Of a stretch of DNA of 64,000 nucleotides, positions 1 through 64,000 are shown in pieces (the first letter of the stretch is position 1; each line of letters starts with the position of its first letter). The DNA is from Craspedostauros australis. Its lineage: Eukaryota > Bacillariophyta > Bacillariophyceae > Mastogloiales > Achnanthaceae. The position numbers and the translations under genes were made by a program. The notes under the pieces were generated by a model. That model was not told the DNA's origin and did not search any database. It saw only the letters and a list, made by a program, of their open reading frames with translations. Location of the stretch: positions 24,070-88,069 of the forward strand of contig JAMXDE010000083.1 in NCBI GenBank assembly GCA_026770025.1. The letters run 5' to 3'.

Positions 1-1
1 G

Positions 2-499
2 GTCCCGCAAGCGCGGCCATTGGCCTTCCTCAAGATCGCAGCGGCGCTGTGGATTATCCATGCAATCCTAACAGTCGCATTGCAAATTCCAGTATCGCGA
101 CGAAGTGCCAACTCCAGTTTTTGCGTCTGGATAGCAGCACATCATGCGTCGTTGCTGGCAATGATCGATTGGACATGGGCGCGCATTCATTCAGGCAGCA
201 GCCATCCCACGACAGACTCGACCGTTCCAGATGTGTGGTCCAAGATCAATCGCCATGGATTGCCTATGTTCGTCATCGCCAACGTCCTCACAGGAATCGT
301 CAATCTCTCCATCGATACGATGGCTGTATCCGACCCCATCGCAGTTTGCATCGTGTTTGCGTACCTTGCCATCGTGGGTATCATTGCCACGAAAATCGGC
401 TGGATACGGTCAACGATCATCGCGGTGGCGCAATTGTCAAGAAAACCTGCCAATCTGCAAGTGTCGGGAGCATCCAAGTTCGAGGAAAAGGAGCAGTGA
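2..499 (+). CDS. PIGW: PIG-W/GWT1-like GPI inositol acyltransferase, C-terminal part (5' end outside window)
   Basis: The frame is open from the first bases of the window and stops with TGA at 497-499, so only the last ~165 residues are present. The sequence is hydrophobic, with at least three membrane segments. It carries the signature FVIANVLTGIVNLSIDTM followed by a final helix, which matches the conserved C-terminus of PIG-W/GWT1. That ER membrane enzyme acylates the inositol of GlcN-PI during GPI-anchor synthesis. This function is family knowledge. The tail after the last helix (about 30 residues, KFEEKEQ at the end) is cytosol-like and charged. No intron is visible in this part. The call rests on the LTGIVNLSIDT block; the rest of the gene lies to the left. 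Confidence 0.8.
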   Translation, partial: VPQARPLAFLKIAAALWIIHAILTVALQIPVSRRSANSSFCVWIAAHHASLLAMIDWTWARIHSGSSHPTTDSTVPDVWSKINRHGLPMFVIANVLTGIVNLSIDTMAVSDPIAVCIVFAYLAIVGIIATKIGWIRSTIIAVAQLSRKPANLQVSGASKFEEKEQ

Positions 500-924
500 C
501 GGCACCATCTATCGCCGCTTCGGATCCTCTCCCTCTGTTGCATTTGCATGTTGCTTGATGGACTCCAACAGACGAGTACGACCACATACCGTGTCCCGGA
601 GCTGGATGGGGCGAGTACTCGTAGGCCACAAGCACTCCGCGGGGGGCGCAAACTACGTCACTTAGAGCCTTCAAATTGAATCCCGCGCGGACATGCTCGA
701 TGATCTCAACGAACAGGAGGACAGGTAAGAGTATGTATGGTTCTTATTGTTAACATTTGCGATTGTGCAAATTGGGTCTCCGATTTCCTCTTCCCTCAGA
801 GTCTCCGTTCGCCCTCAGATCTAACACATTGCCATGTCTGGGCAACCTCCGTCGTGATTCCATCATCGACGTGACCTCCCACGGTCACTTTATCGCTCCT
901 TGCGTCCACCAGTTATACTCACGG

Positions 925-3900
925 TTAAGATGAAGCCATCGACACTGAGGTTGATGCCGACAGAGCGAGTGGATCGGGTTTCGCTGATTCGGAAGAGATA
1001 CTGCTGTTCTCCAAATCGAGCGCATCCACCATGTCTGCCAGCACCTCACGCCCTCTGGCCTCCCACTCCTTTCGGTTTGCCATTGCATAGTTCAGGTACT
1101 CATCGCTCGACTTGCCAAATACACCACACTCCTTCAGCTTCTTGGCCAACGGGATGATGTAAAAGTCAAAGAAACCGATCTCACCTTCATACCAATTCTC
1201 CATGGGATTGGTACCCGATCGACCAGCTTGGTAGGCTGTGTAAAACTCCTTGAACAGCCTCTCGTTCCACTTGCGATACACATGCCAGTGCTGCATGGTG
1301 TGCGCGACATCGGAGGCCTGGATCAAGTGCTCAATCACGATCGTGGCCTTGCGGTTGATCGCATCTCGGGGATCGTCCAGCTGGGTTGATGGATCGTCTG
1401 GCGATGACACCGATTCACCCGCAGGCTGTTGGTTGAAGGCCTTGTCCCATCGATCGTTCCTCAGCTTCTTCAGATCGGCGTCGACGATGTCTGTTGCCAT
1501 GACACCGTTCACCACAAGCTGTCTCAGACGACGGAGCTCGGATGTCGTGGAGCAGATGCACTCACGAAGCTCCAGGAAGTCCTCGGCCATGAACAGATCC
1601 CAGGCAAGGACCACGGAGTTCTGCTCGGCCACAGATCGGTTGTTGTACAGCGCTGCGATCCTGGTCTTCTCCTTCACGAGCTGAGCGTTGGTCACTCCGA
1701 GATGATCGACATCATGGATGAGAGCAGAGAAGGCGCAGGCAAACTGGGTCAGCGGATCAGAGGTGATACCGTACGTGTGATCGTGGAGGCTGGCCGCGAC
1801 TTGATCGGTGGCTTCGGTGACCGAAATTCCATCGATCGACTTCTCCAGCATCAGGTCGGTCGGCGCAACGATGCGAGCCAGGAGCTTGATGACGGACATG
1901 GTCACGTGCGATGCGTGCTCGAAGTTGTGGAAGGAGTTGGCGCGGTACATGCTGGCGATGCTGGCGATCAGCTCTCGCAGCTGCTGCACGATGACAGGAT
2001 CGAGATGGATCTGATCTGGATCAGCGTACTGTCTGGCGATCTTGGAATCAAACTCAGGAAGGCTGATGATCTCCCGCACCTCATCGAGCGGATTGAAAGT
2101 CGCACCGATATCGATATCGATGTCGATGTCGGATGGGTGAGCAGAAGGCTGGTCCCAATTTGCGGAGCTTGCGTACACTTGAGATCGACGTGGCTTCACA
2201 GTCTTGGAGTTCTCGTTGATGGCATGCTTGCGGGCGACGATCTGCTTGATCAGATTCAGCAGCATCTCCACGTTCCAGTCCACAAGACGCAGACTGCGCT
2301 CGTCTAGTCCGCTTTCTGCGACGCGGCCTGATTGGTCCACTGGTCTGGACGCAGCTGGCATGAGGCTCTGCAGGCATCCAGCATCGCTGTTGCTGGTGCA
2401 GCTTCCGCGATCCTTCTGGTCGTATCCAGAGCCGATCCAGTATCTGCGCATCGGAGGGGCGTCGAATGAGCGATGGAGCAGACAGGAAGGCAGGTGGCAA
2501 TTGAGAGATAGATTGCACAGAACAGTAGTAATCAGGTGTGAGATGAAGATGAAGAGGAAGAAGACAAACGAAGCAACAGCCGTGTCGGTAATAGTACCAA
2601 CAGCATCAACAGCATCAACAGCATCAACAGCATCAACAGCATCAACAGCATCAACAACACAAACACAAACACGAATGCAACCGTCAACTCACGTTTGCAT
2701 ATCCCCCTTTCCTTTGGCCTTCACCATGTGCTCGCGTTTGATCAGCCAGTGTCCCTTGCCGCAGAACTTCAAATACTCAGCAGTCTCCGTAGACACCTGG
2801 ATTCGCCCAACCTGACCAGTGTGCTCGATACGGGAAGCCGTATTCATCGTATCTCCGAACAGCTGGAAGCGAGCCCTCTCTCCTCTCAGGACACCAGCGG
2901 TCACCGGACCAGAGTGGATTCCGATACGAAGCGACAGATCACCCGTATCTGGACCGTGCGTGATCTCCAGCTCCTTCGTCATCACGTTCACGCGTGTGAG
3001 GATATCGCAAGCGAATTGGACCATCACCACGGCATGATCCTTTCGCGGATCAGGGATGCCGGTGGCGGCGACGTAGCAGTCACCGACGGTCTCGACCTTG
3101 AACACACGACGGGCCTTGGCGATCTGATCGAAGGAAGAGAAGATCTTCTCCAGGAACGTGAACACCTGGGATGGCTCACGGACGGAGCTCCAGGCGGTGA
3201 AGCCTGCGATATCCGCGAACAGGATCGTCGTGTCAAGGAACAGATCAGCCATGGGACGTGAGTCCATGCCAGAACCCTCAATGTCTCCGGCCAGGAAGCT
3301 CTTGAGGCCGGAGATTTGGCTGGCAACGCCCTTGTTTTTTCCTGTCTGACTGTTGGTGATGAGTCGATCGCGGATGTTTCGCGGGAAGAGGGACGAGACG
3401 ATGGCGTTGGACTTGGCCGCATTCTCGACCAGTCTTTCGTTGCGGCGGTAGACGAAGAGGTCGTAGATGAAGAAGACGACCGCAACGAAGACGAATGTAC
3501 AGCACACGATGATGGCGAATATCTCCGGAGTGAACTTGTCGTATGGTTGCTGGAAGTCGCGGGAGGGGTAGAGGAACATTGAGTACTGGCAGTGTCCTGG
3601 GGTGGTTGCGAAGTCTGCATGATCATTGAGGGCAAGGTCGACCTTTCGTTCGTAGCTGTCGTACTTTGTGTCATGCAGATCACCTGGTGGTCGTGTACGA
3701 AGAATGGGGGATGGAAAACGTAGATCAAAGATTGAGGAAGCAGAAGACACGAAGAGAGTGAGGATGGTAGAAAGAGAAGCAAGCATACGTTTGAGCGAGA
3801 TCGCGTGAAGCACCCCAGGGCACACACGTACGGGGAGCGTGACGTGGCGAACAAATGTGAAGGCGCTTTGTGAAGAGTGAAGCGAATGGCATGGAGGCGA

Positions 3901-5632
3901 AGCGAGCGACAACGCTTACCGTTTCCCTCGAAGATGGCATCACCGCCATTGATGACATAGGTGTAGGATTGGTTGCAGTCGTTCTTGATGACAGCGTAGA
4001 AGCCCTTGACGTTGGAAGGGAGTAGATCCTTCAGTGCAGCGTCCCATGCAGCTCCGCCACCCAACACAGCGACGATTTTGGAGTTGTAGTCTCCAACTTT
4101 CTCGTGGACTGGGTGGAACGCGAAGCTGTGTGGATGTTCGGTGCTGGAATCTTTCAGTTTGGCATGCATGACCTCGTGCTCTTCTTGTGTAAAGCCGATG
4201 CCTGCTCCAATGTACTTGCGGACGTTTGAAATGATGGTTTGGTTCTTGAGCGCGAAGATTGCTTTGGACACCAGATCATAGTCAGGTATGGAGAATGCGT
4301 TCCAGTTCACGAAGCCGTAGGTGAAAGTTGCTGGAGCGTTCTCCCAGAGCGGGAAGTAGTAGTCACGCTTGATGTCCTCCACGAAACCAGCGGGGGACGG
4401 GCGCGTGACGTACGAGTGAAAGCCAACTGGCTTCAGTTTGTCCAGGTTTCCGTTTTGTTCGATGTGGTCACCTTGGATCATTTTTTCGTGTGTCTCGGTG
4501 GTGTAACTGACCCACTCCTCCAGCTGGTCGTGCTCCACACGATGAAGACAGGCAACGACTTCCATGGGCGTTTGCTCCAGGAAAGTCTGGGCAAATGTTA
4601 CGTAGTATTCGATGGATACGAATGGCCATGTTTGGTTGGTGACCTGTGCCGCCGCTGTTATTGAGTTCGCCAGTCCCCTGTACCCCATGCGGAGAGCTTG
4701 TTGTTGGTCGACAGCAGCATCTCCGACTGTTTTGGAGAATTGCTTGAACTGTGCGCATGAGCGTCCAAACGATCGATTGATGCGAATTGGTGGTACGATG
4801 GCGCACAGCAGTTCGACAGCCGGAGAGGTTTAGTCGTAGACAAGGAAGGATTGAGATGGATGAGTGATGGTTGCCGTGATGAAGAGAGGAGAGGTGAGAT
4901 GTCGCTTTGCCATAGAGCACGGGGAGACGCTTGACCAGGAGGGAATCTGGTGGACTGTTTTGCCCACGGACTTGGAAGTTGGTATCCTCGGAGGGAAAGA
5001 CTTCTGGGCGGCATACTTACGGCGGCGTCGAAGTTCTCGTCCTGTTCATCTTGGAGGAACTGGTGGGAGGAGCATGCGGGGCAGGTTGGTGTGAGGGTGT
5101 GCAGCAATGGCGAAACAGACCGATGGTGAGGTTAGTGCATGAACGACAAGCATCGAGATGGTGCCGGTTGAGATCAGGCATCAGGCATCAACATCGACAA
5201 AGTCAAGATCGATGTTGATGATAACGCCAAAGATAACACCAGGATAACACCAATGAAGACACTGATGATGGATGCTGTACATAGTCGTGGGTGAAGATGA
5301 ATCATCGACAGGCCACCAACCCAAACCTCCAGCCGTGTGAGCATTCGTATCTCTCGCATTTGAGATCGCGAGCCCACACATTCTTGGACACAACTTACTC
5401 TGTATGTGGTCCAGGTGACCGTGACTGCTGTTGCGAGGAGAGCGCCGGTTACCATCAGCCTCCACAACCGAATGTTCAGTGTATCTTTTCTGGCGGCATT
5501 GCGCACTGCCTGAACCTCATCGCCCTCGTCGGACACAGAGTCCGTACCTTGGCTCGGTGCCACGGTAATAGATTCGTTGAACATGAAGCCATGTCGATTG
5601 CAATCGGCAGGTTCATCGATACTCCCTGACAT
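925..5632 (-). CDS. Receptor-type nucleotide cyclase fused to cyclic-nucleotide phosphodiesterase (5 exons)
   Basis: Exons on the minus strand: 5399-5632, 5021-5059, 3920-4748, 2693-3683 and 925-2443. All joins keep frame and use GT/AG, giving 1,203 aa. Order: short cytosolic N-terminus; membrane helix about 56-76; extracellular region about 80-420; second helix about 421-445; class III cyclase domain about 515-675; PDE domain about 865-1170. Cyclase metal aspartates are D525 (ILFADIAGF) and D569 (VETVGDCY). E565 is the guanine-type residue, N648 and R652 sit in NTASRIE, and position 641 is Q where guanylate cyclases usually have C. PDE metal residues are in HNFEH (from H870), HDVDH (941-945) and QASD (D1076). 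The protein should make and destroy cyclic nucleotide (probably cGMP) at a membrane in response to an extracellular cue. This TM-ectodomain-TM-cyclase-PDE order is known from diatoms. The 13-residue second exon is the least certain join but restores a continuous helical stretch. Confidence 0.88.
2598..2656. repeat. 9-bp minisatellite in intron 4 of the cyclase/PDE gene
   Basis: About six and a half copies of CAACAGCAT lie inside the 249-bp intron (2444-2692), close to its donor end. The unit is a multiple of three, so the array reads as an open frame, but it lies outside the spliced coding sequence. Confidence 0.9.
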
Positions 5633-5837
5633 CTTGACCCCTCGCTTCTTCGACGTTGTCTCGATCTCTTGATTGATGGTGTCGTCGTCGTCGGCGGCGG
5701 CGGCGTCGTTGAATTAGCGCGTGCTTTCTTTGCAATACGCGCGGCCTGTTTTGTGTTGGTCTTGTTCGTGATGCTTTTGGTTCGTTTGCTTGCCTTTCTT
5801 TGCTTTTCTCTGCGTCTCTTTTTTATGTTTGAATGTG

Positions 5838-5975
5838 CGTCTCTCTCTCTCTCTCTCTTCCTCTCTGTGCGTGTGTTTGTGTGCGTGTGTTTGTGTGCGT
5901 GTGTTTGTGTTTGTGTGCGTGTGTTTGTGTGCGTGTGTTTGTGTGCGTTTGTGTGCGTGCGCGCGGGTGTGTGTT
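5838..5975. repeat. CT- and GT-rich low-complexity tract upstream of the cyclase gene
   Basis: A CT run (about 5838-5868) is followed by alternating GTGTGTTT/GTGTGC motifs to about 5975. It begins roughly 200 bp upstream of the cyclase start codon. Repeat-encoded open frames on both strands here are artefacts. Confidence 0.85.
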
Positions 5976-6129
5976 GCTTCCTCTTTTCCAGTATTCTATT
6001 ACATTTGTGAGCGACCAAACAAAAGAGATGTCGCAAGTTGTGTCGATTACGCTACCACCGCTCAAACCTTCCGAGTATGCGTAATAAGTTCCTCTTCGTT
6101 GCTGACACTGTGTGGCATTCCCGAAGCAG

Positions 6130-6192
6130 TTTCAGGGGAAGGCAAAGCGCTTTCAGGGGAAGGCAAAGCGCTTTCAGGGGAAGGCAAAGCGG
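6130..6192. repeat. Three tandem copies of a 21-bp unit
   Basis: Units begin at 6130, 6151 and 6172. Each starts TTTCAGGGGAAGGCAAAGCG, and the third differs only at its last base. The unit length is divisible by three. No gene could be assigned around it. Confidence 0.9.
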
Positions 6193-6199
6193 ATTCGGC

Positions 6200-8630
6200 A
6201 AACTCTCTGGCATGTCGTCGCCAAGGTCGGATACGGACACATGTCCACCCATGAACTGGTAGTTTTTGGGAGAGTTATGGCACCGGAGGTTTCGAGACTT
6301 CCCCGCCCTCGTGAACTTCATCGGTGTGGAAAGCTGCTCCCTTACCGAAAACATCCGCTTTGTATTCTCCTTCAATTCGTTTGCGATCTGCCCGAGAAGG
6401 TTCACTTGCTTGTGGCGACATCCTCAGAGCATCAAGTTCTGAGTGACATCCAAACCATTCCGTACTTTTGTATCGACGAGCCTAACTTTCCCGCATCCTT
6501 CAGTGGGGGCCAAAGAGCCAATCACTCTTGCACACAGCTGAGACCTCGTCGAGCACATCTATCGTACGTTCAGACAAGTGCAAGCCACAAGATGGGCAAG
6601 AGAGCACAGAATGAATCATCGCACTGCATTCCCCAATCGATATACCCACCTCAAGATCCACGACCGAACCAAGTCGGAGCTTGTTCGGCTAAATTCCGCG
6701 GAGGTGAAGGCAAGCGTTCTACGACTCGGTCGTGGCAACTTCTGGTCAGTGTGCGCTGACCCTGTCAACTTTGGTCTTTTGTGAGACCCCCACGACTGTT
6801 TTCCGACGTTTGCGTCCACAGCGTCGTCAACGGACGGAATGATGTGACCATTCAAGGACATTTTGTTGATGCGAACGCTTCTCCGCCAGTTGTGACGAAC
6901 AGGTTGAATTCGCCTTTTCGGCGGCTTTCACAGATTGGTAGGAAAAAGAATGTCATTTCGGGACACACGAAAGAGCACGTTTGGCAGAACGTTGTCAAAG
7001 TGAAACGTGCTTGTGTCAGGAATCAGGGGTACAACTTTGTCAAGATACCCATGATTGCCGCACCTCCCAACAATATCTTCACGACTGAACAAGATCGACT
7101 CTTGTTGATCATACTTGGACCACCTTGTAGCTTGTCCCTTGTCACTCTTCCATCAGTGACTGACACCAATCACAGTCATGTCCTGCCATGGAGTCTGTCC
7201 ATGTACCACTGCTGAAATGAGGGCGAACCTATGGTTCAACCACTAGGGATGTATTCGCACATGAGCCAAGACTATGTGCGATACTGTCGATAAGTCCCAA
7301 GCATGTCAACGTGCATCGACGGACAAGAAGTCACCCCAATGGGAGAAACAATGAGAAGGAGAAATGGAGGCAATCTTGCAATCACCCAAGAGCACGAATG
7401 ACGATGCAATATCAATCAAACATGACCACTGGATGAGTGATGGTGGCATACGAAGAATACTGAGGAATCGAGGATGATGTGGGATCGATCGGTCTGAGAC
7501 CCATGCTGAAGGTACCCATGTGACTATGAAAAATGCAGCTCGAATGTAGAAGAGGCATGACACTACAGGAATGCATGATGAATCTGCAGGAGAGAGAGCA
7601 TGAGTGTTGGCAAGTTCCGCTCACGGTAACCTACGATCGTGGAAGATGGTGTTGGTTGATAGTCGTTCGTTTGCTATTTCATTACTTGGTTACTCCGATC
7701 CTCTCGGTGTACACCAGTTGTCTTGCCCGATGCTCTCGGCGCTTCAATCTGTTTCGTAGATTCGGTCTCCGACTATGAGTCGGTACGCGAGATCCTCTCT
7801 CGCTCCTCTCTGTATTCTCTCTCTCTCTACATCGTGTACTCGTGTTACACGATACTCCGAGTTCGATGCGTACTCCGCATTCGACACTCCGTTCATTCAG
7901 TACTGGCTCCTACTCCATGAGTACTTACCATTTGAAGTTCACCTTCTGTATCCATGATGCTGATGTCCTTCAGTCATCGGATCTTCGCCTCCTGCTCTGA
8001 CTTGGAGACAGATGTCGACGTGGTGACATGTTGACATCCTGTCGACGTCAGTAGGCGTCCTTCTGCTCTCCAGATGTCACGTTCCATTGGTGATGCAGCA
8101 GTCTGTCAGATGATATCGTCATCTGAGGTTTAGTTGGGAAGTACCTCGAGATTCTCTTGGTACCATTGATGGATGGACGGACGATCTTCCAATTCTCTCA
8201 GAAATCGTTATTTGCAAATTTCCTCCAGAAATCTTGCCCCTTTTCATGTGTTCCATTTCCGCTGTAATTCTGACGAATCCCAGCATACTATCGACACGAG
8301 TGTAGTTATACCGTCCAAGTGCGTATGAGAGAATAACGGGTGAACGATGCACATATACTCGCATGTACATCTCGACACATGAGAGCAAGATGATGAAGCA
8401 GATGAAAGCAACCACGGACAAGTGCATGACCATGGTGAACTGCTATGGACTATGCTTGCTGTTGAATTGGAATTGAAGAGAGTCAAGGAGTTTGTTCTCA
8501 CAGTTCTAAAATGGTATGATCTAACAACAGATTAGATTCATACTATAACCCCGGATCTCCAACAGGGACACAATAAAGTGGAAAGTAGCCTGTTCTTTAT
8601 TGAACTTTGACTGAAGCCAAAGACATGGAC
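6200..8630. other. Stretch without an assignable gene
   Basis: Only weak open frames are present. These include a 215-codon + frame at 6112-6759, which runs through the 21-bp repeats, a 144-codon + frame at 6781-7215, and a 104-codon minus frame at 8119-8433 with one N-terminal hydrophobic segment. None shows a recognised motif. They may be decayed gene or transposon pieces. CT-rich low complexity occurs near 7795-7830. Confidence 0.5.
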
Positions 8631-8637
8631 AAGAGTC

Positions 8638-9012
8638 TTGTCATCGGTCCTTGGTATAAAAAACAAGGTCAAGGGTTGCATCATCACTGACGCGGACACA
8701 CTGGCAACGTGGAAAGATCTGCGATGCTTTATCAGCAGGTCCAACCCAACATCGAAGAGTGAAAATTTCTACATGCAAATCTTGATGTCCTCAGACATGG
8801 ACATGCAGATGTTCATGATCTGGAATACACAACCCGAGGGAGCGTACCACGAAGGCAAATACTCCAACAACCAAGATTTGAAAGATGCAGAACATAACAC
8901 GGAAATAGGTTTCATGGAATACTCTAGCAACTTGACCAAGGGTAAACAAACCCTGGTGATCATCAGCCAGCTGTTGGAAGAAAAGCATGCGAAGCTCAAA
9001 GTAGGCGGTTGA
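8638..9012 (+). pseudogene. Unrecognised 124-codon frame, possible gene remnant
   Basis: The open frame has a protein-like composition: charged, with methionine-rich stretches such as MSSDMDMQMFM. It has no recognised domain. It starts at a TTG-type codon and no flanking exon could be linked to it. A second small frame lies nearby on the minus strand at 9322-9576 and reads as a basic helix (QLRNHSKRLKKKFSKL). The two might be debris of one element, but I cannot show this. Confidence 0.2.
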
Positions 9013-9019
9013 GTGAAGC

Positions 9020-11040
9020 ACATGGGGAAGGTATCAGCGAAAATAGAGGGCAAAAGAAGTCAGGTTGTTTCCGACTTTGCATTCAAGTGTTGGACTTTGG
9101 CAGGTGAAAAGGGAAAGTGAGACTGCCAACGTCAGCGCGGTTATTCGTAGTGTACCCACAAACGTAGATGAGATGATTGAGACTGTTTTTCGAGTTGGTT
9201 TGGTGATTGTTAAGTTTGAGTTTTGTAGGGTTGTGTTTTGATGAGATTTTATTGGTTGAAGGTTGGAGAGGAAAACAAGATGGGCTCGTCATTGCACTGC
9301 TCTGCTGTTGGTTGTTGCTGTTCATGGTCTAGTACATTTGAAAATTGCTCCACAATCGCAGATGATGAAATCACGATGTTTCATCATTCTTGGCAGCTTT
9401 GAGAACTTCTTCTTCAATCGTTTGGAGTGGTTCCGCAGCTGTTCCAAGTCTTTGTCCTGTTTTTCAGTTTGCAGGATGGTCTTGCTTTGATCCAAGGCCA
9501 GTACATCCTGTATGGAAGATATCATGGCAAATGATAGTTCAAATGTATCAACACCAGGGACCATTGGAGGCTGCATTTTTTAGCACTCATGATGTTAGAA
9601 TAGGTGGCAAAGAGGTAGGTGAGAAGCATCAACTGTGCATGCAGCATGGACGACACACTTTTATGCTTGCAGACAGATGGCTTCACATATGTAGGCTATT
9701 TTGGGGTCAGATTGCCTGTCCATTTTGTTGCTCATTCGTGTGTACTGGTGGTAGTACAGAAAACATGGTCAACAGTCAACAGGTACATGAGGGGAAATAC
9801 CAATTTTGAGCAATTTTCAGTGACATAGTTGGAATTCGTGTGCTGTTGGGACATGATCCGGAGGGAAGACCTCGCGGACTGCCAGTTTCAGAGAGACCGT
9901 TTGATGCAGTTCGCAAGGGGTGAGTGCCTGGGGAAGTAGTAGTGGTAACAATGAGCAGAGTAGTGCTGTTTGTACTAATCTTGGCTTGTGATTATACTGA
10001 GTTAGTTTGTAGTCTTGGTAGGATGAAGAAATGGTGTCGCACAGTTGATATGGCTCTGCACTGATCCACATGGTTCAGTGTTGAGGGCAGACGTTGCTCC
10101 TTGCTCTTGTTCATCTCTCTGTGTGCTGTTGCATTGCAGTGTAGAGCATAACAGCTCAGCACTTTATTGAATCTGAGGATGCAGCAGCAGTTGTAGTTGG
10201 AATTCACCATTGGATTCCCTGCTTGAGTTGAAGCAGGTTGGATATTCATGCTATGACTGTGACGACAAGGTGGTTGTCATAGTCAGGGAGGGAATCAAGA
10301 CAAGTTGCAGTTAGTAGGATCTGAGGAGCATAGTTCCCAGGATGATTGGACTCAGGTCAATCATGGCATTGAGTCAGCAATGGTTCGTGAATGAAAGAGG
10401 AAGAAAAAGAGGAGAGGAGAGTTGGAAAGTTCCGCGCCAAAAGTGAATTTTCAGGCATCGGCAGCGGACACCATAGGTTGGAGGTCGTCTGTCCCTTATT
10501 GAACTTCAACTATTTTCGTTTCCAAGTGCCTGACTTCGTTGGAATCACAGCATACTTATTGATGTGGCTTTCGGTGACCCATAGAACAGTACTCTACTCT
10601 ACTGTACCAACTAAAATGACATCACGACTTCAACGATGCGAAAGACTTCATGGATGACAGCTTTGGCCTCAATCTCGATTATGATCATCATTTCTGCTGG
10701 ATCTTCCTCAAAACGAAGAGAGCGCACACCCCCAATCGAGATCAACCATGAGAGGGAATCGGCAAGAGCAAAATACTGGTGGAGGATTCGAATACTCCGA
10801 CAGAGCAAGTACGGTGGCGGGCCGTCATGTGCGTGAGGGTTCGCCATCGTCGACAAGAAAGGCGAGGTGGACGAGTCTCATGGCACAGCCTTGGTTCGAC
10901 CTCGCTTGGGTTTCCGTCGAGCCGCTCTTCCTCACTGGCCCCGTCGAATTCTGCCGTCTCTTGTTGTCATGCATTCATGCGCGCGCCGTGCAATATTTCT
11001 GAGCTTGGGCAGAACCATCTGGGACGATGTGTTCATAGCC
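9020..11040. other. Stretch without an assignable gene
   Basis: No convincing coding sequence is visible in about 2 kb between the weak frame at 8638-9012 and the end of the first reductase gene. Open frames are short, overlap on both strands and lack recognisable motifs. The sequence is unique-looking, without tandem repeats. Confidence 0.5.
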
Positions 11041-11044
11041 CACC

Positions 11045-12345
11045 TCACTTCTTCTCCACACCCCCGCTTTCGATGATCTGTTCGAACATGCTGATCATAG
11101 CTTTGTCCCAGGGACGGTATTCAATTCCCAACTCTCGCTTCGATTTGGAGTTGTCCAAGTTGAGAGCCACGTCGATGTTGTTCGCGACGAATTTGCGCGT
11201 GATGAGTGGGTTGATGTATGGTCCGGCCAAGTACAGCAGAGTCTTTGGTACGCTCTTCACCGGAACCGGATACTGGGGAAATTTCTTGCGAAGGACCTGT
11301 GTTGGATTGCATTGTCGTGTATTGCAAAGCTCGTGCATAGATATGGTATTATTGGGGTGACGAGTAAGGAATGGCAAGCGTACGGGAGCATGATGTGAGT
11401 GATCGTACGAATTGCGTAAATCAAGAGATATGCATTCCATCGGCGAGCTTCAAAATACGTTGCTAAATCCATTGTTTGAATTGGAGTTGATGAATTCAAT
11501 AGAGCAGAACGAATTGTACTCACAGCAGCAGCTTCAACGAAGTTGGAGTTCTTCGCACACAGGATGTGCCTGCCGGCCACGCCCTCCTTGTAGGCTGCGA
11601 TAATGTGAGCCTTGGCCACGTCCTGAACGTCCACGTATCCCATTCCAAGGTTGGGCACGCCATCCTTGTACTTTCCGCCGCCCATCGAAATCAGTATTTT
11701 GAATGACTCGCTGCTGGCGTGGAACTTCAATCCTGGTCCAGTCACAAAAGCTGGATTGATGGTGGCCATCGTCCACTGATTCTGAGAGCCGGCGACCTGC
11801 CATGCTGCCATCTCTGCCAATACCTTGGCGTAATAGTATGGTTGGTAGTCGATGCTCGCAGTCATGTTGATGTTATCCTCCGTCAAGATGTTGCCGGGTG
11901 CGTTGTTTGTGTCGGATGCATCCGTGTAGATGGCCGCGACCGAACTGGTCATGACGACACGGCGCACCGATAGAGTCTTCGTTGCCGTGTTGAGCACATC
12001 CCTGGTCCCACTCACGGCCGGATCGACCAGTTCCTTCTGAGGATCGTCCACCATCAGTGAGACCGGCGAAGCTATGTGAAAGACCACGGAACAACCTTTC
12101 ATGCCTTCCGCAAACGACCCTGGTTCTGTCAGATCAGCACGGAACAGCTTGATGGATCCTGGAGAGTCATCGGCGACATCTGTGAGGTACTTGAACTCCT
12201 CCGGCTTGGAAAGGTCGCGGACGGTTCCATGAACGGTGGCGCCCGCATCCAGGAGTTGCTTGATGAGCACACCCGCGATGTACCCTTCTGCCCCTGTGAC
12301 CAGGACGGGAGATGAAGTATCGACTTTCCAGGTTGCTTCAGCCAT
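11045..12345 (-). CDS. Dihydroflavonol-4-reductase-like NAD(P)-dependent reductase, copy A (2 exons)
   Basis: Exon 1 is 11524-12345 and exon 2 is 11045-11296. The 227-bp intron has a GTGAGT donor and CACAG acceptor, and the join is in phase 0, giving 357 aa. The fold is an extended short-chain dehydrogenase. The dinucleotide motif VTGAEGYIAG is at residues 16-25, the segment VVMTSS (131-135) contains the catalytic Ser region, and Y170-xxx-K174 is the catalytic pair. This is the dihydroflavonol reductase/cinnamoyl-CoA reductase/methylglyoxal reductase branch, which reduces carbonyl groups with NADPH. The true substrate in an alga cannot be told from sequence. A close paralogue (copy B) lies immediately upstream on the same strand and has the same exon 1 length and the same intron position, so the pair arose by tandem duplication. 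No signal peptide is evident, so the protein is probably cytosolic. Confidence 0.88.
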
Positions 12346-12897
12346 AATGTTGATGCTGTGGTTGCTTCTTCAGCTCACTTGCTTTGTCGCTTTGATGATT
12401 GCTTGCTTGGGAAAGGTTGTGAACGCAAGCGGAGGCATTCAGACTGATGTGTGTGGAGCGCTTCCCGCAGATCTTCCCTCATTCTCTTCTTTGTGTGTCT
12501 GGTCGTGCTGTGTGCCACGCAACATGAGGATGGGCATTGCGAAGTCTCCTGTCGCCATCACTGCCGCCATTCTGATTTGCGGATCTGGCTTCGTTTTGTT
12601 CTGTGTGGTTTGCAGCCGTGTTCGTGTGGAATTCTCGAGCGAATGAGTATCTTTGTGGATGTTGGTGTGAAATAAGGTTTTCTGCAGTTTCTGCGCTACG
12701 TTCGATTTGGTGATACTGTGATGCTGGATGGTTTGATACTTTGGTACATCGTGGTCAAGCGCAAAGTGATGAGCCAGGTGGTGAACTTGGGGCTGAAGTG
12801 GTGTGCATAAGTCGTACAATACTAATCTTAGAGCATATGATATTGTACGAAATAGAGCGTCGTGCTGGAAATGCGGTATGTGTGCTCCTGCTCACCA

Positions 12898-13013
12898 TAC
12901 GAGTACGAGTACGAGTACGAGCCCGAGTCCATTTACTTTGTCATTTACTTTGTCATTTACTTTGTCATTTACTTTGTCATTTACTTTGTCATTTACTTTG
13001 TCATTTACTTTGT
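12898..13013. repeat. Hexamer and 12-bp tandem repeats between the two reductase genes
   Basis: A short run of GTACGA units (about 12898-12920) is followed by seven exact copies of CATTTACTTTGT (12930-13013). The array lies between the stop of copy B (13128) and the start of copy A (12345), so it sits in the 3' flank of one gene and the upstream region of the other. Confidence 0.92.
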
Positions 13014-13127
13014 CATTCTGGTTGGTTGTATGAGTGCGAGTAGTTGGATCACTTCGCAAGTCGGTACATTTGCTGATTTGGAAGACGCTTCGATGAGCGC
13101 TGTTGTTCGAGCCTTCCCTGCGGGCCA

Positions 13128-16100
13128 CTAGTTCTTCCTCTCCACGCCGCCATAGTCAAGGATCTGCTCGAACATTTCGTTGAAGGTGTCTTCCAAGGGG
13201 CGGTACTGGATACCCAGTGATTCCTTGGATTTGGTGTTGTCTAGATTGATGTCGACATCGACATTGTTTGCGACATAGCGACGTGTAGTGACGGCACTGA
13301 GGTATGGTCCAATCCAATAAATCAAGAACTTCGACACTGTGCTTGTAGGGATCGGGTACTGTGAGTATTTCTTGCGAAGGATCTGTGATGTCGTGCGTTT
13401 GTTTTTGGCAATACAGAATGGAATTGAGTAAACAAGAGAAGAGAAGAGTATGCACACGTGGTGCGTGTTTGGAAAACGAGAGGAAATGAAGCACAGCGAA
13501 GCATTGTATGAAATATGAAGCAGGGTGTCAAGTGAGTGATGGTGTAGTATCATTGCAACAAGTCATTGCAACAAGTCAGTACAATGTAGCATTTCCATGC
13601 GCGCAACAATCGATGCACGTTGTTTGAGCGATTGATTGATGCATTCATTGACCAACCTATGAGCCCGGATAGCGAGTCGACCTGCACTTTGAAATGGACA
13701 TTCTAACTTTTCATCTGCGATATCCAAACCAAGCACATATTCGTAATCCTTATAATCTCATTATACATAATTAACCGTTACATTTTTGTTAGATCTTTAT
13801 TTTAAGTTTTATGGAGTGATCTATGAGTGCATAGCAGTCACGTGGGTCCAACAGCACAAAACCCGTTGTTGTTGGCAGAAGGTTCTATGATGTTCTCATG
13901 TATTTATCGTGAGGTGGTCAGTCACGGACTAGACTCCGAAGGTGTCAGTCGTTTGGTACGCGTTAATTACACGTTAGCATGTGGCGCATGATTCCACATT
14001 CTGCTCGTCACAAAACACATCACACAAAACACATCACACAAAACACATCATCTCCATCATTTCGCAAAATCGCGCCACACTAACCATCCATTTCACAACG
14101 TTCCTCGCCAAAGCCATTCACACTCGCCCTTTCGCTCCATGCCCGTTCTCCTCCTCCTAGTAGTAGTAGTAGTAGTAGTGGTTGTTGGTGGTGTTGTTGT
14201 TGTTGTTGTTGTTGCTGCCAGCTTGCTGACCTTTCCTCACATGCTCTCCTTCTTCACTTCGTCTCGGACCAGTGTAGTTATCCCATCCAGCCAGCCAACA
14301 ACAATACCCTACACCAACAACTACATCATGCCTGTTTCTACCACTGCCAATGCCTTCTCCAAGGATGCTAACCCCTCCCCCAGTAAGAAACCCTGTTCTG
14401 CTTGCCTTGCATCTGCTCCTCCTGCCGACTGCAAGGGAAACTTGCTGCCTACTGTCGAGCAACTGTTGCCTGACAAGCCGTCTGCCGCAGTCCAGAAGCG
14501 GAGCACCATCACGCGAGTGATCGATGTGAAGCCGATGCATGCAGCGGATGGCAACCTCGTCCCGAACGGCACGCGTGCGCACGCTCATGAGCTGCACGTG
14601 TACGTCCACATCCTGGACGACAACGGAGGCGTCTACGACGACTCTCGCGTCGAGGTGCGTTCGGAGGGACGAGGTGTCGGCGATGGGACTTCGGTGAGCG
14701 TTCTCGTGAACGCGCCACCCCCGCCTGCTGCAGCTGACGTTGCACCACCTGCCGCGCCGACCCCACCAGCGAGGCTCCCTCGTCGCTGCAATGCTGTTGT
14801 TGCTGGGGGCTACGCAGATGCCTCTGGCGACAGTGACAGCACGTACGACGACAACTACAAGAAGGAGGGGCCGCGCGCCAGCAGGAACAGGAGAGGAGGC
14901 CAGTTCGGGTACGATCCAGAAGAGGCGGGAAACTGGAGGCGCAACGCCATTGTTCGCGTGATGGCAGCGCTTCGATCTAACCTAGATCCAGAATTGTTGC
15001 AGTCAATGCCAACAAAAGGGTTCGTCCTTGCAGGCAGACATGATCGAACCATCTGGAGCTATGTGAAACAGATGTGGAACGTCGTATCGTCCGCGCTTTG
15101 GACTGTCCTTCTTCCAGAAGAGGATGTGCCGGCTTGTCAGATGGACCAGGTGGTTTAATACGTACGCGGAAACTTGGAGCTTCCACCAATCATGTTGGCA
15201 CCCAATCTGTACACCCTGGGTTTGCTCGGAGAAACTACATCATCCGTCACAGCAAGAGCTGCCTTGGCCATGTCTGCGCCACATGCACTGTGTACTACTA
15301 TCTTGGGCAAGCACGCACATGGACTATCGGGGGAACAGAAGGCGCGCATGCCTCCCAAACGCGACATGATCACACGCAGTCAGACAGACACCTTGCGACG
15401 CTACTACGACATGATGAGCCACGGTGAAAGCATTCCACTGCGAGTTCTTCAGTACCGTGTGAGTGCCTGCAATCTCTCTGGCGTGGTGTCCTTCCTCATG
15501 ACAACAACAACATACAAGGCAGGGTTAAGTCACACGGTACAGTATGGTGGAGTTGCATTTGAAAATGTCCCAGTGTTCGATCGAGGTGGCACGACCATCC
15601 AAGAATTATTCGGCATGTACTCGTCCACAACTAACAACCCAGTAGGAAGGCCTGCGTTCACCACCATTACTAACCTCCTCACACGCAAAAGCAAGATCAA
15701 GACAGGGCTTTCTTCCTTTGAGAGTTACTTCTGGATGGCTACGGAGAAACTCAAACAGGCAATTTCGCGCCTAGTTGAGCTGCTGAAGGCTAAGTATGAA
15801 GTGGGGGGCGAGGAGAAAAACGATGCCAATGACAAGACCCACCATGACAACAATGAGCCAGATGACGTCATCGCGCCACATGTGCGCACAGCCGATTCTC
15901 TCTTGCATGCACTCGAACTGCTTGTTGTGTTCCTCAAATGGGAGTTCACCGCCTCCCACATGCAGCTTCAGTGCGACGATCCAATGCACTCGGCCGCGTT
16001 CGCTCTCACCACCAAAAAGGAGAAGAAGAAGGCAACAACCACATCCTCCAATCAACGCAAACCACGCACCAACAAGCACAAGCGCAAGAAGAACACTCTC

Positions 16101-19100
16101 AAAAGCGACACGCCAACCATCACAATTGACATTCCTCCCACCACCTCAACCGAACAACCACGTAAAGTATGCAACCGTTGTGGCGCAGCAATGCGATTTG
16201 TGGATGATCGTTTTGTTCCTTTTGTCACAATGCTTAAGGACAACGAACTCACAGAACACAAGGACGAATTGCAATCAATGCTTGCTTCGGCGCCAGGATT
16301 CGCCAATGAAATCAATAATTACATGGCTCACAAAGTGCGTGCCAAAGTGCAATTCCGACAAATCGCCTTTTATCAATCCGAACTCAACAACAAGCCTGAA
16401 AGAGCCTATGTGGTACTCGACCATAAGCAAAAAATTCTACCGACAGGCCAAAGCGAAGCCCAACAAGAATATTGGGGGAAGAAGGGGATGTCACTGCTTG
16501 GGGCAATGGTCATCACGTGTCGCAACGACATCTTTACTTATCGATTCATTGACATTGTGGTTGGTGGAAGACCCACACAAGACACACTTCAAGTTGGTGG
16601 ACTACTGGAGATCGTGCAAAAAAAGGTCAAAGACATTCTTCCATCCGTGACTGAAATCATCCTACAGAGCGATAACGCGTGTTGCTTCGCCAGTCATGAG
16701 CACATCGCGCTCATCACATCGGTACTCAACAAGAACCTCAGGCAACGAAACGCGGCCAAAATCATCGCGTGGATCTACACGGAGGCCCAAACCGGTAAGA
16801 GCATGCTGGACACCCACTTTGCGTACATCACACGTGTACTGCGAAAATACGTGCAAAGTGGACGCGACATCAAGACCGCCCGCCAACTGTACGAAGCACT
16901 GAAAGCTGGTAACATCACAGGGGCAACAACGGTACTAGTCAACGCGTCGTTCCTCCAAGGCAACATCACCACGCTTCCTGGCGCACCAAAACGACGATTC
17001 CGCGCATCTGGACAACAGGTACGTCAGACTCACGAGGTGAAGTATGATGATGACCAGGCACGGTTGGTGGCTGCATCTGGCATCACGGAAGACGTCGTGG
17101 TGAAGAGCACCGAATGGGAAGGCTGGGTGATCAACGAGTTGGGTGTCATCGAGGACAGAGCATTCACGTCCAACAAGCTGCCCATCACGTCCGAATCATT
17201 CAGGAAGACGGACAAGACACGCAAAATGGGGCGCACAGCGGCAGAGAGTAAGGCGCTTGCGTTCGGCAAAGCCATCCAAGACGGACAGCAACACCTGCCA
17301 TCGGATCACACCACGGCGCTACAAGACCAGACGGCGGAAACAGAACACCCACCACTCGCAGTACAAGGCTGGGCGAGCAAAACAGCACGGACCAACGCCA
17401 AACTACCAGACTACATCGCGGACAAATTGAAGGACATCTGCGCAGCGTCCGCGAAGGACCCGAAAAACAGACCGTCTGAACACGAAGCACACGAGCAGTT
17501 GATGGACGACAACAGGACCAAAACTGACTGGTACGTACAACTGCACGCAAACCCCATGCGCGTGAAGGCGTCGCTGTTTGCAGCGTACAGTGCCAAGCAA
17601 CGCAAACAAAAGAAGGAGGCTGCCCTCATCAAGACAAAAACCAACACAACAAGCCAAGCAACAGCAACAGCACCTGCACCTGCAATCGTGGCAACCCACA
17701 ATGCGCCAGCTGCAACAGAGGAGGAACGAAGAGAAGAAGAGCTGCAGAGAGAGGAAGAGGAATGGGAGAATCAGAGGTGGTGTGATGCTCACACAATGAA
17801 GATCCATGCAGAAAGTGAGGCTGTGTTGGGTGATGAGATGGAAATTTTGTGATGGGGGTGCTTCGCCGCGATAACACGAGTTGTGGAGTTTTGTGGGTGC
17901 CTGGGAATGCTACTAAATCGAGTCTAGAGCCCATCCAAAAAGCACATCCAATATCTGCTTGTCATGCTATATCTCAACAACACATCGTTTACAATTAAAT
18001 CTAAACAGTGCATTCATACGCCTGACTATCTGTTAATCAGAATACTGAAGTTTAATTGATATTGAAACTGTTTTTATTTTCATGGTGATCCACCACACAA
18101 TTGTGTGGTGGATTCAAAAAAATTCTCGATCAAGCAATGTTGCCCTCCTCTCAGCACCCATGATCATCATCATTATCCTGATATTTTGATAAACTGCGCA
18201 CCACAATAGCTCAGTATACTCCCCATCTATCCAATCCATGAAGATGGGCCACAGATATCCACATGACATGGCCCAAAGTGTCCCTGCAGTGAAAAAGAAC
18301 GTTGTCAAAAAACCGATTGCAATCCAGATGCGGTATGGATACAGATCCATACCGCATCCTTACGATCCTTGCAGCCCCTCCACATGGTCCTTGTGCATTC
18401 CCACACTCTCTGGTGACATGCTGATGCATCCAGAGGGGGATGGGCATCGATGGTCTTGATGGTACACCTCCATTTGGTGATGCCATCTGTTTTTGTGGCA
18501 CCCCACCAAAACATGATCTGTCGGTACTCATTCGAGGCCACAGCCTCTTCCAGACCATTGCAGCAGCCCAAACTTCGCGACGTGCATCTTCAGGCGATGA
18601 TACACGGGCCTTGCATGGGCGACTTGGCGATTGGGTGGCTTGATGATGCTGCCTGTCACAGCCAAAGCCACACCATGGGAACCCCCGCGATACACCGCCA
18701 AAACTCTTGTCCTCCACCGTTTCCTCCGCGCGGACACCTTCTTGGTCGTCCCTGAGCCTCAAACTTCGTGGGATCCTTGGTGATGTCCTTTTGGATGCGT
18801 CTTGCGCATCCATGGGCGTTGGTGTGGGATGTGTATGGATCACACGTCCCACATCCAACAAGCCGATCCGGCGCCAAATTGGGACGTTTGCGCGGGAGCC
18901 TGCCGCCGCCCCAAATGAACCGCTCTCGCATCCCACTCTCGCCCACCCACCAAACGTTGCATGGCGGTGACGGTGATATGCTTGTATTTGTCTGTGGACC
19001 GCTGGTTGGTGCGGCGCGGGGGTTGCCGTTGGACAGCCATTGTGGACTTTTTTTGGTGTTTCTCTCTCGTCATGTGGTTGTGTCGAGTTTTGCGCTCTCG

Positions 19101-20551
19101 ACCGGCCTCACATATTGGGGGCTGAGGTAACCATTGATTATTTTACCAAACGTACGAAAGAAGCATCACACAAACACTCCGAATAGTACCAACCCACCCA
19201 ACCCTTCCGTCACAACGAAACACACAGGACGATGATTCATGTTGTCCTGTGATTGGTGGTTCATGATGCAGCAGCCAGTTTGGTGACGTAGATGACGGAT
19301 CAGACAAACGGAGGGTAGAATGGTTGTAAACGCGAACTCGCCGCTTCTCCCCAAACTCTACAACTAGCGCTATCGCGGAGGAGGCGTTGGATGATCTCAT
19401 CAGATCACCTCAAAAAGAGACTAAACAATTCAAAATGGGAACAACCTCGCTGAAGGGAAGAACAGTGAAGGGTTAAGTTGGATCGATTTAGTCGTAGCCA
19501 ACAGGCTGAAACCCGAAAGAGATCGAAAAATGCGCACATCCATTGGTCCATAAAACTTAAGATAGGATATAACTCAAAAATGTAATAGTTAATTATTTGT
19601 ATTAGACCTACAAGGATTACGAATATGTGCTCGGTCTGGATATCCGAGACAATATTTCTGGAGGTCCATTTCAAAGTGCAGGTCGACTCGCTATCCGGGC
19701 TCCTATTCGAAGCAACGGAGTGCACTTACAGTTGCAGCTTCGAAGGCATTGGAATTCTTGGCGGCGAGGATGTGTCGACCGGTCACACCCTCCTTGTAGG
19801 CTGCCACTATGTGGGCTCTCGCCACTTCGCGGACATCCACGAAGCTCATGGCAGACTTGGGCACGCCGCTTGAAAATTTCCCGCCACACATCGAAATGAT
19901 GAATTTGGATGATTCGCTGTTTGCGTGGTACTTCAATCCCGGACCCATGACGAAAGATGGATTGATGGTGGCCATCGTCCATTGACTTTGACAACCGAGA
20001 AGTCGCCATGCCACCATTTCTGCCTGTGCCTTGCTGAAGCGGTACGGCTGGTAGTCGAGGCTCGCGGTGATGTTGTCGACGTCCTCTGTCAGGGTGTTGT
20101 TGGGTGCGTTGTAGGTGTCCGTTGCGTCCGTGTAGATCGATGCAGCGGAGCTGGTCAACACCACGCGGCGTACGGATGGCGTCTTCGTTGCCGTGTTGAG
20201 CACGTTCTTGGTTCCATTCACCGCTGGATCGACCAATTCCTTCTTTGGATTCTCCACTTGCATGGCAAATGGCGACGCTGTGTGGAAGACGACGGAACAT
20301 CCCTTCATGCCTTCGGTGAACGATCCGTCTTCCATCAAATCACCATGGAAGAGCTTGAGAGTTCCTGGGGACTTGTCCGCTACATCGACGAGATACTGAA
20401 GACGTTCGGTGTTGGATGGATCGCGGACGGTGCCGTGGACCGTGACGCCTGCGTCAAGAAGTTGCTTGATGAGCACACCGGCGATGTACCCTGTTGCGCC
20501 GGTGACCAGGACGGGCGAAGACGTGTCGATTTTCCAATCGGTTGAGGACAT
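13128..20551 (-). CDS. Dihydroflavonol-4-reductase-like reductase, copy B, with a transposon inside its intron
   Basis: Exon 1 is 19730-20551 (822 nt, the same length as in copy A) and ends at ACT/GTAAGTGC. Exon 2 is 13128-13382, entered through CACAG/ATCCTTCGC. The join is in phase 0 and gives 358 aa that align along their full length with copy A. VTGATGYIAG is at 16-25, VVLTSS is conserved and the catalytic pair is Y170-xxx-K174. Neither exon contains a stop or frameshift. The intron is 6,347 bp because a 6,042-bp transposon (13661-19702) sits in it. Without the element and one copy of its target duplication the intron would be about 301 bp, close to the 227 bp of copy A. The start is the ATG at 20551, which aligns with copy A. 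An upstream in-frame start at 20749 was not used because it lies in a repeat arm. Whether the long intron is still spliced is unknown. Confidence 0.82.
13661..13815 (+). repeat. Left terminal inverted repeat
   Basis: This arm matches the reverse complement of 19548-19702. The first 39 bases are identical. Further blocks such as GCACATATTCGTAATCCTT and TTAAGTTTTATGGA are also shared. Confidence 0.88.
14139..15158 (+). CDS. Transposon frame upstream of, and in phase with, the transposase-like ORF
   Basis: An open frame of up to 339 codons. The first part is low complexity: a TAG/GTT-type trinucleotide run at 14157-14215 reads as poly-valine. The likely start is therefore the ATG at 14328 (MPVSTTANAF). 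The middle part is rich in Pro/Ala and Asp. The C-terminal part looks globular (AALRSNLDPELLQSMPTKGF). The frame ends at a TAA at 15156-15158, only 33 bp before the first ATG of the next ORF, and the two are in the same reading frame. The pair may therefore be one gene broken by a single stop, one protein with a spliced-out segment, or two proteins. No domain was recognised. Confidence 0.5.
   Translation: MPVLLLLVVVVVVVVVGGVVVVVVVAASLLTFPHMLSFFTSSRTSVVIPSSQPTTIPYTNNYIMPVSTTANAFSKDANPSPSKKPCSACLASAPPADCKGNLLPTVEQLLPDKPSAAVQKRSTITRVIDVKPMHAADGNLVPNGTRAHAHELHVYVHILDDNGGVYDDSRVEVRSEGRGVGDGTSVSVLVNAPPPPAAADVAPPAAPTPPARLPRRCNAVVAGGYADASGDSDSTYDDNYKKEGPRASRNRRGGQFGYDPEEAGNWRRNAIVRVMAALRSNLDPELLQSMPTKGFVLAGRHDRTIWSYVKQMWNVVSSALWTVLLPEEDVPACQMDQVV
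15192..17852 (+). CDS. Putative DDE/RNase H-like transposase of the inserted element
   Basis: About 886 codons from the first ATG (the frame is open further upstream). A basic middle region (about 15990-16110) precedes a CNRCG cysteine pair. Three acidic positions fit a DDE core: D in YVVLDHKQKILP (codon at 16419), D in LQSDNACCF (codon at 16671), and D or E in YTEAQTGKSMLDTHF (codons at 16809 or 16782). I recall the SDNA-GCY-like motif followed by a QxGK..D motif from uncharacterised transposon-like proteins of other eukaryotes, which I cannot verify here. The tail is a Glu/Arg-rich coiled-coil-like segment. The protein lies inside a TIR element and is the only plausible transposase in it. 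The assignment comes from context and motif spacing, not from a recognised family. Confidence 0.6.
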   Translation: MLAPNLYTLGLLGETTSSVTARAALAMSAPHALCTTILGKHAHGLSGEQKARMPPKRDMITRSQTDTLRRYYDMMSHGESIPLRVLQYRVSACNLSGVVSFLMTTTTYKAGLSHTVQYGGVAFENVPVFDRGGTTIQELFGMYSSTTNNPVGRPAFTTITNLLTRKSKIKTGLSSFESYFWMATEKLKQAISRLVELLKAKYEVGGEEKNDANDKTHHDNNEPDDVIAPHVRTADSLLHALELLVVFLKWEFTASHMQLQCDDPMHSAAFALTTKKEKKKATTTSSNQRKPRTNKHKRKKNTLKSDTPTITIDIPPTTSTEQPRKVCNRCGAAMRFVDDRFVPFVTMLKDNELTEHKDELQSMLASAPGFANEINNYMAHKVRAKVQFRQIAFYQSELNNKPERAYVVLDHKQKILPTGQSEAQQEYWGKKGMSLLGAMVITCRNDIFTYRFIDIVVGGRPTQDTLQVGGLLEIVQKKVKDILPSVTEIILQSDNACCFASHEHIALITSVLNKNLRQRNAAKIIAWIYTEAQTGKSMLDTHFAYITRVLRKYVQSGRDIKTARQLYEALKAGNITGATTVLVNASFLQGNITTLPGAPKRRFRASGQQVRQTHEVKYDDDQARLVAASGITEDVVVKSTEWEGWVINELGVIEDRAFTSNKLPITSESFRKTDKTRKMGRTAAESKALAFGKAIQDGQQHLPSDHTTALQDQTAETEHPPLAVQGWASKTARTNAKLPDYIADKLKDICAASAKDPKNRPSEHEAHEQLMDDNRTKTDWYVQLHANPMRVKASLFAAYSAKQRKQKKEAALIKTKTNTTSQATATAPAPAIVATHNAPAATEEERREEELQREEEEWENQRWCDAHTMKIHAESEAVLGDEMEIL
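18088..18113. repeat. 26-bp perfect palindrome
   Basis: The sequence reads the same on both strands, with CACACAATTGTGTG at its centre. It lies about 240 bp downstream of the transposase stop within the inserted element, next to AT-rich sequence. It may form a cruciform or hairpin, or bind a dimeric protein. Confidence 0.9.
18211..18936 (-). CDS. Unrecognised 241-codon minus-strand frame in the transposon
   Basis: The frame is open but has no recognised motif. Composition is Arg/Gly/Pro-rich. A parallel minus frame (18305-18946) reads more protein-like in parts but is interrupted by TGA codons. Either may be a decayed second transposon gene or chance. The strand runs opposite to the transposase-like ORF. 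Confidence 0.2.
   Translation of the reverse strand: MGCESGSFGAAAGSRANVPIWRRIGLLDVGRVIHTHPTPTPMDAQDASKRTSPRIPRSLRLRDDQEGVRAEETVEDKSFGGVSRGFPWCGFGCDRQHHQATQSPSRPCKARVSSPEDARREVWAAAMVWKRLWPRMSTDRSCFGGVPQKQMASPNGGVPSRPSMPIPLWMHQHVTRECGNAQGPCGGAARIVRMRYGSVSIPHLDCNRFFDNVLFHCRDTLGHVMWISVAHLHGLDRWGVY
19548..19702 (-). repeat. Right terminal inverted repeat
   Basis: Reverse complement of the left arm at 13661-13815. It is bounded outside by the CTAT duplication and lies only 27 bp inside the donor end (19729) of the intron of reductase copy B. Confidence 0.88.
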
Positions 20552-20727
20552 GATGCGCTTCAGTTGCTGATCGGTTGGAATTGTGTGTTTGATGGTTGTG
20601 TTGTTGAATCCAATGATCCGAACAAGAGTGATCGGTTGAGCTGATGCTTGTGAGTTGTTGTGGGGGTGGCGCTTCGCCTTTTTCGTCACAGAGACGAAGC
20701 CTTTTGTTGGCGCGTCTCCACGAACAT

Positions 20728-22738
20728 TGGAGGTGTTTGCGTGGCTCATAATTTCATAACTGGCGAGGCTGGCGCGCCCCTATCCCGAGTCACGATCTTA
20801 GTCCCGTTAAGCGTATCGACTCAATGGATCGTTATGAGTCGTGTATCCCATCCACGTTTCGATCTGGATCTTGCTCCTTTTGCGCAATCCTGCTCGTTAC
20901 GGTTGTACAGCCTCCAATTCTTGATATACTTGCCTACCTGCTTCGGATGTTCCTTCATATGCTTCCAACTTGCTGGCGTGCCCCATTTGCCAGGGTGTCT
21001 TTTGATATTCTATGCACTGCATCTTCCATGCATTATTGGTCTTCGTCCTGAATATGCATAGTGCGGATGCGTTGGAGATACTTCAAAACAATTGCAGTCA
21101 CATCAATATGCGTGAATCTGCGACGTGCCAGATCACATCAACATGGGGTCACAGATCGTTGATTGACAGGAAGAGCCTAGATGGATGGCTTCAAGACAGC
21201 GGCGAGTTGGATGAAGGACTCTCTGGTGATACCAACGAAGTTGTAGAACTCCATAGCATCACCATGTTTGAGAATGTTTTGCCAGAAGGTACTAGTGTCA
21301 CAAGAGAAAATCCCAAGCTCTAGTAGTGGCCTCTGCGCAAAGCAGTTGGCAAGCCACTGTGGAGGTAGTCAGCAACAGCGAACATGAGAAGACGCTGCAG
21401 CGCCATGAGTTTCTCATTTATTTTTACATCACAATGATTATAACTATTAAGTCATGCGCCGACGGGCTTTGATTCCGCCTCGTTTATTCAACATGATAGC
21501 ATGCTGCGGAAACGGAGTGAAGCCAAGTGATGGCTAGTGTGTGCAAGGTGATATTGTGGGACTGTTGGCTGGCATTGCAGACAGGTGATCCGATTGCGAG
21601 CTGGGGTCAGCGTCCTTTTGCTGGCACAGCTGGAGCATCCAATTGACGAGCACTATGGGAGCGTGGGGGCGGCGTCTCCGAGACCTGATCTCATAGCTTG
21701 GGTCCATCCAGACAGTGCCACCATTTGATGTGAAGGGGGGCGCGCTCCCAAAGGGTTCGGAGCACCGCTGGGACGTCCGCAGGCAGTAGTGCTTGGAGTT
21801 GTAGGGCCTGCTCCTGGAGGAGCGCAATCATGTCCTTGGCTGTCTGCTCTGCCTTTGCTGAGTGGCGATCTTGCCATTGCTCCAGGGCTGTGTGCCAGCG
21901 TAGACTAGAAACACTGGCCTGCCAGTCACGTAGAAGGCAGGACGCTTGTCGGCGCGCTTGCTGTCCCATGGGAGGCGCATGCTCATGCCAAAGGGAGGCC
22001 TATCCACCCCATACTATGGCCATTCACCCTACTGCTGCCTGCTGTAGCTGAATATGTTTGGTGGGCGAATCATGGATGCCAGAAGGGGGGATGCCACCTG
22101 CGGAGATGCGTTCGAGCGCTGTGCACAGAAGCTGGGCAACTGGAGGAGGAGTGGTGGGCGGTCGCATGTGCCACGAGTTGCTCAGCAATGATGATGAGGA
22201 TGGTAGAGCTGGCTACCTCGCGGTGGCTTTGGAGGAAAGAGGAGCAATCCATTATGATAGAGCAGATGCCAATACTATAACAGGAAATGCTATTCATACT
22301 ACAACTCTTGGAACAAGCTATATGATGGAAGGGCACAGTGTGCATGAAAGATGGACAAATAGCACATGTCGATGGTAGAAACAAGGGAGGAAGTAGAGGG
22401 TAGCACGACGATACATGCACAACAGAGGTTATGAAAACTGATGCCAACGCATGCGAGGGAGGAAATCACAAAAAAACTCCCAAATTGCCGTTGGAGGAGG
22501 GATTTGAGAGGAAGGCACGAGATGAGATCTCGACGAAAAGCGAGAGTTGAGTTATGAACGCTCTTTTTGGGGCGTTCATAACTCAACTCCTGGATTTCAT
22601 AATTTTTTCGATTGACGTTATACGATCGTTTCGGTCCTGGTCACCCCCTGTTCGAAAGGTATCTTGTGTTCATAATGGAGTGATCTGATTGGCTTAGAAG
22701 CAGATATTATGAAATTATGAGCCACGCAAACACCTCCA
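20728..22738. mobile_element. About 2-kb insertion bounded by 32-bp inverted repeats, no intact gene
   Basis: The arms are identical inverted copies: TGGAGGTGTTTGCGTGGCTC onward at 20728-20759, and its reverse complement at 22707-22738. The arms begin 177 bp upstream of the start of reductase copy B and end about 470 bp upstream of the small + strand gene, so the insert occupies a shared upstream region. Inside are only short frames, such as a 92-codon minus frame at 21691-21969 with a helical stretch (AEQTAKDMIALLQEQALQL). No target duplication is clear. It is probably a non-autonomous DNA transposon. Confidence 0.55.
22544..22589. repeat. Perfect 18-bp inverted repeat with 10-nt loop
   Basis: The arms 22544-22561 and 22572-22589 are exact reverse complements (GAGTTGAGTTATGAACGC). 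They lie near the right end of the inverted-repeat-bounded insert and could form a hairpin. Confidence 0.92.
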
Positions 22739-23209
22739 TTGGAACATGTTCTTTTGAAGCGTCTGTCATTCGCCTCACACCTTCTTGTCAGTCTTTCCAT
22801 TTGTCTGGTACTTGTTTCTGTCTGTCTGAGAAGACAGGAAGGCACGTTTTCTTCAGACTGACAACGAGACGGGTCACGAGTGCATCTGTCATTGGTTTGA
22901 AGGCAGGAGTCGAAGCAAGAATGAATCACGAGTACACGTCACGCGAACACACACAAACACAGAAACGACTTGTTCATACACGATAAAGCGTGACTGGATT
23001 GCATCGACCGCGATGCACCAACAGCAACGTTAAAACACACACACGCCACGTCAATTTGGCCACACAAACAGCACCAACAACAAGAACAACCGCAACAACG
23101 ACAAAGGCACCCACGACAACAGCCAACAACGAGCGAACACGCGCAGACACACAGAGACACAGACACACGCAGCCTACAGCACACAACCCAACACAGCAAA
23201 TCAATCACC

Positions 23210-24043
23210 ATGGTCCTTTCCGTTGCTTCCTCCGTGGCACGCCGCCGCACAATGATGCTCGCCAAGCAGATGCAGCAGAAGCGCTGCATGGGAGGTGGAT
23301 CCACCCAGGAATGGGAAGGCGTTGACAAGGTCGTCCGTTCCTACTTCCCAGGCGATCACCAGCGTGAGTGTTGCATCATCCTGATTTCTTGGTTCCTGTG
23401 ATTGGCACGTTTTCGTGTGTCTGGGTGTGTTCATGGAAAAAAGACAACGAGATTTTCGAATCTGTTCATTGCTTGGCGCACGCATGGTCTTGCTCGTGTG
23501 CTGTTTGGGTGGGGTTGGAGGGATGTGCTCCATCGAGTTTTCATACCTTTGGCTGGCTTTATTCCGCTGGAGATCGCACTTGAGGTGTCAGGGATCGTCG
23601 CTGAAGAATGCAAAGATGATGCTTAGCTTCGTTGAACTAAACTACTCTGAACTGACCTAACGCCCTCATCTATCTCATCGAACATTCGAATACACTCTCT
23701 GAATGATGCTAAACATCCCCAAACAAAATCAAACAACATGCAATACCACGGACTGCATCATCCAATATGTTATATATGCGTCATGCATGGTGCAGTGGCG
23801 CTCGCCATCATGGGAGGCTACGTCGGCCTCTTCGGTCTCTACAAGATCTCGAGCGCCATCGGCGGCAAGAAGCCAGAGGCCGCCCCGGTCGTCGCCGTTG
23901 CCACACCCGTCGCCGATGTTGCCACCAGCGGAATCCCATCCGTGGACTCCCCCGAATTCGACAAGTACATCGAGACCGACGCCTTCTACAACATGTTGGA
24001 CAGCGACGAGCAGCTCGGCAAGGTCCTTGCCGATATGAAGTAA
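23210..24043 (+). CDS. Small mitochondrial-type single-pass membrane protein (2 exons)
   Basis: Exon 1 is 23210-23363 and exon 2 is 23796-24043. The 432-bp intron has a GTGAGT donor and a TGCAG acceptor, and the frame is kept, giving 133 aa. The N-terminus has Arg/Lys and Ser/Ala but no acid before residue 30 (MVLSVASSVARRRTM), which suits a mitochondrial targeting peptide. Then come WEGVDKVVRSYFP and a short hydrophobic helix with a GxxxG motif (IMGGYVGLFGLYKI). The tail is Ala/Pro/Val-rich and ends acidic (TDAFYNMLDSDEQLGKVL). The GxxxG helix resembles those of small inner-membrane subunits such as ATP synthase e/g. That parallel is only suggestive; I did not recognise the family. The start ATG has CACC directly upstream. 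Confidence 0.78.
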
Positions 24044-24411
24044 ATCGGCGATCATTACGCATTGCGGCGGGCAGCGCATTGCGGGGTTAGATTTCGTGCG
24101 TGCACACCAGTGCTTCGCTGCAATCGACGCAATGCAAGCTCGTTGTCTGTGATAGACTTGGCTGTCGCGAGGCATGTGAGTGTTCCACAGAGACTGCCAA
24201 TAACGTAACGATAGCGCAACCAACTCTCTAGTATTCTACCATCCTGTATAATACAATGCTCTCGGGGCGCTCAAAGCCAAACCAAAGAGTGTGGCTGATG
24301 AAATCAGCTGTGTTCCCTACATACTTGCGCCCTTGTCATTGGGGGTTTAATCTGCAGCTCCCACTCCTGAGGTTGCCGCTGCTGCATGCGACCTTCTTCC
24401 GTTCTAATTCC

Positions 24412-25095
24412 TCACTCCTCGTCAACGTCGTCGTTGGGATCCCGCGCCACGCTGAGATCCATGACGCGCACGTTGGGACACTTCGTGACAAAGTCCTGCA
24501 CGGCCATACCGACCTTGAGATTGATGTGCCCGCCGCCCATCCAAAAGTACTGCAACGGCACGACGCTGGCGCTGAGCAGGATGGGCACGGTGACATCCTT
24601 GAGACCGAACGGCGTCACGGCGCCATTCGGATACCCAGTGATGCGATCGTTGTCCTCTGGCGTCGCGAGGCGGAATTCGAATCGCGATTCTTCCAATCGT
24701 TCGGCAACGGGCCGCAAGCGACGGATGGCCGTCATGAGCTTCGTGATGTCCAACGTGGCGTCGTACTGAATGACGATGAGCATGAAGCGGGGGTTCGTGG
24801 AGAGATCGTCGCCCGGTTTCGGCGATCGCTGTTTCTTGTTCTCCATGAGAAGGGATTTGCAGAGATGGTGCGTCGTGGGGGCGCCCAGGATCTTGGCTCG
24901 CTGTGCCAACGGCCAGTCGTAGTACGTCGACGGCACCCACTTCCATCGCGCGCTGTGGATGGCGTGGGTGACTTCCACGGCATGACGCGCTCTGCGGATG
25001 TTGTCCTCGACGTCCGTGTCCTTGGGAACTTGGAGTCGTTTGCGTTCGAGCGCCTCAATGCGTTTCTCGAGTGCTTGCAGATCGGTGGCTGTCAT
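24412..25095 (-). CDS. YbaK/aminoacyl-tRNA deacylase-associated domain protein
   Basis: A single exon of 227 aa from ATG at 25095. Residues 1-22 form a coiled coil (LQALEKRIEALERKR). From about residue 75 the sequence follows the YbaK/ProX fold. K80 in HHLCKSLLM is at the place of the conserved lysine. GYPNGAVTPFGL (154-165) matches the family's glycine loop, and GGGHINLKV (188-195) is the final conserved block. Family members hydrolyse mischarged aminoacyl-tRNA in trans or act as editing modules. Eukaryotic stand-alone versions with an N-terminal coiled coil are known, but their exact substrate is not. No targeting peptide is evident. The acidic end (DPNDDVDEE) is short. It lies downstream of MAK16 on the same strand with about 470 bp between them. 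Confidence 0.82.
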   Translation of the reverse strand: MTATDLQALEKRIEALERKRLQVPKDTDVEDNIRRARHAVEVTHAIHSARWKWVPSTYYDWPLAQRAKILGAPTTHHLCKSLLMENKKQRSPKPGDDLSTNPRFMLIVIQYDATLDITKLMTAIRRLRPVAERLEESRFEFRLATPEDNDRITGYPNGAVTPFGLKDVTVPILLSASVVPLQYFWMGGGHINLKVGMAVQDFVTKCPNVRVMDLSVARDPNDDVDEE

Positions 25096-25098
25096 GGT

Positions 25099-25142
25099 TG
25101 TTGCTGATGTTGGTTGCTGATGTTGGTTGCTGATGTTGGTTG
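25099..25142. repeat. Short GTTGCTGAT-type tandem repeat before the YbaK gene
   Basis: Three to four copies of a TTGCTGATGTTGG-like unit begin 4 bp upstream of the start codon, so they lie in the probable 5' leader of the YbaK-domain gene. Confidence 0.8.
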
Positions 25143-25567
25143 GTAGTTGTATGAACCTGTGATGGTGATGATGTCTGCTTGGTCGCCGAACAATGAGATC
25201 TTCCTGTTCCGTTCCGTTTGGGTCTTGTGCGCAAAAGCAGAATCAGGAGTCGCCCAGAAAAAGATCTGCCATCAGAAATGCCCCCAACTGCCAGCTGCGA
25301 CCTGATCGAACGAGGACGAGCTACACCTTGGAGACAAGAGGGTGCCTCGAAACGATCCAGCAGCATCTGACGTCTACAAGCATCATAGTTGCGATTTTTA
25401 GAAGTTGCAATACCTTAATTGTATTGTGTGATACAAACAACTGTATGCTCACTTGGGCAACAGAATAACTCACATTGCAGCGTTGCAACACTCCATCGCA
25501 CTTCTTGCATCGCACGATTGCTTGTAGAGCACGAGTGTTAATACCACAGTTGCGCGTGCTTTCACAA

Positions 25568-26587
25568 TCACCACGCCGTACCCGCCGAAGCTGCCTCCAT
25601 TCTTTGTTCACCCTCATGCTCTTCCTCGTATTCGATTTCCACACGAGATCCCTTCCGCCGTCCAGGCTTGGTCTTCTTCTTCTTATCTCGTTTCTGTTTC
25701 TTCTTTCGTGGTGTGCCATCGTCCTCGTCGTCATCATCGCTGCTGTCATCGTCGTCGTCGTCGTCATCGTCATCGTCATCATCAGAACTGCCGTCGTCTT
25801 GGTCTTCACCATCACCGCCGCCCCATCTGCCATCACCGAGGTATTCCAGATCCTCCATGTCCTCCTCCATCTCATCCTCATCCGATTCCAAGTCTTCCAC
25901 GTACTCCACCATGCGCTCCTCATCATCGGACTCATCCTCGCTCTCCATCTCGGTCTGATCATCAGCAGCTTCCTCCGTCTCCTTTTGCTCGATGGCCTTC
26001 TTGTATGTCTGATCTTCAAAGTCGTACAAATCACCGTACGTGCCCTTGGCTAACCGATCCACAAGCTCCTGCTCCACCTTCTGCGTGATCCGCGCCGCGA
26101 TCAAAGCCTTCTGCTCGCGCCGCGCCTCGCGCTGCGCCACCTTGCGCGTCGGCGCCTGCACGATGCGGGCCTTGTGGCCGGCCAATTCGCGCAGCTTGAT
26201 CTTGCGCATGCGGATGAGGTACTGATGGATCTTGGTGAGACGCTGCTTGTTGCGATGCTGCAGCACCTTGGGAAAGAACTGCAGATGCTCATCGATCTGC
26301 TGCAGCGCCTTGCTGTAGTTGCGGCTCAGCAGCACCTTCTCCCACAGATTCTTGGGCGAGTGGGCACGTTCGGCCGTCTTCATGCAGAGGTAGACCTTGC
26401 CGTTTTCTTCGCGCAGTGTGGCGTACCGCGAGTTGGCCAGCGGGCAGCTCGTGCGGTTGCAGAGGCCCGTGACGGAGTACGGGTGTTGGCAGAACGTCGT
26501 CTTGTCAGATTTCGCTTTGCCGATGTGGTGTTTGAACGAGCAGAATTGGTGGTTGATCACCTGCCATATCATCTCATCGTGCTGCAT
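25568..26587 (-). CDS. MAK16: MAK16 ribosome biogenesis factor
   Basis: A single exon of 339 aa. The N-terminal ~150 residues match MAK16 closely: MQHDEMIWQVINHQFCSF at the start, VTGLCNRTSCPLANSRYAT, AERAHSPKNLWEKV and LTKIHQYLIRMRKI. The cysteines in NHQFCSF, TFCQHP, LCNRTSC form the zinc-binding part of the family. MAK16 works in the nucleolus on pre-60S particles and 27S pre-rRNA processing (known from yeast). After residue 200 the protein becomes a long acidic region with a run of Asp encoded by GTCGTC/ATC-type repeats (about 25730-25790 on + strand). It ends in a basic patch (KKKQKRDKKKKTKPGRRKG) that looks like a nuclear/nucleolar signal. The gene is head-to-head with the small gene at 27135, about 550 bp apart. 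Confidence 0.95.
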   Translation of the reverse strand: MQHDEMIWQVINHQFCSFKHHIGKAKSDKTTFCQHPYSVTGLCNRTSCPLANSRYATLREENGKVYLCMKTAERAHSPKNLWEKVLLSRNYSKALQQIDEHLQFFPKVLQHRNKQRLTKIHQYLIRMRKIKLRELAGHKARIVQAPTRKVAQREARREQKALIAARITQKVEQELVDRLAKGTYGDLYDFEDQTYKKAIEQKETEEAADDQTEMESEDESDDEERMVEYVEDLESDEDEMEEDMEDLEYLGDGRWGGGDGEDQDDGSSDDDDDDDDDDDDDSSDDDDEDDGTPRKKKQKRDKKKKTKPGRRKGSRVEIEYEEEHEGEQRMEAASAGTAW

Positions 26588-27134
26588 GGTTCCTTCGTGT
26601 TGCTACAGTACAGTACACTCCCTGGATGCTATTGTACTTGGTGCAATCAATGTGTAGTACGCTGTTATAGAATGTAATATAATATGCTGTTTGTGAAGAT
26701 GGAGGAACGGCCGATGTTCTTTCTTTCTGCCATTGTCGGTTGGTGTCTTTCGTTGGCTCTTGATTTCGCTTCTGTTTTCCATTTCGATTTGCGTTGTTGT
26801 CATTCGCGTTGTTGGTTGGTGATGATCTGTCCTTGTTTCCGCACAGCAACGAACTGAAACTGTCGGCAAAGATTCCGCATTCCATTTTCAGACTATTTGT
26901 AATCGAGCGAGTCGAGATCGAGCAAGAATCCACCAACAGGAACAGCAGAAAGCAGCAACAGACATGACGACCATGGCGGTCGCTCTTTCCGCACACGCAG
27001 CGGCAACAACGACAACAACAACAACACAGGCATTGTCAAGGTTGACACATCATCGTCTCATCTCATCTCATCTCAACTGCGGCGACCCCACCGCATACAC
27101 GCAGATAGTCGAAGATACAGATACTGCCGCAACC

Positions 27135-27792
27135 ATGGTGAACCCAATCACAGGATTTTTCAAGAGCCTGCGCGAGACGGAGGAGTCTCGCATCGGTCGC
27201 CTGTCCGAGCGTGTCGCCGAGTGAGTTCCCTCTTGCGTTGTGTTGTGTTACATGTCTTGATTGCTTGACACGAGAGAAGTGCGTTGGTGTTCAGCTTCCC
27301 TTGGCGCCTCCATTTCGTCTTCTCCATGGCTCTCACCTAATGCTGCATCGCTGTCTCTTTCCTCCTTCTTCGTTGATGAAAATGCTTGGCATCATTGCCG
27401 GGATTACATCAATGCAACGTTCCATCTGGTTCTCGCGGAAATACTAAACACCACGCACTACCGTATTCATTCCCAATTGCGACGCTGCTGCCCTGCGCTC
27501 CAATCCAATACACGATGCGATTCGATACAACATATAATACAACAACAGACACACCGTCGACTCGCAGAAGCAGGTCGATGAATTCAATCGACCGCAGTAC
27601 TTTGGACATATGTATTACCTGACGAGCAGCCAGCGCACCAAGGGATTCAATGGCTTCACGTGCGTCAATTCTTACTTCACTGGCAAGCCCGCAGGTGCCG
27701 GCAGCTCCTTCATCGCCGCGCGCTATTACACCGATCAGGCGCGGCAAAAGCGCGATGCTCTTATGGCGTCAGTCGAGGAGGCGGAGGCGTAA
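27135..27792 (+). CDS. Small hypothetical protein (2 exons)
   Basis: Exon 1 is 27135-27220 (donor GTGAGT) and exon 2 is 27549-27792. Frame requires the acceptor at AACAACAG (27547-27548), not the nearer CGCAG at 27567, which would break the frame. The product is 109 aa: MVNPITGFFKSLRETEESRI, then an amphipathic helix, then FNRPQYFGHMYYLTSSQRTK, FTCVNSYFTGKPAGAGSSF and a charged helical C-terminus ending EEAEA. An in-frame start further upstream (26964) reads through CAA/ACA low complexity and is less likely. No family was recognised. The clean splice frame and non-repetitive composition argue that it is a real gene. Its upstream region is shared with MAK16. Confidence 0.68.
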
Positions 27793-28344
27793 AGGCAGGG
27801 GTGGAACATTTCTGCTTATCCTGCAATAGATAGCATGTAGACTATCATCATACGACAGCATTCCATCGAGTTTTTGCGAATGGGGCCTTGTTTGGACCAA
27901 TGACTTTCGGTGCAAGACGCAGAGAGCCGTTTGGCATCGTGCGCGCATTGGTTGTGGAAGGTTGAACCGGGCCGTGCGCAATCACCACAAATGTGTCCTG
28001 GACATGTGTGGCCTTGCCTACGTGCTGTTTGCAGGATACGATGCGCATCTCGTAAGAGGCGCTGTTTCAGCTCGCCAAGATCAAGCCGTGTGCCGTCGAA
28101 ATCAATACTGCCCATCAACAAGTGCGAGAGTGAATGTGGTATGTAGGATATGTAGTCTATTATTGAATATGTAATGCGCAGGTACGTGTGTATGTATGGA
28201 TGTTACTGTATATATGCGGTTGCGCATCTGGTGCACAACGCAAACCCCCATTGTGTGTTTGTGTGTTGTCACTTCACTTTCGATACAAGTGTGCATGTGA
28301 CGGAATGACGATGATAGAGAGATAGAGAGAACGGCCGGCTGCAA

Positions 28345-29606
28345 TTACTGCGCCTCCTGCCGCGAACTGCTCTTCGATAGTTTTGGAGAATACAACTGCA
28401 GATCGTTGGGCTTGACAGAAGCCTCGATCGGAGCCGACTGGAAGATATCGCTGAGGAACTGTTTCCACGACGGGATCTTTGGTTGCGGACTGCCACGAAT
28501 GCTGTCCTTGAAGTCTGTCCGCACGGCATCGAACGTGCTGCCTTCGTCACTGCACGCAACCGTGCTGCTCGTGTCGGACTCGTACTCCAGATCCAAGCTG
28601 AAGGATCGTTTGTGGCGCTTCGCGCTGGGCGATTCCTGCGTGCGCTCCATGTTCTGGATGCCGTAGCTGATGCCGCGCTCCAAAGCCTCCATCGCCGGTC
28701 CGAACGACGCCTTGGCGGAGACGGCGGCCAGTTTGTCTTCATCGTAGATGCCACTGCAGATCTGCGCGTACTGCTCCTGAAGGACGGCGCACGTCAGCGC
28801 GTGTCGTCGTCGCACGAGCTGGTGCAGCGCCGTCTTCGTCATGCGGCTTTCGAGACCCCGCTCGCAGTGTTTCATTGGATTGATGAGGTTGGGGTTGTTG
28901 CGCACTCGTCTCAGCGCTCGCAGATCCTGCTGCTTGTTGTGTTCGAAGCGGACGTAATCGCCATCCTGTTGGGACGCAACACGACAGATCGGGTTGGTTG
29001 CGGTTGCAATGATGATGGTATCAATCACATCGTGTGGAAATGTGGAGGGGAGAGCATGGTGATTGATGCATGTGAGAATACTGGTTGTGGCAATGGTACT
29101 TGTACTGGTACAGTGTGCGTGTAAACACGTGGACATGAATCCTTCGTTGCTGAGGCCATCTTGAGCGGATCAGTGAGATCGCATGCGCTGGACCGGGATC
29201 TTTCCGGCGTTGTCCGTCATGGAGCATCGTGGGATACCAAGCGAGCATTCGCATTGGTTGGACGTGCACAGCGTGCTGCCTTGTGAGGCTTCCCGTCCAC
29301 ATTTCAACGGACGTTGATGCATCCAAAGCAACCCGAAGTCGCAGCAATGATCATTGGACGAGCCACCTTTTTGGAGGCGTGCGATCTGCGGCCATTTGGA
29401 CTTACAGAATACCAACAGAGGCTCTGTCGCTTGCTGTCAAAGTAATCATCGAACTCGTACAGTTCCGCCATCTCTGCAAATCGTACAGATGGCTTTGTGC
29501 TTTTTGCAGAGCAAGTGCCGTGCTTCGATCGTCCCTGCTGCTGCCTTGGTTTTGGTTGTTGCATTTGCTGCTGCTGTTGCTGCGTCTGACTTTGAGAATC
29601 CGTCAT
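28345..29606 (-). CDS. VRF-motif protein of unknown function (2 exons)
   Basis: Exon 1 is 29406-29606 (donor GTAAGT) and exon 2 is 28345-28965 (acceptor CAACAG). The intron is 440 bp, phase 0, and the product is 273 aa. The N-terminus is Gln-rich (residues about 5-30) and then gives KPSVRFAEMAELYEFDDYFD and LCWYS, joined to DGDYVRFEHNKQQDLRALRR. A helical middle part with RRRHALTCAVLQEQYAQIC and ALERGISYG follows. The C-terminal third is Ser-rich with a basic stretch (SAKRHKRSF). This layout (SVRF...WYS...RF...LR...AVL.EQ...AL.RG) resembles a family I associate with diatom genomes, function unknown; that is recollection, not a search. The phosphorylatable Ser clusters and basic patch suggest a regulated nuclear or cytosolic protein, which is inference. 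Confidence 0.7.
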
Positions 29607-29684
29607 TGTGTATTTGTGAGGCAGTTGCGCTGCTGTGCTTGCAGGAGATTGCTTGCTTGATTGATTAGTTGATTGCTTGAATGG

Positions 29685-29705
29685 GTGAGTGAGTGAGTGA
29701 GTGAG
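29685..29705. repeat. GAGT tetranucleotide microsatellite
   Basis: About five copies of GAGT lie just upstream of the VRF-motif gene start, in its probable promoter or 5' leader. Confidence 0.85.
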
Positions 29706-29879
29706 AGTGGATGTGCTTCTGTGATGTCGCCGTTGTTGTTCTCGTTGGTGTGCAAGGTTGATCGAAACGGTGAGACTGGACTGACCGTGTGATCGATTGA
29801 TCAGGAGAAAAAGTATTTCGGAGTTGGATTTTATGACGAGATGGGACAGGCAGCACTTCGTTGTTGTGTTCTGCACCTC

Positions 29880-31420
29880 CAGCTGTCCTTCTGGACATTG
29901 CTGTCGACTTTTGGTGGCTTTGTCTCGATTGCGAACGGAATGGAACGCGAGGCTGTTGCTACCGTTGCTGCATTTGCGCCGTCTGTTCTCTGTGCTTCAT
30001 TGAATCTGTGCGAAACAAACCACGACGAACCTAACCTTCCGAGTGCGGAGTCCCAGGGCGAAATTTGACATGTGCATCGTTTCAAGCTTCCGACGCCATC
30101 CTCGGATGTTTAACGTCTCTGTCCTTATCATTTTCAGTCTTTGCGAATCACGTTGGCCAAAAATTGCACGCAGTATTGCTCGATCTTGGGGTAATTCCCG
30201 CGCGTGATCACTCACAAAGAGGCGAAAGTGTTCGCCACTCGCTGACAAGTTGTGCGATGGACTGTGTGAGTGTCCGAACTATCACTGTCCGCTAAATGTG
30301 CAATCGTCCGCGTATTATTGTTCTTCGTGTCAAAATTTTGGGGATCGATCGGATCACTGCAAACGCTCCATCCTCCGTGGCGGCAACGGATGTTTTTCTG
30401 CAACCTGTTCTGCAATTGCGGGACACATGCGCGCATCGCCGAGAGGTAGGCAGCATCGTTGCTACTCCCACGATGGTTGGTGTTCTTCTCTCTTTTGCGG
30501 CCGTTGCTGAGGTTGATACTGCCGCCATCGCCGTTGCTGGTGTTGCCACTGAAATTTGGTGCCAAAGACCCACGCAGCGTCTTGTTGATGTCTTGGGAAA
30601 AGAGATAAATGTTGTGGCTCGTGCGCGGTGGGCTGCGCTGTTGTGTATTGTGCGGTGATAAAGTTCCCATGTCCATCACGAGTCCGAAGATACCCACGCA
30701 CTGCCATACATCGCGCAGCGCCACCAAGGCGTCCACGAGAATTCATGTAGCCGCCATGTCAGTACAAGAGCGGCGCAGAGAGAGAGGAGGCTCATGGTGG
30801 AGTCGAGTGTGGCGCAGCAACATGGAGCGGAGAAGGGCACAGAAAGGTGGAGAGAGGATGGGACACAACGGAGAAGCAAAAGAAAGACGCACACGCAAAC
30901 ACATGCAAGCACACGCACATTGAGCGTTGGATGCCGTCAGGAACGGGTTGATGTTCCTTTCTCGCACCGTTCTCTTTTTTCTTTCTCACCATCCTTCTTC
31001 CTTGTGTTTCTCCTGTTCCCAATGCTCTTCTTTGGAGGTGTTCGTTTCGTCCTTCTTTCATCAGATGTTCTTGTTGGCTCTTCCGTACTCATACACGCAA
31101 GTCGTTGCCGTGCGTATGGGAAAGTATCTTCTCCGGAGATCATCACTGCGTGGCACATCATCACCATCGCTTCCATCGTTCCTGCCGTCTTCGTTTTCAC
31201 ACATCCATCAAATCGGTCGTACCATACCTGCGTACATGCCTACATGGTAGTCTCGTGTTCGCACCTAAGCCCATGCCCAGGATTCAACGGCATCGCGTTT
31301 TGGGACCGCTTGCGCCAAGATCCAATGGATCCAGTTTGCCTTAGTTGTTGTCAGCAGCGGATTCTCTGCGTTTGCGTTGGTGGTAAGCTGATTGGTATCG
31401 TACGATATCCATAGTGAGTT
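29880..31420. other. Unresolved stretch with weak frames on both strands
   Basis: Candidates are a minus frame at 30212-30736 and two + frames near 31020-31410 that encode hydrophobic segments (ITAWHIITIASIVPAVFVF and WIQFALVVVSSGFSAFALV) in different phases. The minus frame is 174 codons if non-ATG, or about 155 from the internal Met, and is rich in Asn/Ser. A spliced membrane-protein gene is possible, but no set of splice sites gave a continuous product I would defend. Confidence 0.3.
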
Positions 31421-31459
31421 TTTTTCTGCCTTTGAAGGCAGGTTCTCTAGGGGGGCAGT

Positions 31460-32770
31460 TCAAAATGCAATAATTGGCTCTATTTCATAGCGTTTAAGTC
31501 ATAAATTGCTTGTTTCCGCCTAGTTCTTATCCTCGACGGAAGAATATGGAATTTTTGTTCTTTTTTGGATAATTGGTGCTTTCCCCCCAAAATTCGCCCG
31601 AGTTGCTTTCGCTCTTCGTCATTGCTCCATTTCCCCACTTTACACTGTGTCGGTGTTTGCTGCGCGTGTTTTCGTCTCCGGTCGGCACAAAACAAGGCTG
31701 CTGTCTTGGGCCAGCACAGAGCACACAAAACTCACAACCCCAACACTCTCCACAGAGATCATTGCTCCACAGAGCACTTCGTTCCTGTAACAATCACAAT
31801 CACAACAACAACCACAACAGGTACACCAACATCACCACCGCAACAGTGTTTCGTCCATGGGTGGCTCCTGTATGCGATGCAACTGGAATTCATCTCTTCG
31901 AACAGTTCTTCCTGCACCAGCAATGCTGTCCGGTGAATTAGTTGCTTGGTTGCCACTGTGCCACAGCAACAATGGAATGCTTGGCTGTAGTTCGTTGTAT
32001 GCCTCAATTTGTGTTCGATACACGTTGTGTTCGCCCATCATGCAGATCGAACAAGGGGCTTCCTGTGGGTGGCTGCATTCCCTCCATGCACAAGACTGTC
32101 CATTTGCTTGCACTCCTTGTCCTGGTTTCCGGATGACCAGGACCGCCATGGCAGGATCACAACCGAGGTGATTCTGTCCGCACCGTCTCTTTGGATTTTG
32201 GTGTCCTTCTTTTGTTGTTGTCAGGTGTGTTGGTACAGCCGTTCGTTCCTTTGTTGACATGTCCATGACTATCCTTTGTTGTTGGGAATGGGGTTCATGT
32301 GCATGCTCGTATTGTCAGTTCTGTTGAGATCATCAACATACAGTGGGGCATTTTAGTGTCAACCTTCTAGGCAACACAAAACACTCCGAAGCTGGTGGGG
32401 ATGCCATGCTCCTTTTCGTACATCCGCATTATCTACATGCCACCCTCAAGCAAGGTGCATTTCAGTGAACAGCTAAACATGCATTGTGTTGTGGAACCAT
32501 AACAGTGTTGTGTTGGCCATTCGTGCTACATGGTTGTTGTAGTCTTTTCTCTGGAGGTGCCTGTGATGTTTTCCGTTTTCCTTCTCACAACATGGGTGCT
32601 CGCACATGCAGACACACTCTTCCGCAATTCACTGACAGCCACAACAAACTCCATTGCGGGTATCGCCATCAACGCAAATGACTAACAACAACGCAGCTAC
32701 TTGTGCAACACCAGATGAACGATACGAGATTGAGGTGGGGACTATGTGATAACATTCTATTATGTGCCAG
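31460..32770. other. Non-coding flank of the Harbinger-type element
   Basis: The sequence between the proposed left end and the transposase stop. Open frames occur on both strands (for example 31565-31936 + and 31832-32266 -), but none has a recognised motif or supporting splice sites. Confidence 0.4.
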
Positions 32771-32775
32771 ACGGC

Positions 32776-33934
32776 TTACTCCTGTCCAAAACTGCTGTCA
32801 CCGCTGCTTGTGCCATCACTCATTGTGTTGCTGCTGCTGATGCCCTCACTTGTTGTGCTGTTGCTCTCCTCGCTTCTGGCTTCGTCCTCCACCATTTCCT
32901 CCATATCCACCTCCCGTGAGGTGTCTGCTCCTGAGGGGGGCGCCAGTGATGCCACCCAATTCTCCATTTCCCTGATATCCGCCATGGTCTCCTGCAGGTC
33001 AAACAAAGGATTTTCATGCTGCAGTTCGAATTGTGTGATAGCTGCGATGGCATACATTGCCAGTTGGTGTTTGCAAAGTTGGTGCCGCCACTCCACCCGC
33101 AAGCACTTCCAGTTTTTGAAGCGTTTGTGAACTGTTTCGTGCCTTGCACGTATCACTCCATTGTATCTGGTCCTCTCAATGCAACACGAAGGCTCACCCC
33201 TGTAGCCTTGATCTGCAATCACCTGCTCCCCTTCGTCCAGTTCCTGCCTCAGCTTGCGTCGAAAAATGGTTACATCATTCCACTCCCCACATGGAAATGG
33301 ACCCTCGACCCAAACAAGATGGCCAGTCTGAATGCACACACCAGTCTCGTATCTGAGGCCTGCCCCATTGAATTTGTGAGAGTACCAATCTGTGTCGAAA
33401 GGATTGGGCTCCACAATCCGAAAGTCGGTGCCATCCACGGACATGAAAACAGTGTTGTGACCAACACTGCCATTCTTGCGTTCCTCTATTCTGATCTGCA
33501 GTGATACAAAAAGGAACTTGAGCATGTGCAAGGGATGTGAGGCATGTCAGGCAAGCACACGCATTCAAGCCATCTCCACACACAGCACCAAGTTCACTCA
33601 CCTTTGTTCTGCTCAGTCGCGCAATGCCTTCCAAAACAATCCATGTCCACTTCATCAATGTTCTGCGATCCCTATTCAGCATCACCGAAAGAATCTCCCA
33701 TGGACTGTATTGCTTCAGGAATACGAGTGCACCAAGCATGTGGTTGATTGTGGTGTTGCCTGGTAGCAGCCCGTCTTGTGTCAGTGCTGTCCATACTGCA
33801 GAAGCCACTGCGATGCTGGTCCCATACGTCCTGCGGAAAAGGATGGTGAGCCATGGGGGTTGCTCCATGCAAGTGAGCATGTCCACGTCGCGACCCACAA
33901 TTTGCATACCAGAGTGGGCAATCTCAACCTCCAT
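32776..33934 (-). CDS. PIF/Harbinger DDE transposase (2 exons)
   Basis: Exon 1 is 33602-33934 and exon 2 is 32776-33495. The 106-bp intron has a GTGAGT donor and CTGCAG acceptor in phase 0, giving 350 aa. Exon 1 carries a helix-turn-helix-like stretch (SPWEILSVMLNRDRRTLMKW). Exon 2 carries the DDE core typical of Harbinger: D132 in MSVDGTDFRI, then WYSHKFNGAGLRYETG and GPFPCGEWND, D206 in QVIADQGYRG, and E231 in ARHETVHKRFKNW. The C-terminal ~60 residues are acidic and Ser-rich and end GDSSFGQE. All three catalytic acids are present and neither exon has a stop, so the enzyme may be functional. Harbinger transposases usually need a second, DNA-binding element protein; the divergent ORF at 36753 is the obvious candidate here. 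Confidence 0.88.
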
Positions 33935-34400
33935 CGTCTTCTGAATGAGTCATTGCGAGGTGGAGCAAGTTGATGCACAATGTAGTGGATTGGATGTTGG
34001 CTTGATGTTGGATCGGATACTGTCGTGGGCAGGTATTGTGAGAAGTTGTTGATTCGGTTGCTTGCGCGTGATTGTTGGCCGTCGTTGTTGTTGACGTCAA
34101 TACTTTGTTGGCATCAGGCGGCATGTGAGTTGTTGTCGAGGTGCAGCCGATGGCCATCGCACATTGATGCTGACATCTCGAGAAGCAGAGTCCGCCATTT
34201 GCTGCATTGCACAGCGATCACTTGCAATACACGGTGATGCAGAACACAAGGATTTCCGTGTTTGTCTCCACGATCTGTTGGCTGGTGGGAGTATTCGCGC
34301 GCTGTTCTCTCAACGCGAGTTGGTCTTGGGTCATGTTCCTCGGCTTCCTCAGACATTCCACAGAACACTCACTGACATCGACATCATTCACGAACATCCA

Positions 34401-34914
34401 TGCAAGGTGTCCGTAAGACAAATCGAGGCATATAACATGGATACATATTCAGTCCCTTTCCGCGCAAGCCATCCATTTGGTTGAAACATAGTTTATCAAT
34501 GACACAGGAGCGTTCCAATCCATACAAGCCCTCCATTTGGTTCCAACGGCGTTCATGACAGGGACAGATTCGTTCTTGTCCGTACAAGCCCTCCATTTAG
34601 TGGAAAGAGCGTTTATCAATGACACAGGAGCGTTCCGATTCATACAAGCCCTCCATTTGGTTCAAAGAGCGTTTATCAATGACACAGATTAGTTCTTATC
34701 CATACAAGCCCTCCATTTGGTTCAAAAAGCGTTTATCAACAGCACAGATTAGTTCTTATCCATACAAGCCCTACATTTGGTGGAAAAACGTTTACTACAG
34801 ATGCAGATTAGTTCTTATCCATACAAGCCCTCCATTGGGTGGAAAGAGCGTTTATCAATGGCACAGATCTATCAATAGCACAGATCAGTTCTTATCCATA
34901 CAAGCCCTCCATTT
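34401..34914. repeat. 60-bp tandem repeats
   Basis: About eight diverged units with a 60-bp period. Each contains CATACAAGCCCTCCATTTGG and GCGTTTATCAATGACACAG. They lie between the two divergent ORFs of the Harbinger-type element. The right-hand units vary slightly in length. Confidence 0.9.
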
Positions 34915-35195
34915 GGTTCATAGAGCATTCACTACCGGATAAGATTATTTCTTATCCGTATAAGCCATCTGCTTAGTTCATAGAGCATTCACTACCGGAT
35001 AAGATTATTTCTTATCCGCATAAGCCATCTGCTTATGTTCATAGAGCATTCACTACCGGATAAGATTATTTCTTATCCGCATAAGCCATCTGCTTATGTT
35101 CATAGAGCATTCACTACCGGATAAGATTATTTCTTATCCGCATAAGCCATCTGCTTATGTTCATAGAGCATTCTCTACCGGATAAGAATTGTTCT
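34915..35195. repeat. 60-61-bp tandem repeats with internal hairpin
   Basis: Between four and five nearly identical units. Each includes CGGATAAGA, five bases, then TCTTATCCG, an inverted repeat, and CATAAGCCATCTGCTTA. From 35196 to about 35770 the sequence continues as highly diverged repeat-like DNA rich in CTTAT/CATAAG. Confidence 0.9.
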
Positions 35196-35777
35196 TATGG
35201 TGCTATTCATATGGATAAAACTGCGCCTATCACATAAACATAGGTGCAAATCTGCCCTTATAAGCCCGCGTTAAAGCAATATTGGCGGCTATGGGCCAGA
35301 ATCAGATGCATTTCTGACCCTTATGCGCTATCCATAAGGACGCGATGAGTCTTATAACATAGACACAATTTTGTTTCGTCCTCACAGCAGTTATGCATAA
35401 GACGCAAATAGTGCTTTTGAAGCCGTCCATAAGGCCCAAACAGCGCTTATAATTCTATCCATAGAGGTGTTTTCGACACTATGGAGCCATCATAAGACTG
35501 AATTGGATGTTACGACTACTTCGACTCAATATGAAGCGCTATGCCTATCCAATGTGACCAACACGCCGTATTCGTAAGGACAATACAGTCCTTATCACAC
35601 AGGCATCAATTTAAGTGCTTCATGACACCAATCCAAACGGTGAATATTGCCCTTATGGAGTGGTCATAACGCAATTTTCACCCTCAAAAAGTGATTCATA
35701 AGGCCAAATTAGCCCTTGTGAACCCGGCATAGACGTTAATTCATCCTTTCCCGCGCTCCATACACTCAAATATTGCG

Positions 35778-36165
35778 TATGAAGAGGACCGATTATGCCT
35801 TTAATACAAGCGCAAAAGTGCGTTATGATCGTAGGACCGATTATGCCTTTAACAGAAGCGCAAAAGTGTGTTATGATTGTAGGACCAATCATGCCTTTAA
35901 CAGAAGCGCAAAAGTGCGTTATGATCGTAGGACCAAGTATGCCTTTACCAGAAGCGCAAAAGTGCGTTATGATCGTAGGACCAAGTATGCCTTTACCAGA
36001 AGCGCAAAAGTGCGTTGTCACCGTAGGACCAAGTATGCCTTTACCAGAAGCGCAAAAGTGCGTTGTGATCGTAGGACCGATTATGCCTTTAACAGAAGCG
36101 CAAAAAGTGTGTTGTCACCGTAGGACCAAGTACGCTTTCAACGCAAGCGCAAAAAGTGCCTTGTG
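35778..36165. repeat. 48-bp tandem repeats
   Basis: About eight units with a 48-bp period, containing AGCGCAAAAGTGCGTTATGA and GTAGGACC. The motif GCGCAAAAGTGCG can pair with itself imperfectly. The period is divisible by three, so several frames stay open on both strands; these are not genes. Confidence 0.92.
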
Positions 36166-36752
36166 AACGAAGGACCGATGCTGTACCTACGCATTGTGGT
36201 TCCAAAGACGAACATTGGCCCTCCTTCGCGTTGTCGCCATCCCGCGAATGACTTTTCGCGCTTGCAGCAACTTGGTTACGCCCCTTTGACATCGGCCATT
36301 GTTACAGTTTGTACGGGGAACAGTACACCCTTCTTGGGCGCCGGTGTCTTTCGCCACGGACAGGAACACAAAAAAACACTTCAAGCCAATGCAAGTATCT
36401 CTTGACATTTCTTTTCTGATGTTCAGATGGCCACGAATTACAATCATTGTACGTGTGTGTGCAAGACACCAGCACGCGTCACCAGCGCACGTAATGCGTC
36501 GTTGGCAAGAAATTGCTGCGATGGTTGTTTGCTCGTTGCGAAGCACAACATCTTCCATGTCCTTGGCAACCACACAGCAGCACCCCATGGCCAACTCTGC
36601 GAATGAGGACGACACAAACCGCATCACGCCAACGTGCACACATCCATTACACCAGACACTGCTGCTCTCTTGCAGATGCACATCAATGGAGCCTTGAGTT
36701 GAGCAGAGGTGCCCTTTGTCACACAAATCAGAAACACAACCAACCACTGATC

Positions 36753-39308
36753 ATGACGCCACCAAGGAAACGAGCCCCTCGCTTCTTGAAAAAGGGAGTC
36801 GATGCCAAGCTCCTCATCCGTGAGCTTGCAGCTGATCCCAACTTGTGGATGTGGGAGCCTTGCCACATCCGAGACAAGTATCCGACCCTCGCAAAGTATC
36901 CAGCAAAGAACTTCATCAAAGGGTATGTGATGCTGAAGAAAACGCTCGTGAAGAACAAGATCTTCTTTGGTAAGTCAACTCCAATGCAGGCAACGTGTGG
37001 GCCCGACCACTCGGTGGACACATTCGTTTGGGGTGGTGGCGATTGCCCTGTTGCATTTCTTGTCCTCAAACTTTGCTTTGATCATGCTGCACAAACACAT
37101 CACAACTCACAAGCAACCACTCGATCTCTTCATCTGTTTGCTTTTGTGAGGGTTTTGGCAGCAAATGGACGCTTCAATCCAGACGCATCAGGTAACTTGG
37201 CCATGCATCTTCGCCCCATCGATGAGCCAGAGGGCTTCGACAACACAAAGCCCTCGAAATCTCCTCCTGCAAAGGCCGTCGCAGAAACCACAACAACACC
37301 CACAATGACGGCACTCTCCGAAAACGCTGCCACCAACACAGACAAGAGCTGCCATGGAGAAGGGGATCAAAACCCATCTTCGCAAATGGCATCAAGCACC
37401 AATGGGTCGGTCCCAAATGTTGCCTTCCTCAATGATGACTGGGCCATGGGCGACTTTGGCGAGGAAATTTCATCAGTGTTTGGTCGAGAAATGGACTTCG
37501 ATGATGACATTGAAGTTGTGGGCATGACAGGCCCTCCACCATACAACTCACTGACAGCAAGATATGGTCATTTCTTTGACATGGCCGAGAACTCTCGCGT
37601 CGCCCAGTTCTCTTCCGTCCCAACACATGTGGACGTCTTCTACACTACACAATTGTGGAGGCCGAAGGGAGAGGCATTCCGGATGATCAGCATCGACTTC
37701 TACATGCCTGCAGCCACCATCCAGCAGGATACACAGCTGACCATTCAATATCGCGAAGTGGGTGGGGTGCCTCGGCCCTTTGTGGTGCTGAAGTATCGGC
37801 CTCCAGTGGCCATTGGGGCAAAGGGGGGTATTGCAAAGGCCATTTGCAACCTTCAGGCGACCCACTTCGTCGACGCAGCACAGAAGGCACAAGCACACGA
37901 CCTGCAAATGCAGAAGGCCGGTTTTGCAAAGGGGCACTGGTGCAAAATGCTTGTGCCGATGCCCTTTGCTATCGACACCATGTTCTGCCCATCCGCTTGC
38001 GGCACGCTGGGGGGCGTTGTCTGGCTCAATCATGTGATGCCAGACAACAATGGGCAACCACGTAAAGTCCTCATCTTGTCGACGAGGGTGAAGGAGAAGA
38101 CAACGACTGTGGGAATGACGTGCAAGTTTTCAAAAATGCACGCACTTGGTTTCAACTCAGGCGGAACCAATGCCATCGACAAAGGGGCCAAGTCACAAAT
38201 GCTACCTTCACAGTCACACAGAATCCCCCAATACACGGACAACAACAGCAACTCCAGCAACCCGCCATCTGCCAGCAATGCCCAGAAGGTGACCCCATGG
38301 CCACAACCCTTACAACCCAGGAGCCCAATGGGCAGCCGCATTCAATCACGCTTCCGATCGGCAAGAACGACAAAGAATCTCCGCACCTTTGGAGCACGCA
38401 ACATGCTTCATGGAGACGATCAATCAGTCACGACGCAGGTGACTCAGGTGTTGGAAGCCCAACTCGAATGCCAGGTTGAGAGGGTGGCCGAACTTGAGCT
38501 GAGGGTGGCACTGCGAAAGCAGGCTGCCAGAGAAAGGGCAGAGCTGAGACGGCAAGGACAGCTCAACGAGAGCCGTCCGGGAATGGTGGTGACTGGTGGT
38601 ACAGCTTCTGATGAGGCTGCCAGCAACCTTCCTGATGGTGTCTTCAACAAAATGGACGACCTCACCAGACCGTATTTCGTAAAGGGCCCAGGATCAGTCC
38701 AGCACCCGGCAATGATGCAGAATGGTCAGACTGGGACGGGCAACATGCAGTCGACGAATCCGCAGCAACTCAGCACAGGGCAGATCCTTCCGCACGGACG
38801 GGAGGAAGGAATATCAGCAACAACAACACCTCAGATGTCTCCTCCACTACCACGAGATGTTGATCCATGTGAAGGAATGCTGGTCCTTGCGGACCAAGCC
38901 AACAAACTGACAGAGGCAGCAGCGGTGGGAGCAGCAGCAGCAGAAGCAACCAACCTTGCAACTGCAACAACCACCATCACAGCGGGGTCCACAGCTGTAA
39001 ATACGAATCAGAATCCAGAAGGAGAGAATGTGAGGCAATCCGCAGGCAGTGCAGGAGCTCAGATGACCAGTCAGGAGGCGCCAAACCAACCTGAAGGCGG
39101 AGGGGATGGGCCAACAACCAACAACTCGTTGGTCGAAGATGTTGAGATAGTGCAGGACCCAACAGTACCATTGAATGCTGCAGAAGCACCATGGAATGCT
39201 GCAGAAGCACCATTGAATGTTGACGAGGCAATGGACATGACCGGAGATGGAGAGAGGCAGGGTGACAATGGGGGCAGTGACGGAAACGAGCATGACACAA
39301 CAAACTAA
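36753..39308 (+). CDS. Second ORF of the Harbinger-type element (2 exons), function unknown
   Basis: Exon 1 is 36753-36969 (donor GTAAGTC) and exon 2 is 37162-39308, giving 787 aa. The 192-bp intron happens to be open in frame, so an unspliced form would also read through. The N-terminus is basic (MTPPRKRAPRFLKKGV) and followed by a helical part (WMWEPCHIRDKYPTLAKYPA) that could be DNA-binding. A conserved-looking core spans about 37560-38130 (MISIDFYMPAATIQQDTQLT, GHWCKMLVPMPFAIDTMFCP). A coiled coil follows (QVLEAQLECQVERVAELELR) and then a long Gln/Asn/Thr/Ala-rich tail with a short repeated NAAEAP motif. No family was recognised. Its position and divergent orientation suggest the accessory protein that partners Harbinger transposases; this is inference. 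Confidence 0.6.
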   Translation: MTPPRKRAPRFLKKGVDAKLLIRELAADPNLWMWEPCHIRDKYPTLAKYPAKNFIKGYVMLKKTLVKNKIFFGKSTPMQATCGPDHSVDTFVWGGGDCPVAFLVLKLCFDHAAQTHHNSQATTRSLHLFAFVRVLAANGRFNPDASGNLAMHLRPIDEPEGFDNTKPSKSPPAKAVAETTTTPTMTALSENAATNTDKSCHGEGDQNPSSQMASSTNGSVPNVAFLNDDWAMGDFGEEISSVFGREMDFDDDIEVVGMTGPPPYNSLTARYGHFFDMAENSRVAQFSSVPTHVDVFYTTQLWRPKGEAFRMISIDFYMPAATIQQDTQLTIQYREVGGVPRPFVVLKYRPPVAIGAKGGIAKAICNLQATHFVDAAQKAQAHDLQMQKAGFAKGHWCKMLVPMPFAIDTMFCPSACGTLGGVVWLNHVMPDNNGQPRKVLILSTRVKEKTTTVGMTCKFSKMHALGFNSGGTNAIDKGAKSQMLPSQSHRIPQYTDNNSNSSNPPSASNAQKVTPWPQPLQPRSPMGSRIQSRFRSARTTKNLRTFGARNMLHGDDQSVTTQVTQVLEAQLECQVERVAELELRVALRKQAARERAELRRQGQLNESRPGMVVTGGTASDEAASNLPDGVFNKMDDLTRPYFVKGPGSVQHPAMMQNGQTGTGNMQSTNPQQLSTGQILPHGREEGISATTTPQMSPPLPRDVDPCEGMLVLADQANKLTEAAAVGAAAAEATNLATATTTITAGSTAVNTNQNPEGENVRQSAGSAGAQMTSQEAPNQPEGGGDGPTTNNSLVEDVEIVQDPTVPLNAAEAPWNAAEAPLNVDEAMDMTGDGERQGDNGGSDGNEHDTTN

Positions 39309-39724
39309 GCAGCAACAACGTGAGAAATAGATACACACCTTTGAAGAATCTATTGTGGATGTAGTGTGCTCATGATAGTCGGAACAAACGAGGAAGTACT
39401 GAATGGTTGATTTGTACCACAAGAAGAATGACATTGTGTGGGTAGTGGGAGAGTAGAAGGAAGCACAAGTTGGCCATGACAATGAGGAATGTCCGGACAA
39501 CACACACGATCAGGCGACAGGGTGTAAAAGTCAAAAATGGAGCCACGAATCTGGGTTTTGCATAAATCAGGATGATTGTGCAAACAACTGACAGGAAGAA
39601 GGCTGAAAGATGGCAAATTTTCAGTTTGGTTCTTGACTTTTGGACTGTAGATTATGGAAGAAACTGTTGTTGCCTTATCATGGGAAATGCAAAATTACCG
39701 TCTTTCCCCCCCCCCTAGTGCACC

Positions 39725-39798
39725 TGCTTTTAAAGGCAGATCGGGGGGTTCGCAGAGGGCCAAAAATGCCTTTAAAGGCAGGCCTGCCTTTAAAGGCA
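39725..39798. repeat. Cluster of TGCCTTTAAAGGCA palindromes
   Basis: Perfect 14-bp palindromes lie at 39767-39780 and 39785-39798, and a near-perfect one (TGCTTTTAAAGGCA) at 39725-39738. A related CTGCCTTTGAAGGCAG lies at 31426-31441, at the other end of the Harbinger-type element. Confidence 0.88.
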
Positions 39799-39804
39799 GA
39801 ATTC

Positions 39805-40735
39805 CGGCCCCTCAGAGGGGGTCAAAATCCCAAAAAAACAGACCCCAACGCAAACATGACACCCCACTGCGTCAAAACAACACGGTTTTTGCTCTACGCG
39901 ATACATACGGACGTTGCAACCGCAAATTTACTTCTGGTTCCTGTGCTTTACAGACTAGTGCCAAAATTGAAGCTTACTCATGCAGCACTTGATGTGAGCA
40001 TGAATAATACACCAATGCCTCTCCTTCGACAATAGCTGGTCTATACTTCTTCTAAGCATGTGGAAGATTGATAATGGTAATAGTCATGCATATATTTCTG
40101 ATTTATTACTTTAGTACAGTTGGCTTCATGGTTGCTTTGCTACGTCTACATGCAAGTTGACGTTCAGACTGACAGATGAGAGAGGACGTCCCTCCTCCAC
40201 GTGTAGATGAGGTGGTTCCGATTCTTCTCCTCTGGTTGCGCTCGGCGTCCATCTCGGTCGTGTTTTGATCGTTTTCCAGCTGCATGAGACGTCTTCCACA
40301 TGTTACATTCAATTTCAAACAAATTTCATCGAGGCGTTGAAACAACTTCGAAATCACTCCGTTATGTAAAAAGAGTCGTTTTGGTGTCTGCAACGACAGT
40401 TCGCGGTATCCAGGTTCTGGGTTGGACGGTTGTGTCCGGTTTCTGCGCCAATGAAAGTCATCGGTTTTGAGTGGCCCAGAACAAGGAACTTGGCTTGTTT
40501 TGGTGTGGGCTTGCGTCATTGTTCATGTCCATTGCACATCAAGGCACCAGGATGGGCAGAAGACGAAAAGCCGACAGCACAGCAACTACGAAAGCAACTA
40601 CGACAGCCACGACGAAAGTGAAAATGAAAGTGACACTGAAAGTGACCACAACAGCAAAGACAATGACAACATCAACATCAACATCAACATCAACAGCACA
40701 AAACCAAACTGAAAAGCCCAGCCCCTCATCATCAC
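39805..40735. other. Stretch without a confident gene, ending in short repeats
   Basis: A 137-codon minus frame (40106-40519) contains a plausible helical segment (VISKLFQRLDEICLKLNV) but no known motif. From about 40610 the DNA becomes GAAAGTGA-like and then AACATC-repeat low complexity (about 40666-40702), leading into the satellite. Confidence 0.4.
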
Positions 40736-40739
40736 ATCC

Positions 40740-43205
40740 ACATCGATGCCCATGCTTGCCAACAGCATCGCATCGACAGCCAAATCCACTTCGATTGAAG
40801 CATGCCGTCCATGTTCATGCTCTCCAACAGCATCACATCGGCAGCCACAGCCGCATCCATTGAAGCATGCCGTCTATGTCCATGCTCTCCAACAGCATCA
40901 CATCGACAAACACATCCACTTCGATCCAATCATGCCGTCCATGTCCATGCTCTCCAACAGCATCACATCGACAAACACTTCGATTGAAGCATGCCATCCG
41001 TGTCCATGCTCTCCAACAGCATCACATCGACAAACACTTCGATTGAAGCATGCCGTCCATGTCCATGCTCTCCAACAGCATCACATCGACAGCCACATCC
41101 ACTTCGATCCAATCATGCCGTCCATGTCCATGCTCTCCAACAGCATCGCATCGACAGCCACATCCACTTCGATTGAAGCATGCCGTCCATGTCCATGCTC
41201 TCCAACAGCATCGACAGCCACATCCACTTCGATTGAAGCATGCCGTTCATGTCCATGCTCTCCAACAGCATCACATCGACAAACACATCCACTTCGATCC
41301 AAGCATGCCGTCTATGTCCATGCTCTCCAACAGCATCACATCGGCAGCCACAGCCGCATCCATTGAAGCATGCCGTCTATGTCCATGCTCTCCAACAGCA
41401 TCACATCGACAAACACAGTCGCATCGATCCAATCATGCCGTCCATGTCCATGCTCTCCAACAGCATCGCATCGACAAACACATCCACTTCGATCCAAGCA
41501 TGCCGTCCATGTCCATGCTCTCCAACAGCATCACATCGGCAACCACATCCACTTCGATCCAATCATGCCGTCCATGTCCATGCTCTCCAACAGCATCGCA
41601 TCGACAGCCACATCCACTTCGATCCAATCATGCCGTCCATGTTCATGCTCTCCAACAGCATCGCATCGACAGCCACATCCACTTCGATCCAAGCATGCCG
41701 TTCATGTCCATGCTCTCCAACAGCATCACATCGACAAACACATCCACTTCGATCCAAGCATGCCGTCTATGTCCATGCTCTCCAACAGCATCACATCGGC
41801 AGCCACAGCCGCATCCATTGAAGCATGCCGTCTATGTCCATGCTCTCCAACAGCATCACATCGACAAACACAGTCGCATCGATCCAAGCATGCCGTCCAT
41901 GTCCATGCTCTCCAACAGCATCACATCGGCAACCACATCCACTTCGATCCAATCATGCCGTCCATGTCCATGCTCTCCAACAGCATCGCATCGACAGCCA
42001 CATCCACTTCGATCCAATCATGCCGTCCATGTTCATGCTCTCCAACAGCATCGCATCGACAGCCACATCCACTTCGATCCAAGCATGCCGTTCATGTCCA
42101 TGCTCTCCAACAGCATCACATCGACAAACACATCCACTTCGATCCAAGCATGCCGTCTATGTCCATGCTCTCCAACAGCATCACATCGGCAGCCACAGCC
42201 GCATCCATTGAAGCATGCCGTCTATGTCCATGCTCTCCAACAGCATCACATCGACAAACACAGTCGCATCGATCCAAGCATGCCGTCCATGTCCATGCTC
42301 TCCAACAGCATCACATCGGCAACCACATCCACTTCGATCCAATCATGCCGTCCATGTCCATGCTCTCCAACAGCATCGCATCGACAGCCACATCCACTTC
42401 GATCCAATCATGCCGTCCATGTTCATGCTCTCCAACAGCATCGCATCGACAGCCACATCCACTTCGATCCAAGCATGCCGTTCATGTCCATGCTCTCCAA
42501 CAGCATCACATCGACAAACACATCCACTTCGATCCAAGCATGCCGTCTATGTCCATGCTCTCCAACAGCATCACATCGGCAGCCACAGCCGCATCCATTG
42601 AAGCATGCCGTCTATGTCCATGCTCTCCAACAGCATCGCACCGACAGCCACATCCACTTCGATTGAAGCATGCCGTCTGTGTCCAAGCTCGATGACAGCA
42701 TCGACAGCCACATCCACTTCGATTGAAGCATGCCGTCTGTGTCCAAGCTCGATGACAGCATCGACAGCCACATCCACTTCGATTGAAGCATGTCGTCCAT
42801 GTCCATGCTCTCCAACAGCATCACATCGACAGCCACATCCACTTCGATCCAAGCATGCCGTCCATGTCCATGCTCTCCAACAGCATCACATCGGCAACCA
42901 CAGTCGCATCGATTGAAGCATGCCGTCCATGTCCATGCTCTCCAACAGCATCGCATCGACAAACACATCCACTTCGATCCAAGCATGCCGTTCATGTCCA
43001 TGCTCTCCAACAGCATCACATCGACAGCCACATCCACTTCGATCCAAGCATGCCGTCCATGTCCATGCTCTCCAACAGCATCACATCGACAAACACAGTC
43101 GCATCGATCCAATCATGCCGTCCATGTCCATGCTCTCCAACAGCATCGCATCGACAAACACATCCACTTCGATCCAACCATGCCGTCCGTGTCCAAGCTC
43201 CACAA
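40740..43205. repeat. 65-bp satellite array with 390-bp higher-order repeats
   Basis: About 38 head-to-tail units, mostly 65 bp with a few of 59 bp. Each contains CCATGCTCTCCAACAGCATC and ends in CACTTCGATCCAAG-like sequence. A block of six units (390 bp) is repeated exactly at 41821-42210 and 42211-42600, with a preceding version that holds one extra unit. The period is not divisible by three and stops are rare, so long frames (up to about 540 codons) are open on both strands; these are artefacts. The last units decay at about 43205. Confidence 0.95.
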
Positions 43206-43379
43206 TAGCATCCACATTGATAGGTGGCCATTCACTGAAATAGTGTATAGATTCATTTCAATGTAATATCATCTTCTTGTCATTTTTTAGCATGACTTGT
43301 GACACCATCGTTTGTTTTTTGGTTTGGTGTGGCAAGTGTTTCATTTTTTGGTTTCCGTGAGGAATAGAGAGTTGTGTTG

Positions 43380-43640
43380 TATCCGTGAGGAAAATAAAAG
43401 GACTCGTGAGTCCGTTTAGCGCTAAGTGGACTCACCAATCCACTTGGCATTTTTGTTGCTTCGTAAGTGGACTCACCGATCCAGTTACGTAAGTGGACTC
43501 ACCAATCCACTTACGAGCACAAAATGACTCGTCAGATTACCCTCTCTCTGAGATTGGAATAGTTCGACTCGCCCAACATCCATCTTTTCACCGATTCCTC
43601 GTGATGTTTTACACACTGCGTGTTTTGTCGCGTTATTCTT
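43380..43640 (+). repeat. Left terminal inverted repeat of the defective element
   Basis: It contains three copies of AAGTGGACTCACC(A/G)ATCC, each forming a local inverted repeat with the following GGATTGGTGAGT-type complement, then the long shared block ending near TGTTTTGTCGCG. Confidence 0.88.
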
Positions 43641-44523
43641 CCAACCCAACAACACATGGTGCATTTCCCTCTCGTATTAATATTATAATAATAAAAACAA
43701 CAATAACAATAACCCACAACAATTAAACCCATAATAGGGAGTGCCCGAGGGCTATAGCCTCGCCCGCACATGCCTGGCTGCACCAGGTAGGTCAAGTATG
43801 TCACGAATATATGCACTCCTGTCATTTCCGCGTTTTAACAGCCACAGACCCAGGTGCCTGTACACTGCGCAACCTGGGGGGTTGTGAAGCCCCACACAGG
43901 GTGCTGGAGGTGGCCCTTGTATCCTGGAGCACCATCACCAGGCCACGATGCACGCACCCCCAGCTGACCCGCAGTGAGTCACCCCCATAGCCCATGTGCG
44001 AACGTGGGTGTCGCCGTCCGGACTCCTGGCCTCCTGTCCAATCCGATTCTGTCCAGTCCTGTAGTCACCCACACGCTCATCCCCCGTTGCCTGCCCTGCG
44101 CCATCAGACCGCTCAATGCTACCCTCCAGGCTGGACCTTCCACCACTCTGCGCACTTCCATAAAACGGAACTTTGTCTTGTACCACCCAACCAAATCACA
44201 GCAAGGCTTTCCAGGTGTCATCCTCTGTCACCACACCAGACTCGCCTCCGCAATGGGCCATGGCTTGATCCAACTGTTGCCAACCAGCGAAACCGAGTCT
44301 GCGCTCCGCAGCTTCATCGCTCGCCTCGCAATCTCCCTTTTGCATTGCCTGTCAGTGTCTTCTACACACCCGTTGGATTTCATCTTTCTCCATCTGCATC
44401 CGTTCCGATGTTCATTCCATCTGAACCCCTTCCGATCCTTGTTCCACACTGTCATCTGCATACCTACGAATCATTGCTGCCTTCTACACTATGTATCACT
44501 CTGCTGCATCATGCGTGCTTCAA

Positions 44524-46658
44524 CATCCCTTCTATCCCTCATGAAACGGAGTGTTGACTGGACTGATGACGACAGCGACGACAACCACCTCGACCCCAAC
44601 TGCGTTGACGACACCTTTGACAGTGATCGAGTACTTCGTTCTCCTGATGACTGAAAGCAACAAGGACACTCATAGCGTGTTGGAATCCAACGCCATCAGC
44701 GCTGATAACATTGATGCTGATGTTGATCGAAGTGGTGATTCCTACATTGCCAAGGGTGGATCATGAGGAAACCTTCTTCCATCCATGACAACGCCAACCA
44801 CCAATGCCTCTACCAACAATTTCAGCGCAACTACTGCAGGTGATGCTGCATCCACAACAAATACAAGCACTCCATGCAAAGAGCACAACCAATCAGAAGC
44901 AGAACGGCTGACAAGCATGGATCCTCGTTGGCTCCTTCTTGATCCCAAAAATGAAGAGTTCCCAGTTTCAGTGGGGAATGCCCATCGGTACACATACGAA
45001 TTGCTTCTTGATGAGGTTCATCAACTCAGCTGTACCACCACAGATTGTTGTGGTTCCCCAACTCATCCATTTCAATACCCAGTTGATCAGCCTGATCTTA
45101 GGTCTTGGATCTCTGCCTCGTCTTGGCATGGCAGCTCTCAGACATGTTGATCGCACTCCGCAAACGCAGAGTTCAGATCTATGAATCCGGTTGCATCGGA
45201 AGACGATGAGCAAGCATTGCAGACTGACAAGGTGGGAGCAGAGGAGGAGTATTCCACCAACAATCAATCCCACACCAGCATCATTGAAACGAACTAATCT
45301 ACACAAACTACTGCACCATCCGCAACACCAGCCGCAGCCAGTGATCCTCTGGTGGCCGGGTCGATGACCATGACAGCAGACGATGCAAATCTGGGCATGG
45401 CAGAGGTCCATTGCTCCGCAGACTTCCAGAACCTGAAGAGCAAAAAAACATGCCAAAACAGCGCTGATGTCATGGTTCATGACAGCACAGAAAGGTCGGG
45501 CGAACAGGTATGCCAGACTCGACCACATGAATGAGGAGCCGCTGATGCAAGTGGCAATGGACTGCCAGGGCATGCTTGGAGGAAGCAGCCAATTCAGTGC
45601 AGCATTTAGGGTGGGCCTGGTGAAGAAGGGCGGCAAAGGCTACACTTGCGCATCTGCCAACTTCATCGGTATTGTTGGGACCCCATAGGCGATGCAACAG
45701 ACAAAGCTGTTATCGTGGAAATGAAAACAAGGACAACAGCTGAAACGCAAAGGGAGGAAGAGGCGTATCAGACAAAAGCACACTGGGTCCATGGCATCCC
45801 AAGCACCATCCACATATTCTTGGAGTCGTGCAGCCCTTCATATTGAGCATTGATCAAAGCAAATGAAGAGATGCTGCAGGTTTCATATCACATTTATATA
45901 TGGTGTGAAAGGGAGTGTTTTGGTGATTGGTGAGTGTGTTTGCGTCACTCAGAACTGCTATTCCTACCTGCTCCTTCCTTTGAATCGCGATTACTACAAC
46001 CATGCCGGACTTTGTCCTCATGTCAACCAATACAATGTTTGTGCAATTCATTCCCTTTGTATGCTCGTCCTCCTCCCTGCATTCGGAGGAGGAGACAAAG
46101 CTGCCAAAACAATTGCAAGAGGGAGAGCACGTATCACGGTACAACCCGAACAGAAGAGGAACTTGTGTTGTATGTTCAGCCAGGACGAGATGGATTTGCC
46201 CTGGGTGCTACATTCATGCTTGTGGCTTCATGAAGCAGGAGAGACAGGAGTGGCTGAAGAAATGTGGCATCGCACCCACTGTGGCTTTGAAGAAAGTCGC
46301 AAAAGGAGAGGATGCGGTGATCATACAAAACTCTTGCCACCAAATTGCTCACCAAGATGAAGCAGGGTGGGCAGACAAGGTACAAGCGCAGCTTGGAAGA
46401 GAGAAGTTAGCAGCAGCAGTGCCGAATGCTGTGGAGACTGTACCTGCCAAAGGTGGAGAAGCAAATGGTAGTGGAGAAAAAACAGCAGGAACAACTGCAG
46501 GCACGGACAGCAAAGCACCTGCAATCGAAGAAACTATAAGAGGCGAGCAGCAACATGCGGAAGCAAGCCTCACACACACTTATCAAGAACCGATCGGAGA
46601 TAAGAGGAGAAATAATCCAGAGGAGAAGAAGCAGCAACCACCAAAGAGTAGGTCATGA
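44524..46658 (+). pseudogene. Broken, internally deleted copy of the piggyBac-like transposase/nuclease gene
   Basis: Fragments in changing frames align with the protein at 47824-52604. SEAERLTSMDPRWLLL with VSVGNAHRYTYELLL (about 44900-45010) matches its N-terminal SDAAKLASMSLKWKL region. HMNEEPLMQVAMD (about 45527) and AAFRVGLVKKGGKGYTCASA (about 45600) match the nuclease part, followed by VIVEMKTRTTAETQREEEA (about 45712). FIYGVKGSVLVIG (about 45890) matches the end of exon 2. RGTCVVCSARTRWICPGC (about 46160) matches the cysteine-rich tail. The segments carrying the three DDE aspartates (D1, D2 and KGGSD) were not found. Stops and shifts separate the blocks, so no complete protein can be made. 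The last block (46002-46658) is still open for about 218 codons. Confidence 0.68.
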
Positions 46659-47096
46659 ACGCTAGCCCTGGATGTAGTAGAGGAGAGACAATGAGCGTGT
46701 CGGAAGCAATGGAAGCTCTTCAACGAGAGGAAGATGAGGACGAATTTGATGGCGTGGATGCATCAACGGCAAAGTGGGCACGAACAAGCCAAGGCACCAC
46801 AGGAGTAGCAAGCGAGCTCAGTAGGACACAAACAATATGATCTGTGCATAGGTCGGCAGCCAAGGCAAGGCTGAACAACAGAACAGAATTGCTGTACTTG
46901 CACAGTCGAAATGGGCGGAAAAGAGTGAGATAGATGAACTAATAATAATGCGTGTAGCCCCAGGCTTCTGCCACAGTACATGTATGTGCAATATCCTCTA
47001 TAACGCTAGCACCAGACGTAGTACACACCACCAATACAACAAAGGTTACAACGCATTGGAAGGAGAAGCTGCAACGTCGGGACAGTTTATGTCGTA

Positions 47097-47346
47097 AGAA
47101 TAACACGACAAAACACGCAGTGTGTAAAACATCACGAGGAATCGGTGAAAAGATGGATGTTGGGCGAGTCGAACTATTCCAATCTCAGAGAGGGGGTAAT
47201 CTGACGAGTCATTTTGTGCTCGTAAGTGGATTGGTGAGTCCACTTACGTAACTGGATTGGTGAGTCCACTTACTGCGAAGGTGGCAAAATAAGTGGATCG
47301 GTGAGTCCACTTACGAGAACACCGCACAAAATTTTCCTTACGGGTA
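47097..47346 (-). repeat. Right terminal inverted repeat of the defective element
   Basis: Reverse complement of the left arm. A frame in this arm encodes the same peptide as one in the left arm (SEIGIVRLAQHPSFHRFLVM), which reflects the duplication and not a gene. Confidence 0.88.
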
Positions 47347-47560
47347 TTGGATCTCCTGCGGGGCGATCCCTTTTTTTTTGTTGAGATGTTGCGATGGATT
47401 GTTTCCAATTTGCTCAAATTGTTTTCCTGATCATGAGATGCTCTATAGTAACCTTGCGATTTTTTTCGCTACTTTGCGTTTACAAATTGTATTTGTTGTT
47501 TTCTTTGTTTTCTCGAGTTTATAATTCTTACGATCTCAGTCGAGAGCATTTGGTTCATCT

Positions 47561-47694
47561 GCCTTTCACGTGTATTCACGTGTTATTTTTGTGTTATGCC
47601 TTTCGCGTGTATCCACGTGTTATTTTTGATTTTGTGTTGCGCCTTTCGCGTGTATTCACGTGTTAATTTCATTTCCGTAGTTTGCCTTTCGCGT
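47561..47694. repeat. Short tandem repeats with CACGTG core
   Basis: Four diverged copies, spaced 37-43 bp, of GCCTTTCGCGTGTATTCACG followed by TGTTATTTTT. The GTGTATTCACGTG part is close to palindromic and contains the E-box CACGTG. The array lies about 130 bp downstream of the piggyBac-like gene stop. Confidence 0.85.
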
Positions 47695-47823
47695 TCATAA
47701 TCCGTTTGATTTTCGTGTCATTGTCTGTCTTCTGGCACAGATCTGTTGCATCTGCGTAGGTGAGCTGATATGCTATTGATGCTGCTTTTCCCTACTGTTG
47801 GCGCGGATCTCTCTGGAGTGCAT

Positions 47824-50800
47824 TCAGGTTGTGCGGTGTCGTTTCTTGCTGCGAGCCTTCTGTTCAGCGGCAAATTGAGCTGCCGCTCGTTTCTTCATCT
47901 CTGCCGCAGCCTTCCTGTTGTCTGCCTCCCTCCTTGCTTGCGATTCTTCTTCACCCTGTTTGTCATCTCCACCCTCTTGGGTTACTTGTGCTACTGCTGC
48001 TGCCGCTGCCCTGCCATCTGTTCCAGCTTCTTCAGCTGGTTCGTGACTGTTCTGAACTGCCACGACTGCAGGTTGAGCAGCCTTCTTCAATCCTTTCCCA
48101 ACCTTCGTGCACCATTTGGTGTCTCTGCTATGCAGGATGTGGTGGCATGTGTTGGGAATCTCCAGGACCCCATCTTTCGTGGATGCCTTCAACAGTGCCA
48201 GACGACCTGGGATGCCGCACTTCTCCATCCATGCAGACTTTGTCGGTGTGCCCACTCCGCAGACTGTCAGATGACATCCTGTGCAATATGATGTGACTTG
48301 CTGATTGCACACGACGCAGCTTCTCCTCTTGTTTGGAACCGTCACAAGGGTATGGTCCCCTTTGTACAAGCCTTCGATGAACAATGCCTCTGTTGCAGTC
48401 CTCTCAGTTGGGGTCTTCCCAAGGATGGCAAGCAACGGTTGTCGAGTCTCTGGTGCTCCATTCAATTTGAACTCACCGCCATTGCATGATTCGATGCTGC
48501 TGGGGAGATTCAGCTTTTCCCTAATGTGTCTGAGCCTCGTCTCGTCATTTGTTTCACGTGCCAGTCGGGTTTGAGTGTAAGCCACAGCCAAGTGGTGGGA
48601 TAGGCGTTTGGTAATGGCAGCAAGGGAGTCACGGTAGCTCCACTTCTTGTTCATCTTGTTCCGAAGATGGATCAACGATGGTGATCGATCGAGATCTGCA
48701 TTTGTCTCGATTGCCCTGTTGTCCGTGATCTGGATTAGCTTGTGCACGAGCGTCATCATCAGTTGCATCAGACGCGACACAAGTACGCATTGGAAGGAGA
48801 CTTTTGGGGGCTTCACCTTGTGCTGTTCCATCAATCTTGACATGATATCGGAACCACCCTTCATGATGTTCCATCTTGCTGCCAGCTTTGGAAGGAAGGT
48901 CTTGACACGAGGGACCGGGAAGGTGAGATTTTCACATCCTTTCCACATCATGAGCTGATGGAAGAGGTCATCCTCTGACATGTTCGGGAGGTGGGAGCCT
49001 TTGCCCTCGAAGTTGCCGCTGCCCGGATTGGATGACATGAACTGCCTCATGAGATCTTCAGATGGAGTTCGTCCCGGTGAATCTTCTTCGTATGCAAACT
49101 CGATCACAAGCTTGTACAGATCGTCAAGCACCAAGGCATAGGCTTCCATCAATGCAGGTGTGAATCTGGTCGCAACAGATCTGAGGATCTCGGCCCCGCT
49201 GTCACCTGCTTGCCATGCCGTTCCAATCAAGTATCACAAGTAGCAGAGTGAGCAACGAGTTAGTATGGTGTCAAAAGCATGCGAACATCGTGCATTGGTG
49301 GAAGCAGCATGGACCGGATCTCATCACACATAGTCAATGCCAATGCCATCGAACTTACCAATCACCATGAGTGCTCCACTGACACCGTAGACGAATGCAT
49401 GATGGAGCAACTGGAGTCTTTCGCCTTCCTTGCGGATCAATGCCCGAAAGATGTTGCTCTCTGAGTCTGCAAAGAGATGCAAGTTGGGATCCAACCTGTA
49501 TTGGCGTTGCACAGACAACTGATGCTCCTTCTCCTCCTCCTTGGTTTTGCGCGAGGCCCTGGTCTTCATCTCGACAACAAAGACCTCATCATCTTCATCG
49601 TTGGTGCTGTCTCCGACAACTGCAAGAAAGTCAACGGATGATCGAGCATAGGGCTTGTCTCCACGATGCACCAACCCTGCTGTGTATGCGGCCTTCACAC
49701 AGCTAGGATCTCCAGTCAATTCCGATATCTTTTCAGCTTTCTTCATGAGTGGCTGCTCATTGGTGTGGCCCAGTCTGGTGGCACGTCGCTCCTCACCAGT
49801 GAAAGGCTTCATGAACCATGTCTTCAGCGCCTCTTTCACCAAGGCCTCCTTCAGTGCCATCATGCCTCCGTCCTCTTCGTTATTCCTCACATCGTTGTTG
49901 CTGATGCCTTCGGTGTCGCCTTCGACATTGTGTCCGGTGGCAAGCATGACATCGGCTTCAACAGGAAGGGAAGCCAGAGAGTCGATGCCAATGCCATTGT
50001 CGGCCGATGGGAAACGGGCAAGATTGCTGGTGCTGTTGCCTTCAACATCGTCGTCGGAACCGTCCACCTCCAGATTGTCAAGAGCCGAAGTGATAGATGC
50101 TTTGTCATGCCGCACCAATGCCTTCATCATTTCACCCTTTGCCGGAAGATTGCCAGAGTTGGGGAATCTTGCCTTGTAGATTGCCGCCATGGTCTTTGGT
50201 GTCATGGCAACATACCGGCGATCCGGCTTCTGCTGTCGTTGGATCACAGTCCTGAGCTTCTTGTAGATACTGTCAGCTGTTTTTGGCTTGAATCCGCCAC
50301 AGAAGAGCACCACCAATTCAGTCACATCTTCGAGCAGCCAGTCGACAGGAGGATTGTCGCGATTCTGAAGAACTTGGGTGATTGTTTGCTCGATGGATTT
50401 TGAGTCTTCGGCATCATCTGTGAGGAGATTGAATCGCTCCCGTGCCCAATTCTTGACTTCACCTGTTCCGATCTCCACATGGGCTTGTTGCTTTCTGGCT
50501 TCAACGTCGATGCCCATGAATGTGGCAATGATTTCCCATGCCTGATGATGGAGAACATGGCCATTCGTCTCCTTGCACCACTCGGTGCTGGCCAGGACCA
50601 CGTTGATGATGTTGTGGACGGTGGAGCTTGTCAAGCAGAACTTTCGCAACATGAACCAAAGCGGATCTCGCTGTTCGCAGGTCATCCCAACAACATCAAG
50701 GTCACGAATCTTCTGTGCCCATCTCATCCTTGCCTTGTCTTCCGCATCATCCGCTGCCTGTGAGGCTTGTTTGGCAAGGGTGACGGCTGCCTTGACTGCA

Positions 50801-52604
50801 TCTGGGTCATTCGGTGCATTCTGGATGGCTTGAATTGCGTCGCCTCTGGCCTGAATTGCGAGCACCGCAGCAGGAGACTTCTCCAGGTTCACGACAGCTG
50901 CAGAGAAGTACTCTGGGAACTTCTCTGGATGAGCCAGAAGATCTGGGTGATTCGTGCGCTTGGCTTGAACGTGGCGAAGGTACATGATCTCCTCTTTCAC
51001 CTTTGCCATGGTGAGATCCCATTCGAACCTTCCAACTCCCGTCTTTGCCATCATGATCATCTTTCCGTTGTCTCGGAGACCATAGCAACAGTAGGTTGCA
51101 CCCTTCACCTTGTTGGAGGTGGCAAGGAAGAGTCTTGTGGGTTCTGTCACACTGATCATGAGTTGGTTTGGGTTGGTCCGGTACGTTCCATTGATGAATG
51201 GCATGTGTGGAGCCCTCTTGTGAGTGCCTTGAAGGTCCGCTCCACCTTCAACAAGACCCTGTGTGAGCTTGAGAGAGCCATATCCACGATCAGCAAGAAC
51301 TTCTGTGTTCTGCAAACCATTGGTGGTTTCGAATTGGGTCTTGATCAGAGCCAATGCGGTGCTCGTCTTGGTTTCCTGGATGACTTGGACTCCGCAAGGG
51401 ACCCCGGACATTGTCATTGCCAAGGTATCGATGGTGAATCTTTGCATGGACATTTCGCAAGTTCAAGAGATAGAGAAGAAACAAGATTCGACAAGAAAGA
51501 GAGGGATGCAGACATGCATGTGGTGCCTGTGAGATTCAAAATTATCGACAATTGTACAATCATGACATACATTCAATCCCATGATCCAAAAGCAGAGGTT
51601 GTGCACAGTACAACTCACCCCCATCTATTGGCCTTTGGATGCTTGTGCCGGGAGATGCCACTTCGCGATTTTTTGGTGCTCTCGCAGTGCACTTTATCAT
51701 CATCGATTGTCACAGTGCGTTGGCCGGCCATGCCTCTCACAACCAGTTGCTTCAAAGTGTGATTGCACTGAGCCTGGAGATCCTGCCAGAAGTAGTGAGC
51801 GTTGGACTCAATCTTGTTGCTGTCTGCATGGATTTTGCACCACCAATCATTGTACTCGGTCTTGCTCGGGGACCCCACTTTGGTGCTCAGCAAGCCCATG
51901 GTGTACATGTTTTTCGTAGATGTCCGGAAGGTTGACTGTGTGCTGAATGCAACCATGAACTGCAGGTACTCCAATGCATCCATCTTCACATCATCCTTTG
52001 CAAATGCTTCTGTGTACAGACGAGATGAGGTACCAAAGACAAGATCAATGATATCATTCGGTGTTGGGCGTTTGCTGTTGGTGAGCTTTTGCATTGATTT
52101 CCGAATGTGCACCATCTCCTTGTTCATGATGACTTTGCTGTCTGCACGGGCTTCACCAACTGTGACATGATGCTTCTCGTCCACCCCTGTCTGCAGCTTC
52201 CACTTCAGGCTCATGCTTGCCAGCTTTGCTGCATCGGATTTGGTGTTGCGGGTGGATGCAAGTGCAATTGTAGGAGTGGGATTGGCATTGTTGGTGTTCG
52301 AGATGTTGTTATCCTGCGTAGAAGCTGTATTTTCGTTCTCTTCTGATATGAGGTAGTTGCTGTTGGAGTTGGAGGTGCTACTCTTGGGATCTGTTGCATC
52401 CAAGTCATCTCCATTAGTGTCATCGTTGTCATCGTCCAGATCAAAGTCATCAGGAGTCCAAATGACTGTGTTGTCATCCGAAGGATGGACAACAGCATCT
52501 TCATCAAGTAGCTCCAAGTCTAGATTGTCTGGATCAATGCCTCCGTTGCTGTCATCATCCTCCCACAAGTCATCATTGCCTCCGAAAGCATGATCCAAAG
52601 ACAT
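47824..52604 (-). CDS. piggyBac-like transposase with a YqaJ-type nuclease inside the DDE core and a C-terminal cysteine-rich domain (3 exons)
   Basis: Exons: 51619-52604, 49359-51439 and 47824-49205. The introns are 179 and 153 bp with GTGAGT/GTAAGT donors and AG acceptors. All joins keep frame, giving about 1,482 aa. Residues 1-120 are acidic. The segment near 301 (VTIDDDKV ... HPKANRWG) fits the piggyBac D1 block. D379 in EVLADRGYGS followed by LQGTHKR fits D2. Residues about 585-980 look like a PD-(D/E)XK nuclease of the YqaJ/lambda-exonuclease group: WFMLRKFCLTSS, GHTNEQPLMKKAE (E890), SSVDFLAVV (D932) and VFVVEMKTR (E952, K954). Then ARWNIMKGGSDIMSRLMEQH (D1142) fits the piggyBac D3 block. 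A cysteine cluster (C1319, 1322, 1330, 1333, 1338) resembles the piggyBac zinc tail. The end is a Lys/Arg/Ala-rich helix. No stop or frameshift interrupts it. No matching terminal repeats or TTAA sites were found around it. Domain calls are by motif only. Confidence 0.78.
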
Positions 52605-52610
52605 GGTCAC

Positions 52611-53390
52611 TCAATAGATGTAACACAAATCTAAGAATCTTGCACAGGGCTGGCTGCGATGAACTAAGTTGAGGTACAAGTGGAATGTGGGGTAGATGAG
52701 TGCAGCAGCTCTATTTGTTCCAAAAGCTATTAATAGATCGATTTGATGATGATAGTGTTGTTGAGAGATTTGATCGATTCGTTGAGTCCCACAAGAGATT
52801 TTGAGTCACGGAAGAAATGTCCCCCTCCCAAATCTCGGTTCTGGCTCAGCAGTGGTTGGTGTGGACGGGCTTTCGATGTTCCCAAACGCGAGTCAACGTG
52901 GGTTGAGGCGTTTTATGACATGAGGAGGGTGTGGGGAATAATAATTTCATTCCAACAAATGGCTCCAAACCTCCAGACACAACCGTTGATTTCAGTGCAG
53001 GCAGAGACCAGTGACTTCAGAAACCATCCGTTGAGTTTGAAAACTTTTGCGTGGTGCGCATTACCAATACTCCCGTGATCATCCAAACACGAGTCCATCG
53101 TCCCAAACAGCAACAGCAAAAAACTCGGCGAGTGGTGCAAACGGAGTCCAGATTGAGCGTCAGACACAGGACCGTCACCACAACAATCGAAAAACTTGAT
53201 CATTATCACATCCGCATCCCAACCACATACACCGACATTGCATACATTACATCCATTGCGTCCATTGCACCATGACATCGCATCGACGCTCAGCAATTTC
53301 TTCATTTTGACCGTCGCATAAGCACCACATCACACCCATTGACCTTGGCATCTGCAAACAAGCAAAATGCATGAAGGCCAAAAAGCCCTC
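52611..53390. other. Spacer between the piggyBac-like gene and the satellite
   Basis: No gene seen. It contains the probable upstream region of the piggyBac-like gene. A TTAA at about 52728 has no counterpart with matching terminal sequence on the other side. The 50-bp satellite begins after about 53430. Confidence 0.5.
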
Positions 53391-53429
53391 GAATCCACAG
53401 ACGCGTCAGAACGCCCATACAGTCAAGAT

Positions 53430-56400
53430 CGCATCACACCCATTGGTCTCTCGCACCTGAACGACCATCCGCTCCAGATCGCATCACACCCATTGGTCTC
53501 TCCCATCTCAACGACCATCCGCTCCAGATCGCATCACACCCAATGGTCGGTTGCACCTGAACGACCATCCGCTCCAGATCGCATCACACCCAATGGTCGG
53601 TTGCACCTGAACGACCATCCGCTCCAGATCGCATCACACCCATTGGTCGATTGCACCTGAACGACCATCCGCTCCAGATCGCATCACACCCAATGGTCGG
53701 TTGCACCTGAACGACCATCCGCTCCAGATCGCATCACACCCAATGGTCGGTTGCACCTGAACGACCATCCGCTCCAGATCGCATCACACCCAATGGTCGG
53801 TTGCACCTGAACGACCATCCGCTCCAGATCGCATCACACCCAATGGTCGGTTGCACCTGAACGACCATCCGCTCCAGATCGCATCACACCCAATGGTCGG
53901 TTGCACCTGAACGACCATCCGCTCCAGATCGCATCACACCCATTGGTCGATTGCACCTGAACGACCATCCGCTCCAGATCGCATCACACCCAATGGTCGG
54001 TTGCACCTGAACGACCATTCGCTCCAGATCGCATCACACCCATCGGTCACTCCCACCTGAACGAGAATCCGCTCCAGATCGCATCACACCCATCGGTCTC
54101 TCGCACCTGAACGACCATCCGCTCCAGATCGCATCACACCCAATGGTCGGTTGCACCTGAACGACCATCCGCTCCAGATCGCATCACACCCATTGGTCGA
54201 TTGCACCTGGACGACCATCCGCTCCAGATCGCATCACACCCATTGATCGATTGCACCTGAACGACCATCCGCTCCAGATCACATCACACCCATCGGTCTC
54301 TCCCATCTGAACGAGAATCCGCTCCAGATCGCATCACACCCATCGGTCTCTCGCATCTGAACGACCATCCGCTCCAGATCGCATCACACCCATCGGTCTC
54401 TCGCACCTGAACGAGAATCCGCTCCAGATCGCAACACACCCATTCATTGATTGCACCTGGACGACCATTCGCTCCAGATCGCATCACACCCATCGGTCAC
54501 TCCCACCTGAACGAGAATCCGCTCCAGATCGCATCACACCCATCGGTCTCTCGCACCTGAACGACCATCCGCTCCAGATCGCATCACACCCAATGGTCGG
54601 TTGCACCTGAACGACCATCCGCTCCAGATCGCATCACACCCAATGGTCGGTTGCACCTGGACAAGTATCCGCTTCAGATCGCATCACACCCATCGGTCTC
54701 TCGCACCTGAACGACCATCCGCTCCAGATCGCATCACACCCATCGGTCACTCCCACCTGAACGAGAATCCGCTCCAGATCGCATCACACCCATCGGTCAC
54801 TCCCACCTGAACGAGAATCCGCTCCAGATCGCATCACACCCATCGGTCTCTCGCACCTGAACGAGAATCCGCTCCAGATCGCAACACACCCATTCATTGA
54901 TTGCACCTGGACGACCATTCGCTCCAGATCGCATCACACCCATCGGTCACTCCCACCTGAACGAGAATCCGCTCCAGATCGCATCACACCCATCGGTCTC
55001 TCGCACCTGAACGACCATCCGCTCCAGATCGCATCACACCCAATGGTCGGTTGCACCTGAACGACCATCCGCTCCAGATCGCATCACACCCAATGGTCGA
55101 TTGCACCTGAACGACCATCCGCTTCAGATCGCATCACACCCATCGGTCTCTCGCACCTGAACGACCATCCGCTCCAGATCGCATCACACCCAATGGTCGG
55201 TTGCACCTGAACGACCATCCGCTCCAGATCGCATCACACCCATTGGTCGATTGCACCTGGACGACCATCCGCTCCAGATCGCATCACACCCATTGATCGA
55301 TTGCACCTGAACGACCATCCGCTCCAGATCACATCACACCCATCGGTCTCTCCCATCTGAACGAGAATCCGCTCCAGATCGCATCACACCCATCGGTCTC
55401 TCGCATCTGAACGACCATCCGCTCCAGATCGCATCACACCCATCGGTCTCTCGCACCTGAACGAGAATCCGCTCCAGATCGCAACACACCCATTCATTGA
55501 TTGCACCTGGACGACCATTCGCTCCAGATCGCATCACACCCATCGGTCACTCCCACCTGAACGAGAATCCGCTCCAGATCGCATCACACCCATCGGTCTC
55601 TCGCACCTGAACGACCATCCGCTCCAGATCGCATCACACCCAATGGTCGGTTGCACCTGAACGACCATCCGCTCCAGATCGCATCACACCCAATGGTCGG
55701 TTGCACCTGGACAAGTATCCGCTTCAGATCGCATCACACCCATCGGTCTCTCGCACCTGAACGACCATCCGCTCCAGATCGCATCACACCCAATGGTCGA
55801 TTGCACCTGGACGAGAATCCGCTCCAGATCGCAACACACCCATTCGTTGATTGCACCTGGACGAGTATCCGCTCCAGATCGCATCACACCCATTGGTCAA
55901 TTGCACCTGGACGACCATCCGCTCCAGATCGCATCACACCCATCGGTCACTCCCACCTGAACGAGAATCCGCTCCAGATCGCATCACACCCATCGGTCTC
56001 TCGCACCTGAACGACCATCCGCTCCAGATCACATCACACCCATCGGTCTCTCCCATCTGAACGAGTATCCGCTCCAGATCGCATCACACCCAATGGTCGG
56101 TTGCACCTGAACGACCATCCGCTCCAGGTCGCATCACACCCATCGGTCACTCCCACCTGAACAAGAATCCGCTCCAGATCGCATCACACCCATCGGTCTC
56201 TCGCACCTGAACGACCATCCGCTCCAGATCACATCACACCCATCGGTCTCTCGCATCTGAACGACCATCCGCTCCAGATCGCATCACACCCATCGGTCAC
56301 TCCCACCTGAACGAGAATCCGCTCCAGATCGCATCACACCCATCGGTCTCTCGCACCTGAACGACCATCCGCTCCAGATCACATCACACCCATCGGTCTC

Positions 56401-59400
56401 TCCCATCTGAACGAGTATCCGCTCCAGATCGCATCACACCCAATGGTCGATTGCACCTGGACGAGAATCCGCTCCAGATCGCAACACACCCATTGGTCTC
56501 TCGCACCTGGACGACCATCTGCTCCAGATCGCATCACACCCAATGGTCGGTTGCACCTGAACGACCATCCGCTCCAGATCGCATCACACCCAATGGTCGG
56601 TTGCACCTGAACGACCATCCGCTCCAGATCGCATCACACCCATCGGTCTCTCGCACCTGAACGAGAATCCGCTCCAGATCGCAACACACCCATTCATTGA
56701 TTGCACCTGGACGACCATCCGCTCCAGATCGCATCACACCCATCGGTCACTCCCACCTGAACGACCATCCGCTCCAGATCGCATCACACCCATCGGTCTC
56801 TCGCACCTGAACGAGAATCCGCTCCAGATCGCAACACACCCATTCATTGATTGCACCTGGACGACCATCCGCTCCAGATCGCATCACACCCATCGGTTAC
56901 TCCCACCTGAACGAGAATCCGCTCCAGATCGCATCACACCCATCGGTCTCTCGCATCTGAACGACCATCCGCTCCAGATCGCATCACACCCATCGGTCAC
57001 TCCCACCTGAACGAGAATCCGCCCCAGATCGCATCACACCCATCGGTCTCTCGCACCTGAACGACCATCCGCTCCAGATCACATCACACCCATCGGTCTC
57101 TCCCATCTGAACGAGTATCCGCTCCAGATCGCATCACACCCAATGGTCGGTTGCACCTGAACGACCATCCGCTCCAGGTCGCATCACACCCATCGGTCTC
57201 TCCCATCTGAACGACCATCCGCTCCAGATCGCATCACACCCATCGGTCACTCCCACCTGAACGAGAATCCGCTCCAGATCGCATCACACCCATCGGTCTC
57301 TCGCATCTGAACGACCATCCGCTCCAGATCGCATCACACCCATCGGTCACTCCCACCTGAACGAGAATCCGCTCCAGATCGCATCACACCCATCGGTCTC
57401 TCGCACCTGAACGACCATCCGCTCCAGATCACATCACACCCATCGGTCTCTCCCATCTGAACGAGTATCCGCTCCAGATCGCATCACACCCAATGGTCGA
57501 TTGCACCTGGACGAGAATCCGCTCCAGATCGCAACACACCCATTGGTCGATTGCACCTGGACGACCATCCGCTCCAGATCGCATCACACCCATTGGTCAA
57601 TTGCACCTGGACGACCATCCGCTCCAGATCGCATCACACCCATTGGTCGATTGCACCTGGACAAGTATCCGCTCCAGATCGCATCACACCCATTGGTCTC
57701 TCGCACCTGGACGACCATCTGCTCCAGATCGCATCACACCCAATGGTCGGTTGCACCTGAACGACCATCCGCTCCAGATCGCATCACACCCAATGGTCGG
57801 TTGCACCTGAACGACCATCCGCTCCAGATCGCATCACACCCAATGGTCGGTTGCACCTGAACGACCATCCGCTCCAGATCGCATCACACCCATCGGTCTC
57901 TCGCACCTGAACGAGAATCCGCTCCAGATCGCAACACAACCCATTCATTGATTGCACCTGGACGACCATTCGCTCCAGATCGCATCACACCCATCGGTCA
58001 CTCCCACCTGAACGAGAATCCGCTCCAGATCGCATCACACCCATCGGTCTCTCGCACCTGAACGACCATCCGCTCCAGATCGCATCACACCCAATGGTCG
58101 GTTGCACCTGAACGACCATCCGCTCCAGATCGCATCACACCCATTGGTCGGTTGCACCTGGACAAGTATCCGCTTCAGATCGCATCACACCCATCGGTCT
58201 CTCGCACCTGAACGACCATCCGCTCCAGATCGCATCACACCCATCGGTCACTCCCACCTGAACGAGAATCCGCTCCAGATCGCATCACACCCATCGGTCA
58301 CTCCCACCTGAACGAGAATCCGCTCCAGATCGCATCACACCCATCGGTCTCTCGCACCTGAACGAGAATCCGCTCCAGATCGCAACACACCCATTCATTG
58401 ATTGCACCTGGACGACCATTCGCTCCAGATCGCATCACACCCATCGGTCACTCCCACCTGAACGAGAATCCGCTCCAGATCGCATCACACCCATCGGTCT
58501 CTCGCACCTGAACGACCATCCGCTCCAGATCGCATCACACCCAATGGTCGGTTGCACCTGAACGACCATCCGCTCCAGATCGCATCACACCCAATGGTCG
58601 ATTGCACCTGAACGACCATCCGCTCCAGATCGCATCACACCCATTGGTCTCTCGCACCTGGACGACCATCTGCTCCAGATCGCATCACACCCATCGGTCT
58701 CTCGCATCTGAACGAGTATCCGCTCCAGATCGCAACACACCCATTCGTTGATTGCACCTGGACGAGTATCCGCTCCAGATCGCATCACACCCATCGGTCA
58801 CTCCCACCTGAACGAGAATCCGCTCCAGATCGCATCACAACCCATCGGTCTCTCGCACCTGAACGACCATCCGCTCCAGATCACATCACACCCATCGGTC
58901 TCTCCCATCTGAACGAGTATCCGCTCCAGATCGCATCACACCCAATGGTCGGTTGCACCTGAACGACCATCCGCTCCAGGTCGCATCACACCCATCGGTC
59001 TCTCGCATCTGAACGACCATCCGCTCCAGATCACATCACACCCATCGGTCTCTCCCATCTGAACGAGAATCCGCTCCAGATCGCATCACACCCATCGGTC
59101 TCTCGCATCTGAACGACCATCCGCTCCAGATCGCATCACACCCATCGGTCACTCCACCTGAACGAGAATCCGCTCCAGATCGCATCACACCCATCGGTCT
59201 CTCGCATCTGAACGAGAATCCGCTCCAGATCACATCACACCCATCGGTCTCTCCCACCTGAACGAGAATCCGCTCCAGATCGCATCACACCCATCGGTCA
59301 CTCCCACCTGAACGAGAATCCGCTCCAGATCGCATCACACCCATCGGTCACTCCCACCTGAACGAGAATCCGCTCCAGATCGCAACACACCCATTCATTG

Positions 59401-62400
59401 ATTGCACCTGGACGACCATTCGCTCCAGATCGCATCACACCCATCGGTCACTCCCACCTGAACGAGAATCCGCTCCAGATCGCATCACACCCATCGGTCT
59501 CTCGCACCTGAACGACCATCCGCTCCAGAGCGCATCACACCCAATGGTCGGTTGCACCTGGACAAGTATCCGCTTCAGATCGCATCACACCCATCGGTCT
59601 CTCGCACCTGAACGACCATCCGCTCCAGATCGCATCACACCCATCGGTCACTCCCACCTGAACGAGAATCCGCTCCAGATCGCATCACACCCATCGGTCA
59701 CTCCCACCTGAACGAGAATCCGCTCCAGATCGCATCACACCCATCGGTCTCTCGCACCTGAACGAGAATCCGCTCCAGATCGCAACACACCCATTCATTG
59801 ATTGCACCTGGACGACCATTCGCTCCAGATCGCATCACACCCATCGGTCACTCCCACCTGAACGAGAATCCGCTTCAGATCGCATCACACCCATCGGTCT
59901 CTCGCACCTGAACGACCATCCGCTCCAGATCGCATCACACCCAATGGTCGGTTGCACCTGAACGACCATCCGCTCCAGATCGCATCACACCCATCGGTCA
60001 CTCCCACCTGAACGAGAATCCGCTCCAGATCGCATCACACCCATCGGTCTCTCGCACCTGAACGACCATCCGCTCCAGATCACATCACACCCATCGGTCT
60101 CTCCCATCTGAACGAGTATCCGCTCCAGATCGCATCACACCCAATGGTCGATTGCACCTGGACGAGAATCCGCTCCAGATCGCAACACACCCATTGGTCG
60201 ATTGCACCTGGACGACCATCCGCTCCAGATCGCATCACACCCATTGGTCGATTGCACCTGAACGACCATCCGCTCCAGATCACATCACACCCAATGGTCG
60301 ATTGCACCTGGACGAGAATCCGCTCCAGATCGCAACACACCCATTCGTTGATTGCACCTGGACGAGAATCCGCTCCAGATCGCATCACACCCATTGGTCG
60401 ATTGCACCTGGACGACCATCCGCTCCAGATCGCATCACACCCATTGGTCAATTGCACCTGGACGACCATCCGCTCCAGAGCGCATCACACCCATCGGTCT
60501 CTCGCACCTGAACGACCATCCGCTCCAGATCACATCACACCCATCGGTCTCTCGCATCTGAACGACCATCCGCTCCAGATCGCATCACACCCAATGGTCG
60601 GTTGCACCTGAACGACCATCCGCTCCAGGTCGCATCACACCCCATCGGTCACTCCCACCTGAACGAGAATCCGCTCCAGATCGCATCACACCCATTGGTC
60701 TCTCCCATCTCAACGACCATCCGCTCCAGATCGCATCACACCCAATGGTCGGTTGCACCTGGACGACCATCCGCTCCAGATCGCATCACACCCATTGGTT
60801 GATTGCACTGGACGACCATCCGCTCCAGATCGCATCACACCCAATGGTCAATTGCACCTGGACAAGTATCCGCTCCAGATCGCATCACACCCATTGGTCT
60901 CTCGCACCTGGACGACCATCTGCTCCAGATCGCATCACACCCATCGGTCTCTCCCATCTGAACGAGTATCCGCTCCAGATCGCATCACACCCAATGGTCG
61001 ATTGCACCTGGACGAGAATCCGCTCCAGATCGCAACACACCCATTGGTCGATTGCACCTGGACGACCATCCGCTCCAGATCGCATCACACCCATCGGTCA
61101 CTCCACCTGAACGAGAATCCGCTCCAGATCGCATCACACCCATCGGTCTCTCGCACCTGGACGACCATCCGCTCCAGATCACATCACACCCATCGGTCTC
61201 TCCCATCTGAACGAGTATCCGCTCCAGATCGCATCACACCCAATGCTCGATTGCACCTGGACGAGAATCCGCTCCAGATCGCAACACACCCATTGGTCGA
61301 TTGCACCTGGACGAGAATCCGCTCCAGATCGCATCACACCCCATGGTCAATTGCACCTGGACAAGTATCCGCTCCAGATCGCATCACACCCATTGGTCTC
61401 TCGCACCCTGAACGACCATCTGCTCCAGATCGCATCACACCCATCGGTCTCTCGCATCTGAACGAGTATCCGCTCCAGATCGCAACACACACCCATTCGT
61501 TGATTGCACCTGGACGACCATCCGCTCCAGATCGCATCACACCCAATGGTCGATTGCACCTGGACGAGAATCCGCTCCAGATTGCATCACACCCATTGGT
61601 CGATTGCACCCTGGACGACCATCCGCTCCAGATCGCATCACACCCATCGGTCACTCCCACCTGAACGAGAATCCGCTCCAGATCGCATCACACCCATCGG
61701 TCTCTCGCACCTGAACGACCATCCGCTCCAGATCACATCACACCCATCGGTCTCTCCCTATCTGAACGAGTATCCGCTCCAGATCGCATCACACCCATCG
61801 GTCACTCCCACCTGAACGAGAATCCGCTCCAGATCGCATCACACCCATCAGTCTCTCGCACCTGAACGACCATCCGCTCCAGATCACATCACACCCATCG
61901 GTCTCTCCCATCTGAACGAGTATCCGCTCCAGATCGCATCACACCCAATGCTCGATTGCACCTGGACGAGAATCCGCTCCAGATCGCAACACACCCATTG
62001 GTCGATTGCACCTGGACGACCATCCGCTCCAGATCGCATCACACCCAATGGTCAATTGCACCTGGACAAGTATCCGCTCCAGATCGCATCACACCCATTG
62101 GTCTCTCGCACCTGGACGACCATCTGCTCCAGATCGCATCACACCCATCGGTCTCTCGCATCTGAACGAGAATCCGCTCCAGATCACATCACACCCATCG
62201 GTCTCTCCCATCTGAACGAGTATCCGCTCCAGATCGCATCACACCCAATGCTCGATTGCACCTGGAAGAGAATCCGCTCCAGATCGCATCACACCCAATG
62301 GTCAATTGCACCTGGACGACCATCCGCTCCAGATCGCATCACACCCATTGGTCTCTCGCACCTGGACGACCATCTGCTCCAGATCGCATCACACCCATTG

Positions 62401-62870
62401 GTCTCTACCATCTCAACGAGAATCCGCTCCAGATCGCATCACACCCATTGGCCAATTGCACCTGGACGACCATCCAGTCAAGATCGCATCACACCCATTG
62501 GTCGATTGCACCTGGACGAGAATCCGCTCCAGATCGCATCACACCCATTGGTCGATTGCACCTGGACGACCATTCCGCCTCCAGATCGCATCAACACACC
62601 CATTGGTCTCTCGCATCTGAACACCCATCCGCTCCAGATCGCATCACACCCAATGGTCTCTCGCACCTGGACGACCATCCGCTCCACATCACATCACACC
62701 CATCGGTCTCTCCCACCTGAACGAGAATCCGCTCCAGATCACATCACACCCATCGGTCTCTCGCGTCTCAACGCCATCCGCTCCAGATTGAATCACATCC
62801 ATAGGTCTCTCGCATCTGAACGCCTATCCACTCCAGATCACATCACATCCATCAGGCTCTTGCATCTGCA
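53430..62870. repeat. 50-bp satellite array, about 188 units, with higher-order structure
   Basis: Head-to-tail 50-bp units with a constant core (CCGCTCCAGATCGCATCACA) and two variable boxes. One box is ACGACCATCC, ACGAGAATCC or ACGAGTATCC. The other is CAATGGTCGG, CATTGGTCGA, CATCGGTCTC or CATCGGTCAC. A run of about 13 units near 54110-54750 recurs 1,050 bp later, and part recurs again about 3.5 kb later (near 58,100). Single-base insertions reset the register at a few places (for example near 57938, 58840, 61400). Units decay from about 62570 to 62870. The period is not a multiple of three, and the rarity of stops leaves overlapping frames open; none is treated as coding. Confidence 0.96.
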
Positions 62871-62879
62871 TCCACCATT

Positions 62880-64000
62880 CATCGCATGCATGTTTTGATG
62901 CACCACACTTTTGTCAAATCAATAGCACTTGCTGTCACGTTTTGGCACTCCAGTGTGAGACTTGTTAGCTTGGACAGTTCAGTCCAGAGCAACATTGCAT
63001 TAGATCCAAGAAGCGCTTATCATGCTATGTGTCAGCGGCAGGATCATTCGAAAAGAACATGAAGTGTGACATGCGAACACCTCCACTGGCGATGTATAAG
63101 AATATTGAATTTAATTTAAATTGACTTTAAATGTAACATCATTCCCGATGATAACATGAGGTGTGCTCCCCAAAACTATGGAGGGGCATCATACAGCTGT
63201 CACTTCGTCATCCCAAGATGATGTGTGCCATCAAGTCATTCCTTCCACTACTTGCCACATTGTCTCCATATACCCTAAACATAGCCACCCGTGACAAGCA
63301 TGCCACATTATATCGCCATGCAATGCACATTGTCAGTCCCACAGTTGAAAACCAATATGTTTGGCAAGGAAGGTCGATCCGGAGGTGGCTGCTGTGCTGG
63401 ATCATATCTCTTGCTCGCAACCATGTCAGTTCTCCTCATGCAGCACACCCCAGAACCTGATGTATTGAGGACACCCTGATGTATCCCAAATTGCTCCAAG
63501 TTGCATCTCTGCAATTCAATCCATCCTGATGCTGGTGCCATTGTTCAGTTGTCTGTCATGTCAATAACATGCATTTGCTGCATTTGATCGATTGCCACCT
63601 CTTCCATTCAATAAATCTAATCCGCACTTCTCCATCCCATTCGTGGCTTGATGCTTCACATAGCTTGCATGGGTGGGTTGCAATGTGATGGATGTTCATA
63701 TGCACCACCACCACAGAAAAAGTCATGTGATAGGTGCTTCATCATCCCTTGGAAACCGATTGGTCCTCCGCTTGTTCCTTTCTGTCAATACTTTCCGCGC
63801 CAGCCTTTCAACCTCAAACTTCGTAGGAACCTCCACTTTATTCCTTTGATGCGTCTGCTCATCCATAGTTGTTGGAATGTCAATGTGGAGGTGGGTTGTC
63901 TGGCGGGCGCGGGCGAGAGTGTCCTTGCAGAGGAGCACGTCCTACCGGGCTATAATTATTGGGGAGCAAGTGTCATTTCATCGTCAGTCCAAGCTGCAAA
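62880..64000. other. Right edge of the window, no confident gene
   Basis: Short frames only. A 71-codon minus frame (63723-63938) contains a basic helical end (MDEQTHQRNKVEVPTKFEVE then RLARKVLTERNKRRTNRF) that could be a first exon, but no continuation was found. An AT-rich block lies at 63090-63140. A sequence resembling the arm of the 20.7-22.7 kb insert (GCGAACACCTCCACTGG) occurs near 63074. Confidence 0.35.

Follow-up and report, generated by a model that had tools for sequence, protein, structure and literature searches.

A predicted YqaJ/lambda-exonuclease-type nuclease between the D2 and D3 blocks of a piggyBac-related transposase from Craspedostauros australis

DDE/D transposases create a double-strand break, and it is through its repair that a copy of the element is gained or lost. 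In Tn7, strand cutting is divided between the DDE transposase TnsB and its partner TnsA, a PD-(D/E)XK nuclease of the restriction type; these bacterial enzymes occur as separate proteins or as end-to-end TnsAB fusions. The Harbinger-like ISL2EU elements are described, in the excerpts of PMC4482050 and PMC9179366, as DDE transposons with a YqaJ nuclease, which the PMC4482050 excerpt presents as a separately encoded protein of unknown role. KolobokP, in the excerpted text of PMC9587614, is a DDD/E transposon with an added endonuclease. In a literature search that took in few subscription journals and no Repbase entries, none of the matches listed mentions a nuclease nested in the core of a piggyBac-like enzyme. 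A recombination-type nuclease conserved within a transposase core would permit a direct test of whether an element steers its own repair.

The window analyzed here is a 64,000-nucleotide stretch of contig JAMXDE010000083.1. It contains a transposase gene on the minus strand, running from an ATG at 52604 to a stop codon that ends at 47824, and encoding 1482 amino acids in one frame once spliced (Table 1). The preliminary description had proposed this spliced frame, both intron lengths and the position of D3 within the protein, and was correct on each. The gene is bordered by two minisatellites, and an Rfam scan of 43000–53500 gave no match.

Table 1. Features of the transposase gene and its 3′ flank, in window coordinates.
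Feature	Position	Strand	Residues	Remarks
Exon 1	51619..52604	-		acidic low-complexity N-terminus, pre-D1 region, D1
D1 TIDDDKV	51710-51690	-	299-305	exon 1
Intron 1	51440..51618	-		179 bp, GTGAGT..AAAG
Exon 2	49359..51439	-		D2 block, motif I, SAP-like region, variable linker, nuclease core
D2 block LADRGYGS..QGTHKR	51214..51297	-	LADRGYGS 377-384; GTHKR ends 404	
Predicted nuclease motif I DPLWFMLRKFCLTSS	50623..50667	-	587-601	exon 2
SAP-like region	50113..50220	-		assigned by position; SAP over cut-off in relatives P0006 and P0007
Predicted nuclease core	49359..49830	-		WFMKP, G..NE, S-V-D, V-E-M-K, QLLHH; last residues in exon 3
Intron 2	49206..49358	-		153 bp, GTAAGT..GCAG
Exon 3	47824..49205	-		D3 block and Cys cluster
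D3 block MKGGSD..	48864-48820	-	MKGGSD 1137-1142; D3 = 1142	exon 3
Cys cluster	48327-48256	-	1316-1339	exon 3
Second, decayed element, same superfamily	43379..47347	+		inserted in 3′ flank of transposase gene

The transposase parts and the predicted nuclease lie in one gene, and its architecture, copy number, conservation and family relation are matters of direct observation. The window copy is interrupted by two introns and its gene model comes from DNA alone, as might be expected if neighboring genes or an annotation accident had produced the arrangement. We regard that explanation as highly improbable. Exon 2 by itself carries D2 and nuclease in one uninterrupted frame, and does so in many copies, and the D1 exon adjoins exon 2 in further copies too. 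The position of intron 1 is conserved: of 14 loci tried, 12 have a GT donor immediately after the NRxG codons, the exceptions L043 and L048 having fallen outside the filter, and intron 1 has a rough size of ∼94–179 bp in the 11 loci where an acceptor was identified. D1, D2 and nuclease are joined in single protein records (P0001 and P0006), as are nuclease and D3 (P0002).

Of the 44 places in the genome where the D2 part and the nuclease occur together, 40 show the block order of the window copy, a count that used the strongest 51 of 97 exon-3 matches and 67 of 69 exon-1 matches; because the same order recurs at so many places, the arrangement is beyond chance. It is retained in many copies in this genome and in distant protists, where the preliminary description had suggested that the same architecture be sought. 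Such constancy also bears on whether the nuclease might serve in defense or repair, acting on competing elements, viruses or broken ends and having no part in transposition. YqaJ-type nucleases elsewhere serve phage recombination, which favors a role of this kind. The ISL2EU enzyme, a separate protein of unknown role in the PMC4482050 excerpt, does so too. The nuclease described here, however, sits inside the catalytic core and not in a separate gene, and block order is kept at those 40 places, so that we find an independent function quite improbable.

By motif alignment, D1, D2 and D3 are collinear with D268, D346 and D447 of piggyBac. The D2 block, in which DRG and THKR are invariant in 7/7 rows, aligns to the piggyBac D2 in a profile alignment, and a D1–D2 profile (L048 and L049 excluded, P0002 and P0010 not included) matches piggyBac with P = 0.001, aspartate on aspartate. 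KGGSD of the D3 block is invariant in 6/6 rows; the D3 piece alone, in a profile without own-genome rows, places KGGSD on GGVD with P = 0.10, no better than shuffles. The C-terminal Cys cluster is present in the window copy and in relatives, and VIA-align of the transposase part gives the piggyBac transposase (PB; PDB 6x67) as best match. The Pfam DDE_Tnp_1_7 cut-off was passed by none of the three window exons and 20 further proteins (best score E = 0.031, P0006), and the D2 region of a sister copy, L027, scores E = 1.2e-4 and 22.4 bits against the PF01609 DDE_Tnp_1 cut-off of 23.

The preliminary description had also placed a nuclease of YqaJ/lambda-exonuclease type in the interval from D2 to D3, a prediction that is supported by a controlled profile comparison, weak library matches, family-wide conservation and the relatives in other protists. 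The predicted nuclease comprises residues 587–601 and 866–1023, two parts separated by a SAP or SAP-like region with a variable linker; its core contains LGHTNEQ (885–891), SSVDFL (929–934), VVEMKTR (within 948–957) and QLLHH (from 1005), with E952/K954 as candidate site. Compared with YqaJ by hhalign, it gives P = 7e-6, versus 0.21–0.46 for three other nuclease families and 0.066 for the best of 50 shuffles. The profile has 19 members, including L049, P0002 and P0010 without motif I; 17 loci were tried, with L018 and L048 excluded for lack of a usable nuclease. Own-genome members alone give P = 0.0086, and motif I alone falls on YqaJ profile positions 18–44 with P = 0.026.

Library searches agree on location. 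Weak matches fall at the same place, the nuclease core, in two of eight proteins scanned, to the models phrog_434 (E = 0.0034) and TIGR03033 (E = 0.0037, 17.4 bits, below its cut-off of 68.05). In the Pfam scans, of the kind proposed in the preliminary description, none of the three window exons and 20 further proteins passes the cut-off for DDE_Tnp_1_7 or for YqaJ. A PF09588 search of this genome did not include the nested-nuclease family among the matches listed; two matches were considered as members and rejected as other genes without transposase blocks. SAP (PF02037) is over cut-off in P0006 and P0007 and below it in P0010, with no match in the Pfam scan of the window exons. AlphaFold models, with a mean pLDDT of 45.5 for P0001 and 42.3 for window exon 2, are of insufficient quality to establish a nuclease fold. 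Foldseek with both models returned no match at E = 0.001 (the exon-2 rows are regarded as noise), and VIA-align of P0001 listed no lambda-exonuclease-type chain, which is uninformative at that pLDDT. Nothing relevant came from PDB sequence searches with alignments A1 and A2, 0 of 7995 scored candidates from a homologous-protein search with A1, and no relatives from the viral_contigs search.

The insert could instead lack catalytic activity and serve to bind DNA or to choose the target, in effect as an elaborated insertion domain. The piggyBac insertion domain contributes to the DNA and target channel in the excerpted text of PMC7351741, and relatives carry a SAP domain within the insert, both of which are in keeping with such a role. 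A silent role is nevertheless rather improbable, as G..E, S.D and E.K are invariant in 7/7 distant rows and retained in 17/17 copies listed, and pN/pS of the nuclease core (0.21) is no higher than that of the D2 part.

A search for terminal repeats of the subfamily to which the transposase gene belongs found none, and the target duplications come from sister subfamilies or decayed kin. The second element in the window, with ends CCGTGAGG.../...CCTTACGG, is flanked by GTAT at 43379–43382 and 47344–47347; copy L039 has the same site uninterrupted, with GTGT where the window has GTAT. The 3′ flank of the transposase gene therefore resumes left of 43379, and position 47344, considered as an end of the gene's own element, was rejected as the junction of this other insertion. 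ATAT duplications occur at L042, L043, L045 and L046, and sister-subfamily ends begin CC. A TA duplication was rejected in favor of RTAT because of the GTAT case, and no duplication is TTAA. The piggyBac-like label given in the preliminary description requires a qualifier because sister duplications are ATAT or GTAT and no DDE_Tnp_1_7 cut-off is passed.

The non-palindromic GTAT, unlike TTAA, together with the invariant nuclease motifs and the Tn7 precedent, would suit a TnsA-like division of labor at the transposon ends: the 5′ (non-transferred) strand would be cut by the nuclease, cutting and joining of the 3′ strand would fall to the DDD core, and this arrangement would stand in for piggyBac's hairpin step. 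We consider this unlikely, since the relation detected, in a comparison with YqaJ and three other families, is to YqaJ/lambda exonuclease, and since retention of motif I, located in lambda exonuclease at the substrate's 5′ end, fits end-dependent digestion better.

The reading that we favor, with a probability of roughly one half, is a piggyBac-related cut-and-paste transposase with an active-site-bearing YqaJ/lambda-exonuclease-type nuclease inserted in its DDD core, most likely working on the 5′-ended strand at breaks made by excision. The insertion point would lie near that of the insertion domain in piggyBac and Tn5, and the nuclease would itself hold a SAP-type DNA-binding domain as an insert. 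Conserved residues of the DDD core, and the terminal repeats and target duplications seen in sister subfamilies, lead us to expect that this core cuts and joins the transposon ends. We infer the catalysis, substrate and role of the nuclease: trimming or resection could lead to mending of the donor break by homologous recombination, able to restore the copy, or alternatively could clear the non-transferred strand. More tentatively, these elements may form a piggyBac-related, RTAT-targeting DNA transposon superfamily across stramenopile and rhizarian protists, combining strand transfer and lambda-exonuclease-type resection in one enzyme with an interlocked core, the DDD core enclosing the nuclease and the nuclease enclosing SAP. 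If so, a single protein would couple excision to the choice of pathway by which the donor site is repaired.

The piggyBac transposase (PDB 6x67; PMC7351741, in excerpt) shares the D1, D2, D3 order. Further likenesses are a GT.KR block after D2, GG.D at D3, a C-terminal Cys cluster and, in sister subfamilies here, 4-bp target duplications and CC-starting ends, as piggyBac's own ends begin CC. Unlike piggyBac, the core encloses a nuclease and SAP-like region, with a D2–D3 distance of 763 versus 124 in three classical piggyBac genes of the same genome; sister elements have ATAT or GTAT for TTAA, and none of the proteins scanned reaches the DDE_Tnp_1_7 cut-off. With YqaJ, lambda exonuclease and RecE (PF09588, TIGR03033, phrog_434) the predicted nuclease shares collinear W..R..TSS, G..E, S.D, E.K and Q motifs, whereas a SAP or SAP-like region with a linker interrupts it, and it lies inside a transposase and scores below curated cut-offs. 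In the ISL2EU excerpts the nuclease has its own ORF beside a transposase of another superfamily; here nuclease and D2 share one frame, in one polypeptide, with the nuclease within the DDD core. KolobokP has a His-Me finger homing endonuclease and a different transposase superfamily, with no catalytic-core insertion described in the PMC9587614 excerpt. One sister copy touches the IS4-type model PF01609, a likeness to IS4-type eukaryotic transposons. Sola elements also have 4-bp duplications. Kinship with Sola or IS4-type elements may be closer than that with piggyBac. Tn7 shares the pairing of a PD-(D/E)XK nuclease with a DDE transposase, and the nested nuclease would be a eukaryotic parallel to such bacterial transposase–nuclease partnerships.

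Splicing of three minus-strand exons yields a single frame of 1482 aa, which bears out the preliminary description of piggyBac-type blocks, a distant D3 at residue 1142 and a Cys cluster after it. D2 and D3 are 763 residues apart, compared with 124 in three classical piggyBac genes that this genome also carries, and we put the probability that a nuclease is nested within a piggyBac-like DDD core at about 0.9.

Features of the transposase gene and its protein
Feature	Position	Strand	Remark
Exon 1 of transposase gene	52604-51619	minus	spliced frame
Exon 2 of transposase gene	51439-49359	minus	spliced frame
Exon 3 of transposase gene	49205-47824	minus	spliced frame
D1 of piggyBac-like transposase	residues 299-305		
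D2 of piggyBac-like transposase	residues 377-384		
Motif I	residues 587-601		after strand-rich part that follows D2
SAP-like region	residues about 736-771		then variable linker
Nuclease core	residues 866-1023		
D3 of piggyBac-like transposase	residues 1137-1142		

A nuclease profile of 19 members (15 from this genome, four from outside) was compared by hhalign with 12 YqaJ-family sequences, giving P = 7e-6 with E, D, E-x-K and Q aligned in order. Control profiles gave P = 0.33 (PDDEXK_1), 0.46 (Mrr_cat) and 0.21 (RNase_T), the best of 50 column shuffles 0.066, and the own-genome members alone 0.0086. The proposed YqaJ-type identity is thus upheld by a profile relation beyond the controls, but TIGR03033 (lambda-exonuclease family) scores far under its cut-off (E = 0.0037 for window exon 2, 0.02 for the copy L033). 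Overlapping stretches of these two of the eight proteins scanned match phrog_434 (RecE-like exonuclease; E = 0.0034 and 0.018), and L033 weakly matches Viral_alk_exo at motif I (E = 0.16). As counter-evidence, the best Pfam score of window exon 2 is to Imm49 (E = 0.0016), also under cut-off. Because motif I alone maps to YqaJ positions 18-44 (P = 0.026), ahead of the 70-168 covered by the remaining nuclease, the domain appears to be split by the SAP part. Other YqaJ-family genes, without transposase blocks, lie at C25:34761-35165 (365-aa frame, E = 1.6e-17) and C37:237978-238205 (703-aa frame, E = 0.006).

With exon 2 as query, at least 108 matches occur at at least 57 places in the genome, the search tool's counts being lower bounds; the D2 side is present at 54 of the 57, the nuclease through to its end at 47, and the two together at 44. 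At 40 of the 44, exon 2 has the D1 and D3 exons on opposite sides, each no more than 2 kb away, in a test that took in 51 of 97 exon-3 and 67 of 69 exon-1 matches and compared sides, not strands. At the other four (C3:3614824, C14:1323773, C13:230851, C55:119775) one flanking exon is absent within 2 kb, and a candidate match for it lies 7-17 kb off on the same contig. By eye, with exons read, there are at least five subfamilies; a GT donor directly follows NRxG in 12 of 14 loci tried, and intron 1 is roughly 94-179 bp in 11. DNA similarity between compared copies, which lie at unlinked sites, is 89-98%. Among eight close copies (exon 2 93-97% alike), pN/pS is 0.24 in the D2 part, 0.23 in the middle, 0.55 in the linker and 0.21 in the nuclease; nine copies of another subfamily give 0.18, 0.33 (middle) and 0.26 (nuclease). 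DRG, WFMLRKF.LTS, NE, SVDFL, VEMKT and QLLHH are present in 17/17 copies. Judged from these coding sequences, the nested arrangement is maintained by selection.

The window ends with contig C81 (88069 bases), 62868-64000 being terminal, and copies on C3, C27 and C58 sit within about 17 kb of the contig start; this placement hints at a subtelomeric bias. Minisatellites lie upstream of the gene (53426-62868; 50-bp units, about 189 copies) and on its other side (40746-43217; 65-bp units, about 38 copies). Both are shared with the copy L039, and two further copies, L040 and L041, carry different repeats in place of the latter.

Subfamily E (L045, 9.1 kb; L046, 8.8 kb) carries CCATAATGA or CCCTAATGA at its ends, with ATAT on either side, and subfamily B (L042, L043) has CCGTAAGGAA or CCGTGAGGAA, likewise between ATAT, a duplicated ATAT being indistinguishable from ends that themselves read ATAT. 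A decayed neighbour in the window is bounded by GTAT on both sides (43379-43382, 47344-47347); in L039 the same site is uninterrupted and reads GTGT, with 63/64 bases matching on the left. Because of its GTAT flanks, this single case points to a 4-bp duplication. Inside that insertion, 44767-46660 (plus strand) holds remnants of a second superfamily member, with nuclease-like and Cys-cluster fragments. For the window's own subfamily, a search for the ends found none.

Against 5.8 billion proteins, exon 2 gave one match among 7990 scored candidates: P0001, a Plasmodiophora brassicae protein recorded as SAP domain-containing. P0001 in turn gave 11, including itself, among 7993. P0001 and P0006 combine D1, D2 and nuclease, with a SAP-like region in the former and SAP in the latter. 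The same blocks, though with a weak SAP stretch, occur in P0010 (Phytophthora palmivora), a record flagged as low quality. In P0011, D1, D2 and motif I are present and the nuclease runs as far as its S-P-D motif; P0002 (P. brassicae) has nuclease, KGGQD and Cys cluster. P0007 and P0008 stop shortly past G..NE, and the sequences of P0003, P0004, P0005 and P0009 contain no clear nuclease. The architecture, sought beyond this genome, was thus found in P. brassicae and P. palmivora proteins, so that it either is older than the divergence of these lineages or passed between them. P0010 also has an N-terminal FLYWCH-like zinc finger (residues 52-98; E = 0.00037, slightly under cut-off).

Conserved catalytic-type residues form two distinct sets in the single protein, and those of the nuclease lie between D2 and D3. 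The DDD site would cut and join, and the nuclease would process 5'-ended strands at the break. In lambda exonuclease, motif I is located at the 5' end of the substrate. The nuclease might instead make a TnsA-like second-strand cut, but the family relation and motif I indicate end-dependent exonucleases, and for that reason we favour resection or trimming, itself only a tentative assignment of role.

The enzyme would be classed as a DDD cut-and-paste transposase, piggyBac-like with a new nested nuclease, though it may be tied more closely to the Sola or IS4-type families. In place of the piggyBac TTAA there is ATAT (subfamilies E and B) or GTAT (window neighbour), and none of the three window exons and 20 further proteins exceeds the Pfam DDE_Tnp_1_7 cut-off. 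An N-terminal DDE_Tnp_1_7 match at C22:47297-47572 (E = 2.8e-9) lies about 3 kb ahead of a same-strand exon-3 match (C22:50376-51569); the pair is perhaps a member tying the nuclease-bearing family to Pfam piggyBac. Among the matches listed in a literature search, with Repbase and most subscription journals outside it, none reports a piggyBac-like enzyme that holds a nuclease between its D2 and D3. ISL2EU transposons, in excerpts of PMC4482050 and PMC9179366, carry YqaJ in an ORF separate from the transposase, whereas here the nuclease lies within the transposase polypeptide, between D2 and D3. KolobokP, in an excerpt of PMC9587614, bears a His-Me endonuclease, whereas the nuclease added here is of YqaJ/lambda-exonuclease type.
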